59,297 nt of DNA from Alphaproteobacteria bacterium (lineage in GTDB: Bacteria > Pseudomonadota > Alphaproteobacteria > SHVP01), in contig VGES01000022.1 in NCBI GenBank assembly GCA_016869765.1, positions 1 to 59,297 on the forward strand, read 5' to 3'. The notes beneath the pieces are model-generated. The model saw only the letters and a program-made list of their open reading frames with translations, did not search any database and had not been told where the DNA came from. Positions 1-59,297 of the stretch are shown piece after piece; positions within the stretch are counted from its first letter, which is position 1; each line of letters starts with the position of its first letter. The translations under genes and the position numbers were made by a program.

Positions 1-238
1 AGCGAAAGACCATCGAGCACCGCCGCTTGCTGCACCAGCAAGCCACCGCCTAGACTGACAAACCAGATGGGCCGAAGCCTCCATTAATAAAGCCTTCGAT
101 CAGTCTCAAATGATCTGACGACGGACATCCGGCGAACATCGGCGCGCGAAAGGAGCAAATCCTGGGCGTCGAGAAACGACCACGTGTCGTCGCGTGGACA
201 ACGTGCGTATCCGCGGCGAGTCCCGACATCGCCCCTCG
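1..238. other. left-edge stretch, no gene assigned
   Basis: No gene can be named here. A plus-strand reading frame open from the window edge ends at a TAG at 51-53 and could be the last residues of an upstream protein, but about 17 residues are too few to judge. The rest, up to the stop codon of the minus-strand reductase at 239, shows no recognisable coding signal, terminator or repeat. Confidence 0.3.
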
Positions 239-1075
239 CTATCGGCGCTGGCGCATCGCCTCCCACTCGGCGTCGCTCAGCATCTCCATCAGGTTGAACT
301 GCCCCGCTCCCTTGAGCCACTCCCCACCGTCGATCGTCACGACCTCGCCGTTGATGTAGCCCGAACCATCCGCCAACAGGTAGGCCGCGAGGTTCGCAAG
401 TTCGAGATGCTCGCCGTAGCGTCGCAACGGCACCTTGTGCAGCCAAACTGCATCGAGGTTCGAGTCCGGGACGAGGCGCTTCCACGCCCCCTCGGTCGGG
501 AACGGCCCCGGCGCGATGGCATTGAGTCGAATCTTGCGACTGCCCCATTCGACAGCGAGCGAACGGGTCAGCGCCAGCACGCCGGCCTTGGCCATCGCCG
601 AAGGCACGACGTAGGCCGATCCGGTCCAGGCATAGGTCGTGATGATCGACAACACGTTGCCCGGTCGCTCCTCCGCCAGCCAGCGTTTGCCCACCGCCAA
701 CGTCATGTAGGCCGTGCCGTGCAGCACGATCGCCAGCACCGCATCGACGGCCCGCGGCGACAGGGTTTCCGTCTTGGCAATGAAGTTGCCGGCCGCATTG
801 TTGACCAGCGCATCGAGCGGTCCCACGGCCCACGCCTGATCGAGCATCGTCTCGATGGCCGCAGGGTCGCGCACATCGCAGGTCAGCGGCATTGTCCGGC
901 CGGGAAAGGCGGCATTGAACTCGGCTGCGGTCGCTTCGAGCACCTCGCGACGCCGACCGCAGATTACGAGTGAGGCGCCGAGCTCGACCAAGCGCCGGCC
1001 CATCGACTTGCCGAGGCCGGTGCCACCGCCGGTGATCAAGATGCGTTTGCCGGCGAGGAGGTCGTTTTTGAACAT
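239..1075 (-). CDS. 2,4-dienoyl-CoA reductase-like SDR oxidoreductase
   Basis: Short-chain dehydrogenase/reductase of 278 residues. The N-terminal cofactor motif TGGGTGLG and an NNAAGNF segment are clear. Instead of the usual YxxxK the helix reads VVPSAMAKAGV, with a tyrosine (TTYAWT) 15 residues before the lysine. This is the spacing and context of the 2,4-dienoyl-CoA reductase (DECR) family, whose members reduce conjugated enoyl-CoA esters with NADPH. The segment APGPFPTEGAWKRL also fits DECR. ATG at 1075 was chosen because an AGGGAG ribosome site precedes it and the glycine motif then sits near the N-terminus; the frame stays open further upstream into the previous gene. It is the last gene of the operon that starts at 8179. 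The exact substrate is unknown. Confidence 0.88.
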   Translation of the reverse strand: MFKNDLLAGKRILITGGGTGLGKSMGRRLVELGASLVICGRRREVLEATAAEFNAAFPGRTMPLTCDVRDPAAIETMLDQAWAVGPLDALVNNAAGNFIAKTETLSPRAVDAVLAIVLHGTAYMTLAVGKRWLAEERPGNVLSIITTYAWTGSAYVVPSAMAKAGVLALTRSLAVEWGSRKIRLNAIAPGPFPTEGAWKRLVPDSNLDAVWLHKVPLRRYGEHLELANLAAYLLADGSGYINGEVVTIDGGEWLKGAGQFNLMEMLSDAEWEAMRQRR

Positions 1076-1116
1076 GTCGGCTCCCTTTTGCCGGATGATA
1101 TCAGACCGCCTCGCCG

Positions 1117-1662
1117 TCAGCGTCGCGATCGCAGTCGATCGACTTCGCCACCGGCGCGCAAGCCGAAACACGTGTCGAGAAGGCGGGGATGGATCGGTTC
1201 GATCGACGCTTCCGGTCCACGGCGCTGTTGGCGCAAGCCGTAGAACCCTTGCATCGCGGTCGTGCCCATTTGGTGCAGCATTTCCGTCAGGTGCGTGCAG
1301 CCCGCTGCGACACCCACCCGATGACGTGCCTCGCGCACCCAGCCCACCCCCACCTGCAATCCCACGAGCTTCTCGTAGGCTGGCACCGCGCCGGTGCAGG
1401 AATCGTGGGCCCCGGTCGGCATCGCCGCCTCGACTCCCAAGATCGTCAGGGAGTCATCCAACCTCAGGCGCAACCACATGTCATGAATGGGGGCACCGGG
1501 GGGCCGCTCGCGCTCGCCCCCCATTTTGAGGGCGAACGGCTTGGTGTCGCGCAGGTGGGCCTCGACCTCGAGCAAGCCGTCCTCGCGGAGGTAACAATCC
1601 ATGGCGAGGGTCCGCGTGTGGAGAGGCCGCCGCGCGACCGGTGAGCTCAGGGCAACGGACAT
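1117..1662 (-). CDS. DUF2889 domain-containing protein
   Basis: Protein of 181 residues resembling the DUF2889 family: an early segment MDCYLREDGLLEVEAHLRDT followed by a conserved polar core containing MWLRLRLDDSLTI and a later GCTHLTEML motif. The biochemical function of this family is not established. It has no signal peptide or membrane segment. It lies 16 bases downstream of the FAD monooxygenase and 41 bases upstream of the dienoyl-CoA reductase-like gene, in the same orientation, so it is probably co-transcribed. Its position between two redox enzymes suggests, by inference only, a part in the same catabolic route. Confidence 0.82.
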   Translation of the reverse strand: MSVALSSPVARRPLHTRTLAMDCYLREDGLLEVEAHLRDTKPFALKMGGERERPPGAPIHDMWLRLRLDDSLTILGVEAAMPTGAHDSCTGAVPAYEKLVGLQVGVGWVREARHRVGVAAGCTHLTEMLHQMGTTAMQGFYGLRQQRRGPEASIEPIHPRLLDTCFGLRAGGEVDRLRSRR

Positions 1663-1678
1663 CGGGATTCCTATCCCG

Positions 1679-2875
1679 TCAGGCGACGGCGGCCGCCTGA
1701 CGCACGCTGGTGATCATCGAGGTGGAGAGGAGGAACGGCTTGGCCTTGACCGGATCACGCGCGATCTCCTGGAGGCTTTTGAGGCGCACGTTCCGGCTGG
1801 CGGGGTCACGTTCGCGCACCACCGCGCGGAGTTTCTCGGCCTCGGCCTGGACGAACTCGGCTGCGATCGTACGCCGTTGGCGCTCGTAGCGGTCGAGTAG
1901 CGAGTCGCTTTCGCCGTGCCAAACGCGCCGCAGTTTTCCGGCGAGGTTGATGGCGTCGTGGATCCCGCTGTTCATACCCATGCCGCCCTGCGGGTCGTTG
2001 AGATGCGCGGCATCGCCGATCAACACCGTGCGGCCGCGCCGGAAACGCTCGGCGATGCGCCGATGCACGCGGTAGTGCCCGCGCGCCTCGATCTCGAACG
2101 GACCGGACTTCGGACAGATTTCGTGCAGGCGCTCCTGGACGATTTTCTCGCTCAGGATGTGCTCGAGGGACTCGCCCTCCTTCAGCCGTGATCCGACACG
2201 CCAGCGTCCGGGGACTCGCAATAGACTGTAGTTGCCGCCGTCCCGCCACGTGTAGTTGACGTTGCACAGCCCGGCGATGTGCTGGCGGAAGTCGAACGGC
2301 GTCACGACCAGGGTGAGAGTCTCGGGATACATATAGCCCTTGAAGTCGATCCCGACGCCAGGACGTACGATGCTGTGCGCGCCGTCGGCGCCGATCAGAT
2401 ACCGCCCAGCGAGTTCGACTCGCTCGCCACCACGGACGACCGTCACTCGCACCCCGTCGTCGTGTTGGCTGACGCCGACGACGTCGGCGTCAAACCAAAC
2501 CTGCGCCTGGTCGAGCTTGAGCAGTTCCGCATGCAGAACGCGGTTGAGCTTGGCCTGCTCGCACTGCAGTCGATAGGGATGCTCGGTATCCCCGGCCAAG
2601 ATCCCGAGATCGAAGCGCACGAATTCGCCGGTTTCGTGGACTCGGATTTGCCATTCGGGCGCCTTTTCCCCGAGAGCAAGCAACTGCTCGGTGATGCCGA
2701 ACTCGTTCAGCATGTCGAGGGTCGGCGGATGGAACGTCGATGCGCGAAGGTCGGCGGGAATCGTCGGAGACTTGTCGATGATCACGACCGGCACTCCATA
2801 ACGAGCCAACCAGAGCGCGCAGGTCAACCCGGTCGGGCCGGCCCCGACAACGATAATGCGTTCACGATCACTCAT
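1679..2875 (-). CDS. class A FAD-dependent monooxygenase
   Basis: Flavoprotein of 398 residues with the p-hydroxybenzoate hydroxylase fold. The dinucleotide motif GAGPTG is at residues 11-16, followed by the central GADGAHSIVR (DG motif) and the C-terminal GDAAHLNDPQGGMGMNSG (GD motif binding FAD ribityl). Such enzymes use NAD(P)H and O2 to hydroxylate aromatic or related ring substrates. ATG at 2875 was preferred over the upstream in-frame start because it sits 8 bases after the stop of the upstream ATPase gene, has a GGGAAG site, and places the GxGxxG at the N-terminus. Co-transcription with the transporter suggests that its substrate, or a precursor of it, is imported by that transporter (inference). 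Confidence 0.92.
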   Translation of the reverse strand: MSDRERIIVVGAGPTGLTCALWLARYGVPVVIIDKSPTIPADLRASTFHPPTLDMLNEFGITEQLLALGEKAPEWQIRVHETGEFVRFDLGILAGDTEHPYRLQCEQAKLNRVLHAELLKLDQAQVWFDADVVGVSQHDDGVRVTVVRGGERVELAGRYLIGADGAHSIVRPGVGIDFKGYMYPETLTLVVTPFDFRQHIAGLCNVNYTWRDGGNYSLLRVPGRWRVGSRLKEGESLEHILSEKIVQERLHEICPKSGPFEIEARGHYRVHRRIAERFRRGRTVLIGDAAHLNDPQGGMGMNSGIHDAINLAGKLRRVWHGESDSLLDRYERQRRTIAAEFVQAEAEKLRAVVRERDPASRNVRLKSLQEIARDPVKAKPFLLSTSMITSVRQAAAVA

Positions 2876-2883
2876 CCGCTTCC

Positions 2884-3858
2884 CTATTCCCGCAACCAGC
2901 AAGCCACCGAATGACTCGGCCGTTTTTCGACCAAGGGCGGCTGGGTCTCGCGACAAACGTCACGCACCAAAGGACAGCGTGAAGCAAACCGGCAACCCGG
3001 CTTGGGGTCAACGGGGCTTGGTGGCTCACCACTGAGAGGCGCCCGCTGCCGGTGGCGCTCCACCGCGGGGTCGGGCACCGGCACGGCGGCGAGCAGCGCT
3101 TCGGTGTAGGGATGCATCGGCCGTTCATAGACCGACCGACGGTCGCCGATCTCGACGATCTTGCCGGCATACATGATGGCGACCCGGTGCGAGAGATGTT
3201 TGACCACCGACAGGTCGTGGGCGATGAAGAGGTAGGACAGCCCGAGGCGAGCCTGCAGATCCTGCATCAGGTTTACAACCTGGGCCCGAATGGAGACATC
3301 GAGCGCCGACACCGGTTCATCGGCGATGATCAGTTCCGGCTCGAGGGCCAACGCGCGTGCCAGACCTATGCGCTGTCGCTGACCGCCGCTGAAAGCATGC
3401 GGGAATCGCTCGCCCGCATCCGCCGGCAGTCCGACCAATGTCAGGAGCCGGCTCACGCGCTCGCGGATCGCGTCCCGGTCGGCGATGCCATGAACCTCCA
3501 GAGGTTCACCGACGATGTCCCGCACGCGTAGTCGCGGATTGAGGCTGGCGTAAGGATCCTGGAAGACCAATTGCATATTCCGGCGCAGGCGGCGCAACGG
3601 TTCACCCGACAACGTCGTGATGTCCTCACCCCGAAAACGCACCGTGCCGGCCGTGATCGGCGCCCGACGCAGGATCGCGCGGCCAAGCGTCGTCTTGCCC
3701 GAGCCCGACTCACCCACCAAGCCCAATGTTTCTCCCGGCGCCAAGGTGAGCGAGACACCGTCGACCGCATGCGCCACATGACGGGCCCCACCCCAGAGCG
3801 CGAGCGATCGCAGGGGGAAGTGGACGGAGAGATTCGTGACGTCGAGCAGGACGCTCAT
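2884..3858 (-). CDS. Dpp/Opp-type ABC transporter ATP-binding protein (DppF-like)
   Basis: Nucleotide-binding subunit of 324 residues: Walker A GESGSGKT at 49-56, signature FSGGQRQR at 156-163, Walker B LIIADEP at 176-182. The C-terminal extension carries an HPYTEALL motif and the cysteine-bearing GCRFASRCPL segment found in oligopeptide/dipeptide transporter ATPases (OppF/DppF), where clustered cysteines are known to bind an Fe-S cluster in some members. ATG at 3858 overlaps the TGA of the preceding ATPase gene as ATGA, which fixes the start and shows translational coupling; the frame continues upstream without protein similarity. It pairs with the DppD-like subunit. Peptides, amides or other small solutes are possible cargoes. 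Confidence 0.94.
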   Translation of the reverse strand: MSVLLDVTNLSVHFPLRSLALWGGARHVAHAVDGVSLTLAPGETLGLVGESGSGKTTLGRAILRRAPITAGTVRFRGEDITTLSGEPLRRLRRNMQLVFQDPYASLNPRLRVRDIVGEPLEVHGIADRDAIRERVSRLLTLVGLPADAGERFPHAFSGGQRQRIGLARALALEPELIIADEPVSALDVSIRAQVVNLMQDLQARLGLSYLFIAHDLSVVKHLSHRVAIMYAGKIVEIGDRRSVYERPMHPYTEALLAAVPVPDPAVERHRQRAPLSGEPPSPVDPKPGCRFASRCPLVRDVCRETQPPLVEKRPSHSVACWLRE

Positions 3859-4832
3859 GGCCACGCCGGCGTGAATGGTCGGAAACATGCGGCAGTCCGG
3901 CCGGTCGCGACGTCGTTGAGTCGGGGATCCTCGGCCCGGCAGCGCGCATCGGCCAAAGGACAACGCAACGCAAAGGCGCAACCCACGGGAAGATCGAGAA
4001 GTTCCGGGGGCGATCCGTCGACCGAGGTGAGTCGCTCGCGATCGGTGTCGAGACGTGGTGTCGATCTTAAGAGCCCCATGGTGTAGGGGTGAGCCGGGCG
4101 AGCAAAAACTTCCGACGCCGGACCCGACTCGACGATGCGGCCGGCGTAGATGACCGCGAGTCGGTCGCACATGGCCGCGATAACCCCGAGATCATGGGTG
4201 ATGAACAGCATCGCCAACCCGAGCCGGGCCTGGAGGTCGCGCAGCAGGTAGATGATCTGGGCCTGGATCGTGACATCGAGCGCCGTCGTCGGCTCATCGG
4301 CGATCAACAATTGCGGCTCGGCAGCAAGGGCCATGGCAATCATCGCCCGTTGGCGCATGCCGCCCGAGAACTCGTGCGGATACCCCCTCAACCGCAGGGC
4401 CGGATCGGGAATGCCCACCAACGTCAACAGCTCGGTGGCGCGCTCACGCGCAGCGCTGCGTGACAGGTTGCGGTGCTGCTCTAGCACTTCTTCGATTTGC
4501 CGACCGACGGTGAGCAGCGGATTCAGCGCTGCCAGCGCGTCCTGAAAGACGATGCTCATCTGCCGGCCACGCACGCCGTCGTTGCCGGCATGTCCCTCGA
4601 TCGACAGCGCCTCGCCTTTCCATCGTACCTGGCCCCGGCGCACGCGACCGGGCAGCCGCAACAGCCCCATCACAGTGTGAGCCAAGACGCTCTTGCCAGA
4701 TCCCGATTCTCCCACCAACCCGAGGCTTTCGCCAGGAGTCACATGGAGCGACACGCCGCGCACCGCCGGAACGTTGCCCCGTCGCGTGACGAACTCGATC
4801 GCGAGATCCTCGATGGTGAGCAACGCCGACAC
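3855..4832 (-). CDS. Dpp/Opp-type ABC transporter ATP-binding protein (DppD-like)
   Basis: ATPase subunit of 325 residues: Walker A GESGSGKS at 41-48, FSGGMRQRAMIAMAL signature, LIADEPTTALD Walker B and a C-terminal HPYTMGLL oligopeptide-transporter extension with the GCAFALRCPL cysteine segment. The start is a GTG at 4832, two bases after the TGA of the upstream permease gene; the frame is open far upstream but that part is antisense-like sequence within the permease gene. It ends in an ATGA overlap with the second ATPase. The two ATPases probably form the heterodimeric motor of one importer. Confidence 0.94.
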   Translation of the reverse strand: MSALLTIEDLAIEFVTRRGNVPAVRGVSLHVTPGESLGLVGESGSGKSVLAHTVMGLLRLPGRVRRGQVRWKGEALSIEGHAGNDGVRGRQMSIVFQDALAALNPLLTVGRQIEEVLEQHRNLSRSAARERATELLTLVGIPDPALRLRGYPHEFSGGMRQRAMIAMALAAEPQLLIADEPTTALDVTIQAQIIYLLRDLQARLGLAMLFITHDLGVIAAMCDRLAVIYAGRIVESGPASEVFARPAHPYTMGLLRSTPRLDTDRERLTSVDGSPPELLDLPVGCAFALRCPLADARCRAEDPRLNDVATGRTAACFRPFTPAWP

Positions 4833-4834
4833 GC

Positions 4835-5743
4835 TCAGGACTCCCGGTTGGCGACGGATCGGGCGAATCGCTTCTCGCCCTCGTGCGGATCGAAGACCAC
4901 CCGCAACCAACTGGCCAAGAAGTTGACGCCGAGCACAGTGAACGTGATGGCCAGCCCGGGGAAGGTCACCAACCACCAGGCGTTGAACAGGTAGTTGCGG
5001 CCCCCGGCCACATCGAGGCCCCACGACGTCGCCGGCGGTTGGATGCCGACCCCGAGAAACGACAACGCTGCCTCGGCCAGTACGACCCGAGCGAACTCGA
5101 GGACCGCCAGCGTCATGACCGGCGCCGCGAGGTTGGGAAGAATGTGGCGGAAGATCACGCGCGGCGGTCGGCAGCCGATCACCTCGGCCGCCTCCACGTA
5201 GGGCAGCGCCCGCGTCGACAGGACGATGTTGCGAACCAGGCGCGCGAACACCATCCAGCCGTTGATCGAGAGTGCAATGATGACCGTGAGTAGGCTCGGG
5301 TCGAGCACCGCGATGATGAGGAGCGCCAGCAGCAACCCGGGAAACGCGACGTGCACCTCGACCCAACGCATGACGAGGGCATCGAATCGGCCCCCGACGA
5401 ACCCCGCGACGAGACCCACAACGGTACCGAACACGCCCGCGATCGCCACCACACTGACCCCCGCGATGAGCGAGACCCGGGTTCCGAAAATCACGCGGGA
5501 CAACACGTCGCGTCCGAGGTGATCGGTCCCGAACGGGTGCCGCCAGCTCCCACCGTCGAGCCAAACCGGCGGGCGCAGGCGTTCTCGGATCGAGATTGCC
5601 GTCGGATCGAACGGCGCCAGTTCCGGCGCAAGGATCGCGGTTGCGACCAACAACGCAAGCAGCCCGAGCCCGATGACAGCGGCCTGATCGCGCCACCGCC
5701 AGCGGTGCCGGCGCGGGGCGACCCCGGTTACGGCGACGCTCAA
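4835..5743 (-). CDS. Dpp/Opp-type ABC transporter permease (DppC-like)
   Basis: Inner-membrane permease of 302 residues with about six hydrophobic helices. An N-terminal segment ending in HPFGTDHLGRDVLSRV is the hallmark of the OppC/DppC subgroup. The EAA loop (residues EAAEVIGCRPPRVIFRHI) that contacts the ATPases is present. The proposed start is TTG at 5743, overlapping the TGA of the upstream permease as TTGA; no better start is visible nearby. It forms the membrane channel with the DppB-like subunit. Confidence 0.92.
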   Translation of the reverse strand: MSVAVTGVAPRRHRWRWRDQAAVIGLGLLALLVATAILAPELAPFDPTAISIRERLRPPVWLDGGSWRHPFGTDHLGRDVLSRVIFGTRVSLIAGVSVVAIAGVFGTVVGLVAGFVGGRFDALVMRWVEVHVAFPGLLLALLIIAVLDPSLLTVIIALSINGWMVFARLVRNIVLSTRALPYVEAAEVIGCRPPRVIFRHILPNLAAPVMTLAVLEFARVVLAEAALSFLGVGIQPPATSWGLDVAGGRNYLFNAWWLVTFPGLAITFTVLGVNFLASWLRVVFDPHEGEKRFARSVANRES

Positions 5744-6666
5744 AGTTTCACCCGCGGGTCGATCAGCCGGTGGGCGACATCGAGCAACAGGTTGACGGCT
5801 ACGACCAGGATCGCCACCACGAAGACGATGGCCTGCACGAGGACCAGATCGTCGCGTTGAATGGCCTGCACGGCCACGAGCCCGAGCCCGGGCCAGGCGA
5901 ACACGGTTTCGACGACGATCGTGTAGCCGGCGAGCGCCCGCGTTACCTCCCAGCCGATCATCGTGAGGACCGGTACGGCAGCATTGATGAACGTGTGGAC
6001 CGTGATGACGCGTCGGGCCGGTAGACCCTTGGCGATGGCCGTGCGGACGTAGGGTGCGTTCAGTTCATCGATAAGGGTGCTGCGCAGCAACATGGCGATG
6101 CGCCCGGCCGCCGGGAGCGCCAGGGTAACGCTCGGCAGCACCAGGTGAGCCAGTCCACCCGGGCCGGAGCTTGGCAGCCATTGGAGCTTGGCCGCGAACA
6201 AGAAGATCAACATCAGGCCGAGCCAGAACAGCGGGATCGAAAGCCCGGCGAGGCTCAAGAACGAGGTGAGGCGGTCGGGCAAACGGCCTGGGTACAGGGC
6301 GGCGATCGTGCCGAGCGGCAGCGCCAGGACGACAGCCAGGGTCATCGAGGCGCCGACCAGAAGCAGCGTCCACGGCAGCCGTTCGACGATGATCTCGACA
6401 TTGGGACGGCGCTGCCAGAACGAGTCGCCGAACTCGAGCACGGTGAGCTGCCGCAGAAACTCTAGGAACTGGAGCCCGAGCGAACGATCGAGGCCGAGGT
6501 AAGCCCGAAGCTGGGCTCGCTCGGCCTCGGTCGCCTCGAGCGGGAGCATGATGGCGACGGGGTCGCCGATCAGGCGCGTAAAAACGAAAACCAGGGCCGT
6601 GACGCCGAGGACGACCACGGCCCCCTGCAACACGCGCCGAACGAAGAACCAACCGAACTCGTTCAC
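5740..6666 (-). CDS. Dpp/Opp-type ABC transporter permease (DppB-like)
   Basis: Permease of 308 residues with a GTG start at 6666. It begins with an amphipathic segment and a first membrane helix followed by a long periplasmic loop containing LRAYLGLDRSL, typical of OppB/DppB. Five further helices and an EAA loop region (YVRTAIAKGLPARRVITVH) follow. It lies 28 bases downstream of the binding-protein gene and overlaps the next permease gene by four bases, so the transporter genes form one transcription unit. Confidence 0.92.
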   Translation of the reverse strand: MNEFGWFFVRRVLQGAVVVLGVTALVFVFTRLIGDPVAIMLPLEATEAERAQLRAYLGLDRSLGLQFLEFLRQLTVLEFGDSFWQRRPNVEIIVERLPWTLLLVGASMTLAVVLALPLGTIAALYPGRLPDRLTSFLSLAGLSIPLFWLGLMLIFLFAAKLQWLPSSGPGGLAHLVLPSVTLALPAAGRIAMLLRSTLIDELNAPYVRTAIAKGLPARRVITVHTFINAAVPVLTMIGWEVTRALAGYTIVVETVFAWPGLGLVAVQAIQRDDLVLVQAIVFVVAILVVAVNLLLDVAHRLIDPRVKL

Positions 6667-6694
6667 CCCTCGCCTGCGATCCTGGTCGCGTCGG

Positions 6695-8179
6695 TCAGTT
6701 GACGCTCATTTCCTTCAGGAACACCTTGTTGTCGAGCCGCGGCTCCCAACTCATGCGGCGGCTGAGGCCATAGACGTCTTCGGTGTTGAGGAGGAACAAG
6801 AAGTAGGCCTCGTCGTAGCCGCGCTGCATGATTCGATGGTACAGCGCTTCACGTTTGGCGTTGTCCGGTTCGTTGCCCGCGGCAGCGATCCACTCGTCGA
6901 TCGTGGCATCCTCGACCGAACTCGACACCGCCCCCTTGGAACGGCTCTGGTAGAAGTTGGCGACCGTGCGCTCGGCCTCCATCAACGCATTGTTGTGGCT
7001 GGCGTAGATCACGTCGGGCCGGACCTTCGGGTCACGGAGCCGCGCCAGGTATTGATTGAACACCACCACCTTTAGGTCGGGCTTGAGCCCAATCTCCTGC
7101 CAGAAGCCGGCGATCGCCTCACCCATCTCCTTGGCCTTGGGCCAGCGACCCGCAGGAACGACGAACTCGATGGCCTTGCCCTCGGCGCCGGCCGCTTTGA
7201 TCAACGCCTTGGCCTTGGCCGGATCGTACGGCCACGGCTTGAGGTTCGGGTTGTAGCCAAAGCTGCGGTTGCCGATCATCTGGCCGTTGGCCGGCGCGGC
7301 CTGACCAAGGAAAAGGCCCTCCGCCAATGCCTGTTTGTCGATGGCGAAGTTGAGGGCCTCGCGCACGCGCTTGTCTTGCGTCGGGCCGCTGACGGCGCTC
7401 AGGATCGAGAACGAGTGTTCGAGGCCGAGTCGCCGCGCGGCCTTGGGCGCCTGCTTGACGAATTCGGCTTGCAGATTGTCGACGAAATCGAACTCCCCGG
7501 CGAGGAGGCCCGATAGCGCCGTCCCGCCTTCGCTGATGAAGCGGTAGGTCGCGCGTTGAATGGTGGGTTTGTCGCGCCAATAGTTGTCATGACGCTGCAG
7601 AACGATCCTGCTGCCCTTGACCCACTCGACGATGCGATAGGGGCCGGTCCCCACCGGCGCCTCGGCGAAGTTGGGCGCGGCGGAGGCCGTTGGCGGTACG
7701 ATCTTGAGCCAGTACATGCGGGACGGGAGTAGCGGATCGAGGCGCTCCGTCCGAACGTTGACGGTGTAGTCATCGACCTTCTCCGCTCCGCCGATGCCCC
7801 GCAGATCTCCGAGCTGGGTCGATTGATACGCCGGATCGAATATCCGCTTGATCGAATGCACCACGGCGTCGGCGTTGAACGCCTCGCCATTGTGGAACGC
7901 AATGCCGCGGCGCAGCTTGAACTGCCACGTCGTGTCACTGACGCGGGTTGGCATCTCGGCGGCCAGACCAGGGACAAGGCGACTGTCCTTGTCGCGCTCG
8001 ATCAGCGTCTCGTAGATGTTGTCGGTGATCCGTCGCTCACCGCCGTCGAACGTTTTCTGCGGATCGAGCGTCGAAGGCTCCGAGGAAATCGCCAAAGTCA
8101 CCTGGACCTGTGCGACGACCGGCAAAGCCGCAAAACAGGCTGCGGTCATCGCCGCAACCGTCAAACCGAAACGTTTCAC
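6695..8179 (-). CDS. ABC transporter substrate-binding protein, family 5
   Basis: Periplasmic solute-binding protein of 494 residues. A signal peptide (KRFGLTVAAMTAACFAALPV then VAQ) is followed by the family-5 opening SSEPSTLDPQ and the conserved RRGIAFHNGEAFNADAVV and RVREALNFAIDKQAL blocks. Family-5 proteins bind peptides, nickel chelates, glutathione or other amides. GTG at 8179 was chosen because a GGGGAGG ribosome site lies just upstream and the signal peptide then starts properly; upstream in-frame codons lack these. First gene of the eight-gene operon, so it likely sets the cargo of the 2884-6666 importer. Confidence 0.93.
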   Translation of the reverse strand: MKRFGLTVAAMTAACFAALPVVAQVQVTLAISSEPSTLDPQKTFDGGERRITDNIYETLIERDKDSRLVPGLAAEMPTRVSDTTWQFKLRRGIAFHNGEAFNADAVVHSIKRIFDPAYQSTQLGDLRGIGGAEKVDDYTVNVRTERLDPLLPSRMYWLKIVPPTASAAPNFAEAPVGTGPYRIVEWVKGSRIVLQRHDNYWRDKPTIQRATYRFISEGGTALSGLLAGEFDFVDNLQAEFVKQAPKAARRLGLEHSFSILSAVSGPTQDKRVREALNFAIDKQALAEGLFLGQAAPANGQMIGNRSFGYNPNLKPWPYDPAKAKALIKAAGAEGKAIEFVVPAGRWPKAKEMGEAIAGFWQEIGLKPDLKVVVFNQYLARLRDPKVRPDVIYASHNNALMEAERTVANFYQSRSKGAVSSSVEDATIDEWIAAAGNEPDNAKREALYHRIMQRGYDEAYFLFLLNTEDVYGLSRRMSWEPRLDNKVFLKEMSVN

Positions 8180-8382
8180 CTCAGCCTCCCCTGATCGGCG
8201 GTCCCGCGCCACGTCGAGCGATTGAACACCCGGGGCCAACCCAAGGGAAGGGCGAGACCGCACTTTTTCGTTCGATCACGTCCTAGGAGCGTCGTCGATC
8301 ACCGACCTGCCACAGCCGGCGACCGGCCTCGATCTCGCCGCACCCGCTTCCCATCGTCGAGCACCAGAAAATGCAGCGAACA

Positions 8383-8735
8383 CGTGAAGCTCTTGTTCCA
8401 TGGGCGCGACTTCATCGACAAAGTGATCGTCGTCGCCGCCGAAGTCTGGCGTCCTCGATCAGCTCGATTTCATTGTTCAGCAGCCGTTCGACGAGGATGC
8501 GATCATCTGGCGGTACAATCCGCTCGGCCGCGATCCGGCGCTGGTCCTCAACGAGGGCACCGTGCTCTACCACGGCATGTTTTGCTGTGAGTATCTCGAT
8601 TCGCCAAGCCGTGGCCGGCGCCTATTTCCCCAAGACGAACGCGCTGGAGGGCCCTGCTCCAAGCCGTCCTCGGCGACGGCCTGTTCGACGCCACCTCCGC
8701 GCTCCGAGCGCGAGCGCGATCGAAGAATTCGCGGG
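8383..8735 (+). pseudogene. glutathione S-transferase remnant, frameshifted and truncated
   Basis: Three consecutive pieces in different plus-strand frames join into a GST-like protein. Frame one at 8383 gives VKLLFHGRDFIDKVIVVAAE (thioredoxin-fold strand and helix). A frame change near 8450 gives LDQLDFIVQQPFDEDAII, then NPLGRDPALVLNEGTVLYHG and CEYLDS, the cis-proline and glutathione gamma-glutamyl site region. A second change near 8650 gives ALLQAVLGDGLFDATSALRA, the start of the C-terminal helical domain. It then dissolves into unrelated sequence before the HD gene at 8768. At least two frameshifts plus loss of most of the C-terminal domain make it non-functional. It fills the 588-base gap between flanking genes; nothing else is seen there. 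Confidence 0.8.
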
Positions 8736-8767
8736 TTGTGCAGGCGCCATCAATCCCAGCGCTGCGG

Positions 8768-9424
8768 TCAGTCCTCGTGGATACGGTCGAAGACCATCCG
8801 CTTGGGTTTGGCAAAAACCCGCTCGAGGGCCGGCATGAAGGCCTCGAGCGGCATCGTGTCGTAATCGGGGTCGAAGGACGCCTGGTCCCAGGCATCACAG
8901 AAATGCTGGCACGTTTTTGCGAACTTGTGCCCGCGCAGGACATCGCAGGCGTTGCGGTCAAGACCGAGGAAGTGGAACAGGTGATATCCGATGAACATCT
9001 CGTGATGCTTCACGGTCCAGTAAACCTCCGGTCGGACATACGCCTTGATGATCGCCGCTACGAATTCGCCGTGGTTATGGGGCGAGAAAAAGTCGCCGAT
9101 ATCATGCAAGAGGGCTGCGACGATCATCTCGTCGTCCTTTTCGTAACCGTCTCGCCACGCCCGGGTTGCCGTCTGCAGACTGTGGACGAACCGGTCTACG
9201 GGAAAGCCATGTGCCGGTTCCTTCAGCATTTCCAGGTGCTCGAGGCACAAGCGAAGAACGTGATTCTTCTTGTGCTGATTGCGGGCGATGACGGTCACCC
9301 AATCGTCCATCGTCGCCTCTGCGAGCGAACGGAATTTGGCCTGAGGCGCAAAAGGAACTCCCTCAGCCACCAGATCGTAGGCCGACTTCGCCTTAACCGA
9401 CGTTTTCTTCGGAACGACGTTCAT
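8768..9424 (-). CDS. HD-domain protein, PhnZ-like putative diiron oxygenase
   Basis: Soluble protein of 218 residues. Potential metal ligands follow the pattern of HD-domain mixed-valent diiron oxygenases (PhnZ, TmpB): H81 in VHSLQTATRA, H107-D108 in ALLHDIGD, H118 in HNHGEF, H140/H141 in KHHEMF, and D180 in AWDQASFDPDY, the last sitting in a helix like the C-terminal Asp ligand of PhnZ. Phosphohydrolase activity, the other role of HD domains, is the alternative. It lies 22 bases downstream of a family-5 binding-protein gene in the same direction, so the two are likely co-expressed. A paralogue at 23609-24169 has the same ligand pattern and is also next to a similar binding protein. The substrate is unknown. 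Confidence 0.85.
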   Translation of the reverse strand: MNVVPKKTSVKAKSAYDLVAEGVPFAPQAKFRSLAEATMDDWVTVIARNQHKKNHVLRLCLEHLEMLKEPAHGFPVDRFVHSLQTATRAWRDGYEKDDEMIVAALLHDIGDFFSPHNHGEFVAAIIKAYVRPEVYWTVKHHEMFIGYHLFHFLGLDRNACDVLRGHKFAKTCQHFCDAWDQASFDPDYDTMPLEAFMPALERVFAKPKRMVFDRIHED

Positions 9425-9446
9425 CTGCGATTACCGTTGCTTCCGA

Positions 9447-10982
9447 CTATCCACCGATCGTCATGCTTTCGTAGTGGATCGCCTTGTTCCAGTTCTTGTA
9501 CCCGCCGACCCGTTTGGCGATGCCCGTGATGTCGAATCCTTCGAACAGGTACAACGCCAGGGCTTCCTCATTGGCTCGTTTCATCAACTCCTGCAGTTGA
9601 GCTAGCCGCTTGCCGCGATCCATCTCCTTGGCTTGGGCTTGGATCAACGGCGTCAGCTCGGGAATGCAGGTGAACGTATTCGGCAGGTCGCAGCCGAACA
9701 CCGAGAACGGAATCGACGCATCCTGCGGTGGCGAGAAGAAGCTGGTGAAGGACGTCAAGTCACCAGCCCAACTGTTGCCGAAGAATTTCCTCGATCGCTC
9801 GGCAAACGGCAGGACCTGGACCGTCACGTTGAAACCTACCTTGCCGAGGTCCGAGGCAATCACTTGAAACACGTCGCCGGCCGCGCCAAAGACAGCCGAG
9901 GTTTCCATCAACAGATTTACGCCACTGCCGTAACCGGCTTCGGCCAGAAGTCTCTTCGCCCGCTCGGGATCAAACGGGTACGGCTTGACGTCCGGATTGT
10001 AGCCAAACGTCGATGGCACGGCGGGCTGACCCGCGGCCTTGCCCAGCCCACCCAGCAACTGACCGACGAGAGCGTCCTTGTTGAGCGCTAGATTGGCCGC
10101 TTGACGGACACGCTTGTCGGCAAACGGTGTCTTTCCGTTGGGCCATTTCTTCGCGAAGTCGACCGTGAACAGGCCGATCGAAGCAACGAACGGCGCACTT
10201 TCGATGGCGGCCGTGTGACCGGCGGCCCGGATACGGGGAACGTCATCGGGTCCCATGTTGTAGGCGACGTCGATCTCCCCGGCCTGGAGCGAGGCCAAGC
10301 GCGTCGCCGCCTCCGGGACGTGCAGAATGCGCATGTTCTTGATCTTCGCAGGACGCCAACTCTTGTCGAAGGCGACGGATGTCTGTTCCTGATTGTCCCA
10401 CTTGGTAACCCGGAAAGGCCCGGAGGCAACCGGCTTGACCGAGAAGTCCGTCACTCCCATCTCGTTGAAGGCCGCCATATCGATGACGTAGAACGCCGCC
10501 AGCTTCGGAATGAAGATCGGGTCAGGCTCCGGGGTGACGAGTTCGAGAGTCTGCGGACCAACGACCTTGTACGCCGAGAACTTGGCGGCGCGCAGGACGC
10601 CCGCGGCCTTGCCCGTTTCGGTCATCAAATACTCGAAGATCTTGCCGATGTTGGCAGCGTCGTTCGTACGACCGTTCCAGAAGGTGACGTTGTTGCGGAA
10701 CGTGACGCGCCATGTCGTCGGATTGACGTTCTCCCAGCGCTCAATGGCAAATGGCTGAACTTGCCCCTTGTCATCGACACGGACGAACGCGTCGTAGGAA
10801 CCCTCCCACCAGTACATATGAGGCCAGATGTAGTTTGGGCCGTACACATGTCCCAACGTATTGGTTTGGGTGTACATGGCGACGCGCAAGGTCTCGCGCG
10901 CGTCCTGGCTCTGTGCCGGGGCCATGATCCCCAGCGCCGCTACGACACCAAGCAGACAAGACAACACTCGTCGATCGGACAT
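9447..10982 (-). CDS. ABC transporter substrate-binding protein, family 5 (orphan)
   Basis: Periplasmic binding protein of 511 residues with a signal peptide (MSDRRVLSCLLGVVAALGIM, processing near QSQ) and family-5 blocks: WRVTFRNNVTFWNG, VASGPFRVTKWDNQE and TPFADKRVRQAANLALNKDA. ATG at 10982 has an AGGGAGAGG ribosome site. No permease or ATPase genes are adjacent, so it may use the importer encoded at 2884-6666 or one elsewhere. It resembles the protein at 24345-25889 closely, sharing KSWRPAKI and TPFADKRVR, and both are neighbours of HD-domain proteins. Cargo unknown; family members bind peptides and other small polar solutes. Confidence 0.93.
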   Translation of the reverse strand: MSDRRVLSCLLGVVAALGIMAPAQSQDARETLRVAMYTQTNTLGHVYGPNYIWPHMYWWEGSYDAFVRVDDKGQVQPFAIERWENVNPTTWRVTFRNNVTFWNGRTNDAANIGKIFEYLMTETGKAAGVLRAAKFSAYKVVGPQTLELVTPEPDPIFIPKLAAFYVIDMAAFNEMGVTDFSVKPVASGPFRVTKWDNQEQTSVAFDKSWRPAKIKNMRILHVPEAATRLASLQAGEIDVAYNMGPDDVPRIRAAGHTAAIESAPFVASIGLFTVDFAKKWPNGKTPFADKRVRQAANLALNKDALVGQLLGGLGKAAGQPAVPSTFGYNPDVKPYPFDPERAKRLLAEAGYGSGVNLLMETSAVFGAAGDVFQVIASDLGKVGFNVTVQVLPFAERSRKFFGNSWAGDLTSFTSFFSPPQDASIPFSVFGCDLPNTFTCIPELTPLIQAQAKEMDRGKRLAQLQELMKRANEEALALYLFEGFDITGIAKRVGGYKNWNKAIHYESMTIGG

Positions 10983-11099
10983 CCGCCTCTCCCTGTGACA
11001 CTAACAAGGTGCATTGTGGAGGAACTAGCCGCGACAATAAAGCCGCGTGTTCGTGCCAAGTGAGTGCTATCTTCGCCGTTCCACGCGTCGCTCCTCCCT

Positions 11100-12887
11100 A
11101 TGGACCGGTCCCCCGAAAGTCTCGTTGTCGCCCGCTGGTTGTCCGACTTCTCGGCAGCACTAGCCCGCAACGACATGAGTGCGGTTCTCGATCTGTTCGG
11201 CGAGGACTGCTACTGGCGCGACCTCGTCGCGTTCAGCTGGAACATCGCAACGCTCGAAGGCAAACCAGCCATCGCGGATCTGTTGCGACGGGCCTTGCTA
11301 CACCTTGCGCCCGTGAAAGTGGAACCCCACGGCGAACCGAGCACGACCGACGGAGTCACGTTGGGCTGGTTCACGTTCGAAACCCGTCAGGCGCGCGGCC
11401 GGGGGTGCGTCCGCCTCAAGAACGGTCGCGGCTGGACACTGTTCACAGCGGGACTGGAACTCAAGGGACATGAGGAAAAGAGCGGATTTCGGCGCGACGA
11501 GGGGATTCGATTGGGCCCACATCGCGACCGCCTCCCCTGGGGCGATGCGCGCGCACGCGCCGCCCATGAATTGGGCCAAACCATTCAGCCGTACTGCGTC
11601 GTTGTTGGGGCCGGCCAGGGCGGTCTCGCGCTCGGCGCTCGGCTCAAGCGTCTTGGCGTTCCGACGCTGATTGTCGATTCGTTTCCCAAGCCGGGGGACT
11701 CCTGGCGCTACCGCTACAAGTCGTTGTGTCTGCACGATCCGGTGTGGTTCGACCACATGCCGTACCTGCCGTTCCCCGATCATTGGCCGGTGTATTCGCC
11801 CAAAGACAAGATGGCGGATTGGCTCGAGATGTACGCCAAGGTCATGGAGCTGGACGTTTGGAACGAGACGCGGTGCATCGGTGCCCGATTCGATTCGCAC
11901 AGGGGCGAGTGGTCGGTGGAGGTTGTGCGTTCCGGTGAGTCTGTCACGCTACGCCCCAAACACTTCGTGCTGGCGACCGGCCTCTCGGGAAAGCCCAAAC
12001 TTCCTTGGCTGCCCGGGACCGAGCAGTTTGTCGGGCTACGCATGCATTCCAGCGACTACCGCGGCGCCGAAGAACTCACCGGCAAACGCTGCGTCGTCGT
12101 CGGTTCGAACAATTCCGCGCACGACATCTGTCTCGACCTGTGGGAGCACGGCATCGACGTCACCATGGTGCAGCGCTCGCCGACGCTCGTCGTCCGGCTC
12201 GAGTCTCTGCGCAAAGTGTTGGATACGGGACCTTATTCCGAGGCCGCGGTCCAGAAGGGCATGACAACCGAACAGGCCGACCTGATGGCAGCCTCGCTGC
12301 CCTACCGCCTGCAGCGCGACATCTCGGTCAAGAACTACGAGCGCTACAAGGCCATGGACGCCGAGTTCTACGATCGCCTGCGCGCTGCCGGGTTCCGGGT
12401 TCATTTCGGCGAAGACGAGTCCGGCATCGCGACGATGTATTTGCGTCGAGCCGCCGGGTACTACATCGATGTCGGCGCTTCCGAGCTGATCGCAGACGGC
12501 CGTATCAAATTGGTGAGCGGCACCGACGTGGCGCGCCTCGAACGTGACCGCCTGGTGATGAACGATGGGCGTTCGCTACCTGCCGATGCGGTGATCTTCG
12601 CCACCGGCTATGAGCCCATGAACAGCTGGGCGGCGACGCTGATCTCCCCCGCCGTCGCCGAAGCCGTCGGCCGGTGCTGGGGCCTGGGCTCAGGGACACG
12701 CGACGATCCCGGCCCATGGGAGGGCGAACTCCGCAACATGTGGAAACCGACCCGTCAGGACGGCCTGTGGTTTCATGGCGGCAATCTGGCGCAATCCCGT
12801 TTCTATTCGCTGTTTCTGGCCCTGCAGATCAAAGCCCGCTACGAGCGCCTCGAGACACCCGTCTATCGATCGTCCGTCAGCGCCTGA
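11100..12887 (+). CDS. NTF2-like domain fused to flavin-containing monooxygenase
   Basis: Two-domain protein of 595 residues. The N-terminal 130 residues resemble an NTF2/SnoaL-like domain (LARNDMSAVLDLFGEDCYWR). Next comes a flavin monooxygenase: FAD motif GAGQGG at 170-175, the FMO/Baeyer-Villiger fingerprint FVGLRMHSSDY at 310-320, NADPH motif GSNNSA at 335-340 and a late ATGYEPM motif. Such enzymes insert oxygen into ketones, amines or sulfides using NADPH and O2. ATG at 11100 is used; a GTG at 11064 in the same frame is possible, and neither has a strong ribosome site. It is divergent from the binding protein at 10982 and its last 11 bases overlap the convergent acyl-CoA synthetase gene. 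Confidence 0.9.
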   Translation: MDRSPESLVVARWLSDFSAALARNDMSAVLDLFGEDCYWRDLVAFSWNIATLEGKPAIADLLRRALLHLAPVKVEPHGEPSTTDGVTLGWFTFETRQARGRGCVRLKNGRGWTLFTAGLELKGHEEKSGFRRDEGIRLGPHRDRLPWGDARARAAHELGQTIQPYCVVVGAGQGGLALGARLKRLGVPTLIVDSFPKPGDSWRYRYKSLCLHDPVWFDHMPYLPFPDHWPVYSPKDKMADWLEMYAKVMELDVWNETRCIGARFDSHRGEWSVEVVRSGESVTLRPKHFVLATGLSGKPKLPWLPGTEQFVGLRMHSSDYRGAEELTGKRCVVVGSNNSAHDICLDLWEHGIDVTMVQRSPTLVVRLESLRKVLDTGPYSEAAVQKGMTTEQADLMAASLPYRLQRDISVKNYERYKAMDAEFYDRLRAAGFRVHFGEDESGIATMYLRRAAGYYIDVGASELIADGRIKLVSGTDVARLERDRLVMNDGRSLPADAVIFATGYEPMNSWAATLISPAVAEAVGRCWGLGSGTRDDPGPWEGELRNMWKPTRQDGLWFHGGNLAQSRFYSLFLALQIKARYERLETPVYRSSVSA

Positions 12888-15000
12888 CCATCAAACCATC
12901 GGCGGCCACGGCGCGATCGCCCACGATCAGCGGATTGACGTCGATCTCGCCCACGACGTCGGCAAGATCGGACACGAGCCAGGAGAAACGCACCAGAGTC
13001 TCGATCAACGCCTCGACGGCGACAGGCGAACGGCCGCGTACACCATCGAGAACCCGACGATAGGGCAACGCATCGATCATCGAACGCGCCTCGGCGTGGT
13101 CGAGGGGCGGCAGACGGAGAACGGGAGGGACGCCGTACTCCGCCAGCACGCCACCGATACCGAGGGCGAGGACCGGTCCGTACGTCGTGTCCCGGGAACT
13201 CCCGAGGATCAACTCGACCCCCGGGGCGACCATTTCTTGTACGAGGACTCCGCTGATCGCAATGTCCGGACGCGCCGCGCGAACAGCAGCCGTAATCGCC
13301 GCAAAGGCCGTGGCCACTTGGGTGTCGTCGTGGAGATCGAGGCGCACGCCACCGACATCGCTCTTGTGCGAAATGCCCGTGGCCGCGATCTTGAGAGCAA
13401 CAGGACCGCGGAACGACCGGAAATGCTCGACCGCTTCGGCCGCAGATCGTGCCAGCACCTCGCGCGTCGTCGCGATGCCGTGGGCCGCAAGAACACGCTT
13501 GCTTTCGCGTTCGCCGAGAATTCGATCCGGCGCTTCGCGCACGACCGAACGTGCCAAAGCCGCGTCCATTCCCGCCGGACGTTGAAGCGCTGGTCGGGAC
13601 CGCTGACGATCAACGTTGGCGTGATGGCGAACGAGCAGGGAAACCGCCCGCAACGCCGAATCGATGTTGCGATAGACCGGAACCCCGTCGACCAAACCGT
13701 CGCTTTCGGGAAAGGGCCCATCGGTGCAGCCCCCGGTCCAAAGGATCGCGGCGGGCTTGGCCGCCCGTCGCGCGAAGTCGAAAAACAGATCACGGTCCCT
13801 CATCGGCACCGTCGTCAGCATCGGTAGCGCGATCGCGACCGCCGGATCCGCGACCGTCGCCTCGATCACGCGGTTGAGGCGTTCGGGCTGTCCCATCAGG
13901 TCGACCGACAGGTCGGTCGGATTCCCGAGATTGATGAACGCCGGAATCACTTCGCTCAGGGCCGAGAGCGTCTCCTGGGAATACGCCGGGAAATGCAGCC
14001 CGAAGTGCTCGGCCCGGTCCGCCAAGTGGGCCAACCCTCCGCCCGACGTCGACATCGACGTGAGACCGGCGCCGTTGGCGCGGCGACCCTGCTGCAGGAG
14101 GAGCGCCGCCTCGTAGAGGTGCTGGGCATCGTCCACGCGCAAGAGACCGAGTTGGTCGAGCGCCGCGTCGTGAACCGCGTCCTCGCCGGTCATCGCGCCG
14201 GTGTGCGACTCCGCGGCTCGCCGACCCGCGGCGCTGCGCCCGATCTTGAGCATGACGATCGGCTTGCCCACGTCCAGCGCCCGAGCGGCGATCGACTTTA
14301 GTCGGTCACCGTCGCGTATCGCTTCGAGCGCCATCAGGATCACCCGCGTCTCGGGATCGGCGATGAGAAACTCGGCGACATCCAGCACGTCCACGTCGGC
14401 CTCATTGCCGCAACTCGCTTGGTAACTGATCCCGAGGCCGGCACGGATCGCGCGCCACATGACGTTGACCTGACCCAGGCCACCGGATTGCGACACGACT
14501 CCGACCGGGCCCGGCCGGGCATTCGCTTCGAGCACGGTCGCGGTCGCACCCATGGTGAAGTGGCGCTTCCAGTTTATCACCCCGTTGCAGTTGGGACCCA
14601 GCACGCGGATTCCATGCGCCCGGGCGAACGCCGTGATCCGTTCCTGCAGCGCGCGGCCGGACGCCGTTCCCTGCTCGGCAAAGCCGGCACTGAACACCGT
14701 GGCGGCCCGCGCACCGACCGCAACACACTCCTCCAGCACGCCGAGCACGTGATCGGCGGCGACCACGATGCCGACATGATCGGGACGCCCTGGCAGCGCG
14801 GCCAGGCTCGGAAAGCAGGGCAGATCGGCCATCGCGTCATACTTGGGATTGACCGGCCAGATCGTGCCCGCGAAACCAAACGCTTTGAGAAAGTGCATCA
14901 CCCGACCGCCGAAGCGGCTGAAGTCGGGGCTCGCGCCGACCACGGCGACGCGCTGGGGTTCGAATAGCGGCGAGAGCGACTCCGGGCCAGGGCGGGACAT
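12877..15000 (-). CDS. NDP-forming acyl-CoA synthetase (acetate-CoA ligase family)
   Basis: Single-chain protein of 707 residues with all parts of an ADP-forming acyl-CoA synthetase. An N-terminal CoA-binding domain has VAVVGASPDFSRFGG. A succinyl-CoA-ligase-like middle has LGPNCNG, GVVSQSGG and the phospho-histidine loop RAAESHTGAMTG with H266. A C-terminal ATP-grasp domain begins near residue 485 (ESKRVLAAHGI) and ends with EIDVNPL. The enzyme interconverts acyl-CoA and free acid with NDP/NTP. The acyl group cannot be told from sequence. It lies 7 bases upstream of nothing but follows the gamma-glutamyltransferase-like gene (15007) closely, so these two minus-strand genes probably form an operon. 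Confidence 0.92.
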   Translation of the reverse strand: MSRPGPESLSPLFEPQRVAVVGASPDFSRFGGRVMHFLKAFGFAGTIWPVNPKYDAMADLPCFPSLAALPGRPDHVGIVVAADHVLGVLEECVAVGARAATVFSAGFAEQGTASGRALQERITAFARAHGIRVLGPNCNGVINWKRHFTMGATATVLEANARPGPVGVVSQSGGLGQVNVMWRAIRAGLGISYQASCGNEADVDVLDVAEFLIADPETRVILMALEAIRDGDRLKSIAARALDVGKPIVMLKIGRSAAGRRAAESHTGAMTGEDAVHDAALDQLGLLRVDDAQHLYEAALLLQQGRRANGAGLTSMSTSGGGLAHLADRAEHFGLHFPAYSQETLSALSEVIPAFINLGNPTDLSVDLMGQPERLNRVIEATVADPAVAIALPMLTTVPMRDRDLFFDFARRAAKPAAILWTGGCTDGPFPESDGLVDGVPVYRNIDSALRAVSLLVRHHANVDRQRSRPALQRPAGMDAALARSVVREAPDRILGERESKRVLAAHGIATTREVLARSAAEAVEHFRSFRGPVALKIAATGISHKSDVGGVRLDLHDDTQVATAFAAITAAVRAARPDIAISGVLVQEMVAPGVELILGSSRDTTYGPVLALGIGGVLAEYGVPPVLRLPPLDHAEARSMIDALPYRRVLDGVRGRSPVAVEALIETLVRFSWLVSDLADVVGEIDVNPLIVGDRAVAADGLMVRR

Positions 15001-15006
15001 CGGCGA

Positions 15007-16803
15007 TCAGCGACCGACCGCGTATCCCTGCATCCCGCGCGGATTCGCCGCTGCTCGCAACAGCGCGCCATCCTGCGCCGCGGCGGTCAATCGGCCCTCG
15101 GACCAATCGCCGCCCACCTCCACGTCATGACCGCGACGCTTGAGTTCGGCGATGGTCGCCGCCGGCATCCGCCCCTCGACCGTGAGGCGGTTGAGCTTGA
15201 CCAGTCGCGGATAGAACGAACTCGGGAAGTGGTCGGTGTGAAACGATGGGCAGTCGATCGCCTGCTGCAGGTTCATGCCGTGATGGACGTGCCGCAGGAA
15301 CAGGAGCAGGGACCATTGGTCCTGCTGATCTCCGCCCGGCGTGCCGAAAGCGAGGTAGGGTTTCCCGTCGCGCAGCGCCATCGAGGGGGTCAGCGTCGTG
15401 CGCGGGCGCTTGCCCGGCGCCAAGGCGCCCGGCGAGTCGGGATCGAGCCAGAACATCTGCGCCCGCGTGCCGAGCGGAAAGCCGAGCTCCGGAATCACGG
15501 GCGAACTCTGGAACCAAGCCCCAGAAGGTGTCGCCGAGACCATGTTGCCGTGGCGATCGATTACGTCGAAGTGGCAGGTATCGCTGTTGCTCACGGCGGG
15601 TCGCATCGTGGTCGGTTCGCCAACGCCGCTCCGCACCGCCGTGGGTTCTCCGATTCCCGCAGCCGCCTGTTGTGGAACCCGTCCCAACAAAATCCGATTG
15701 TTTCGCCCAGCAATCGCCCCAGGTCGCAACTCGGTCGAGGCCGCTCGGCCGATCAACGCTCGCCGTCCATCGTTGTAGCGCTTCGACAGCAACTCCGCGA
15801 TCGGCACGTCGATCGTAGCAGGGTCGGCGTAGAAGGCCTCCCGGTCGGCAAACGATAGCTTCATCGCCTCCGTCACGACATGGACGAAGTCCGGCTCGGT
15901 GGCGGGCAGCGCGTCGAGCGGCTGCCCTTCGAGCAGGGCCAACGTCTGCAGGAACACCGGGCCCTGACTCCACGGGCCGGGCTTGCACACGGTGTAGCGA
16001 CCATAGTCATACGTGAGCGGGGCTTCGACCGACGCCGACCAGGTCGCCATGTCCTGCCCGGTCAAAACGCCCCGGTGGCGGCGCCCGGAACTGTCCATGG
16101 CCTCGGTCCGGCGGCAGAAGCTATCGATCGCGTCCGCCACGAACCCGCGATACCAGGCGCGGCGCGCCGCTTCGATGCGGGCTTCGCGAGGCCCCGCTCC
16201 AGCGCATTCGCGCAGCACACGGGAATACGTTTCGGCCAGCGCAGGATTGCGAAACAGCGTGTCAGCACTCGGCGCCTTACCACCCGGCAGGTAGACCGCC
16301 GCCGAGGTCGGCCACTCCGCCGTGAACAACGGCTGTAAACCGGCAATGATGTTGGCAACGCGGGCCGAGATCGGAAAGCCCTCCCGCGCCAACGCAATGG
16401 CCGGGCTGAGGACATCCTCAAGCGACATTGTTCCGTAGTCGCGCAGCAGCAGCATCCAGGCGTCGAACGCACCCGGCACCGTCGCGGCGAGCAGGCCGGT
16501 CCCGGGGACCAAATCGAGCCCCTGGCTCCGGTAGTGGGCAATTGTCGCGCCACCGGGCGCCACGCCCTGGCCACAGATGACCCGCACTTGCCTGGATCGC
16601 GCGTCGTAGATCAGCAAGGGAACTTCTCCGCCGGGGCCGTTCATTTCAGGCTCGACGACCTGCAGCGTGAAGCCGGTCGCGACGGCGGCATCGAAGGCAT
16701 TGCCACCTTTTTCGAGTATGGCCATGCCGACCGAGGAGGCAATCCAGTGGGTCGAAGTGACGACGCCAAACGTGCCGAGGATTTCAGGTCGGGTCGTGAA
16801 CAT
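15007..16803 (-). CDS. gamma-glutamyltransferase family protein
   Basis: Ntn-hydrolase precursor of 598 residues. The large-subunit part has GGNAFDAAVATGF and the glycine-rich PGGEVPLLIYD. The autoprocessing site is NSDTCHFDVIDRHGN, with T409 as the expected new N-terminal nucleophile, and the small-subunit part has the KRPRTTLTPSMAL and GTPGGDQQDQW segments. Family members transfer or hydrolyse gamma-glutamyl amides such as glutathione. Unlike classical periplasmic GGT no signal peptide is visible, so it is probably cytoplasmic. ATG at 16803 was chosen for its AGGGA site and because homology begins right after it. It is followed by the acyl-CoA synthetase after a 6-base gap. Confidence 0.92.
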   Translation of the reverse strand: MFTTRPEILGTFGVVTSTHWIASSVGMAILEKGGNAFDAAVATGFTLQVVEPEMNGPGGEVPLLIYDARSRQVRVICGQGVAPGGATIAHYRSQGLDLVPGTGLLAATVPGAFDAWMLLLRDYGTMSLEDVLSPAIALAREGFPISARVANIIAGLQPLFTAEWPTSAAVYLPGGKAPSADTLFRNPALAETYSRVLRECAGAGPREARIEAARRAWYRGFVADAIDSFCRRTEAMDSSGRRHRGVLTGQDMATWSASVEAPLTYDYGRYTVCKPGPWSQGPVFLQTLALLEGQPLDALPATEPDFVHVVTEAMKLSFADREAFYADPATIDVPIAELLSKRYNDGRRALIGRAASTELRPGAIAGRNNRILLGRVPQQAAAGIGEPTAVRSGVGEPTTMRPAVSNSDTCHFDVIDRHGNMVSATPSGAWFQSSPVIPELGFPLGTRAQMFWLDPDSPGALAPGKRPRTTLTPSMALRDGKPYLAFGTPGGDQQDQWSLLLFLRHVHHGMNLQQAIDCPSFHTDHFPSSFYPRLVKLNRLTVEGRMPAATIAELKRRGHDVEVGGDWSEGRLTAAAQDGALLRAAANPRGMQGYAVGR

Positions 16804-16979
16804 GCGGTTCCCTGGGGTTGACCCGACGCTTGTGCCAGGAGTGCCGGGGGAAGGCAAAGGCGTTTTTCCGGTTTTCGGGCACGTCGCGGCCGAGAACCAT
16901 GACCGCCGTTACTATTGGCATTCGCCCGTTCCCCGCTAGATTCCGGGAGCCTTCGTTTGGGCAATTCTTGGGAAGTCCG

Positions 16980-19955
16980 ATGAAGTTGTTTCGTATCGTC
17001 ACGACTCTGGCCGCGATCACGCTGTTCGCATCGTCCGCGACAGCCCAGCGCAACCTGGATGAGGCGATCAAGGTGATCGAAGACGCGGCCGCGGGAACCC
17101 AGGCGGCCGGAACGCCTGTGTCCTTCGTCGCCCCGCCACGCACCATCGCCGACATCACCGAGATTCTCGACCGCCAGAAGCCCGATCCAACCAAGCGAGC
17201 GCAATTGATCGCGCGGGCGGACGCTGAACCGCCGCAGCGGATGTCGATCAGCGAGCGGGCCGATTTCTTCTTGGATCGCGGGTTGGCGGCCGCCGAACTG
17301 GGACGCGCGCAACAACGCCTCGACGATATCCACCGCGGGTATCGCATCGCGCAGGAAGCAAAATTCCCACCATCCCGGATGATGAACATCTTGAATCTCG
17401 TGGCCCTCGCGCGCCAGGGCGTCGGCAATTTCCAGGGTTATTTGGGCGCTCAGAACGAGCGGCTCGCACTCGCTGACCGCATGGACGCGGACTCGGCTGC
17501 CAACTGGATCATCGGCATCAACTTCGGCAAAGTCAGCGCTGCCGCAAATCTCGGGCGCCTCGACCTCGGACGTTCGTCCCTTGCCACCGCCGAGAAAGCG
17601 CTCGCCAACCTGCCGGTCCGTTACGGCCAGAACCAGCGCGACAATCTGAACGCGTTGGTCTGGCGTGCCCGGGCGATTAATCATCTGGTGGCGGGCAACT
17701 ACGACGATGCTGACAAGGCGGCGCGCCAATCCATTGCGTTGTTCTCGAGGTTGGTCGGCTTGGAGAAGGAGATGAGCAACACGACGCCCGGAACGTTTGC
17801 CAACCAGCGCGACTCGGCGCGAACCGACCTCGCCAAGGCGTTGATGAACCAAGGGCGCCTCGTCGAAGCCGAGAGCGAGATCCGAATCGCCCTTCTGAGC
17901 CGCCTCGAGCGTCACGGCCGCTATGCATCCGAAACCGCGGTGACGCTCAATTTCTTGACCCGCCTGCTGATCGAGCAGCGACGGCATACCGAAGCCGCTC
18001 ATCTCGCTGATGCCGTGATCGACATCTACGAGAACATCGGCCACAAGGCGGGGTCCTTCACGTTGGCGCAGGCGCGGTCACTGAGGGCGCTGGCAGAGCT
18101 CGGCGGCGAGAACGCTCGGGCTGCGCGCGCGACCTACCGCCAGATCGAAAGCGACGCCGCCGAAGCGCCCCGCATCAAGGAGAACTTCCTCGACAGCAAC
18201 GGAATCTATGGGACGGTCCTCTATGCCGCGGGCGAGTACCCAGCGGCCGCAAACGTACTGACAGCAACGGTCGAGAAAGCACGGAAAGCCGTCGGTGACC
18301 GCGGTTATGAACTCGCGAAGTGGCGAGGCTGGTTGGCCATGGCGCTGGCCAAATCGGGGGACGCGGAGAAGGCGGAGGCGGAGTTCAACGCGTCGATCCC
18401 GATCCTGCTGACGCCGTCGCGTGCGGCGGAGGATCGCGACGATGACGGCGGATCGGCCGACCAGCGCGATCGGCGCACGCAGAAGGTCGTCGAAGGGTAC
18501 CTGTCGCTGCTGTTCGACACGAAGGGTCCGGCGGCGGCGGAAGAAGCGTTTCGTCTGGCGGACGCGGTGCGGGGCAAGTCGGTGCAGCGGGCCTTGGCCG
18601 CCTCGGCGGCGCGGACGGCGCTGCGCGAGCCGGGGCTCGCCAAATTGGCACGCCTGGAACAGGACGCGCAGAAGCAGGTGGCAGCGCTCCAGGGTGCGCT
18701 CACCAACATGCTGACCCGTCCGACCGAGGAACAGGACGCCAACGAGATCCGCAGCTTGCGTGAACGGATCGACCAGCTGCGCAACGCGCGCGCGCTGGTG
18801 CGCCAGGAGATCGAAGCCAAGTCGCCCGAGTACGTCGGCCTGATCGATCCGCGGCCGGCGACGATCGAGCAGGTACAGAAGACCTTGCGCCCCGGCGAAG
18901 CGATGATCGTCACCTACACGGGCGATGAACGGCTGTTCGTGTGGGCGATCCCGCAACAGGGACAGGCCGCCTTCGCCTCGAGCAAAGTCGCCAATCGCGA
19001 GATCGACGCCATGGTGGGCGAGTTGCGCAAGGCGCTCGACCCGGCGGCCTCTTCGATCGAGGAGGTTCCGGCCTTCGATGTGGCATTGGCCAGCAAGCTC
19101 TATGACATGCTCTTGAAGCCGATCCAGGCCGGCTGGTCCCAGGCCCAGAGCCTGTTCATCGTGCCACATGGCTCGCTCGGACAGCTGCCGATGGCGCTGC
19201 TCGTGACCGAGCCCGCGACCCTTACCACGGGCGCCCTGCCGTTCGCCGAGTACAAGGCTGTGTCGTTCCTCGCCCGCAAGGCCGCCGTAACCCAACTGCC
19301 CTCGGTGGCGGCGCTGGCGGCGCTGCGCTCGGTTCCGGCGCCGACCGGGGAGCGCCAGCACCTGGCCGCCTTCGGCGATCCGTGGTTCTCGGACGATCAG
19401 GCCAAGGATGGGCGGGCCCAACGCGTGGCCCAGGCCGGTGGCCTGCAAACCCGCGGCATCCCGCTCCTGCGTCGCAACGTGCCCAAGACCGAGGGCGTCA
19501 ACTCGGCGGAGCTGGCGCTGTTGCCACGGCTCCCCGATACGGCGGACGAGGTACGCAGCGTGGCGCTAGCGCTCAAGGCCGACGTCACCAAGGACGTCCT
19601 CTTGGGCGATGCCGCCAACGAGAAGGCCGTGAAGGCGATGGACCTGTCCAACCGCCGGGTCGTCATGTTCGCGACCCATGGTCTGGTTCCCGGGGACCTC
19701 AATGGTTTGACCCAACCGGCGTTGGCCCTGTCGGCCCCATCGGTCGCCAACGTCGATGGTGATGGCCTCCTCACCATGGAGGAGATGCGATCGTCGCGCT
19801 GTTCGGCGCGCCACTGGTCGATCCCGACCATGCCCGGCACGCCGCCCTGGCCGCGCTCGCCTGCCGCCAACGGTTGCAGCGCCTCAACGCCGAGTTCCCG
19901 GGGCTTGCCAAACCGCTCTCGCAACGGATCGGGCTCAACACGGGCCGCGCGTTGA
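16980..19955 (+). CDS. TPR-CHAT protein, truncated in the protease core
   Basis: Secreted or periplasmic protein with signal peptide KLFRIVTTLAAITLFASSA then TAQ, a long helical TPR region to about residue 520, a coiled segment, and a C-terminal CHAT (caspase-like) domain. The catalytic histidine is present in FATHGLVPGDLNG (H900), but the frame leaves the family at LLTMEEM near residue 936. The downstream strand with the catalytic cysteine (SACNT-like) is missing, and 55 unrelated residues follow to a stop at 19955. The sequence after the break belongs, in another frame, to a class III adenylate cyclase. ATG at 16980 has a GGGAAG site. The product is probably inactive as a peptidase although the TPR part could still be made. 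Confidence 0.82.
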   Translation: MKLFRIVTTLAAITLFASSATAQRNLDEAIKVIEDAAAGTQAAGTPVSFVAPPRTIADITEILDRQKPDPTKRAQLIARADAEPPQRMSISERADFFLDRGLAAAELGRAQQRLDDIHRGYRIAQEAKFPPSRMMNILNLVALARQGVGNFQGYLGAQNERLALADRMDADSAANWIIGINFGKVSAAANLGRLDLGRSSLATAEKALANLPVRYGQNQRDNLNALVWRARAINHLVAGNYDDADKAARQSIALFSRLVGLEKEMSNTTPGTFANQRDSARTDLAKALMNQGRLVEAESEIRIALLSRLERHGRYASETAVTLNFLTRLLIEQRRHTEAAHLADAVIDIYENIGHKAGSFTLAQARSLRALAELGGENARAARATYRQIESDAAEAPRIKENFLDSNGIYGTVLYAAGEYPAAANVLTATVEKARKAVGDRGYELAKWRGWLAMALAKSGDAEKAEAEFNASIPILLTPSRAAEDRDDDGGSADQRDRRTQKVVEGYLSLLFDTKGPAAAEEAFRLADAVRGKSVQRALAASAARTALREPGLAKLARLEQDAQKQVAALQGALTNMLTRPTEEQDANEIRSLRERIDQLRNARALVRQEIEAKSPEYVGLIDPRPATIEQVQKTLRPGEAMIVTYTGDERLFVWAIPQQGQAAFASSKVANREIDAMVGELRKALDPAASSIEEVPAFDVALASKLYDMLLKPIQAGWSQAQSLFIVPHGSLGQLPMALLVTEPATLTTGALPFAEYKAVSFLARKAAVTQLPSVAALAALRSVPAPTGERQHLAAFGDPWFSDDQAKDGRAQRVAQAGGLQTRGIPLLRRNVPKTEGVNSAELALLPRLPDTADEVRSVALALKADVTKDVLLGDAANEKAVKAMDLSNRRVVMFATHGLVPGDLNGLTQPALALSAPSVANVDGDGLLTMEEMRSSRCSARHWSIPTMPGTPPWPRSPAANGCSASTPSSRGLPNRSRNGSGSTRAAR

Positions 19956-20374
19956 TCGGCAATATCGGGTCGGCGCGACGCTTCAACTACACGGCCATGG
20001 GCGACACCGTGAACCTCGCCTCTCGCCTGGAAGGGGCCAACAAGGCGTTCGGCACCGATGTGCTCGCCGCGCAGGCGACGCGGGATGCCGCTTCGGATCT
20101 GTCGTGGCTCGAACTCGACGCGATCAAGGTCGTGGGCCGCGGCCGGCCTGTCGGGGTGTTCACGCTGATCGAGCCAGCCGATGCCCCGTTTGCCGCGACC
20201 TACACCCAGGCGCTCGAGGCCTTCCGAACCCGCCAGTTCGAGCGGGCGGCCAATCTTCTAACGCCCTTCGCTGAGCGCAAGGCCGCAAGTTCTCTGCTGT
20301 GGCGAGCGACCGCCTACCTTGCCGATCCACCGCCCGCCGATTGGGTGGCCGTCAATTCGCTCAGCGAGAAGTAG
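19781..20374 (+). pseudogene. class III adenylate cyclase, 3-prime remnant
   Basis: About 197 residues in a frame different from the CHAT gene. It starts abruptly at GDAIVALFGAPLVDPDHA, then shows NTGRALIGNIGSARRFNYT and the cyclase core MGDTVNLASRLEGANK with the Asn/Arg of the transition-state site, then a short tail with TPR-like helices. The first half of the catalytic domain with the first metal-binding aspartate, and any sensor or membrane part, is absent. The match begins exactly where the CHAT gene breaks off, with the sequence GGAGATGCG able to belong to either parent. An internal ATG at 19874 could start a fragment, but it would lack catalytic residues. Stop codon overlaps the convergent gene by 14 bases. 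Confidence 0.8.
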
Positions 20375-20972
20375 TAGCAGCAAACGGCCTGCGATCCCCG
20401 CGGGCGGGCACGTCGAAGGCCGTCAGCACGCTGCACAACAGACCGTAGTAACCGACAAGGGCTGCGAGTTCGACGACACCGCGTTCGCGGAAGCGAGCGA
20501 GCACCTCGCGATGCAACCCGTCGTCGATGCTCCGCCGATCGAGGAGGCTCCGGGCGTACCGAAGGGCCAAAGCTTGACCCTCCGGCAGCACCGGAGACCG
20601 TCCATCACGCAGGGTCGCAATGACGGCCTCGGAGATCCCGGCGCGAAGCGCGTAGCCCGCGTGATTGTCCCACGCGTAGGCGCAACGCCAATGGGCGGCA
20701 ACCGAAAGGATCACCAACTCCATGAGAGCGACCGGAAGCGACGAACCGTTTCTCAGGTGCAGCCCGAGATCGGTCACCCGAGGCGCCAGACCCGGCGAAA
20801 ACAACAGCGCCGATGCCGGACCTTCGATGGTCGCCGACCGCTCTTCGCCGAGCGCGCGATAGACGTCGCTTCGCGCGGTCGCAGAATGGCGTCGCAGGCG
20901 TGCCAGGGCGGCATGATCTTCTTGCAGCTCGGGCGCCAGCAATTCGGGGGACAACGATGGCAATCGGGACAT
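20361..20972 (-). CDS. carboxymuconolactone decarboxylase-like (AhpD-fold) protein
   Basis: All-helical protein of 203 residues. The central segment MELVILSVAAHWRCAYAWDNH followed by AGYALRAGISEAVI matches the carboxymuconolactone decarboxylase family, in which the helix carrying Cys or Tyr and the terminal His forms the active site. Only one cysteine is present (no CxxC), so a thiol-peroxidase role like AhpD is unlikely. ATG at 20972 precedes a clean N-terminus. It is divergent from the aldo/keto reductase (79-base gap) and converges on the cyclase remnant. Substrate unknown. Confidence 0.88.
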   Translation of the reverse strand: MSRLPSLSPELLAPELQEDHAALARLRRHSATARSDVYRALGEERSATIEGPASALLFSPGLAPRVTDLGLHLRNGSSLPVALMELVILSVAAHWRCAYAWDNHAGYALRAGISEAVIATLRDGRSPVLPEGQALALRYARSLLDRRSIDDGLHREVLARFRERGVVELAALVGYYGLLCSVLTAFDVPARGDRRPFAATTSR

Positions 20973-21051
20973 GACGGCTCCTGGGCGACCGTGGCCACCC
21001 GCGAGCGGCCGTTTCGGCTAGTATCGCGCCCGATCAGGGTGGGAGGAAACG

Positions 21052-22053
21052 GTGGAACTGCGCAATCTCGGCACCTCGGGGCTCAAGGTCTCGCTCGTCG
21101 GTCTCGGCTGCAACAACTTCGGGGGGCGCATCGACCTCGAAGGGACGCGCAAGGTCATCCATCGGGCGCTCGATCTCGGCATCACGCTGTTCGACACTGC
21201 CGATGTCTACGGTGATCGCGGTGGGTCCGAAACGTGCATGGGTCAAGTGCTGGGCGACCGGCGCAAGGACATCGTGCTCGCCACGAAGTTCGCCATGCCG
21301 ATGGGCCCGGGCGACATGATGAAGGGGGCGTCCCGGCGCTACATCTTTTCGGCCGTCGAGGCGAGCCTCAAGCGGCTGAAGACCGACTGGATCGATCTCT
21401 ATCAGATTCACCAGTACGACACCGCTACGCCGATCGAAGAGACGATGCGGACCCTCGACGATCTCGTGCGATTGGGCAAGGTGCGATACGTCGGATGCTC
21501 AAACTTCCCGGCGTGGCGCGTGGTAGAAGCGCAGTGGACGGCCAAGAGCCTCGGGCTCAACGCCTTCATCGCCTGTCAGGATCATTACAGCTTGCTGTTC
21601 CGGGACATCGAAGCGGAGCTCGTTCCCGCGATGCGGGCGTATGGTCTAGGTCTGCTGCCGTTCTTTCCGTTGGCGAGCGGACTGCTCACCGGGAAGTACA
21701 GGAAGGGCAAACCGATGCCGACCGGGGCTCGCCTCACCAAAAGCCCGATGATGGCCGAACGCTTCATGGGCGGCGACAATCTTGCGATCGTCGAGCGGCT
21801 CGATGCGTTCTGCCGCGCCCGCGGGCGCACGCTGCTCGAGCTTGCGTTTTCCTGGCTCGCCGCACGCCCTATGGTGGCGAGTGTCATCGCCGGCGCGACT
21901 CGCCCCGATCAACTCGACCAGAACGTCGCCGCGGTCCAGTGGTCCCTGTCCAACGACGATATGGACGAGATCGCCCGATTGCTGCGCCCTGGGGCGCCAG
22001 AGAACCGCATCAAAGCCACGACGATCACGCGCTCGCGCAAGCGTCGCAAATAG
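21052..22053 (+). CDS. aldo/keto reductase
   Basis: TIM-barrel NAD(P)H oxidoreductase of 333 residues with the full catalytic tetrad: D48 and Y53 in FDTADVYG, K79 in VLATKF, H120 in LYQIHQYD. The C-terminal cofactor segment SVIAGATRPDQLDQN is present. Such proteins reduce aldehydes and ketones to alcohols. The start is a GTG at 21052 with a GGGAGGAAAC ribosome site. A same-strand amidohydrolase follows after 72 bases and may be co-transcribed. Confidence 0.94.
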   Translation: MELRNLGTSGLKVSLVGLGCNNFGGRIDLEGTRKVIHRALDLGITLFDTADVYGDRGGSETCMGQVLGDRRKDIVLATKFAMPMGPGDMMKGASRRYIFSAVEASLKRLKTDWIDLYQIHQYDTATPIEETMRTLDDLVRLGKVRYVGCSNFPAWRVVEAQWTAKSLGLNAFIACQDHYSLLFRDIEAELVPAMRAYGLGLLPFFPLASGLLTGKYRKGKPMPTGARLTKSPMMAERFMGGDNLAIVERLDAFCRARGRTLLELAFSWLAARPMVASVIAGATRPDQLDQNVAAVQWSLSNDDMDEIARLLRPGAPENRIKATTITRSRKRRK

Positions 22054-22125
22054 CGATATCCTCCGGCATCGATTGAACGCGGGCGTCCGCCCACCTCGTT
22101 CCCCAAGCCATGAGGAAGCCCCGGC

Positions 22126-23604
22126 ATGACTGCGTCGAGTCCCTCCGCTGCCGTCCGCGAGAAACTGAACCATCCGATCATCGATGCCGATGCGCACCTC
22201 ATGGAAGTCGAGCCGGTACTGCTCGACTACCTCAAGGAGGTGGCGGGACCGCGGGTCTCCCAGCGATATGCCGATATGTGGAAGGACGGCCGATTCTGGG
22301 GCTGGTATCAGGCATCGGCCGAGGAGCGGGTACGTCGCCGCATCAAGCGGGCACCGTTTTGGGCGTTCCCGGCCGCCAACACCGAGGATCGGGCGACGGC
22401 CATGTTGCCCTCCCTGCTCCGCGCCCGTTTGGAGGAATTCGGCATCGATTTCTGCATGGTTTACCCGACCGTGCCGATCCTCTACGTCGGGCTCGACGAC
22501 GAAGAGCTGCGCCGGGCGGTGTCGCGAGCCGCCAACCTCATGAACCGGGACCTGTTCGCGGACCATCGTGACCGGCTCGCCCCGGCCGCGGTCATCCCGA
22601 TGCACACGCCCGCCGAAGCGATCGCGGAACTCGATTTCGCGGTGGGGCAACTCGGGTTCAAGGCTGTGATGGTCGAGGGCGTCGTGCGCCGGCGCATCGA
22701 GGACGACAAGAGCAGCGCCCGTGACAGCGCCTCCCCGGTCAGCTCGTACTGGATCGATCCGTTGGGCCTCGACAGCATCCACGATTACGACGCGGTGTGG
22801 CAGCGCTGCCTCGACCTCAAGGTCGCGCCGAGCATGCACACCTCGACCATGGGATGGGCCGATCGCACGTCGATCTCGAACTTCACGTACAATCACATCG
22901 GCCATTTCGCGGCCGGCAGTCACGCGTTCTGCAAGGGACTCGTGTTGGGCGGTGTTACCCGTCGTTTTCCGACATTGAAGTTCGCGTTCCTCGAATGTGG
23001 CGTTGGCTGGGCGGCGTCCCTCTACAACGACCTGATCGAACATTGGGAAAAACGCAACGTCCCCGCGATGCGCCAGACCCTCGATCCGGCCACCATCGAT
23101 CGACAGGCGCTTGCGACGTTGGTGGCAAAATTCGGGCACCCGCGAATCCAAGCCCACCTCGATCGCATTCGGGCAGGCACTGAAGGCTATTTCTACGGCT
23201 ACGTTGACGAACGCGAGGACCAGATCGACGACTTCACACACGCCCAGATCACCAAGAAGCGCGATATCTATCGGCGGTTCATTCCCAATTTCTATTTCGG
23301 TTGCGAGGCGGACGACCGGATCGTCGCCTTCGCGTTCGACAAACGCCTCCACCAGTTCGGGGCCCGCTTCAAAGCCATGCTCGGTTCAGACATCGGGCAT
23401 TTCGACGTGACGGACGCTCGCACCGTCATCGCCGAAGCCCATGAACTGGTCGAAGCAGAGATCATCACGCCGGAGGATTTCCGCGATTTCGTGTTCGGGA
23501 ATGTCGCGGAACTCCACGCCGGTATGAACCCCGATCTCTACAAGGGAACCGTCGTCGAGGACGCCGTCGCCCAGCGCTTGGCCACGGCGCAGGCCGCGGA
23601 GTAG
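22126..23604 (+). CDS. amidohydrolase-2 family metal-dependent hydrolase
   Basis: Protein of 492 residues of the ACMSD/amidohydrolase-2 type. The N-terminal metal motif DADAH is at 20-24, a central SMHTSTMGW segment carries a likely second histidine ligand, and a late LGSDIGHFD provides the metal-binding aspartate. Members are TIM-barrel zinc enzymes that decarboxylate or hydrolyse aromatic or cyclic acids. ATG at 22126 has a GAGGAAG site. Stop codon lies only 4 bases from that of the convergent HD-domain gene. Specific substrate not deducible. Confidence 0.92.
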   Translation: MTASSPSAAVREKLNHPIIDADAHLMEVEPVLLDYLKEVAGPRVSQRYADMWKDGRFWGWYQASAEERVRRRIKRAPFWAFPAANTEDRATAMLPSLLRARLEEFGIDFCMVYPTVPILYVGLDDEELRRAVSRAANLMNRDLFADHRDRLAPAAVIPMHTPAEAIAELDFAVGQLGFKAVMVEGVVRRRIEDDKSSARDSASPVSSYWIDPLGLDSIHDYDAVWQRCLDLKVAPSMHTSTMGWADRTSISNFTYNHIGHFAAGSHAFCKGLVLGGVTRRFPTLKFAFLECGVGWAASLYNDLIEHWEKRNVPAMRQTLDPATIDRQALATLVAKFGHPRIQAHLDRIRAGTEGYFYGYVDEREDQIDDFTHAQITKKRDIYRRFIPNFYFGCEADDRIVAFAFDKRLHQFGARFKAMLGSDIGHFDVTDARTVIAEAHELVEAEIITPEDFRDFVFGNVAELHAGMNPDLYKGTVVEDAVAQRLATAQAAE

Positions 23605-23608
23605 CGGC

Positions 23609-24169
23609 TCAGGTCTTGGGTGGTCGTGCGAAAATCCGCGCGACCATGGGTCGGAACTCTTGGAGCGGCAACGACTGGTAATCGGGATCGAAGGCGCGCT
23701 GATCCCATTCGCCGGTGAAGCGCACCGCCGCGTCGTACCAGGGTTCGTGCTCGAACTTGTCGCGGGCGTGACGATCGAGGCCCATGTGGTGGAAGTACCA
23801 GTAGCCCTGGAACGGCGTGTGATGCTTCAGAATCCAGAAATTGGTTTCCGAGATGTAGGGCTTGAGCAACTCGGCGGCGAACGCTCCGTGATTGAGCGGC
23901 GCCACGAAATGGCCGACGTCGTGGAGCAGCGCACAGACGATCGTTTCCTCGTCGGCGCCAGCACGTAAGGCCCGCGTCGCCGTCTGCAACCCGTGCTCGT
24001 ACATGTCGACCGGCAATGGCCCGCACGAACCCTTGAGGCCCTCGAGCATCGCCAGAACGTGGTCGGCGATGCGTTTGTTCTCTTCCGCCAGATAGGGCTG
24101 GAGGATGTCATGGTCGGCCTTGGTCGACCGATCCAATCGCGTAAACTTGACCTTGGCGGTCGTCAGCAT
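23609..24169 (-). CDS. HD-domain protein, PhnZ-like putative diiron oxygenase
   Basis: Protein of 186 residues paralogous to the one at 8768-9424. Candidate metal ligands are H59 (YEHGLQTATRA), H83-D84 (ALLHDVGH), H94 (LNHGAF), H116/H117 (LKHHTPF) and D156 (EWDQRAFDPDY). The segment EPWYDAAVRFTGEWDQ resembles the C-terminal helix of PhnZ, which cleaves hydroxyphosphonates with O2; the assignment to the oxygenase branch is inference. It is transcribed divergently from a family-5 binding protein (24345), whereas the first copy is co-directional with its own. No signal peptide, so cytoplasmic. Confidence 0.86.
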   Translation of the reverse strand: MLTTAKVKFTRLDRSTKADHDILQPYLAEENKRIADHVLAMLEGLKGSCGPLPVDMYEHGLQTATRALRAGADEETIVCALLHDVGHFVAPLNHGAFAAELLKPYISETNFWILKHHTPFQGYWYFHHMGLDRHARDKFEHEPWYDAAVRFTGEWDQRAFDPDYQSLPLQEFRPMVARIFARPPKT

Positions 24170-24249
24170 GAGAACCCTCCTGTCCCAAAGGGCATGAGAC
24201 TAGGGCGCCGGATCGATCGTCGCCAGGGCCCGGGACGGCGACCCCATCC

Positions 24250-24277
24250 TTGACAGGAACGGCCTGCTCCTTAACCT
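24250..24277 (+). promoter_or_regulatory. candidate promoter for the binding protein at 24345
   Basis: A perfect TTGACA lies at 24250-24255, followed after 16 bases by TAACCT, a weak -10 match (3 of 6). It is about 70 bases upstream of the start codon, inside the 175-base divergent gap. Plausible but not proven. Confidence 0.3.
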
Positions 24278-24344
24278 GCGTGAGCCAGGGGAGAGTGGTG
24301 GCCATCGCGGCCGCCAACAGGGACTCCACCAGAAAGGGACAACG

Positions 24345-25889
24345 ATGAAAAAAGGGCTCGCGTTGAGCGCAGCCGCGTTGGTCGGTGCGTTCGGGGTCGT
24401 CGGCTGGGAAATGCCGGCGTCCGCTCAAGACAACAATATGTTGCGTGTCGGCGTCTATTCGAAGGCACCGACCCGAGGCAACCCCTACGGCGGCGGCGGC
24501 GTTCCGAGCATCTATTGGTGGGATCCGTTGTTCGACGGCCTCACCCGGGTGAACGGCGAAGGCAAAACCGTGCCATGGCTGGCGCAGAGCTGGTCACTGG
24601 TCGACAACACGACTTGGCGCTTCGTGCTGCGGCGCGATGCCGAGTTCAGCAACGGCGCGAAGGTAAACGCCGACGCGGTCGTCGGTCACTTCCAGTGGGC
24701 GCTTTCCGAAGAGGGCCGCGCGACGTCCGGTGGTCGCGAACTGCGACCGATCGCGTCCGTAACCAAGGTCGACGAATGGACGGTCGAGTTGAAGACGCTT
24801 GCGCCGTTCCCATTGCTGCCCGGTACCATGCAGCGCGCCTACATCCTGGAGCCCAAGGCGCTCGCCGATCTGAAGATCGCGGGCTACACCCAGAACCCCG
24901 TGACCTCGGGGGCCTACCGGGTCGGCCGGTGGACGGACACCGAGGCCGAGTTCGTCGCCTTCGAGAAGTCGTGGCGCCCAGCGAAGATTCGGACGCTACG
25001 CTATGTCGAGCTCCCGGAGGCCGCCTCGCGTCTGCAGGCGATCGTCTCAAAGCAGATCGACTTGGCGGTGTTGGTGTCGCCCGATGACATCGACCCGGTG
25101 AAGCGCGCGGGCCAGACGGTCCACGTCTTCCCCTCGCCTAACATCATGAACATCGCCTTCTTCACCAAAGACTTTTCGGACGCCTATAGCGGTAAGGGCA
25201 CGCCCTTCGCCGACAAACGCGTGCGTATGGCAGCCAATCTGGCGTTCGACCGCAAGGCCATCGTGGACGGGTTGATGGGGGGCGTCACACAACCCGCCAA
25301 CCAGCCGTCGAACCCTCGGGCCTTCGGATTCAACAAGGGCGTCCAGAATTACGCCTACGACCCGAACCGCGCCAAGGCGTTGCTCGCCGAGGCGGGTTTC
25401 CCGAACGGCTTCAAAGCGATCATCGAGTTCATCCCGGGCGCCATCCCACGGGATACGGAGATCTACGCCCATATCGGGGAGCAATTGAACAAGGTGGGCA
25501 TCCAGGCCGACGTTCGACAGACTCCGTTCGCCACCTGGTTGCCGCAATACCTCAACGGCACCTGGAAGAGCCAGGCGAGCGGGTTCTCAGCCTTCGTCGA
25601 TCCGCACATGGACTCCTCCCGACCGTTCCTCAACTTCTCCTGCCTGACGCCAAACGCCATGGTCTGCATCGACAGCGTGATGCCGTTGGTACGGGCCCAG
25701 GAGCAAGAGATGGACCCGATGAAACGCGAGAAGATCCTCCAGGACATCATGAAGATCTGGCACGACGAAGCGATCACGACCCCGATCCTGTACGGGGTCG
25801 ACGTCTATGCCGCGACGCCACGGCTCAAGAACTTCGAGTACTGGAACCGCGTCCTGCTGTGGGAGAAGATGACCCTCGAAGGGTCCTAG
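24345..25889 (+). CDS. ABC transporter substrate-binding protein, family 5 (orphan)
   Basis: Periplasmic binding protein of 514 residues. It has a signal peptide (KKGLALSAAALVGAFGVVGW, cleavage after PASAQ) and family-5 blocks WRFVLRRDAEFSNGAKVNAD, VTSGAYRVGRW and TPFADKRVRMAANLAFDRKA. Start ATG has an AGAAAGGGA site. It has no adjacent permease or ATPase. Strong resemblance to the protein at 9447-10982 over the whole length, including an identical KSWRPAKI stretch, shows gene duplication. A strong terminator follows. Cargo unknown. Confidence 0.94.
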   Translation: MKKGLALSAAALVGAFGVVGWEMPASAQDNNMLRVGVYSKAPTRGNPYGGGGVPSIYWWDPLFDGLTRVNGEGKTVPWLAQSWSLVDNTTWRFVLRRDAEFSNGAKVNADAVVGHFQWALSEEGRATSGGRELRPIASVTKVDEWTVELKTLAPFPLLPGTMQRAYILEPKALADLKIAGYTQNPVTSGAYRVGRWTDTEAEFVAFEKSWRPAKIRTLRYVELPEAASRLQAIVSKQIDLAVLVSPDDIDPVKRAGQTVHVFPSPNIMNIAFFTKDFSDAYSGKGTPFADKRVRMAANLAFDRKAIVDGLMGGVTQPANQPSNPRAFGFNKGVQNYAYDPNRAKALLAEAGFPNGFKAIIEFIPGAIPRDTEIYAHIGEQLNKVGIQADVRQTPFATWLPQYLNGTWKSQASGFSAFVDPHMDSSRPFLNFSCLTPNAMVCIDSVMPLVRAQEQEMDPMKREKILQDIMKIWHDEAITTPILYGVDVYAATPRLKNFEYWNRVLLWEKMTLEGS

Positions 25890-25909
25890 ACCACCAACGA
25901 TCGAGACGC

Positions 25910-25941
25910 GAAGGCCGCCCACGGGGCGGCCTTCGTTTTTT
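25910..25941 (+). terminator. rho-independent terminator
   Basis: An 11-base-pair perfect stem (GAAGGCCGCCC at 25910-25920 and GGGCGGCCTTC at 25924-25934) with a three-base loop is followed by G and six T. It lies 20 bases after the stop of the binding-protein gene and ends that transcript before the next gene at 25990. Confidence 0.93.
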
Positions 25942-25989
25942 CGTGGGCCACCGAGGTATCATCCCCGTCGGCATGGAGCGGAGCGGGCG

Positions 25990-26679
25990 ATGAAACACCG
26001 AACCTATCGCGGCAAGATTCTCTACAACACCGACGGCAAGGGGGAAGAGGGTCGCGAGTACTTCACCGTGACCATTCAGCCCGATGGATCGCGAACCCTG
26101 CGGGCCCATTGCGAGATGGACAATGACGAGCTGTTGCGCGACGTCGTCTACACGCTCGATGGTCAGTGGCGACCGCAGGACGCCTTCGTCCGGCTGTCCA
26201 TTCAGAACAAATTCCAGGGCAGTGCCTGGTTTCGCTTCACCGATCGTTCCTTGGAATGCGAGACCTACACGGCCGATGCCGGACGCCTGTCCCAGCGTTT
26301 TGCCATCGCTGGCTACCCGCCGTCGTTCGGTGGGCATCCGATCTGTTGCGACACCTGGCACGCGAAGGCCGCCGACCTCCGCCGCGGCACCAACACGATG
26401 CAGGCAATCGAGGGCATCGCCATGAGTTCGCCGCTACCCAACGGCGGCTCGGGCCCGATGCTGTCGCTCTCCGCCGTCGACGTCGAATTCGTCGGAACGG
26501 AATCCGTCACGACTCCGGCGGGCACGTTCGAGACCAAACATTTCAAGAACTTCAGCCGTCGTCGCGGCTTCGTTCATCCGGTCGAAATCTGGGCCCACTC
26601 CGAGGACTTCGTGCCCGTGAAATGCCGCTGGGACCTCCTGGGCCAGACCTACGAGTTGGTCGAGTTCCAGCGCGATTGA
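25990..26679 (+). CDS. uncharacterised protein, possible DUF3108-like fold
   Basis: Protein of 229 residues with no signal peptide or membrane helix. It is rich in alternating beta-type segments, with a late TPAGTFETKHFK segment followed by EIWAHSEDFVPVKCRWDLLG. This pattern (a conversion-type TPAGxF turn, then a W-x-x-x-D-x-x-P-V-K strand) is reminiscent of DUF3108-type beta proteins, but I do not recognise the family with certainty. Its stop codon overlaps the start of the FkbM methyltransferase as TGATG, so the two are translationally coupled. Function not assigned. Confidence 0.75.
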   Translation: MKHRTYRGKILYNTDGKGEEGREYFTVTIQPDGSRTLRAHCEMDNDELLRDVVYTLDGQWRPQDAFVRLSIQNKFQGSAWFRFTDRSLECETYTADAGRLSQRFAIAGYPPSFGGHPICCDTWHAKAADLRRGTNTMQAIEGIAMSSPLPNGGSGPMLSLSAVDVEFVGTESVTTPAGTFETKHFKNFSRRRGFVHPVEIWAHSEDFVPVKCRWDLLGQTYELVEFQRD

Positions 26680-27443
26680 TGGCATCCGTGGCAGAACATT
26701 GGCAGCCAACGCTCACCGTCGAGGAACGGCTCAAGCTGTTGGTGCCGCCGCGCCTCTATGTTCGCTACAAGCTCGCCAAGGAGTGGGTCCGCGGGGAAGC
26801 CGAGATTCGAATCCTGCGGCTCCTGGTCGATCGTCGTCGCAACGCGGTCGATGCCGGTGCCAACAAGGGCACCTACACCCACGCCATCGCACGCTACGCG
26901 CGGCACGTCTATGCCTTCGAACCCAACCCGAAGATGTTTGCGATCCTGAAGCGTACGGCCGGACGCAACGTCACGCCCTCGCCAATTGCGCTTTCCGACC
27001 GCAGCGGTGAAGCCGAATTGCGTATCCCTCGCTACGGCAAGGGCAGCTTCTCCAATCAGGGGGCTTCACTGAGCACGGTGAAGGTGAACGAGGACTACGC
27101 GTCGACCACCGTGCGGACAAGCCGCCTCGACGACCTCGGACTGAGCGATATCGGGTTCCTCAAGATCGACGTCGAAGGCTTCGAGAGAGAAGTGTTGGAC
27201 GGCGCCCGGCAAACTATCGCGCGCGACCATCCGACCCTGTTGATCGAACTCGAGGAGAAGCACACCCGGGTGCCGATCGAGCAATCGCTCGCCGCCGTCG
27301 CCGCCCTCGGATACCGGGGGCTCTACCTGGACCCGGGATCGGGAACGCTTCAGAGCCTCGATCGCTTCGACCCCGAACTGCACCATCGGACGGCGAAGGC
27401 GGGGTATGTCTTCAACTTCGTGTTCCTGCCGCGCGTCGTGTGA
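26679..27443 (+). CDS. FkbM family methyltransferase
   Basis: SAM-dependent O-methyltransferase of 254 residues. The SAM-binding glycine motif VDAGANKGTYTHAIARYA is followed by VYAFEPNP, and the FkbM-typical FLKIDVEGFEREVLDGA and LLIELEEKH segments are present. FkbM proteins methylate hydroxyl groups of polyketides, sugars or polysaccharides. The start at 26679 is fixed by the TGATG overlap with the previous gene; the frame remains open upstream but there it only shadows that gene. Target unknown. Confidence 0.92.
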   Translation: MASVAEHWQPTLTVEERLKLLVPPRLYVRYKLAKEWVRGEAEIRILRLLVDRRRNAVDAGANKGTYTHAIARYARHVYAFEPNPKMFAILKRTAGRNVTPSPIALSDRSGEAELRIPRYGKGSFSNQGASLSTVKVNEDYASTTVRTSRLDDLGLSDIGFLKIDVEGFEREVLDGARQTIARDHPTLLIELEEKHTRVPIEQSLAAVAALGYRGLYLDPGSGTLQSLDRFDPELHHRTAKAGYVFNFVFLPRVV

Positions 27444-27486
27444 ACGACGCTCGCGCGGGCCACGGAGACTCTGCTAAACGACCCTC

Positions 27487-29382
27487 GTGCTTCGTATCGA
27501 CGCATTGTCCTTCGGTTATGGGCCGCGCCAACTGCTCGACCACGCCAGCGTTTCGCTGGCCGCGGGCCATCGGGTCGGCGTCGTCGGCCACAATGGGGCG
27601 GGCAAGAGCACGCTTTTCCGGCTGATCGCGGGCGAACTCGAACCGCACCACGGCGTCATCGAGCGGCCCGGTCGCTGGCGAATCGGAATAACCCGGCAGG
27701 AGGCTCCCAACGGCGAAGAGAACCTCCTGTCCACGGTGCTGGCGACCGATGCGGATTTGGCGCTGCTGCGGGCGGAAGCCGAAACCACCGACGATGGCGC
27801 CCGTATCGCCGAGATCCACGAACGCCTCGCCGTGCTGGGGGGCCACGCCGCCGAGGCACGCGCTGCCCGGATCCTCTTCGGACTTGGGTTCGATGCGGCC
27901 GCCCAGGCCCGACCCTGCCGGTCGTTCTCAGGGGGTTGGCGCATGCGTGTCGCACTGGCCGCCCTGTTGTTCACCGAGCCCGACCTGTTGTTGCTGGACG
28001 AACCGACCAACCACCTCGATTTCGAGGCGACGGTGTGGCTCGAAGGCTATCTCGCCCGCTACCCCGGCACGGTGCTGATCATCAGCCATGATCGGACGCT
28101 GTTGAACCGCGCCGTCGATCAAATCCTGCACCTCGATCGCGGCAAGCTGACCCTCTACGAGGGCGGCTACGATCGATTCGAGGCGACGCGCCGCCAACAG
28201 CTCGAACTTACCGAGAAACTCCGACGCAAGCAGGAGATTCAGCGCGCCCACATCGAAGCGTTCGTGGCGCGATTTCGCTACAAGGCCTCGAAGTCGCGCC
28301 AAGCCCAATCGCGCCTCAAAGTATTGGCCAAGATGGCGCCGATCGCAGAGGCCGATGCCGAGCACAGCGTGACGATCGATTGGCCCGCACCAGACCCCCT
28401 GTCGCCGCCGATTCTTGCGCTCGACGGAGTCGATGCGGGCTACGGCGAGACCAGAGTACTGAATCGCCTGAACTTGCGCGTCGATGACGATGACCGAATC
28501 GCGTTGCTCGGAGCGAACGGCAACGGCAAATCGACGCTGGTCAAGCTGCTCGCGGGTCGTCTCGCGCCCATGGCGGGAGAACTCAAGCGATCGGCCAAGC
28601 TCCGAATCGGGTACTTCGCCCAACATCAAGCCGAGGAACTCGACCCGGCGGCGAACGCCATCGGCGAGCTGTCGCGCCGACGGCCGAAGGACACGGAACT
28701 CGCCGTGCGCACGTTCCTTGGAGGGTTTGGCTTCTCCAAGGACCGCGCCGAGACACCGACTCGCGATCTCTCGGGCGGGGAGAAAGCTCGTCTCTTGTTG
28801 GCCCTGATGGCGAGCGATCGGCCCCATCTGCTCCTGCTCGACGAGCCAACGAACCATCTCGATATCGAGACCCGTCAGGCCCTCATCCAGGCGATCAACG
28901 GATTCCCCGGAGCGATAATCCTGGTGACGCACGATCCCCACATGATCGAGGCGACAGCCGACCGGCTCTGGTTGGTCTCGGACGGGCGCGTAACTCCATT
29001 TGACGGCGACCTTGACGCTTATCGCACCCAAACTCTCGGCCGAAGCGAGGCGCCCCGCGCGGACGAACGCCTGGGACCTGGTTCGGACCGTCGGGAACAA
29101 CGGCGCCTGGCCGCGCAACGCCGCGAGACCCAGGCACCCCTGCGGCGTGACCTGGCCAAGGCCGAGTCCGAACTCGAACGCCTCGATCGTGAACGCCAAG
29201 AGATGGAACGGATGCTCTTGGATCCAGCGGTCTACGGAGATCCCACCCGGCTGGTCGCCCTGCAGCGCGATTTGAGCCGCATCAAGAAGGACCTGGAACG
29301 AGCCGAGGCCTCTTGGCTCGCGCTCCAAGAAACATGGGACCAGGAGAATGCGGCTCAGCAGTCGGGTGGCAACCAGACGTAA
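27487..29382 (+). CDS. ABC-F family ATP-binding protein
   Basis: Soluble tandem ATPase of 631 residues with two ABC domains. Walker A motifs are GHNGAGKST and GANGNGKST; signatures are SFSGGWRMR and LSGGEKARL; Walker B motifs are LLLLDEPTNHLD and LLLLDEPTNHLDI. An inter-domain linker rich in basic residues (RRKQEIQRAHIEAFVARFRY) and a C-terminal coiled coil are present and no membrane helix is, which marks ABC-F ribosome-associated factors such as Uup/YheS. They act on translation or ribosome function rather than transport. GTG start at 27487. The last 28 bases overlap the convergent DUF1353 gene. Confidence 0.94.
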   Translation: MLRIDALSFGYGPRQLLDHASVSLAAGHRVGVVGHNGAGKSTLFRLIAGELEPHHGVIERPGRWRIGITRQEAPNGEENLLSTVLATDADLALLRAEAETTDDGARIAEIHERLAVLGGHAAEARAARILFGLGFDAAAQARPCRSFSGGWRMRVALAALLFTEPDLLLLDEPTNHLDFEATVWLEGYLARYPGTVLIISHDRTLLNRAVDQILHLDRGKLTLYEGGYDRFEATRRQQLELTEKLRRKQEIQRAHIEAFVARFRYKASKSRQAQSRLKVLAKMAPIAEADAEHSVTIDWPAPDPLSPPILALDGVDAGYGETRVLNRLNLRVDDDDRIALLGANGNGKSTLVKLLAGRLAPMAGELKRSAKLRIGYFAQHQAEELDPAANAIGELSRRRPKDTELAVRTFLGGFGFSKDRAETPTRDLSGGEKARLLLALMASDRPHLLLLDEPTNHLDIETRQALIQAINGFPGAIILVTHDPHMIEATADRLWLVSDGRVTPFDGDLDAYRTQTLGRSEAPRADERLGPGSDRREQRRLAAQRRETQAPLRRDLAKAESELERLDRERQEMERMLLDPAVYGDPTRLVALQRDLSRIKKDLERAEASWLALQETWDQENAAQQSGGNQT

Positions 29383-29873
29383 CGAGGCTCGTTGCGGCCC
29401 TCGTAGGCCGACCACCCACCGACGCGAACGGCGGAGTAGATCGCGTTGCGTTTGAGCCAGCCGACGCCCGCCTCGATCATCGCGATCAGGAACAACTCGT
29501 CGGCGAAGCGCCGGTCCTCCGAGCGTGCTTCACGACCCGTTAGGCTCTGCCAGGCGACGTAGAGAAAGTCGTGGAGAATCGAAGCCTCGAGATGCGGGCC
29601 GACCCGGTCGATGATCGGGCGTGTCGGGCGGGGCACCGACGACAGATCCGTGATCATGCCCCGCGGCACGACGATCTCACGCGCCTCGCCGTCGAGATCG
29701 AAGGTCACGCGATACTCGCGCCCGACGAGGTAGTCGGCATCCTCGCCGTCGCGATTCTGCACCGCCTCGATCCCGCGCATCAGGTAAAGCGGCGTCCGGT
29801 ACTTGAAGCCGCTGATCGTGGTCCACGCGCGGTCGGGGTAGGGATTCGGGATCAGCGGTTCATAGAACTCCAT
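29355..29873 (-). CDS. DUF1353 domain-containing protein
   Basis: Protein of 172 residues. The motifs VPRGMITDLSSVPR and SILHDFLYVAWQ match DUF1353, a family found in phage genomes and scattered in bacterial genomes with no established function. ATG at 29873 begins 4 bases after the stop of the epimerase fragment upstream. Phage origin is possible but no other phage gene is nearby. Confidence 0.88.
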   Translation of the reverse strand: MEFYEPLIPNPYPDRAWTTISGFKYRTPLYLMRGIEAVQNRDGEDADYLVGREYRVTFDLDGEAREIVVPRGMITDLSSVPRPTRPIIDRVGPHLEASILHDFLYVAWQSLTGREARSEDRRFADELFLIAMIEAGVGWLKRNAIYSAVRVGGWSAYEGRNEPRYVWLPPDC

Positions 29874-29876
29874 GGT

Positions 29877-30053
29877 TCACCCCACATCGCCCGTGACGAT
29901 CCTGACCCGCGAGGCATCCACCCCCAAGACCACCTGCAGCGTCCTCGGGTTGGGCGCGAGCTCGAAGCAAACGACGTCATGGCCGCGGTCGAGCAACGAC
30001 TTGACCACCCACGAACCGACGAACCCCGTTCCTCCGGTCACCATGTAGGCCAT
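29877..30053 (-). pseudogene. NAD-dependent epimerase/dehydratase, N-terminal stub
   Basis: Only 58 residues: MAYMVTGGTGFVGSWVVKSL opens a Rossmann fold exactly as in extended SDR epimerases and continues to RIVTGDVG, then hits a stop. Normal family members have about 300 residues. ATG at 30053 has an AGGAG site, so the stub may still be translated. The remainder of the gene is not found in the window; the break falls just before the DUF1353 start, suggesting a deletion or insertion removed it. Confidence 0.7.
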
Positions 30054-30104
30054 GCGCATCTCCTGCTTGAGCGGACCCCGCCGGATCATCCGCTCGATGA
30101 CACC

Positions 30105-30887
30105 TCAATCGTAGGCGCCCATCACGTTCTGGTCATGGTCGATCAACGAGCCCGTGACCATTTCAGCCGCGTCACTCAGCAGATAGACGGTCATGATCGC
30201 CGCGTCGCGCGCCTTGATAAGCCGGCCGAAGGGCTGGGCCGCCTCGGCGGTGCTCAACCAGTCGGCCGGGCGCCCATCGCGCTTCTGGATTTCGTGTTCG
30301 CCCGGGGTCTCGGTCCAACCAATGTTAATGCCGTTGACCCGGATGCGATCGCGACGGAGCGCGTGTGCGGTGTTCTTGGTTAGTGTCGCCAGCGCTCCCT
30401 TCGACGACGAGTACGCCGTCAAGAACGGCTGGCCGCCGTGGCTCGACATGGTGATGATGTTGACGATCGCGCCGGGACGCTTGGCCGCCTTGAGATGGCG
30501 CACGACCTCCTGGGTCAGGACGAACGGCGCCCGCACGTTGACCGCAAACAAGCGGTCCCATAACTCGACCGACGTGTTGTCGATGGTGCCCCGGTCGGTG
30601 AGCCCGGCGGCGTTCACCAGTCCATCGATGCGACCGAAACGCGTGAGCGTTGAAGCGACGATCCGTCGGCATGCATCGGCCTCGCCCAGGTCGCCGGCCA
30701 CGAAATGAAGCGGACAAGCGGACGAGCCGAGCTCCGCGACGACCGCGGCGCCGCGTGCTTGATTGCGCCCCGTGATGCCGACGCCGGCTGCGCCGGCCTT
30801 GACGGCCGCCTTGGCGACAGCTTCGCCGATCCCCTGGGTGCCGCCCGTGACCAAAATGACCTTGCTGCGCAGGTTGAGTTCGATCAT
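30105..30887 (-). CDS. SDR family oxidoreductase in the inositol cluster
   Basis: Short-chain dehydrogenase of 260 residues with cofactor motif TGGTQGIG near residue 15, NNAG-type segment LVNAAG, catalytic Tyr-Lys in AYSSSKGAL and a C-terminal SLIDHDQNVMGAYD. It overlaps the upstream iolG by four bases (ATGA), so it is co-expressed with inositol dehydrogenase and divergent from iolDEBC. By context it probably oxidises an inositol isomer or epimerises an inosose (inference). Confidence 0.9.
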   Translation of the reverse strand: MIELNLRSKVILVTGGTQGIGEAVAKAAVKAGAAGVGITGRNQARGAAVVAELGSSACPLHFVAGDLGEADACRRIVASTLTRFGRIDGLVNAAGLTDRGTIDNTSVELWDRLFAVNVRAPFVLTQEVVRHLKAAKRPGAIVNIITMSSHGGQPFLTAYSSSKGALATLTKNTAHALRRDRIRVNGINIGWTETPGEHEIQKRDGRPADWLSTAEAAQPFGRLIKARDAAIMTVYLLSDAAEMVTGSLIDHDQNVMGAYD

Positions 30888-31894
30888 CGCGCACCTTTGG
30901 CCGTTGCGGCCACCCGAACGGTCTTCCCCTCGCGCAGCGAGCGCACCGCCGCCTCGGCCAGAACCAGGGCCTGTCGGCCATCCTCCGGTCCCACCGGCAT
31001 CGGTCGTTTCCGCCGCACCGCCTCGATGAACGCCGCCAGCTCGCGCCGGTAGGCTTCGGCGTAGCGCTCGAGGAAAAAATAGAGCGGCTTGTCGCCACTC
31101 ACTGCGCGTCCATCCGCCAATTCGACGGTCGTCGGCGTGTGATTGCCCGCGATCAGCCGTCCCTTGACGCCATGGACCTCGATTCGCTGGTCATAGCCGT
31201 AAGCGGCGCGGCGGCTGTTGTTGATGTGCGCCAGCCGACCGGAGGCGGTCTTCAACAGCACCATGACCGAGTCGGTGTCGCCGACCTTGGCGACCGCTGG
31301 ATCGACCAGACAGCTTCCCATGGCCGCCACTTCGACGGGCTCTTCGCCCAAAAGCCAGCGCGCCATGTCGAAATCGTGAATCGTCATGTCGCGGAACTGA
31401 CCGCCCGAAACCTCGAGATAAGCGAGCGGCGGGAGTCCGGGATCGCGGCTCGAAATGATCACCTGCTCGACCTTGCCGATATCGCCGCGCGCAATTCGCT
31501 CGTGCAGCGTGCGAAAACTCGGATCGAAACGCCGATTGAAGCCGACGAACATGGGAACGCGAGCCTTGCGCACGGCCGCGAGACAGGCATCGACGCGTCG
31601 GAGCGACAAGTCGATCGGCTTCTCGCAGAAGATCGCCTTTCCCGCCCTCGCCGCAGCGATCGCGAGATCGGCGTGGGTGTCGGTCGAGGATGCGATGATC
31701 ACGGCATCGACCGCCGGATCGGCGAGCGCCGTGGCACGATCGGCGACGGACGCGCCATGACGGGCGGCCAGCGTTTCTGCCGCCTCGGCGCTGACGTCGA
31801 TGACATAACGCAGGCGGGCGTGATCGCTCGCGGACAGATTGGCAGCATGAATGGCGCCGATTCGGCCGGCACCGAACTGAGCGAATTGCAGCAC
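30884..31894 (-). CDS. iolG: inositol 2-dehydrogenase, Gfo/Idh/MocA family
   Basis: NAD-dependent dehydrogenase of 336 residues that oxidises myo-inositol to scyllo-inosose, the first step of the pathway. The Rossmann motif GAGRIGAIHAANL opens the protein. The family EKP motif is in FCEKPIDLSL, and the catalytic Asp-His region reads TIHDFDMARWLLGE. It starts with GTG at 31894. Immediate divergence from iolD and the other iol genes supports the inositol assignment over other family members acting on sugars. Confidence 0.9.
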   Translation of the reverse strand: MLQFAQFGAGRIGAIHAANLSASDHARLRYVIDVSAEAAETLAARHGASVADRATALADPAVDAVIIASSTDTHADLAIAAARAGKAIFCEKPIDLSLRRVDACLAAVRKARVPMFVGFNRRFDPSFRTLHERIARGDIGKVEQVIISSRDPGLPPLAYLEVSGGQFRDMTIHDFDMARWLLGEEPVEVAAMGSCLVDPAVAKVGDTDSVMVLLKTASGRLAHINNSRRAAYGYDQRIEVHGVKGRLIAGNHTPTTVELADGRAVSGDKPLYFFLERYAEAYRRELAAFIEAVRRKRPMPVGPEDGRQALVLAEAAVRSLREGKTVRVAATAKGAR

Positions 31895-32001
31895 GGGAGT
31901 TCTCGCAGCTAAGGACTTCGCCTTGTTGGCGTTGCCATAAATCCGTAATGTGACGCGATCGTCAACGACTAACGCTCAACAATTCTTCCGGAGGATCGGC
32001 C
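31895..32001. promoter_or_regulatory. divergent iolG / iolD intergenic region
   Basis: This 107-base gap must hold the promoters for both the iolG-SDR transcript and the iolDEBC transcript. A GGAGGAT ribosome site for iolD is at its right end. I see no convincing symmetric operator. Confidence 0.5.
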
Positions 32002-33828
32002 ATGGCGACGGTGCGGCTGACCGCGGCGGAGGCCGTTGTCCGGTACCTGGCCGCCCAGCTCACCGAGGTCGACGACGAGGTTGTACCGCTGTTCGGCGGC
32101 GTGTTCGCAATCTTCGGCCACGGCAACGTGGCCGGCCTCGGTCCGGCGTTGCAACGCCACGCCGACCAGTTACCGACGTTTCGGGCCCACAATGAACAGG
32201 CCATGGCGCACGCGGCGATCGCGTATGCCAAGACCTATGCCCGCCGCCGCATGATGGCCTGCACGACCTCGATCGGGCCGGGCGCGACGAACTTGGTGAC
32301 CGCCGCCGCCGTTGCCCACGTCAACCGGTTGCCCGTGCTGCTGCTTCCGGGCGATGTCTTCGCCAGCCGGCGCCCCGATCCGGTGCTGCAGCAGGTCGAA
32401 GATTTCAGCGACGGAACGATCTCGGCCAACGACAGTCTTCGACCGGTTTCGCGTTATTGGGACCGCATCACACGCCCCGAACAGATTTTGCAGGCGCTGC
32501 CCGCGGCCCTGCGCGTGCTCTGCGACCCGGTCGAATGCGGGCCGGTGACCCTCGCCCTACCTCAGGATGTCCAAGCCGAGGCGTTCGACTATCCATCGAT
32601 GTTTTTCCGGCGCCGCGTTTGGCACCTGCGACGGCCGCCGCCAGATCAACGCGCGCTCGAAGAAGCCGCGGCGATCGTGCGCCGAACCGGCCGCGCCATG
32701 ATCATCGCCGGTGGCGGCATCAAGTACGCCGGCGCGGAGAAGGCCCTCGCCCGCTTCACCGCGCGTCATCGGATTCCCGTCGCCGAGACTCAGGCCGGCA
32801 AGGGTTCGCTGCCCGCCGATCATCCGTTCAACCTCGGGGGCATCGGCGTCACGGGGTCAGCCGCTGCCAACCGATTGGCCCGGCAAAGCGACGTCATCAT
32901 TGCCGTCGGCACGCGATTGAGCGACTTCACGACCAGCTCACGCGCTCTCTTCAACCATGCGCGTCTGATCGCTCTCAACGTGGCCGGGTTCGACGCGGCC
33001 AAGCATGACGCCCATGCGTTGGTCGCCGATGCTCGCCTCGGCCTCGAAACGTTGTCGAAGACCCTCGGACGCTGGCGGACGGCGCCGACCTGGGCGAGGA
33101 AGGCCGAGCGTGAAACGACCGCCTGGCAAGCGGTCGTCGACCGCGCCACGGCACCGCCACGACGCGGGCACCCTGTGACCGACGCGCAGGTGCTGGGTGC
33201 CGTCAACCGCGCGGCCAGCACGCGCAGCATCGTGGTCGGTGCCGCGGGGGGACTGCCCGGCGAATTGCACCGGCTTTGGCGAGCCGAGGACTCGATGTCC
33301 TATCACCTCGAGTACGGGTACTCGTGCATGGGGTACGAAATTGCCGGTGGCTTGGGCGCCAAGCTGGCTGCCCCGGATCGCCAGGTGTTCGTCTTGGTCG
33401 GCGACGGCAGCTACCTGATGATGAATTCGGAGATCGCGACCTCGATTGCGCTCGGCGCCAAGCTGACTATCATCGTGCTCGACAACCGAGGCTTCGGCTG
33501 CATCAATCGACTGCAGCAGGCCACGGGCGGCGAGCCATTCAACAACCTGCTGTCGGGGCCACCCGCAATCGACTTTGCCGCGCACGCGCGCAGTCTCGGC
33601 GCCGAGGCCCATCACGTCGCCGACATCCCCGAACTCGAAGCGGCATTGCGCCGGGCGAAGCTCGTCCGGCACACCGTGACCTTGGTGATCGAGACCGACC
33701 CCGCCCAGTCGACAACAGCGGGCGGCGCCTGGTGGGACGTGCCGGTCACGGCGGCACCGCGCACCTCTCGGGAGCGTACAGCGGCCGGCGAATACGCCCG
33801 GGCGCTTCAGCCCAGATCCGCCAGGTGA
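32002..33828 (+). CDS. iolD: 3D-(3,5/4)-trihydroxycyclohexane-1,2-dione hydrolase
   Basis: Thiamine-diphosphate enzyme of 608 residues that opens the cyclohexane ring of the inosose-derived dione, giving 5-deoxyglucuronate. The N-terminal PYR domain has the glutamate-containing HNEQAMAHAAIAYAK, the C-terminal PP domain has the ThDP signature GDGSYLMMNSEIATSIALGA with DNRGFGCINRLQ. Start ATG preceded by GGAGGAT. Followed after 5 bases by iolE, so one operon. Confidence 0.95.
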   Translation: MATVRLTAAEAVVRYLAAQLTEVDDEVVPLFGGVFAIFGHGNVAGLGPALQRHADQLPTFRAHNEQAMAHAAIAYAKTYARRRMMACTTSIGPGATNLVTAAAVAHVNRLPVLLLPGDVFASRRPDPVLQQVEDFSDGTISANDSLRPVSRYWDRITRPEQILQALPAALRVLCDPVECGPVTLALPQDVQAEAFDYPSMFFRRRVWHLRRPPPDQRALEEAAAIVRRTGRAMIIAGGGIKYAGAEKALARFTARHRIPVAETQAGKGSLPADHPFNLGGIGVTGSAAANRLARQSDVIIAVGTRLSDFTTSSRALFNHARLIALNVAGFDAAKHDAHALVADARLGLETLSKTLGRWRTAPTWARKAERETTAWQAVVDRATAPPRRGHPVTDAQVLGAVNRAASTRSIVVGAAGGLPGELHRLWRAEDSMSYHLEYGYSCMGYEIAGGLGAKLAAPDRQVFVLVGDGSYLMMNSEIATSIALGAKLTIIVLDNRGFGCINRLQQATGGEPFNNLLSGPPAIDFAAHARSLGAEAHHVADIPELEAALRRAKLVRHTVTLVIETDPAQSTTAGGAWWDVPVTAAPRTSRERTAAGEYARALQPRSAR

Positions 33829-33833
33829 CGACA

Positions 33834-34733
33834 ATGGTGCGCCTCGGAATCAACCCGCTGACCTGGACCAACGACGACATGCCCGAACTCGGCGCCGACA
33901 CGCCGCTCGAAACCTGTCTCGGCGAGGCACGACAGGCGGGCTTCACGGGCATCGAACTCGGCAACAAATTTCCCCGCCGGCCCGAACAGCTACGGCTAAT
34001 CCTGGAACGTCACGGCCTCGCGCTGGTGTCGGGTTGGTACAGCGCTCGGCTCTCGGAGCGTTCGGTCGCCGACGAGATCGACGCCCTCACCGATCACCTC
34101 ACGCTGCTCAAGGCGCTCGGCTGCCGCGTCATGGTTTTCGCCGAGGTGACGGGCTGCGTGCACGGCGAGCGCAGCACGCCCGTGTCGCGGCGTCCTACGT
34201 TGTCGGACGGACAATGGCGCCGTCTGGCGACGGGCATGAATGACGTCGGCCGCTACCTCCGTACGCACGGGGTTCATCTCGCCTATCACCACCACATGGG
34301 CACGGTGATCGAAACCGAGACCGAGATCGATCGCCTCATGGCGATGACCGGGCCCGACGTCGGGCTATTGCTCGATACCGGGCATCTGACGTACGCGGGA
34401 GGAAACCCTGTGGCGCTCGCCCGGCGCCACGCCGGGCGCATCGTCCACGTGCATTGCAAGGACGTGCGCGGCGAAGTGTTGAAGGACGTTCGGTCTCGCG
34501 ACTCGAGTTTTCTCGATTCGGTCCTCGCTGGCGTGTTCACGGTGCCCGGCGATGGCATCGTCGACTACCGCGCGGTGCTCGCACCGATCGCCGCAACGGG
34601 TTACGACGGCTGGCTCGTCGTCGAGGCCGAGCAGGACCCGGCCAAGGCCGATCCCCTCACATACGCCACCCTCGGCTGCCGCAATCTCCAGAGTTTTGCC
34701 ACGGCCGCCGGCCTAACGATTGCAGGAGAATGA
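33834..34733 (+). CDS. iolE: myo-inosose-2 dehydratase
   Basis: Xylose-isomerase-like TIM-barrel protein of 299 residues that dehydrates 2-keto-myo-inositol. It opens with RLGINPLTWTNDDMPELG, the typical IolE start. Metal ligands lie in segments such as AYHHHMGTVIE, LLLDTGHLTYAGG and HCKDVRG. ATG at 33834 was chosen because it follows the iolD stop and the family sequence begins there; the same frame is open far upstream only as a shadow of iolD. It overlaps the iolB start region. Confidence 0.95.
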   Translation: MVRLGINPLTWTNDDMPELGADTPLETCLGEARQAGFTGIELGNKFPRRPEQLRLILERHGLALVSGWYSARLSERSVADEIDALTDHLTLLKALGCRVMVFAEVTGCVHGERSTPVSRRPTLSDGQWRRLATGMNDVGRYLRTHGVHLAYHHHMGTVIETETEIDRLMAMTGPDVGLLLDTGHLTYAGGNPVALARRHAGRIVHVHCKDVRGEVLKDVRSRDSSFLDSVLAGVFTVPGDGIVDYRAVLAPIAATGYDGWLVVEAEQDPAKADPLTYATLGCRNLQSFATAAGLTIAGE

Positions 34734-34735
34734 CG

Positions 34736-35551
34736 ATGTCGCCCCACCTCACCGACCACCGCAGCGGGTTCCGCCACGGGCTGACGACGATCACCCGGTA
34801 CGATGATCCGGCCGAACCCACCGGGATCGGATTTTCCGTTCTCGTCCTAGGAGCGGGCGATCAGCATCGCGAGACCACCAGCGGAGAGACGGCATTCCTG
34901 CTCATGGCGGGCCACGTCGACGTCACGCTCGGCAATCGCACCGTCCAGTTCCAGCGCTCTTCGCTGTTCGATGAATCGCCGAGTTGCGTGCATGTACCGG
35001 CCGGCAGCGAGGTGCGCGTCCAGGCGACCAGCGCCAGCGAACTCACCATCTACCGCTCGCCGAACACGAAACCCTTCGCTCCCCGCAGCTTCCAACCCGC
35101 CGACACGGTCGACGAGCAGCGCGGCAAAGGTCAGGTCGGGGGCGCGTGCCTGCGGCTGGTGCGCACCATCTTCGATCACGCGAATTCGGATGCCAACGCC
35201 GAGCTGGTCTTGGGCGAAGTCGTGACCCTGCCCGGGCGGTGGTCGAGCTACCCACCGCACCACCACCCGCAGCCTGAGATCTACCACTATCGTTTCGATC
35301 ACCCGCAGGGCTACGGCCACGCCGAATTGGGCGACAACGTGCTGAAGATTCGCGCCAACGACACGGTCAAGATCTTGGCCGGCAACGATCATGCGCAATG
35401 CGCCGCCCCGGGCTACGCGATGTATTACGCCTGGGTCATTCGTCACCTGCCGGGCAACCCGTACACCGTCCCCGAGTTCACGGCCGAGCACCGCTGGACG
35501 ATGGAGAAGTCGGCGCAGGTCTGGCATCCCAAAGGCGTCGCCGATGCCTGA
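34736..35551 (+). CDS. iolB: 5-deoxy-glucuronate isomerase
   Basis: Bicupin of 271 residues that isomerises 5-deoxyglucuronate to 2-deoxy-5-keto-gluconate. Cupin metal site PPHHHPQPEIYHYRF and the C-terminal WVIRHLPGNPY are diagnostic. Two close ATGs exist; the second (34736) sits 7 bases after AGGAG and is preferred over 34730, which abuts that site. Its stop overlaps iolC by 8 bases. Confidence 0.95.
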   Translation: MSPHLTDHRSGFRHGLTTITRYDDPAEPTGIGFSVLVLGAGDQHRETTSGETAFLLMAGHVDVTLGNRTVQFQRSSLFDESPSCVHVPAGSEVRVQATSASELTIYRSPNTKPFAPRSFQPADTVDEQRGKGQVGGACLRLVRTIFDHANSDANAELVLGEVVTLPGRWSSYPPHHHPQPEIYHYRFDHPQGYGHAELGDNVLKIRANDTVKILAGNDHAQCAAPGYAMYYAWVIRHLPGNPYTVPEFTAEHRWTMEKSAQVWHPKGVADA

Positions 35552-37406
35552 GTCGAACCGGCCGCTCGATTTCATCGCCATCGGGCGGGCGGCAGTCGAC
35601 CTCTACGGTGAGCAGGTCGGTGGGCGGCTGGAGGATATGTCCTCGTTCGCCAAGTACGTGGGCGGTTGCCCGGCCAACATCTCGATCGGCGCCGCTCGTC
35701 TGGGCCTGCGCCCGGCCATGATCACACGGGTGGGCGACGAACACATGGGACGATTCGTCCGCGAGACGCTCGCCGCCGAAGGCGTCGATGTGAGCCACGT
35801 TGCAACCGATCCGCGACGCTTGACTGGTCTGGTGATCCTCGGGATTCGCGACCGCGAGACCTTTCCATTGATTTTCTTCCGTGAGAACTGCGCCGACATG
35901 GCGATCGAGTCCGGCGACATGGACGGCGCCTTCATCGCCCAAGCCGCGGCGCTCGTCGTCACCGGGACTCATTTCTCGACCGTGACCACCAATACCGCCT
36001 CGCACACGGCCATTCGCTTGGCCAAATCGAACGGCACGAAGGTCGTGCTCGACATCGACTACCGCCCGAACCTTTGGGGGCTGGCCGGCCACGGACTGGG
36101 CGAGAGCCGATTCATTGCCTCGGACAGCGTTTCCACGCATCTGCAGGCAATCGTGCCCCACTGCGACCTCATCGTCGGAACCGAGGAAGAGATTCACATC
36201 GCCGGCGGATTGACCGACACATCTCGGGCGCTGCGCCGCCTACGCGCACTATCGAAGGCTGCCATCGTCATGAAACAGGGACCAATGGGCTGCACCGTCT
36301 TCGACGGTGCGATTCCGGACAGGCTCGAAGATGGCGTCCGGGCGCCCGGCTTTCCGGTCGAGGTGTTCAACGTCTTGGGCGCCGGCGACGCGTTCATGGC
36401 CGGGCTCTTGCGCGGCTGGTTGCGCGGGGCGGACTGGACGGAGGCCTGCCGCCTGGCCAACGCCTGTGGCGCCCTCGTCGTCTCGCGACACGGCTGCGCC
36501 CCCGCCATGCCGAGTTGGACCGAGCTCACCGATTTCCTGGTGCGCGCCGACCGCCACGCCCTGCCACGCCAGCTCAACCGTGACCAACGCTTGGCGCGAC
36601 TTCACCGGGTCTCCACCGGTCGGCGCGTCCAGCCGCGGCTCCTGGCCGTCGGGATCGATCATCGGGCGCCGTTCCTCGATCTTGCCAAGAAGTTTCGCCG
36701 CGACGAGGCCACCATTGGCCAGTTCAAGATGCTGCTCGGTCGCGCAGTCGCCCAAGTCGCGATGCAAGAGCCCCATCTCGGTCTGATCGTCGATGACGTC
36801 CACGGTCGTGATGCCTTGTTTGCGGCGGCCACCCAGGGCGTTTGGCTGGCCCGCCCCGTGCCCGAACGTGGCGCGGAGCCTCTCACCCTCGCCCTCGGCC
36901 AGTGGCCCGCAACGCACCACGCGAAGTACGTGGCCCACGGCCCTATCGGCGAAGGTCAGGTCGACGCGATAACCACGGCGTACGATGCGAGCGTCGCAAC
37001 AAGTCGCGAGTTCCTTCTCGTCGTCCCCGATCCCGTAGAACCCGGGCCCGCAGAAGGCGAAACGCTCGATCTGATCGGCCGGCTGCAGCGCCGAGACGTG
37101 TTCCCCGATTGGTGGGCGTTTCCCGGAACGCTTCCTCCGAAAACTTGGCAGGCGTTGGCCGACCAGATTCGGGCGCACGATCCGTACTGTCGCGGTCTCC
37201 TCTGCCTCCTCAACGATGCGAGTGGCCCGGCGACGCCCGAGGCGTTCGCGAGCGATGAACCGTTGCTGCGTGGCTTTGCGGTCGGCCGGGGCCTTTTCTG
37301 GACCGTGGCTGAGCGCTGGTTCGAAGGCGCGATCAGCCAAGACGCTGCAATCGACGAGGTGGCGCAGCGCCTTCGGTGGCTGGTCACCCGTTGGAAGGAG
37401 CGATGA
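35544..37406 (+). CDS. iolC: 5-dehydro-2-deoxygluconokinase fused to DUF2090 domain
   Basis: Two-domain protein of 620 residues. Residues 1-330 are a PfkB-type sugar kinase with the anion-hole and base motif NVLGAGDAFMAGLLRGW; they phosphorylate 2-deoxy-5-keto-gluconate. Residues about 340-620 are DUF2090, which is aldolase-like and is thought to replace the separate IolJ aldolase that cleaves the phosphorylated product. The fused form is common in proteobacterial iol operons. ATG at 35544 overlaps iolB, and the end overlaps the next gene as ATGA. No separate iolJ or iolA is present in the window. Confidence 0.94.
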   Translation: MPESNRPLDFIAIGRAAVDLYGEQVGGRLEDMSSFAKYVGGCPANISIGAARLGLRPAMITRVGDEHMGRFVRETLAAEGVDVSHVATDPRRLTGLVILGIRDRETFPLIFFRENCADMAIESGDMDGAFIAQAAALVVTGTHFSTVTTNTASHTAIRLAKSNGTKVVLDIDYRPNLWGLAGHGLGESRFIASDSVSTHLQAIVPHCDLIVGTEEEIHIAGGLTDTSRALRRLRALSKAAIVMKQGPMGCTVFDGAIPDRLEDGVRAPGFPVEVFNVLGAGDAFMAGLLRGWLRGADWTEACRLANACGALVVSRHGCAPAMPSWTELTDFLVRADRHALPRQLNRDQRLARLHRVSTGRRVQPRLLAVGIDHRAPFLDLAKKFRRDEATIGQFKMLLGRAVAQVAMQEPHLGLIVDDVHGRDALFAAATQGVWLARPVPERGAEPLTLALGQWPATHHAKYVAHGPIGEGQVDAITTAYDASVATSREFLLVVPDPVEPGPAEGETLDLIGRLQRRDVFPDWWAFPGTLPPKTWQALADQIRAHDPYCRGLLCLLNDASGPATPEAFASDEPLLRGFAVGRGLFWTVAERWFEGAISQDAAIDEVAQRLRWLVTRWKER

Positions 37407-38188
37407 TCGTGCGCCGTGTCTCGGATCAGTTGTCACAGGCGTGCGCCATTGCCGAGGAAGCAGGCGTGCTCATGAAACGGCTCTTCCACGAAAGGCCTGC
37501 CGGGCGTTTCGAACTCAAGGGTGAGCAGGACTACCTCACGGAAGCCGACGCCCAAGTAGAGGAGCTCGTCGCGGCACGTCTCGGGCGAGCGTTTCCTGGC
37601 GATTCGTTCCTTGGTGAAGAGGGTGGCGGCTCGATCGGCCAAAGGACGTGGGTGGTCGATCCGATCGACGGAACCGCCAACTTCGCACGTGGCATCCCGC
37701 ATTTTTGCGTTTCGATCGCGCTCGTCGAGGGCGGTGAAATCGCTTTGGGAGCGATCGTCCAACCCTTGACCGGTGAAACGTATGCTGCCGAGCGGGGACG
37801 CGGCGCGACGCTCAACCATCGTGCGATCAATGTGAGCCCGATCGCGGACCTGCGGCAGTCGACGATCGAGTTGGGGTGGTCGACGCGCCGACCGTTGAGC
37901 GATTACGTCGCGATGCTCGGGCGCGTGGTCGCGACCGGTGCCGGCACGATGCGTATGGGTTCGGGAGCCCTCGGACTGGCCTATGTTGCCGCCGGACGGA
38001 CGGACGGCTACGCCGAGTTGCACATCAATTCTTGGGACTCCCTCGCCGGCATTTTGTTGGTTCGCGAGGCCGGTGGCTGGACCAACGACTTCCTCGCCGA
38101 CGACGGCTTGTCGGAGGGAAATCCAATTCTTGCCTGCACGCCAGCCTTGCAGGACGCCCTGCAAGCCGCAACGCGCCTGAAGTTCTGA
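37403..38188 (+). CDS. inositol monophosphatase family protein
   Basis: Mg-dependent sugar-phosphate phosphatase of 261 residues. Metal-binding motifs are GEEGGG at 71-76, DPIDGTANF at 86-94 and WDSLAGILLVREAGG near the C-terminus. The ATGA overlap with iolC ties it to the inositol operon. Inositol-1-phosphate hydrolysis is therefore a reasonable role, though family members also act on histidinol phosphate, FBP or PAP. GGAAGGAG ribosome site just before the start. The ABC importer follows after 73 bases. Confidence 0.92.
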   Translation: MIVRRVSDQLSQACAIAEEAGVLMKRLFHERPAGRFELKGEQDYLTEADAQVEELVAARLGRAFPGDSFLGEEGGGSIGQRTWVVDPIDGTANFARGIPHFCVSIALVEGGEIALGAIVQPLTGETYAAERGRGATLNHRAINVSPIADLRQSTIELGWSTRRPLSDYVAMLGRVVATGAGTMRMGSGALGLAYVAAGRTDGYAELHINSWDSLAGILLVREAGGWTNDFLADDGLSEGNPILACTPALQDALQAATRLKF

Positions 38189-38227
38189 GTTTGGTCGCCC
38201 CTCTCGGTCGATGCTAGAGTTGACGCA

Positions 38228-38246
38228 GGAACCGCACGCGGGTTCC
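38228..38246 (+). other. small hairpin in the leader of the binding-protein gene
   Basis: GGAACC at 38228-38233 pairs with GGTTCC at 38241-38246 across a 7-base loop, 16 bases before the 38262 start codon. It has no T-run, so it is not a terminator. It may affect translation or be chance. Confidence 0.3.
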
Positions 38247-38261
38247 GTGGGGGAGGCAAGC

Positions 38262-39299
38262 ATGAACCGTCTAGTGGCATTGACGCTGGCCGTCATCGGG
38301 TCGGCGATTGTTTCGTGGGTGTCCGTCGTACCGGCCCGAGCTCAGGGCGAGCTGGTTCTGTACTGTGCCGTTCAGGAAGAATGGTGCCGCGAGATGGTCA
38401 CCGCCTTCGAACGCCAGACCGGCGTCAAGGTGGCAATGACGCGCAAGAGCTCGGGAGAATTCTACGCCCAGCTCAAGGCCGAAGCCGCGAACCCGCGGGG
38501 CGACATCTGGTGGGGCGGCACCGGCGATCCCCATCTCCAAGCGGCGGAGGAAGGACTGACGATCGAATATCGTTCGCCCGTCATGGCCCAGCTTCAGGAC
38601 TGGGCGACGCGCCAATGGGAACAATCCAAACAGCGCTCCGTCGGGGTCTACGCCGGCGCGCTCGGCTACGGATTCAATACCGACCTGATGAAGAAGAAGG
38701 GCGGGGCCGAACCGAAGTGCTGGGCTGATCTGCTCGACGCGCGCTTCAAGGACGAGGTTCAGGTCGCCGACCCCAATTCGTCGGGCACGTCCTACACCAT
38801 GCTGGCGACGATCGTGCAGTTGATGGGGGAGAACCCCGGCTTCGACTACCTCAAGAAGCTGCATCGCAATGTGAATCAATACACGCGCTCGGGCGCCGCC
38901 CCGGCGCGGGCCGCGAGCCTCGGCGAAACGTTGATCGGGATCACGTTCCAACATGATCTGGTCACCTTTGTCGTCGACAAGGCGCCCATCAAGGTCATCG
39001 CGCCATGCGAGGGCACCGGCTATGAAGTCGGCTCGATGAGCATCATCAAAGGGGCCCGCAACCTGGACAACGCGAAGAAGTGGTACGACTGGGCCCTGAC
39101 GCCGGCGGCCCAAGAGCTGGGAGCCAAAGCGAAGTCCTTCCAGGTGCCGTCCAACAAGGGCGCGAAGACTCCGCCCGAGGCCCCGGACTTCTCGCAGATC
39201 AAGTTCATAAACTACGACTTCGCGAAGTACGGCTCCTCCGACGAGCGCAGGCGGCTGCTCTCGAAGTGGGACGGCGAGGTCAAGAACCTGCCGAAGTAG
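38262..39299 (+). CDS. ABC transporter substrate-binding protein, FbpA/AfuA-like (first)
   Basis: Periplasmic binding protein of 345 residues with a clear signal peptide ending PARAQ. It shares the iron/polyamine/sugar-phosphate importer fold: GDIWWGGTGDPHL, GYGFNTDLMKK, NSSGTSYTMLATI, CEGTGYEVGSMSI and GARNLDNAKKWYDWAL. The adjacent tyrosine pair that binds Fe(III) in FbpA is absent from the whole sequence, so ferric transport is doubtful; AfuA relatives bind sugar phosphates. ATG at 38262 has GGGAGG upstream. A paralogue lies at 41539. Position after inositol genes and a phosphatase suggests a polyol-phosphate cargo (inference). Confidence 0.9.
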   Translation: MNRLVALTLAVIGSAIVSWVSVVPARAQGELVLYCAVQEEWCREMVTAFERQTGVKVAMTRKSSGEFYAQLKAEAANPRGDIWWGGTGDPHLQAAEEGLTIEYRSPVMAQLQDWATRQWEQSKQRSVGVYAGALGYGFNTDLMKKKGGAEPKCWADLLDARFKDEVQVADPNSSGTSYTMLATIVQLMGENPGFDYLKKLHRNVNQYTRSGAAPARAASLGETLIGITFQHDLVTFVVDKAPIKVIAPCEGTGYEVGSMSIIKGARNLDNAKKWYDWALTPAAQELGAKAKSFQVPSNKGAKTPPEAPDFSQIKFINYDFAKYGSSDERRRLLSKWDGEVKNLPK

Positions 39300-39326
39300 C
39301 CGGACGAACACCCGGCGCTCGTCGCG

Positions 39327-41522
39327 GTGACTCGATCGGCCGCCTTGTGGTTGGTGTTGGGCGGGATCGGCTATGCGATCCTGCCCTGGTACCTCGTAGA
39401 GGGCCTTAGCCCGCTCTCGGCCAAGTGGTGGGCAAGTTACCCGTTTGGCAATGCCGGATCCGGCCTGTTTCTCGGCTGGTCCGGTGATCGTTGGTGGCTG
39501 GGACCGACCTTCCTCCCTTTGTTGGTTGGCGCCGCGCTTCTCGTGCGCGGCGGCCGACGCCCCGAGGACGGGCGATGGCTGACATGGATTGGCGCCGCTG
39601 GTCTCGTGTGGATGGTCATCGCGGGATTCGCGATCGATCACCGCAATTGGACGATCGATCTGTTCGCCGAGTGGTTCGGCCCCGAGAAGCAAGCGGGCAT
39701 GGGATACGGGGCGTTTGCGACCGCGCTCGCGTTTCTCATGGTGCTCGCGCACGGCTTGGCTGCACGGGGCTTTTGTCGCAGCGACGCGTTCGTCGTCTCT
39801 GCGATTGCGCTGGTCTTGGGCCTGGTCCTGTTGTTCGTGTTCTTCCCGATCGCGCAGATTCTCGTGAGTGCGGTCGAAGACAACAACGGGCACTTCGCTC
39901 CCGGCATCTTTTTCGTCAAGTTCTTCGATCGCTCCGTCTGGGGATTGGACTGCGTCTATTCGAACCTGCGTTGCGGTGTCGCTTGGAACACGCTGTTCCT
40001 GGCAGTCGTCGTCGGCGTTGGCACGACCGTTCTGGGACTCGCGTTCGCTCTGATCGCGTTGCGCACGCGGTTCCAAGCCAAGGGCGTTCTGCGGGCGTTG
40101 ACGATTCTACCGATCATCACGCCGCCCTTCGTCATTGGGCTCGCGCTCATCCTGTTGTTCGGCCGCTCAGGCGCCGTAACGGGACTCCTGTTCGAGTGGT
40201 TCGATGTCCCGCGGACGCGGTGGATCTACGGCTTTACCGGCGTCTTCATCGCGCAGATGCTGGCCTTCACCCCGATCGCCTTCCTCGTGCTCATCGGGGT
40301 CGTCCAAGGGATCAGCCCCTCCCTCGAGGAAGCCTCGCAGACCCTTCGCGCGAGTCGGTGGACGACGTTTCGCACCGTGTCGCTGCCCTTGATGCGGCCG
40401 GGTCTGGCCAACGCCTTCCTGCTTGGCTTCGTCGAGAGCATGGCGGATTTCGGCAATCCGCTCGTACTCGGAGGCAACTACGAAGTGCTTTCGACCAAAA
40501 TCTTTTTCGCCGTCGTCGGGGCCGCCCACGATCAGAGTCGGGCGGCCGTCCTATCGATTGTCCTCCTCACATTCACGTTGGGCGCGTTTTACGCGCAGTA
40601 CCGATGGCTCGGGAACCGTTCCTACACCACGGTGACTGGCAAAGGGGACTCCGGATTGCCGGTGCCGATGCCCAAGCGCATGGCCTGGCTGTGTTATGGG
40701 ACGGCAATCCCGTGGGCGATGTTTACGGCCGTGATCTACGTCGTGATCCTGGTCGGTGGTTTCGTCAAGACGATGGGCCGCGACTACACGCCCACGCTTC
40801 AGCACTACATCACAGGCTTTGGCATCGAGCAGACGTCCCGGGGCCTCTACTTCGCCGGTTCGGCCTGGGACTCGTTGTGGACGACGATCAAAGTCGCGGC
40901 CGTGGCCGCGCCTCTCACCGCTATTGTCGGCTTGCTCACCGCCTACCTGTTGGCGCGGCAACGTTTCGTCGGCAAACGCTCGTTCGAGTTCATCACGATG
41001 CTGAGCTTCGCGATCCCGGGCACGGTCGTCGGCGTCTCCTATATCCTCGCCTTCAACGTCCCGCCGATCGAGATCACCGGGACCGGGTTGATCCTCGTGA
41101 TCTGTTTCATTTTCCGCAATATGCCGGTGGGGGTGCGTGCCGGCATCGCGACCATGAGCCAGATCGATCGCAGCCTCGATGAGGCATCGCTGACCCTGGG
41201 CGCGCGATCGTTCACGACGGTGCGACGCGTCATCCTGCCGTTGCTGCGGCCGGCAGTCGTGGCATCCTTGGTCTATGCCTTCGTGCGCGCGATGACGGCG
41301 GTGAGCGCGATCATTTTCCTCGTCTCCGCGCAATACAACATGGCGACGGCCTACATCGTCGGCCGGGTCGAGGCCGGCGAGTTCGGTCTCGCCATCGCCT
41401 ATTCTTCGGTATTGATCGTCGTCATGCTGCTAGCCATTCTCGTCATCCAATTGTTGGTCGGCGAACGGCGGCTTGGACGACGAACGGCGGCAGCCCCCGT
41501 GCTACAGGCTGCCGGAGGCTAA
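39327..41522 (+). CDS. ABC transporter double permease, FbpB-like
   Basis: Inner-membrane protein of 731 residues. About five extra N-terminal hydrophobic helices precede two binding-protein-dependent permease domains, each with an EAA loop (LEEASQTLRASRWTTFRTV and LDEASLTLGARSFTTVRRV). This duplicated arrangement is that of FbpB/AfuB-type permeases, in which one chain makes the whole channel. GTG start at 39327. It lies between two binding-protein genes and upstream of the ATPase. Confidence 0.92.
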   Translation: MTRSAALWLVLGGIGYAILPWYLVEGLSPLSAKWWASYPFGNAGSGLFLGWSGDRWWLGPTFLPLLVGAALLVRGGRRPEDGRWLTWIGAAGLVWMVIAGFAIDHRNWTIDLFAEWFGPEKQAGMGYGAFATALAFLMVLAHGLAARGFCRSDAFVVSAIALVLGLVLLFVFFPIAQILVSAVEDNNGHFAPGIFFVKFFDRSVWGLDCVYSNLRCGVAWNTLFLAVVVGVGTTVLGLAFALIALRTRFQAKGVLRALTILPIITPPFVIGLALILLFGRSGAVTGLLFEWFDVPRTRWIYGFTGVFIAQMLAFTPIAFLVLIGVVQGISPSLEEASQTLRASRWTTFRTVSLPLMRPGLANAFLLGFVESMADFGNPLVLGGNYEVLSTKIFFAVVGAAHDQSRAAVLSIVLLTFTLGAFYAQYRWLGNRSYTTVTGKGDSGLPVPMPKRMAWLCYGTAIPWAMFTAVIYVVILVGGFVKTMGRDYTPTLQHYITGFGIEQTSRGLYFAGSAWDSLWTTIKVAAVAAPLTAIVGLLTAYLLARQRFVGKRSFEFITMLSFAIPGTVVGVSYILAFNVPPIEITGTGLILVICFIFRNMPVGVRAGIATMSQIDRSLDEASLTLGARSFTTVRRVILPLLRPAVVASLVYAFVRAMTAVSAIIFLVSAQYNMATAYIVGRVEAGEFGLAIAYSSVLIVVMLLAILVIQLLVGERRLGRRTAAAPVLQAAGG

Positions 41523-41538
41523 GAACCAAGGGGAAACC

Positions 41539-42564
41539 ATGCTCAAGCACGTGCTCTGTATCGCGACACTCGCCCTCATCGGTCTGCCGACGCCGAGTGC
41601 CAAAGCACAAGGCGAAGTGACGGTGTACTGCTCGGTCCTGGCGGAATGGTGCGAAGTGATGCGCACGGAGTTCGAGCGCGCGACCAACATCAAAGTTCAA
41701 ATGACGGTCAAAAGCGCGGGCGAAACCCTGGCGCAGATCCGCGCCGAGGCAACCAACCCGCGCGGCGACATCTGGTGGGGCGGCGGCGGCGATCAGCACT
41801 TGCAGGCGGCGGAACTGGGGCTGACCGAAGAGTATCGCTCGGCCCTGTTGCCCAAGCTGCACCCCTGGGCGCGCCAACAGGCCGAACAGGCCAAGTTCCG
41901 GACGGTCGGCATTTACGCCGGGACGCTCGGCATCGTCTGGAACACGGAGCAACTCGCCAAACGCAACCTGCCGGCGCCGGCGTGCTGGTCCGATCTCGTA
42001 AAACCGGCCTATCGTGACGAGATCCAGATGTCGAACGCCGCGACCTCGGGAACGTCCTATACCTTCCTGGCGACCCTCGTACAGATCATGGGAGAAGAAC
42101 CGGCCTTCGCCTACCTCAGGGAACTCCACCGCAACATCAACCAATACCCGCGATCGGGCGCTGCACCGATGCGCAGTGTGGCCCAGGGCGAGTCGACGAT
42201 GGCGGTCACCTGGATGTTCGCCGCGGTGGCCGAAGCCGAAGCCGGGTTTCCGGTACTCAACATCGCCCCTTGCGAGGGCACCGGCTACGAGATCGGTTCG
42301 CAGAGCATCGTCAAGGGTGCCAGGAACCTCGAAAACGCGAAGAAATGGTACGACTTTGCGCTCTCGGCCCCGGCGCAAGCGACCGGGGTTCGCGCCAAGT
42401 CCTATCAGATTCCTTCCAACGTCGAGGCGCCGCTGCCGCCCAAGACGCCTAGACTCAACGAAGTCAAACTCATCGACTACGACTTCGCCAAGTTCGGTTC
42501 CAACGATGTCCGCACCCGCATCATCGCGCGGTGGGAAAAAGAGATCGCAAACCTCCCGCGGTGA
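41539..42564 (+). CDS. ABC transporter substrate-binding protein, FbpA/AfuA-like (second)
   Basis: Binding protein of 341 residues, signal peptide ending SAKAQ, close paralogue of the protein at 38262. It shares DIWWGG, ATSGTSYTFLATL, CEGTGYEIGSQSIVKGARN and KKWYDFAL, and also lacks a tandem tyrosine pair. ATG at 41539 follows a GGGGAAA site. Two binding proteins serving one permease suggest that cargo range was widened by duplication. Terminates just before the ATPase gene. Confidence 0.9.
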   Translation: MLKHVLCIATLALIGLPTPSAKAQGEVTVYCSVLAEWCEVMRTEFERATNIKVQMTVKSAGETLAQIRAEATNPRGDIWWGGGGDQHLQAAELGLTEEYRSALLPKLHPWARQQAEQAKFRTVGIYAGTLGIVWNTEQLAKRNLPAPACWSDLVKPAYRDEIQMSNAATSGTSYTFLATLVQIMGEEPAFAYLRELHRNINQYPRSGAAPMRSVAQGESTMAVTWMFAAVAEAEAGFPVLNIAPCEGTGYEIGSQSIVKGARNLENAKKWYDFALSAPAQATGVRAKSYQIPSNVEAPLPPKTPRLNEVKLIDYDFAKFGSNDVRTRIIARWEKEIANLPR

Positions 42565-42587
42565 CCACGGCCACGGGGAACGAAGTC

Positions 42588-43652
42588 ATGACAAAACCCG
42601 CCGCCGCCGTCGAGTTTCGCTCCGTGACCAAGCGCTACGGCCCGGTAACGGCCGTCAATGCGGTGTCGTTCGTCATTGATCCCGGGACGTTGGTCACCTT
42701 GCTCGGTCCTTCGGGTTGCGGAAAGACGACGACGTTGCGTCTGATCGCCGGCCTCGAACTGGCGAGTGAGGGCCAGATTCTCATCGGACAGCGCGACGTG
42801 ACGAAACTGTCTGCCGCCGATCGCGACGTCAGTATGGTGTTCCAGTCCTACGCCCTGTTTCCCCATATGACGGTCGCCGAGAACGTCGCCTACGGGCCGA
42901 GCGTGAGCGGCACACCGAAAGCCGAGGCCCAAGCCATGGCGGCGGAGAAGCTCGCCCTCGTCGGATTGAGCGGCCTGGAAAAGCGATTGCCGTCGGAACT
43001 TTCGGGCGGTCAACAGCAGCGCGTCGCTGTCGCGCGTGCGCTCGTCCTCGAGCCGCAGGTGCTGCTGTTCGACGAGCCGCTTTCCAACCTGGACGCCAAG
43101 CTGCGCCGGCGCGTTCGCGACGACATCCGTGAGTTGCAACAGAAGCTCAATCTGACGGTTGCCTACGTCACCCATGACCAGGAAGAAGCTTTGGCCGTAT
43201 CGGACCGCATCATCGTCATGTCGAACGCGGCGATTGCGCAGACGGGGCGTCCCCGTGACCTCTACGAGGCGCCCAACTCGGTGTTCGTGGCCGACTTCAT
43301 CGGCGATGCCAATCTTCTCGCCGCTGAGCTTCTGACACGGCAGGGCGACCTCGGCCGCATTCGACTGGGCGGTCTGGAAATCACCTTGCCGCATCGCAAT
43401 GTGTCCACCGGCGCGATCCGTCTCGCCGTGCGGCCTGAGTCGGTACTGCTCGATCAGCGGTCCCCTCCGGGCGCGATCGAGGGACGCATCACCAAGGCGG
43501 CCTACCTCGGCACCCACATGGAGTACACGGTGGCAAGCCCCGTCGGTGATCTGTTCTCGATCGACCACCGGACCGGTGCGCCTTACGCGGTGGGAACGAC
43601 CGTCTGGATCACCCTCGCCGCGCACGGGGCCGTCGTCGTCCCGAACGCCTGA
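42588..43652 (+). CDS. ABC transporter ATP-binding protein (FbpC/PotA-like)
   Basis: ATPase of 354 residues: Walker A GPSGCGKT, signature LSGGQQQRVAVARAL, Walker B VLLFDEPLSNLD, H-loop YVTHDQEEAL, and a C-terminal TOBE-type domain (LAVRPESVLLD). It energises the permease at 39327. ATG at 42588 has GGGGAA upstream; a GTG at 42561 overlapping the previous stop is an alternative. Last gene of the importer operon. Confidence 0.92.
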   Translation: MTKPAAAVEFRSVTKRYGPVTAVNAVSFVIDPGTLVTLLGPSGCGKTTTLRLIAGLELASEGQILIGQRDVTKLSAADRDVSMVFQSYALFPHMTVAENVAYGPSVSGTPKAEAQAMAAEKLALVGLSGLEKRLPSELSGGQQQRVAVARALVLEPQVLLFDEPLSNLDAKLRRRVRDDIRELQQKLNLTVAYVTHDQEEALAVSDRIIVMSNAAIAQTGRPRDLYEAPNSVFVADFIGDANLLAAELLTRQGDLGRIRLGGLEITLPHRNVSTGAIRLAVRPESVLLDQRSPPGAIEGRITKAAYLGTHMEYTVASPVGDLFSIDHRTGAPYAVGTTVWITLAAHGAVVVPNA

Positions 43653-43678
43653 GCAGACAAGCCGTTCGCCGGCGGGCG

Positions 43679-43694
43679 GACAGTATATATTGTC
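43679..43694. promoter_or_regulatory. palindrome, candidate operator or promoter
   Basis: GACAGTATATATTGTC is a 16-base palindrome with one mismatched pair, AT-rich in a GC-rich genome, and ends 18 bases before the methyltransferase start, just ahead of its AAGGAGAT ribosome site. The TATATT inside is also a good -10 element. It could bind a repressor over the promoter. Confidence 0.5.
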
Positions 43695-43712
43695 GCCCAC
43701 AAGGAGATCGCC

Positions 43713-44894
43713 ATGTCCAATATCAAGAACATCGAGACCGTCTTCGACCCGACCCACGACGAGGCCGCCCGCCAGCGCTACGTCTCGGTGCTGCGCAAGC
43801 GCATTCTTCTGGACTACGCCAGGGACATGAAGACGGTCTATGACCATGCTATCGAACCGCGCTTCGTCCGGAAAAATGGCCGCAAGCCCAAGACCGGAAA
43901 CGAAGTGCGCAAGGAGATGTTGGTTCAGCCGATCTTCCAAGAGTGGAGTGCCTTGCGCCACAACGCCCAGCTCATGACGTGGTGGTCCGTCCAGCCGGAG
44001 ATCGAGCGCAAGCTGCCGGAGATGATTCAGGTGGCGAAGGACGCATCCGACGCAAACCCGGCGGGCGGTTCGCTGCGCCTCGATGCCAACGTCGACATAC
44101 CGCAGACCGTGACCGAGCTCGACGTTCATCTCATGCCGGGTTGCTTTCACAGCGAACACGTCGCCGATGACGTCGCGCAGGGTGCCGTTTATCACCATGG
44201 GACGCGCGTGTTCTCAGGCGGTCTCGCGCACCGCCACAGGGGTGGCTGGGGTGCAACGGCGGCCAATGCGCTCAGGATCAAGTATCCGACCTTCCGGCCG
44301 AAGACCTATCTCGACCTCGGCTGCACAGTCGGTCGCGAGATGTTCTCGGTGATGGACGTGTACCCCGGGATGGAAAGCCACGGCATCGACGTCGGCGCGC
44401 CGTGCCTACGCTACGCCCACGCACTTGCGGAAGCGACCGGTCGCAAGGTGCACTTCAGCCAGCAGAATGCCGAGGCGCTCGATTTTCCGGACAACACGTT
44501 CGATTTGGTGACCTCGAGCTTCTTTTTCCACGAGATCAGCGTCAAATCGAGCGCGAAGATCCTGGCCGAAGCCTATCGTGTGCTCAAACCAGGCGGGTTG
44601 ATGATCAACCAGGAGCTGCCGCCGGTGTCGCTGGTGAGCGGCCCCTACGAGGACTTCGTCCTCGACTGGGACGCCTACTACAACAACGAGCCGTTCTACT
44701 ATCAGTTCCGCCACCAAGACCTGCAGAAGAAGTTCGTCGACGCCGGGTTCAAGGCCAAGAACTACGTCCAGTTCCGCGTACCGAACTACGGCACGTGGTC
44801 GGACGACCTGTTCGCCGCCTGCGTGCGCGGCGACGCAGTGCCACCGGAGGTCTCGAACGGCCAAGCGTGGTTCTCGTTCGGCGCCTGGAAGTAG
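43713..44894 (+). CDS. class I SAM-dependent methyltransferase
   Basis: Protein of 393 residues. The SAM motif YLDLGCTVGREMFSVMDVYP is near residue 197, with QQNAEALDFPDNTFDLVTSS (motif II) and EAYRVLKPGGLMINQELPP (motif III) after it. The N-terminal 180 residues hold no known domain and are helical with a RHNAQLMTWW segment. The acceptor is unknown. A strong AAGGAGAT site precedes the ATG, and the palindrome at 43679 lies directly upstream. It heads a co-directional run through 47166. Confidence 0.88.
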   Translation: MSNIKNIETVFDPTHDEAARQRYVSVLRKRILLDYARDMKTVYDHAIEPRFVRKNGRKPKTGNEVRKEMLVQPIFQEWSALRHNAQLMTWWSVQPEIERKLPEMIQVAKDASDANPAGGSLRLDANVDIPQTVTELDVHLMPGCFHSEHVADDVAQGAVYHHGTRVFSGGLAHRHRGGWGATAANALRIKYPTFRPKTYLDLGCTVGREMFSVMDVYPGMESHGIDVGAPCLRYAHALAEATGRKVHFSQQNAEALDFPDNTFDLVTSSFFFHEISVKSSAKILAEAYRVLKPGGLMINQELPPVSLVSGPYEDFVLDWDAYYNNEPFYYQFRHQDLQKKFVDAGFKAKNYVQFRVPNYGTWSDDLFAACVRGDAVPPEVSNGQAWFSFGAWK

Positions 44895-44921
44895 TTCGCA
44901 GTCGGGTTAGGAAACGAAGCT

Positions 44922-45350
44922 ATGGCGCAGGACGTACGATTGCCGCGGCGGTCCAAGGGACCGAAACCCCAGTTCTTTCGTGACCCAGCGATGGACCACA
45001 TGATGGCGATGATCATCGCGTTGACCGGGGAGTTGTCGGTCGCGATCGAACGACAGGACACGCTCGAACGGCTCCTCGAGGCTCGCCGCGTCGTGCCGCG
45101 TCAGGACATCGAGGCGTACCGCCCCGACCAAACGGTCGAGGACCAGCGCTTCAACCGTCGTGACGACTTGATCGCGCGAGTGTTTCATGTCTTGCACGAA
45201 CAAGCGGAATTGGCCGAGGCGATGGGCACCAAAGGCGGGTTGTCCTACGTTGCCGACGACCGCGGTGCGATCCTTGGGCCGTCACCCGAGCGCGCGTCGC
45301 GACGGAAGAAGGCCGCCAAGGCCTCGTCGCGGTCGAAGGCGCGCCGCTAG
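44922..45350 (+). CDS. uncharacterised small protein with basic tail
   Basis: Protein of 142 residues. Contains a helical middle (HMMAMIIALTGELSVAIERQ) and a highly basic alanine/lysine/arginine C-terminus from about residue 126. No signal peptide or membrane helix is apparent. I do not recognise a family. It sits 27 bases after the methyltransferase and 9 bases before the MDR reductase, so it is probably in the same operon. The basic tail might bind nucleic acid or RNA (speculation). Confidence 0.72.
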   Translation: MAQDVRLPRRSKGPKPQFFRDPAMDHMMAMIIALTGELSVAIERQDTLERLLEARRVVPRQDIEAYRPDQTVEDQRFNRRDDLIARVFHVLHEQAELAEAMGTKGGLSYVADDRGAILGPSPERASRRKKAAKASSRSKARR

Positions 45351-45359
45351 GGCGGGGCC

Positions 45360-46346
45360 ATGGCCGCCGAGACCATGCGTGCGGTAGTCGCGGACGCCCC
45401 TGGCGGCCCCGACGTGCTGCACGTAACCCGTCTACCCATTCCTTCGCCTGGCCCCGGTGAGGTGCGGCTACGCGTTGCCTACTGCAGCCTGAATCCGGTG
45501 GACGTGTTCGCACGCCAAGGACGTTGGCCGGGGAAATATCCGCTGACCCCGGGGACCACGCACTCGGGCATTGTCGACAAGGTGGGCGACGGCGTCGATC
45601 GCCAGTGGCTCGGGCGTCGCGTGCTCTCGAGTGGTGCCGGCGGCGGATGTGCCGATTTCTCGATCGGGGCGCTTACCATGGTCGCCCCTTTCCCGGAAGG
45701 ACTCGACTGGAAGGTCGGCACGGTCTACCGCGGCATCACGGCCACGGCCTGGCATTCGGTCGTAACCGCCGCGCGGGTCCAACGAGGCGACAATGTGGCG
45801 ATCCACTCGGGTGCGGGGCCGATCGGGATCGTCATGACCCAGATCGCCAAGGAACTGGGCGCGACCGTCATCGCGCTCTGCGGCGGGCCAGACAAGATCG
45901 CGTACGCCCGACCCTACGGCGCCGATCACTTCATCGATTATCGCCGTGACGATTGGCCGGCCGATGTCATACGCCTGACCGGTGGACGGGGCGCGGACGT
46001 GATCATCGATGGCAACGGCGGCGCAGGTTGGGCGAAGAACTACGAGGCGATCGCCGCCAACGGCCTCATTCTGTTGATGGGCGCGACGGCCGGCCGCGGC
46101 CCTGACATCCCGCAAGAACTCCTGATGCGCAAGTCGATCAAGGTCGGGGCCATGAGTTTTCCCGTCCTGGGTCCGATCCTCAAAGGACGGGACGACGCGA
46201 TGCTGCTGGACGCTGTCCGCACGGGACGATGGCGGATTCCGATTTCGGAGGAGGTGGCGCTCGAGGACGTGCCGGCTTTGCATGCCCGGTTCGAACGCCG
46301 CGAGACCAAGGGGCGCGTCGTCATTCGCGTCGGCGGCGATCTCTAG
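45360..46346 (+). CDS. quinone-reductase-like MDR oxidoreductase
   Basis: Medium-chain reductase of 328 residues. N-terminal catalytic domain starts TMRAVVADAPGGPDVLHVTR; cofactor domain carries SGAGPIGIVMTQIAKELGA. No zinc-binding cysteine lobe is present, so it belongs to the zinc-independent quinone oxidoreductase group using NAD(P)H. Overlaps nothing and is followed by the YkgJ gene 16 bases later. Substrate unknown. Confidence 0.9.
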   Translation: MAAETMRAVVADAPGGPDVLHVTRLPIPSPGPGEVRLRVAYCSLNPVDVFARQGRWPGKYPLTPGTTHSGIVDKVGDGVDRQWLGRRVLSSGAGGGCADFSIGALTMVAPFPEGLDWKVGTVYRGITATAWHSVVTAARVQRGDNVAIHSGAGPIGIVMTQIAKELGATVIALCGGPDKIAYARPYGADHFIDYRRDDWPADVIRLTGGRGADVIIDGNGGAGWAKNYEAIAANGLILLMGATAGRGPDIPQELLMRKSIKVGAMSFPVLGPILKGRDDAMLLDAVRTGRWRIPISEEVALEDVPALHARFERRETKGRVVIRVGGDL

Positions 46347-46362
46347 GCCGGAGCCGGGCGCT

Positions 46363-47166
46363 ATGGCCGATGGAAGTCTGCTTGCCGCGTCATTGGGCGA
46401 GTTGCGTAGCGAGGCCGACCTCCTGGCGCGTGACGGCCTACCGCCGTTGAACGATCTCCGGCCGACGATCGCGCTCACCCGTGGCCTGATCGACCTCTTC
46501 ACAGACGGACGAGACCGGCGGGCGATACGAGCGGTGGCGTTTGCCCAGCAGGTTCTCGACCGATCGCTCGAACGTCATCCGGGCAAACGTGTCGCGTGCA
46601 CCAAGGGCTGTTCGCACTGCTGCGCAAACTTCATCGCCGCCTCCATCCCCGAGGTTCTCGCGGTCGCTGCGCAGGTCCGCGCGCAATCGGCGGGCGGCCA
46701 CATCGCCCTCGACGAACGGCTGAGCCAGGCCGTTTCCGACGGTCGGGATTGGGCAGGAGCGCGCCGTGCCACGATCACCATGCCCTGCCCGCTCCTCGTC
46801 GATCACGCGTGCAGCGTCTACCCGGGGCGTCCGCTTGCCTGCCGGGGGTACGCCTCGACCGAAGTTGCCGTGTGTATTCGCGCGCTGACCGATCCGGCCG
46901 TGACGATCCCGACGCCCAACAGCTATGTGTTCTTCCGCACGCGCATCACGACGGCGCTCTGGGCCGCGCTCAAAGCCGTGGGCCTACCGTACGTGAGCTA
47001 CGACTTGAATCGCGCCTTGGTCGTTGCCCTTGCAGAACCCGACGTCGAGAGGCGGTGGCTAGCCGGCGAGGACGTTTTTGCCGAGGTAACAGTCGATCGC
47101 ACCCGCCCGCCCGACGTCGAGCCATTTCTCGATCAGTTGATCGCAGAGGCCCGCGGCCGCTCCTGA
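46363..47166 (+). CDS. YkgJ family cysteine cluster protein
   Basis: Protein of 267 residues. The metal-cluster motif CTKGCSHCC is at C79, C83, C86, C87, and a second cysteine set is in CSVYPGRPLACRGY. YkgJ proteins probably bind Zn or Fe-S; their role is poorly known. ATG at 46363 starts just after the MDR stop. It ends the co-directional run and converges on a small secreted protein. Confidence 0.9.
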   Translation: MADGSLLAASLGELRSEADLLARDGLPPLNDLRPTIALTRGLIDLFTDGRDRRAIRAVAFAQQVLDRSLERHPGKRVACTKGCSHCCANFIAASIPEVLAVAAQVRAQSAGGHIALDERLSQAVSDGRDWAGARRATITMPCPLLVDHACSVYPGRPLACRGYASTEVAVCIRALTDPAVTIPTPNSYVFFRTRITTALWAALKAVGLPYVSYDLNRALVVALAEPDVERRWLAGEDVFAEVTVDRTRPPDVEPFLDQLIAEARGRS

Positions 47167-47170
47167 ACGC

Positions 47171-47527
47171 TCAACGCCGTGCGCTGAAACGAATGACCAG
47201 CTCTTTGCGGACCTGCGAACGCACTTCTGCGTTGGGATCGACGTAGCGCACGAATAGGTCGAGCTGGGGCAGGACTACGAACGTGCGACCACCGACGGTT
47301 GCGCACGGAGTACGATCGAAAACCACCAAGTCTTTGAAGAACAGGGGTTCACGAAGTTGTGCAATGTCGGGCCCGAGGCCGGCTCGAAGATCGTCTCGCG
47401 TCATGCCCCATCGGGTGGTTCGCCAACCCGCTACATCGGCTGGGCGAGCCCGGACCGAAGGCCCATTGCACACTGCGAGCGCCACGAGACTCCTCAGCAC
47501 ACAACGTCGTGACCAAGCGTGCGTCAC
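47171..47527 (-). CDS. small putative secreted protein
   Basis: Protein of 118 residues with GTG start at 47527. It has a possible signal peptide (RRCVLRSLVALAVC, cleavage near VRA) followed by TRWGMTRDDLRAGLG, a segment often seen at the start of small exported bacterial proteins of unknown function, and strands ending in ELVIRFSARR. The frame is open further upstream, but that part lies antisense to the metallo-hydrolase start. I am moderately unsure of the start and of the function. Confidence 0.55.
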   Translation of the reverse strand: MTHAWSRRCVLRSLVALAVCNGPSVRARPADVAGWRTTRWGMTRDDLRAGLGPDIAQLREPLFFKDLVVFDRTPCATVGGRTFVVLPQLDLFVRYVDPNAEVRSQVRKELVIRFSARR

Positions 47528-47591
47528 ACGGCCTCGTGAGATCGCGCCGCACCGAGTGGCCCTACATTGCGCGTCGTCTAGGGAGGGATCC

Positions 47592-49031
47592 ATGACGTTG
47601 TCCAGACATCTGCTTGCCATCCCGGTCTTGGTGGGTTTGGCCAATCCAGTTTGCGCCGCGACAGTCGCCGATATTGCCGCCGCTATGGGAAGCGTTAACG
47701 TGAGCACGCTTCGGATCAGTGGTACGGGCACCTTTGCCATCGTCGGGCAATCGCTCCGCGCCGGCGGCGAATGGCCCAAGTTCCGCATCAAACAGGCGGA
47801 ACGGGTGTTCGATTATGCCAACAGCGCCTTGGCCGAGGACATTGTGTTCTTGCCGCCGGAGGGCGCACCGCGGGGCGGCGGCGGTCAGCCGTTCTACACT
47901 GAACAACGGCGTCTAAACACAATGCGCGGTGATGCCGCCTGGACCGGCGCGGGCGAAAACGCCACGGCCGCCCCGGCCCAAATTGCGGCGCTCCAGCACG
48001 AGTTGTGGATTTCGCCACATGGCGTCATCAAGGCCGCACTGAACGCCGGGACCACGGCTTCGACGGGCGCCGACGGGCGAACGACGTTTGTCGTTGAGCG
48101 GGCGGGACGCTTCAAAGCACAGGCAACCGCCAACGCCGCCAATCTGATCGAACGCGTCGTGTCGTCCATCGCCAATCCCGTGCTCGGCGATATGACGGTG
48201 GAAACGACCTATGCCGACTATCGCACGGTTGAGGGCGTTCAGGTGCCGACGAAGATCGTGCAACGGGTGCTTGGCCACCCGACCTTCGAGATGGCCGTTG
48301 TCGACATCAATCTGAACGCGCCCCCGGTGACCGCGCCTGCGCAGATTCGCCCGGCCGCCCCGGTTCCAGCGGCCACCATCGAGAAAGTGGCGGAGGGTGT
48401 CTGGTTTGTCGCCGGCGCCTCACACCACAGCGCGGCGATCGAAATGGCCGACCACATCGTCCTCGTGGAAGCGCCATTGGGCGATGCGCGGACCAATGAG
48501 GTGATCGACTTGGTGAAGAAAACGATTCCGAACAAGCCGCTCAGGATCGTGGTCAACACCCATCACCATTTCGATCATTCTGGTGGCCTGCGTGCCGCAG
48601 CGGCCGAGGGCATGACGATTCTGACCCATGAGTTCAACCGTCCGTTCTTCGAGGCAGCCTATGCCGCTCCGCGCACGCTGGCACCAGATCGGCTGGCGCG
48701 GGCCAACGGAAACGCTCGCTTCCAGACGATGGGGGACAAGATGGTCCTGAGCGATTCGACCCGGACGCTCGAGTTGCTTGCGCTCAAGGACAACACGCAT
48801 GCCGATGGTCTCATCGTCGGCTACTTGCCCAAGGAGAAAATCCTGATCGTGGCCGACGCGTTCAGCCCACGAACCGAGGTCGTTCGCACACCGGAGCGAC
48901 TGAATCCGTTCACGACCAACCTGTGGGACAACATCCAGCGGCTCAAGCTCGACGTCGCGACGGTCCTGCCGATTCATGGCCGGTATGTGCCGGTGCGCGA
49001 GCTTCGTATCGAGGTCGGCCAGAACAACTAG
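47592..49031 (+). CDS. metallo-beta-lactamase-fold hydrolase, secreted
   Basis: Protein of 479 residues with signal peptide SRHLLAIPVLVGLANPVCA, a 280-residue N-terminal domain of unknown fold, and a C-terminal MBL domain. Its zinc motif THHHFDH has H324, H325, H326, D328 and H329; further metal-site segments are ILTHEF and the late LPIHGRY. GGGAGG site and ATG at 47592. Predicted periplasmic zinc hydrolase; substrate unknown. A terminator follows. Confidence 0.92.
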   Translation: MTLSRHLLAIPVLVGLANPVCAATVADIAAAMGSVNVSTLRISGTGTFAIVGQSLRAGGEWPKFRIKQAERVFDYANSALAEDIVFLPPEGAPRGGGGQPFYTEQRRLNTMRGDAAWTGAGENATAAPAQIAALQHELWISPHGVIKAALNAGTTASTGADGRTTFVVERAGRFKAQATANAANLIERVVSSIANPVLGDMTVETTYADYRTVEGVQVPTKIVQRVLGHPTFEMAVVDINLNAPPVTAPAQIRPAAPVPAATIEKVAEGVWFVAGASHHSAAIEMADHIVLVEAPLGDARTNEVIDLVKKTIPNKPLRIVVNTHHHFDHSGGLRAAAAEGMTILTHEFNRPFFEAAYAAPRTLAPDRLARANGNARFQTMGDKMVLSDSTRTLELLALKDNTHADGLIVGYLPKEKILIVADAFSPRTEVVRTPERLNPFTTNLWDNIQRLKLDVATVLPIHGRYVPVRELRIEVGQNN

Positions 49032-49060
49032 CGACAAGAGCCGACGACACCCTTGGCAGG

Positions 49061-49105
49061 ACGGCGATACCGGTGATAATCCGGCCGGTATCGTCGTTCT
49101 TGTTT
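49061..49105 (+). terminator. rho-independent terminator after the MBL gene
   Basis: A 13-base stem (ACGGCGATACCGG at 49061-49073 with CCGGTATCGTCGT at 49085-49097, one G-U pair) and an 11-base loop are followed by a T-rich TTCTTGTTT. It ends only 12 bases before the next start codon, so it could also attenuate transcription into that gene. Confidence 0.8.
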
Positions 49106-49116
49106 CAGGGGTTGTC

Positions 49117-49992
49117 ATGTCGGTTCGGACTGTCGCGTTCGTCGGCCTCGGGGTCATGGGGTTTCCCATGGCCGGGCACTTGGCGGCCAAAGGCCATGCG
49201 GTCACCGTCTTCAACCGCACGGCAACGAAGACCGCTGCCTGGGTGAACAAATATGGCGGGCGGGGCGCCGCGACGCCGGCGACGGCCGCTCGTGATGCGG
49301 AGACCGTCTTTCTCTGCGTCGGCAATGATGACGACGTTCGCGCGGTCACGCTCGGCCCCGATGGGGTACTGAACGGAATGACGGCAGGAAGTGTATTGGT
49401 CGACCACACGACGACGTCTGCAGCCCAGGCCCGTGAACTCGCCCAGGCGTGCGCAGCCAAAGGCGTAGCTTTTCTCGATGCGCCGGTGTCCGGAGGTCAG
49501 GCCGGGGCCGAGAACGGCGTGCTCACGGTGATGGCCGGCGGCGATCCGGCAATCTTCGAACGCGTCCAACCCAGCCTCGCCGCCTACGCGCGGCAAGCCG
49601 TTCTGATCGGGCCGGTCGGCACGGGCCAGCTCGCCAAGATGGTCAATCAGATATGCATCGCTGGCCTGGTTCAGGGATTGGCCGAAGCGGTCAACTTCGG
49701 GGTACGCACCGGCCTCGATATGGAGCGGGTTATCGCAGCGATCTCGAAGGGCGCGGCGCAATCCTGGCAAATGGAGAACCGCTGGCGCTCCATGGTCGAG
49801 GATCGCTTCGACTTCGGCTTTGCCGTGGATTGGATGCGCAAGGACCTCGGCTACGTGCTCGCCGAAGGGAAGCGTACCGGGGCTCGTCTTCCGGTGACGG
49901 CGCTGATCGACCAGTTCTATGCCCAGGTCCAGGCGCGCGGCGGCGGGCGCTTCGATACGTCGAGCCTCATGCACTTGCTGCGCCACGACTGA
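49117..49992 (+). CDS. 3-hydroxyisobutyrate dehydrogenase-family oxidoreductase
   Basis: Beta-hydroxyacid dehydrogenase of 291 residues. NAD(P) motif GLGVMGFPMAGHL, substrate motif LDAPVSGGQAGAENG and catalytic lysine K174 in QLAKMVNQ are all present. It oxidises hydroxy acids such as 3-hydroxyisobutyrate, tartronate or succinic semialdehyde reduction in reverse. ATG at 49117; weak ribosome site. Stop overlaps the convergent nhaA gene by 26 bases. Confidence 0.92.
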   Translation: MSVRTVAFVGLGVMGFPMAGHLAAKGHAVTVFNRTATKTAAWVNKYGGRGAATPATAARDAETVFLCVGNDDDVRAVTLGPDGVLNGMTAGSVLVDHTTTSAAQARELAQACAAKGVAFLDAPVSGGQAGAENGVLTVMAGGDPAIFERVQPSLAAYARQAVLIGPVGTGQLAKMVNQICIAGLVQGLAEAVNFGVRTGLDMERVIAAISKGAAQSWQMENRWRSMVEDRFDFGFAVDWMRKDLGYVLAEGKRTGARLPVTALIDQFYAQVQARGGGRFDTSSLMHLLRHD

Positions 49993-51151
49993 CGCTGTTC
50001 GTCCCAGCGGCGCTGCGCAGGACCGCCAGGCCGACCACCGCCGACACCAGGGACCCGGTGAGCACCCCCAGGCGTACGGCGGCATCGAAGGTCCCATCGG
50101 TAAAGGCCAATCCACCGATGAACAGGCTCATGGTGAATCCGACTCCGCACAGCAAAGCCATCCCGTAGAGCTGCAACCAAGTGGCGCCTTCGGGCATGGG
50201 CACGAGCTTCAGTCTTACCCCGACCCACAGGGGCACGAAGATCCCGATCTGCTTGCCGATGAACAGGCCCGCCGCGATGCCCAGAGTCACGGGGGCGAGG
50301 AAACTCGCCCAGGTCAGTCCGGCGAACGAGACGCCGGCGTTGCAAAAGCCGAACACAGGGACGATGAAGAAGCCGACCAACGGCTTGAGGTCCTCCTCGA
50401 GGCGAATCAGCATCGGGGTCTCGTCGCGATCCTTGGCGACGATCGGAACGAAGAAGGCGTTGACGACGCCGGCCAGCGTGGCATGGACCCCGGACTTGAC
50501 CAGCGCCGCCCAGGTGATCGCCGCCACCACGAGGTAGGGTGCCATGTGCGTCACACGCAGCCGATTGAGCACGGCGAGCGCCGCCACGCCCACCCCCCAT
50601 ACCAGGAGCGCCGTTGTCGACAGGTCGGCCGTGTAGTAGACGGCGATGATCACGATCGCGCCCAAGTCATCGATGATGGCAATGGCGGTGAGCAGCACCT
50701 TGACGGATATCGGGACCGATCGCCCGACCAGCGCCAGAATGCCGAGCGCGAAGGCGATATCGGTGGCGGCCGGGATCGCCCAACCACGCAGAGTGGTAGG
50801 ATCCGCGTCGTTGAAATACACATAGATCAGGGCTGGGATCGCCATGCCGCCGAGCGCGCATGCGACTGGCAGAGCCGCACGCCGCGGGGTCGACAATTGA
50901 TCGATCAGAAGTTCGCGCTTGATCTCGAGGCCGACGACGAAGAAGAACACGGCCATCAGGCCGTCGTTGATCCAAAGCAGCAGCGGCTTGTCGATGGAAA
51001 AATCGCCGATGCGGACCGCCACTGGCATCCCGCGCAACAAATCGTAGAACGGGGCCAACCCGGTATTCGCGAATACGATGCCGAGCGCTGCGGCACCGAT
51101 CAGCAGCAATCCCGCCGTCAGCTCCCCCTGCGATCCGTTCCGGGTTGCCAT
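49967..51151 (-). CDS. nhaA: Na+/H+ antiporter NhaA
   Basis: Inner-membrane antiporter of 394 residues. The paired aspartates of the ion site are in AIIDDLGAIVIIAVYY and a third in ATDIAFALGILALVG, as in the family; also FFFVVGLEIKRELL. About twelve helices. It exports Na+ in exchange for H+, giving pH and salt tolerance. ATG at 51151 was chosen because the family start MATRNGSQGELTAG begins there; upstream frame is an artefact. Divergent from the universal stress gene across 109 bases. Confidence 0.95.
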   Translation of the reverse strand: MATRNGSQGELTAGLLLIGAAALGIVFANTGLAPFYDLLRGMPVAVRIGDFSIDKPLLLWINDGLMAVFFFVVGLEIKRELLIDQLSTPRRAALPVACALGGMAIPALIYVYFNDADPTTLRGWAIPAATDIAFALGILALVGRSVPISVKVLLTAIAIIDDLGAIVIIAVYYTADLSTTALLVWGVGVAALAVLNRLRVTHMAPYLVVAAITWAALVKSGVHATLAGVVNAFFVPIVAKDRDETPMLIRLEEDLKPLVGFFIVPVFGFCNAGVSFAGLTWASFLAPVTLGIAAGLFIGKQIGIFVPLWVGVRLKLVPMPEGATWLQLYGMALLCGVGFTMSLFIGGLAFTDGTFDAAVRLGVLTGSLVSAVVGLAVLRSAAGTNSVSRGAASA

Positions 51152-51260
51152 GTTCCTTCGCCTAACCGCTACCAGCTGCTCAAACCAACTATTATATGAA
51201 TGCTCATGATGTTTTCGACCCTTGGTTGATCCGGTTGCGCCCTGGGGGAGGTGCGAAGAC

Positions 51261-52127
51261 ATGCGACGCATTCTGGTCGCCACGGATTTCTCGACGCGAT
51301 CCGATCGCGCCCTCCGGCGCGCAAGACTTCTGGCGATGGCCTTCGACGCCGCCCTCTCTCTTGTCCATGTGGTGGACGACGACCAGCCGGCGGCAAAGCT
51401 CCGCGCCGAAAGGGAGGCCGCTGGAGAACTCCTGAAGGAACTTTCGTGGACCCTACGCACGGTCGATGGCGTCTCCTGCGACATGACGGTTGCGCTGGGC
51501 GAGCCTTTTGCCGGCATCGTCGCCACGACCGAGTCCTCGAAGCCCGACCTTCTCGTCATTGGTTCGCACCGCCGGCAGGTCCTACGCGAGGTGTTCGTCG
51601 GAACAACGGCGGAGCGCACTATTCGGCAAGTTCCGTGTCCCGTTCTGATGGCCAACGCCGTGCCAGCCGGCGCCTATCATCATCTGCTGCTCGCCCTCGA
51701 CCTCAGCGAAACATCGCGGGAGGTCGTTCGCGCAGCCTATCGCTTGGCCCTCGACCGGCGCGCCTCGGTGTCGGCGGCTTATGTGATCGACGCTCCCGAG
51801 ATCGGAAAGCCGCCGCGCGCGCGGGGCCCACGCGCGGATGTCGATGGCCACGCCCGACGAACCGAACAGGATGCTGCGGCCTCACTTGCCGGCTTTCTCG
51901 CCGATCTTCCTGGCAATCCGGTTCGTCGGATCGTCCGCATCAACCGCACGTCGGTCGCCGAAACACTGCGCGGCGTCGCCAAGGAGGTATCCGCCGACCT
52001 CGTCGTGATCGGAACCCGGGGGCGGTCCGGTCTATCCAAGCTTCTCCTGGGAAGCACCGCCCAGGAATTGCTGGGATTCGCCGAGTTCGACGTCCTGACC
52101 GTTCCGTCGTTCCCGGACGTCAGGTAG
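51261..52127 (+). CDS. tandem-domain universal stress protein
   Basis: Protein of 288 residues made of two Usp domains. Each opens with a beta-strand (RRILVATDFS and LLLALDLSETS) and the second ends with the ATP-binding G-2X-G-9X-G(S/T) pattern in GTRGRSGLSKLLLGST. The first domain has a degenerate version (GSHRRQVLREVFVGTT). GGGGGAGG site before ATG at 51261. Its stop overlaps the convergent transporter gene by 8 bases. Confidence 0.93.
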   Translation: MRRILVATDFSTRSDRALRRARLLAMAFDAALSLVHVVDDDQPAAKLRAEREAAGELLKELSWTLRTVDGVSCDMTVALGEPFAGIVATTESSKPDLLVIGSHRRQVLREVFVGTTAERTIRQVPCPVLMANAVPAGAYHHLLLALDLSETSREVVRAAYRLALDRRASVSAAYVIDAPEIGKPPRARGPRADVDGHARRTEQDAAASLAGFLADLPGNPVRRIVRINRTSVAETLRGVAKEVSADLVVIGTRGRSGLSKLLLGSTAQELLGFAEFDVLTVPSFPDVR

Positions 52128-53571
52128 CGAATAGCCAGCGCGACAGCGGATAGCCGATTCCAACGATCACCGCGCTTGCCAGCAGGTTCACCCAGAACCC
52201 AGCGCGTGCCATCTGCGCCATGGTGATCCGGCCCGTCGAGAACGCCACCGCGTTAGGTGGTGTTCCGACCGGCAACATGAACCCACACGAGGCCGCCAGT
52301 GCCAAGGGGACTGTGAGCGTCATCGGGTCTAGCCCGAGACCGATGGCGAAGGTCCCACCAATCGGCAGGAAGAGGGCAGCACTCGCCGTATTGCTCGTGA
52401 GTTCGGTGAGGAAGATCATCATGAGGGTTGCGCCGACTACGAGAGCCAACACAGGCCAATGGGCGACGGCCCCCGTACCCTGGGCGATCCACGTGGACAA
52501 GCCGGAGCTGTTGATTGCGTCGGCAAGCGCCAAGCCCCCGCCGAAGAGGATCAGCACGCCCCACGGCATATCCTTCAGGTCGGCCCAAACGATCAGCCGG
52601 CGCGAAGACCCATCGCCGGCCGGCAAGATGAACAGCAGCATCGCCCCCATGACCGCGATCACGGCATCATGGACGCCCGGTAGCAGGGCCCCATACAGGG
52701 GCCGCAGCATCCACGCGAGGACCGTCACCGTGAAGACGATCGCGACGCGGATTTCCGGGGTCCGCGGCGCTCCCAGTTGTGTCAATTCGTCCGCAATCCG
52801 CCCACCGAGTTTGGTCGAGCGGCTTCTGTCGATGGCGTGACAGCGGAGCAGGATAATCCAAGTCCCGACCAGCATGATTGCGACAAGCGGCAGACCGAGC
52901 AACATCCAGCGCGCGAAGCCGACATCGATTCCGTGTTCGCGCCCGAGATATCCGACCAACAGCGCATTGGGTGGCGTTCCGATGATCGTCGCCAATCCGC
53001 CGATACTGGCCCCGTAGGCCACCGCCAGCATCAGTGCGGTCGCAAAACCCTCGGCCCGGTGCTCTCCCGCCTCGCCGCGCCGTTCGAACAGGTCGAGAAT
53101 CGACACGGCCACCGGCAACATGGCAATCGCGGCTGCGGAATTGCTGATCCACATACTCAAGACCGCGGTTGCCAGCAGTAGGCCGCCGATCACGCGGCGC
53201 GGCGTCGCCCCAAACAACGCCACGACACGAAGGCCGAGGCGACGGTGAAGTCCCCATCGTCGGATGGCGATGCCGACGATGAAGCCACCGAGAAAAAGGA
53301 ACACGATCGGGTCGCCATAGGGTGCCGTCGCCGTCCCGAGCGGTGCGATTCCGAGAACCGGAAACATGATAATCGGCATGAGAGCGGTGACCGGAAACGG
53401 CAATGCCTCGGTCAACCACCAGGTCGCCATGAGCACGGCAACACCGGCCACGCGCCAACCGGCAGGATCGAGTCCATCCGGTGGGGGCACGATGAGGACT
53501 CCGGCCAAGCTCAGCACACCGAGTGCAATGCCCCAGGCTCGTCGCCGCGGACTCGAACCCCCCTCGCCCAT
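52120..53571 (-). CDS. SLC13/DASS family sodium-dependent anion symporter
   Basis: Membrane protein of 483 residues with about 11-12 helices. Two inverted SNT motifs bind Na+ and carboxylate: WISNSAAAIAMLP and ELTSNTASAALFLP; TPPNA occurs after each half (GTPPNALLVG and GTPPNAVAFS). Members carry di- or tricarboxylates or sulfate. The start is taken at the ATG (53571); a GTG at 53592 immediately after the preceding gene is possible. Probably co-transcribed with the upstream NSS transporter. Confidence 0.92.
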   Translation of the reverse strand: MGEGGSSPRRRAWGIALGVLSLAGVLIVPPPDGLDPAGWRVAGVAVLMATWWLTEALPFPVTALMPIIMFPVLGIAPLGTATAPYGDPIVFLFLGGFIVGIAIRRWGLHRRLGLRVVALFGATPRRVIGGLLLATAVLSMWISNSAAAIAMLPVAVSILDLFERRGEAGEHRAEGFATALMLAVAYGASIGGLATIIGTPPNALLVGYLGREHGIDVGFARWMLLGLPLVAIMLVGTWIILLRCHAIDRSRSTKLGGRIADELTQLGAPRTPEIRVAIVFTVTVLAWMLRPLYGALLPGVHDAVIAVMGAMLLFILPAGDGSSRRLIVWADLKDMPWGVLILFGGGLALADAINSSGLSTWIAQGTGAVAHWPVLALVVGATLMMIFLTELTSNTASAALFLPIGGTFAIGLGLDPMTLTVPLALAASCGFMLPVGTPPNAVAFSTGRITMAQMARAGFWVNLLASAVIVGIGYPLSRWLFAT

Positions 53572-53593
53572 GCCCTGAGCCTGGTGGGCCACG

Positions 53594-54916
53594 CTATTGG
53601 TAGAAACGGGCGAACATCGTTGCGGCGACCAACGCCGGTGCGACACGCAGAGCCCAACGCAGGTAGCGCACCAATCGTGGGCTCGAAGTCTCGAGAAGGC
53701 CCACAGCGACACGTCGTTCAAGACCCCAGCCGAAAAACGCGGCTACGGAGATTCCGGCGAGCGGCAACAGGAGATTCGACGTGAGCCGATCGACGGCGTC
53801 GAGCCAAGGCCGACCGAGGAGCGAAACGTCGGCAAGAAGCCCATAGCCGAGGGCAGCGGGAATACCGACCGCGAAGATCATCAGAGCAAGAGCCGGAACG
53901 GCCCGACTTCGCCTCACGCCGCCCCGATGAATCGCGACGGCGACCGGGACCTCCAGCAGAGAAATCATCGACGTCAGCGCCGCTGCGGACAGCAGGAAGA
54001 AGAACACCGCGGCCGCGAGCTTACCCATGGGCATCAACAGGAAGACTTGCGGCAAGGTGATGAACGCCAACTCCGGACCGGCGCCCGGACTGCCGCCGAA
54101 CGCGAACACCGCCGGGAAAATCGCGAGTCCGGCCACGATGGCGAAGGCGGTGTCGCCGATGGCCACGACCGCGGCCGAACCGACCACTTTGAACCCGCGC
54201 TGCATGTACCCGCCGAAGGTGACGAAGACCGCCATGCCGACGCCAATCGAAAACAACGCCTGTCCCAGCGCCGCCAACCAGACACCCGGCTCAAGCACCG
54301 CAGTCCAATCGGCCGAGAACAGGAATTTGACGCCGGCGAAGCTGCCGGGAAGGAACAAGGCGTAAACGGCCATGCCGAGGACGATCACCGCCAGCAACGG
54401 CATCAGCAGCAAGTTGGCCCGCTCGATGCCGCGTTCGACACCGCCAATCACGACGGCGGCGGTCAGCGCCATCATCGCCAAGAACCACCACACAGGCTCA
54501 TGGTCGTTTGCGACAAACGAATGAAAATCCTCGCCGAAATCGAGGGGACTCACCCACAGTTCGCCGCTGACAGTTGCCGCGAAGTATCGCAAAGCCCAGC
54601 CGGCGATGACGCCGTAGTAACTCAGGATCAAGACCGATCCAACCACGCCGATCCAACCGACCCGGCGCCAAACCGGCTGCGACGACGGGGCGGCAAAGGC
54701 CGTGACGCCATCCTTCGCGCCGTTCTTGCCGAGCGCGAGTTCGGCAACGAGCAGCGGGAACGCAACGATTGCAACCATGGCGAGGTAGACCACGAGAAAC
54801 GCCCCGCCTCCGTTCTCGCCTGCGACGTAGGCAAAGCGCCAAATGTTGCCGAGGCCCACGGCCGCGCCGATCGAAGCGATCAAAAAGCCGACTCGGCTGT
54901 TCCAGGTTTCCGTCAT
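53594..54916 (-). CDS. sodium-dependent neurotransmitter-symporter family (NSS) transporter
   Basis: Membrane protein of 440 residues with 11-12 helices and the family N-terminus AVGLGNIWRFAYVAGENGGG that binds Na+ and substrate. Bacterial relatives such as LeuT carry amino acids. Its stop and the next gene start are adjacent (TAG C GTG), so an operon with the SLC13 gene is likely. Divergent from the TRAP binding-protein gene across 216 bases. Confidence 0.94.
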   Translation of the reverse strand: MTETWNSRVGFLIASIGAAVGLGNIWRFAYVAGENGGGAFLVVYLAMVAIVAFPLLVAELALGKNGAKDGVTAFAAPSSQPVWRRVGWIGVVGSVLILSYYGVIAGWALRYFAATVSGELWVSPLDFGEDFHSFVANDHEPVWWFLAMMALTAAVVIGGVERGIERANLLLMPLLAVIVLGMAVYALFLPGSFAGVKFLFSADWTAVLEPGVWLAALGQALFSIGVGMAVFVTFGGYMQRGFKVVGSAAVVAIGDTAFAIVAGLAIFPAVFAFGGSPGAGPELAFITLPQVFLLMPMGKLAAAVFFFLLSAAALTSMISLLEVPVAVAIHRGGVRRSRAVPALALMIFAVGIPAALGYGLLADVSLLGRPWLDAVDRLTSNLLLPLAGISVAAFFGWGLERRVAVGLLETSSPRLVRYLRWALRVAPALVAATMFARFYQ

Positions 54917-55132
54917 CGAACAAGGTCTCCGACCCTGAGGCCACGGCGCGCGAACGATAGTCGTTCGCCGCCGGGATACCCTTGTCCTGGGTCAATCGTC
55001 CTCACACGCTGCGAGCACGAACGATTGTCCCTCTCGGCCGTTGGGCCTAAGATTTGGCTTGCGTTCACCTGTTCGCCGGTTCGACGTGCCGGTTGTTTCC
55101 CGAGGACTCTAGCCTCTAGAGAGGAGGGACCT

Positions 55133-56149
55133 ATGTTCTGCGCTCGCAGATCCGTACTTCGCTTTGTCGCCCTTTCGGCGATCATCTTCGGTGCTCTTGC
55201 TACCACGACGGCGGACGCCCAGGTGGCGCTGCGCATCGGTTGCACCAACCCCGCCGGCAGTGTCGTCACCGACCCGATCGACCGTTTCGTCGATCTGCTG
55301 GCCCAGAAGACCAACAACCAGGTCACGGCAAAGAACTTCTACCAAGCCTTCGGCGTCGAGCAAAGGCTGGCCCAGACCGTGATGGATGGCACGGTCGACA
55401 TCGGCACGATGACGACGGCGAGCGCGACGACCTTCACCAGTGCGTTCTTCCCCTACGAACTTCCGTTCCTGTTCCGCGCATACGATGACATGCTGAACTC
55501 GCTGGAATCTCCCGTCGCCAAACGGCTGATCGCCCAGTTCGAGAAAGACACCGGCTTGAAGGTCCTGGCGATCTTCGGGTTCGGGGCTGGCCGCGACATC
55601 CAGACACGGACCAAGCAACTCAAGACCCCGGCCGACATCGCCGGCGTGAAGATCCGGACCACGCCCTCGCCGATCGAAGTCTCGGCTTACAAGGCGTGGG
55701 GCGCCAACCCGACTCCGGTCGACTTCGCCCAGACGCTGACGGCACTGCAGCAGGGAACTGTCGAAGGAATCAACCTCGATACGCCCGCGGTGCTGTCCAC
55801 GAAAATGTACGAGGCCGTCAAGTTCAATACGCGCCTCAGCTACCAGATGAACATGTTCCTGTTCTTCATGAACGCGGACAAGTTCAACAAGCTGAGCCCG
55901 GCCCACCAGGCCGCGGTGCTGGAGGCGGCCAAGGAAGTCGAGAAGTGGAACCGCCAGGATGCGCCGACCCGCGTCGCCGCCAACGTCCAGGAACTGACGC
56001 GCCTGGGAGTAACCACCTACCAGCCGAACGACGCCGAGTGGGCGCAATGGGCGAAGGCCAAGGACGAGATATGGAAGGCCGCCGCCGAGCAACAACGGGG
56101 CAAACTCGACCTCGCCGTCGCCAACGAATTGGCGGCGACCAAACGCTAG
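55133..56149 (+). CDS. TRAP transporter solute-binding protein, DctP family
   Basis: Periplasmic binding protein of 338 residues with signal peptide (RSVLRFVALSAIIFGALA, cleavage near ADAQ). Family motifs: FPYELPFLFRAYDD, the conserved arginine/threonine region KLKTPADIAGVKIRTTPSP (binding carboxylates), and PVDFAQTLTALQQGTVEG. ATG at 55133 has a GAGGAGGG site; the frame runs upstream antisense to the NSS gene only. Brings organic acids to the fused TRAP permease encoded next. Confidence 0.94.
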   Translation: MFCARRSVLRFVALSAIIFGALATTTADAQVALRIGCTNPAGSVVTDPIDRFVDLLAQKTNNQVTAKNFYQAFGVEQRLAQTVMDGTVDIGTMTTASATTFTSAFFPYELPFLFRAYDDMLNSLESPVAKRLIAQFEKDTGLKVLAIFGFGAGRDIQTRTKQLKTPADIAGVKIRTTPSPIEVSAYKAWGANPTPVDFAQTLTALQQGTVEGINLDTPAVLSTKMYEAVKFNTRLSYQMNMFLFFMNADKFNKLSPAHQAAVLEAAKEVEKWNRQDAPTRVAANVQELTRLGVTTYQPNDAEWAQWAKAKDEIWKAAAEQQRGKLDLAVANELAATKR

Positions 56150-56243
56150 TATCGTCGTTGCGCCCGCAACGACACCGTCGGAGGCTCTCGCCCTGACGAG
56201 CGAGTCCATTGCGTCGATCGGGCCGCAGCCAGTCAATCGCTGG

Positions 56244-58109
56244 TTGCGGCCCTTGGTTTCGGTCAGCGACGTCCTCGATCGCCTGACCGAGGCCGGCTAC
56301 GTCCTGGTGACGACGGCGTTCGCCGTCATCATGGCCCTCGGCGTCTTCTTTCGGTACGTGCTCAACAACTCGCTTACCTGGTCGGACGAGCTGGCGCTGG
56401 TGCTGTTCGGTTGGGCCACGTTCCTGGCGATCGCCACCGGCTACCGCCACGACAAACACGTCCACATCGATCTCGTAATCCGAAAATTGTCGCGCCCTTG
56501 GCAGGTGCGGGCCGGCGTGCTCGCCGAAGGATTGTCGGGCGGGTATCTGCTGGCGCTCCTGGTTTCCAGCATTCTCGCTTTCAAGGTCGCCGGCCGGGCG
56601 CACACCAGCGCTCTCGAATTGCCGCTGACGATCCCATACGCCGCCATCCCGGTCGCCTGCGTCATCATGCTCGTCCACTGGCTGCGGCGAACCGCTCTGA
56701 GTTCGAGTCTTCTCGAAGCCAGCTTGAAGGTTGCAATTCTGCTCGCATTTTTCTGGGCCGTGTACTTGCCGTTCGGTCAATTCGTCACGGTCGCTGGCCC
56801 CGGCAAGATCCTGATCCTCGGCGTCGCACTGATGATCCCCATGCTGGTCGGTGTGCCGGTGGCGTTCTGCCTCGGCCTGATGTCGACGACGTACCTGGCG
56901 ATCTTCGGGACCGTTCGTTTCCACACCGGTGCACTGCAGATATTCTACGGTATCGAGATCCTGGCGCTCCTCGCGGTACCGCTCCTGATCCTCTCCGGAA
57001 ACCTCATGCACGTCTCGGGCGTCGCTCGGCATTTGGTCGACTTCGCCCAAGCCCTGGTCGGACGCATTCGCGGTGGACTGGCAGCGTCCAACGTGGTCGC
57101 CAGTGGTATTTTTGCCGACATCTCCGGATCGGCGATCTCGGACACCGCGGCGATCGGTGGAATCATGATTCCTGAGATGAAGAAACGCGGCTACAACGCC
57201 GCTTTCTGCGCTGCCTTGCAAGGCGCCTCCGGCACCCTCGGGTTGATGTTGCCGCCGGCCATCACGCTGCTGCTCTATGCCGTCGCCATCAACGTCTCGG
57301 TGAGCAAGCTGTTTGCTGCCACCTTCATCCCGGCCATCATGGTCGGGCTGAGTTTCATGTTGGTCTCCTACATCCATGCACGACGCCACAACTATCCGAG
57401 GGAACACGTGCCGGTTCGCGAGCTGGGGCCTCGCACGGCACGCGCCCTTCCCGGCATCATGGCCGCCGTCATCGTGGTTGCGGGCATTCTGGGCGGGGTG
57501 TTTACCCCCGCTGAGGCCGGGGTCATCGTACTGATCTATGTGCTCGTGCTGACGGTCGGTTTCTATCGTCGCTCGGCCTACGCCAGGGGCGGGAGTATTA
57601 CCGCGGGGTCGATCTACCGGGCGACGATCGAGGCCGGCCATATCAGCGGCATGATGCTGTTCCTCGTCGCGACGTCGAGCTTCCTCGGCTTCGTGTTGGC
57701 CTACGACGAGGTTGCCTTCATCCTTGTAGGCACGGTGTCGTCACTGACCGAGAACCGCTACGTCGTTCTCTTCTTCGTCAACCTGATCTTTATCGTGCTC
57801 GGCATGGTGCTCGAAGCAGCACCGATCATCTTCGGATTCCTGCCGACGTTCATGCCCCTCCTCGCCAAGGCAGGCGTTGACCCGATTTTTTGGGGTGTAA
57901 TCTTCATGATCAACATGGCGATCGGCATGCTGGTGCCGCCGGTCGCATTGACGCTCTACGTATCGTCCGCGATCGCGCAAGTTTCGTTCGCGAGCGCGGT
58001 GCGGGCTTCGATCCCGTTCATCTTGATCCTGATTCTCGACCTGGCCTTGGTTGTCGCGTTCCCGACGATCGCGCTCTGGCTGCCCTCGGTCTTGTTCGGA
58101 ACACACTAG
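56244..58109 (+). CDS. fused TRAP transporter permease (DctQM)
   Basis: Membrane protein of 621 residues combining the small four-helix DctQ domain (residues ~1-155, with TYRHDKHVHID-like GYRHDKHVHIDLVIRK) and the large DctM domain with the ADISGSAISDTAAIGGIMIP and GVFTPAEAG signatures. It uses a Na+ or H+ gradient to import the solute caught by the upstream DctP protein. The start is uncertain: TTG at 56244 is used; the frame extends upstream without a better start. Confidence 0.9.
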   Translation: MRPLVSVSDVLDRLTEAGYVLVTTAFAVIMALGVFFRYVLNNSLTWSDELALVLFGWATFLAIATGYRHDKHVHIDLVIRKLSRPWQVRAGVLAEGLSGGYLLALLVSSILAFKVAGRAHTSALELPLTIPYAAIPVACVIMLVHWLRRTALSSSLLEASLKVAILLAFFWAVYLPFGQFVTVAGPGKILILGVALMIPMLVGVPVAFCLGLMSTTYLAIFGTVRFHTGALQIFYGIEILALLAVPLLILSGNLMHVSGVARHLVDFAQALVGRIRGGLAASNVVASGIFADISGSAISDTAAIGGIMIPEMKKRGYNAAFCAALQGASGTLGLMLPPAITLLLYAVAINVSVSKLFAATFIPAIMVGLSFMLVSYIHARRHNYPREHVPVRELGPRTARALPGIMAAVIVVAGILGGVFTPAEAGVIVLIYVLVLTVGFYRRSAYARGGSITAGSIYRATIEAGHISGMMLFLVATSSFLGFVLAYDEVAFILVGTVSSLTENRYVVLFFVNLIFIVLGMVLEAAPIIFGFLPTFMPLLAKAGVDPIFWGVIFMINMAIGMLVPPVALTLYVSSAIAQVSFASAVRASIPFILILILDLALVVAFPTIALWLPSVLFGTH

Positions 58110-58112
58110 TCG

Positions 58113-59153
58113 ATGATTCCGAGAACGATGCACGCGATGTTGCTCACCGGGTTCGGCGGACCGGAGCATCTGCGCCACACCGAGGTTCCCGTCCCGACGC
58201 TCGAGGATGACGAGGTTCTGATCCGAGTTCGCGCCGCTGCGACCAACCGGGTCGAAATCGACATCCGGCGCGGCCTCTCGGGTCTCGGACCGCCCCTGCC
58301 GCTCGTCATGGGGCCCGACGGCGCCGGCGAGGCGGTCGCCGTCGGCGTCGCAGTCAAGGACATCGTCGTTGGCGACCACGTCCTGCCCCACACCATGGTG
58401 AGCTGCGGTAGGTGCGAGAACTGCCAGCGCGGCCGTGACAACGTATGCCGGCGGATCCGAATCCTCGGGTCGACGATGTGGGGCTGTCATGCCGAGTACG
58501 TCGTCGCCCCGGCCCATCGCGTGGTCAAGCTGCCGCCCGAACTGCCCTTCGAGGTGATGGCGGCCGGCAACAAGTTCTGTACCGCCTGGGAGGCGTTGGC
58601 CGTCACGGCCGGGCTCCGGGCGGGCGAGGTCGTGTTGATCAACGCGGCCGCGGGCGGCGTCGGCTCCTGTGCGGTGCAGGTGGCACGGCATTTGGGAGCC
58701 CGGGTCATCGCGGCCGTCGGATCCGCCGCAAAGATCGATCAGGTTCGCGCCAACGGCGCCGACGAGGTGATCGACTACGGCACGACCGATCTGCTGGAGC
58801 GTGTTCGAAGCTTGACCGATGGCCGTGGCGTCGATGTCGGACTCGATATTGCCGGCGGGGCCCTTTTCCATCCTACCCTGCAGTCGGTGACCGACGGCGG
58901 ACGGCTGGCCCTCATCGGCGCTCACGCCGGGAAGATGATCGAGATCGACCTGACCGATCTCTTCCGGCGCCACGTCGCGGTCATGGGCTGTGGCCGTTGG
59001 ACCAAGGCCATTTCCCAACACGTCGTCGGTCTGCTCGCAGCCGGCGCACTCAAGCCGACGATCTTCAAGACGATGACATTGGCGGCGCTCAATGAGGCAC
59101 ACGCCCTGATGAGCGACCGCACCGTCAACGGCCGTATCGTGCTTCTGCCCTAG
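58113..59153 (+). CDS. zinc-lobe alcohol dehydrogenase-like MDR protein
   Basis: Medium-chain dehydrogenase of 346 residues. Four cysteines C98, C101, C104 and C112 (CGRCENCQRGRDNVC) form the structural zinc lobe, and the cofactor domain has NAAAGGVGSCAVQVARHLGA. The usual catalytic-zinc cysteine near residue 45 is Asn in AATNRVEIDIRRG, so catalytic zinc is probably missing, as in quinone-reductase relatives. It starts 3 bases after the TRAP permease stop, suggesting co-transcription. Its TAG stop is made of the TA before the IS element and the first G of that element. Confidence 0.9.
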   Translation: MIPRTMHAMLLTGFGGPEHLRHTEVPVPTLEDDEVLIRVRAAATNRVEIDIRRGLSGLGPPLPLVMGPDGAGEAVAVGVAVKDIVVGDHVLPHTMVSCGRCENCQRGRDNVCRRIRILGSTMWGCHAEYVVAPAHRVVKLPPELPFEVMAAGNKFCTAWEALAVTAGLRAGEVVLINAAAGGVGSCAVQVARHLGARVIAAVGSAAKIDQVRANGADEVIDYGTTDLLERVRSLTDGRGVDVGLDIAGGALFHPTLQSVTDGGRLALIGAHAGKMIEIDLTDLFRRHVAVMGCGRWTKAISQHVVGLLAAGALKPTIFKTMTLAALNEAHALMSDRTVNGRIVLLP

Positions 59154-59297
59154 AGCGCGTTTCTGAAAGGTTGAATCGGCGGGGATTCCCTTGGTCGGGG
59201 ATTCGTGATTCAAGATGCTGGCTGGATTGGAGGCCAGCAGCGATGGCGCGTCCCTATTCGCTGGATTTGCGTAACCGCGTGGTGGCCTCGGTATCGG
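59153..59297 (+). mobile_element. IS630-family insertion sequence, left end (partial)
   Basis: Sequence from 59153 is non-coding for 90 bases (GAGCGCGTTTCTGAAAGG start, with a GAATCGGCGGGGATTCCC stretch) and then enters a transposase. TA at 59151-59152 directly precedes it, consistent with IS630/Tc1-mariner insertion at TA dinucleotides. The rest of the element lies beyond the window. Confidence 0.7.
59243..59297 (+). CDS. IS630-family transposase, N-terminal fragment
   Basis: The ATG at 59243 begins MARPYSLDLRNRVVASVS, typical of IS630-type transposases, which open with an arginine-rich helix-turn-helix. GGAGG upstream acts as the ribosome site. Only 18 residues are inside the window, so integrity cannot be judged. 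Confidence 0.75.
   Translation, partial: MARPYSLDLRNRVVASVS

Follow-up and report, generated by a model that had tools for sequence, protein, structure and literature searches.

TPR-CHAT proteins (Pfam PF12770) are clan CD cysteine proteases, and the CHAT proteases of these clan CD families rely on a His-Cys pair. Class III cyclases require two metal-binding Asp residues. Remnants of genes fused by illegitimate recombination, through short homology or none, are a commonly described kind of pseudogene. The locus analysed here lies within a 59,297-nucleotide stretch of alphaproteobacterial DNA (the window). Its first gene resembles the TPR-CHAT proteins in possessing a TPR region and a CHAT domain with the FATHG His; it is, however, truncated upstream of the catalytic Cys strand, and its final 55 residues are out of frame. 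Its second component shares with CHASE2-class III cyclases (PF05226 with PF00211) the second catalytic half from GDA and a C-terminal extension ending LSEK, whereas CHASE2, the membrane segments and the first catalytic half have gone.

Two gene remnants and their junction

The locus is bordered by a gamma-glutamyltransferase gene (15007-16857) on one side and a CMD-family gene (20361-20972) on the other. The open reading frame that starts at 16980 ends at 19955 and encodes 991 aa. It comprises a signal-peptide-like start, a TPR region and a CHAT domain in which the FATHG motif supplies the catalytic His (residue 900) that an active TPR-CHAT protease requires; the part with the catalytic Cys is absent, and only positions 2-184 of the 289 in the Pfam CHAT profile are covered. 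Full-length CHAT homologues, at most 53% identical to the remnant, align with it over residues 42-935. The final residue homologous to the family is M936 (codon 19785-19787), and the departure falls 15 residues upstream of the catalytic Cys. Both the catalytic His and SACNT are present in all 29 homologous CHAT loci, usually with 55 residues from THG to SACNT, and each of the 29 runs on via LxLKLDADWVVLSACNT into the remaining domain, which the window does not have. The catalytic Cys (LSACNT, ~50 residues after the His) is absent from the window's CHAT frame, where Cys occurs only at 941 and 966, both within the out-of-frame tail. A sequence-only reading of this DNA had described a CHAT gene that keeps His900 and leaves its family before the Cys strand, and in this it was right.

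The 55-residue tail, which that reading had singled out for alignment against any protein, showed no homology to any by BLAST or in alignment A2; BLAST alignments pass the break by a few residues owing only to a chance Trp match. The GC content of third codon positions is 0.825 in the CHAT part and 0.817 in the cyclase part, and the codon-position pattern is shifted in the tail, so each reading fits its own side of the junction.

The second half of a cyclase had been recognised in another frame from 19781, and the identification holds, as does every coordinate that matters. The frame 19781-20374 reads GDAIVALFGAP...VNSLSEK, matches positions 58-142 of the 183 in the Guanylate_cyc profile and is, over its full length, 63-64% identical to residues ~516-711 of a 711-aa CHASE2-cyclase (locus L044) from G002, a genome of the same family. 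Retained are the second metal Asp (GDA) and the Asn and Arg of NLASRLE (alignment A3); missing are the first metal Asp (FSD), the FSDxAGF region and with them the first half of the catalytic domain, together with CHASE2, the membrane segments and a start of its own.

Bases common to both parents had also been proposed at the join. GAT (19784-19786, 3 nt) is certain; the longer overlap, GGAGAT(GCG) or GGAGATGCG, is an upper limit only (6-9 nt), given the rarity of GGA and the codons of relatives. Here GGA accounts for 13% of Gly codons, 8/8 cyclase relatives checked use GGC or GGT for the Gly of GDA, and the codon after EE[I/V] specifies Leu or Met (CTN or ATG) in every CHAT relative checked. 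From this codon use, the CHAT gene most likely contributed the A at 19783, and the cyclase the CG at 19788-19789. A random join would give at least 3 common bases with p ~0.05 and at least 6 with p ~0.001, so the 3-nt overlap says little. On the bases themselves, microhomology at the junction is possible, with 3 nt safe and 6-9 at most.

Features of the window and of the intact clusters in seven relatives (relatives are numbered in their own locus coordinates)
Feature	Coordinates	Strand	Basis
TPR-CHAT gene remnant, 936 codons	16980..19787	+	Pfam TPR_12 and CHAT; homologue identity; His900
Junction, bases attributable to either parent	19781..19790	+	Codon comparison with relatives; 17-mer and second-match searches
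Out-of-frame CHAT ORF tail, 55 codons and stop, read through cyclase sequence	19788..19955	+	Alignment A2; codon-position GC
CHASE2-type class III adenylate/guanylate cyclase, final 197 codons and stop	19781..20374	+	Guanylate_cyc match; L044 identity; alignment A3; tree
Intact cluster L047	5342-11190		
Intact cluster L048	6349-12329		
Intact cluster L108	1189-7163		
Intact cluster L112	2049-7784		
Intact cluster L113	1295-6982		
Intact cluster L114	1427-7217		
Intact cluster L119	1755-7843		

Two possible sources of the missing parts within the window's own genome (G000) were set aside. Its second CHAT gene (contig C1, 838-851 aa), which has both His and Cys, is a remote paralogue with 27% identity. 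Contigs C84, C99 and C2, each ending or starting inside a CHASE2-cyclase gene, have no long sequence in common with the junction. CHASE2 domains are absent from the window's contig and exceed the cut-off in G000 only on C84 and C99, where the genes are of a different type from the window cyclase. A near-identical repeat is common to all three contigs, C2 bearing the MGDCIMAFWNAP type. As a separate observation, C84 (at its end), C99 (at its start) and C2 (at its start), at loci L073, L074 and L075, stop inside near-identical CHASE2-cyclase genes, the assembly having broken at a repeat of ~150-200 bp.

The intact cluster in relatives

Intact CHAT and cyclase genes, for which the earlier reading had proposed a search, were found in related genomes, in the same order and orientation and with a third gene between them. 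In seven relatives (L047, L048, L108, L112, L113, L114 and L119) the CHAT gene, a gene for a secreted protein of ~220 aa and a CHASE2-cyclase gene follow one another on the same strand, and this cluster is conserved over several alphaproteobacterial families. An eighth, more distant locus (L050) has CHAT, a 230-aa gene and cyclase in that order, its middle gene being without a BLAST match. CHAT and cyclase also lie side by side at L109, L116 and L118, with a different order or orientation. In the remaining CHAT loci, among the ~25 with enough flank, the two are unlinked; these include the closest CHAT homologues, L106 (53%) and L107 (48-50%), which have no neighbouring cyclase. From the CHAT break point to the cyclase GDA, the seven intact clusters measure 2,553-2,660 bp. 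The window holds both outer ends of the cluster, in the order and orientation seen in relatives, and the middle gene is wholly missing from it and was not found elsewhere in G000.

In alignment A1, which has 10 members, the middle protein shows a signal-like stretch at its N-terminus along with two invariant Cys residues and a YxxSCxxExIxGGxVxxG motif. Its AlphaFold2 model is all-beta and in two parts (pLDDT 80, pTM 0.44). A first impression of a FecR-like protein was dropped, since neither Pfam nor NCBIfam gave a significant match and the model had no significant match in the PDB.

In a tree that took in two other G000 cyclases beside those of the clusters, the cyclase remnant of the window pairs as sister with L044 (support 100/98), whose cyclase gene is likewise preceded by the small gene. 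Both belong to a 14-row group that contains all 11 cluster cyclases (99/98), away from the two other G000 cyclases.

Several features of the relatives deserve mention in their own right. At L044 (4205-10994; G002:C34) the small gene and the CHASE2-cyclase are followed by two caspase-like genes, with no CHAT gene ahead; one of the caspase-like genes (6112-8157) combines a Peptidase_C14 domain with a TctC solute-binding domain, an odd pairing. The two CHAT copies of G002, on C23 (L045, 10596-14015) and C251 (L046), are near-identical in their C-terminal parts, and at the end of C23 the final 36 CHAT residues occur a second time, as from former tandem copies. The CHAT homologue at G280:C67 9237-11816 (L113) is reported with one in-frame TAG stop and is possibly another decaying copy.

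A probable single deletion and its alternatives

We favour, at a probability of roughly 0.7, a single recent deletion of ~2.6 kb inside one cluster, present in at least part of the population and hitting all three genes. The ancestral locus would have carried, on the + strand, a TPR-CHAT protease, a small secreted two-domain beta protein and a CHASE2-membrane cyclase, in that order. Loss of ~2.55-2.66 kb would have taken the last ~110-120 CHAT codons (the catalytic Cys included), the entire middle gene and the first ~515 cyclase codons, and what remained on either side would have come together out of frame. We infer that the event happened inside the cell and is not a product of the assembler, and that it came about by illegitimate and possibly short-homology recombination; slippage and end joining are both conceivable, each with or without short homology. 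The CHAT remnant is left without half of its His-Cys dyad and the cyclase without CHASE2, anchor, first metal Asp and start; therefore, all three genes would be dead. That both products are inactive had been anticipated, and the missing Cys and the missing first metal Asp support it. Neither remnant contains a second lesion (stop or frameshift) and third-position GC is normal, so the deletion looks recent.

The sequence-only reading had placed the deletion between two neighbouring genes. The deletion itself and its confinement to one cluster are upheld by the seven relatives, but direct adjacency is not: relatives have the ~220-aa gene in between, and by comparison with them CHAT and cyclase were probably not direct neighbours before the deletion, the gene for the secreted protein having been lost from between them. 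Since neither the closest CHAT homologues nor the same-family G002 copies (L045, L046) have a neighbouring cyclase, the former linkage in the window's lineage is drawn from relatives further away (L108, at 46-47% identity) as well as from the sequence.

It is unlikely that the junction is an assembly join, in which the cell would have an intact three-gene cluster and the assembler would have lost the middle 2.6 kb or merged two strains or contigs. The genome is a draft of 164 contigs, several of which end within related cyclase genes (C84, C99, C2), and this lends the idea some credence. Those breaks, however, suggest that the assembler halted at repeats and did not jump, and the 3-9 nt that could be shared at the join are far below the usual assembler k-mer. 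In the own-genome pieces compared, none of the 17-mers near the junction occurs again, and genome-wide the 361-bp region 19600-19960 has weak second matches but no strong one, so one would not expect a misjoin of the ordinary k-mer kind. Furthermore, in a genome rated 99.6% complete, the missing pieces lie on no other contig: within G000 a CHAT C-terminus occurs only in the distant paralogue on C1, and the N-terminal part of a window-type cyclase was not found elsewhere. Because contigs were kept down to the smallest, of 1,578 bp, an orphan piece of 2.6 kb would probably have been kept too. Among plasmid records, none resembles the region.

Marginally less probable still is a rearrangement that united a stand-alone CHAT gene with a secreted-protein/cyclase pair from elsewhere. 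It draws on the closest CHAT homologues being unlinked to a cyclase, and on the arrangement in the same-family genome G002, where the CHAT copies (L045 on C23, L046 on C251) do not adjoin a cyclase, the nearest cyclase being on C34. Such a rearrangement would nevertheless demand that the two parts meet in the correct order and orientation, and that the cyclase be of precisely the type that accompanies CHAT in seven relatives; its reciprocal product was not found in the genome. That the chimera is functional, with the truncated CHAT protein serving for binding only, as a pseudoprotease, or with the cyclase half expressed and paired with another cyclase, is highly improbable: the frames are open for 936 and 197 codons, stop-free and with third-position GC still normal, but a recent deletion also yields open frames, the cyclase half has neither its own gene start nor the first metal Asp, the CHAT protein ends in 55 unrelated residues, and the chimera, whose recurrence had been named as an argument against deletion, is seen in none of the homologues and in no other genome searched.

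From the scar to the cluster

Following the single deletion that we prefer, the appropriate annotation for the locus is a pair of pseudogene fragments, not a fusion protein. The scar is also of use as a pointer, for accounting for it revealed a conserved three-gene cluster in which a CHAT protease is linked with a CHASE2 cyclase. The papers searched in full text contain no description of a cluster of CHAT, secreted beta protein and CHASE2-cyclase, and none of the papers searched mentions CHASE2 alongside a CHAT domain, or in combination with both CHAT and FecR. It is tempting to speculate, and for now only tentatively, that the intact cluster may be an undescribed alphaproteobacterial envelope signalling system, which has been deleted in some lineages and in which an exported CHAT protease, a secreted beta protein (two domains, a conserved pair of Cys, no Pfam family) and the CHASE2 sensor of a membrane cyclase would together control cyclic nucleotide synthesis. 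Hence it is the intact cluster, rather than the scar, that might repay further work.

The locus itself represents a loss of function that is ordinary but well documented. Like other gene remnants fused by deletion, it has one breakpoint, retains the outer ends of one cluster and is joined out of frame; in this comparison, nothing about it is unusual.
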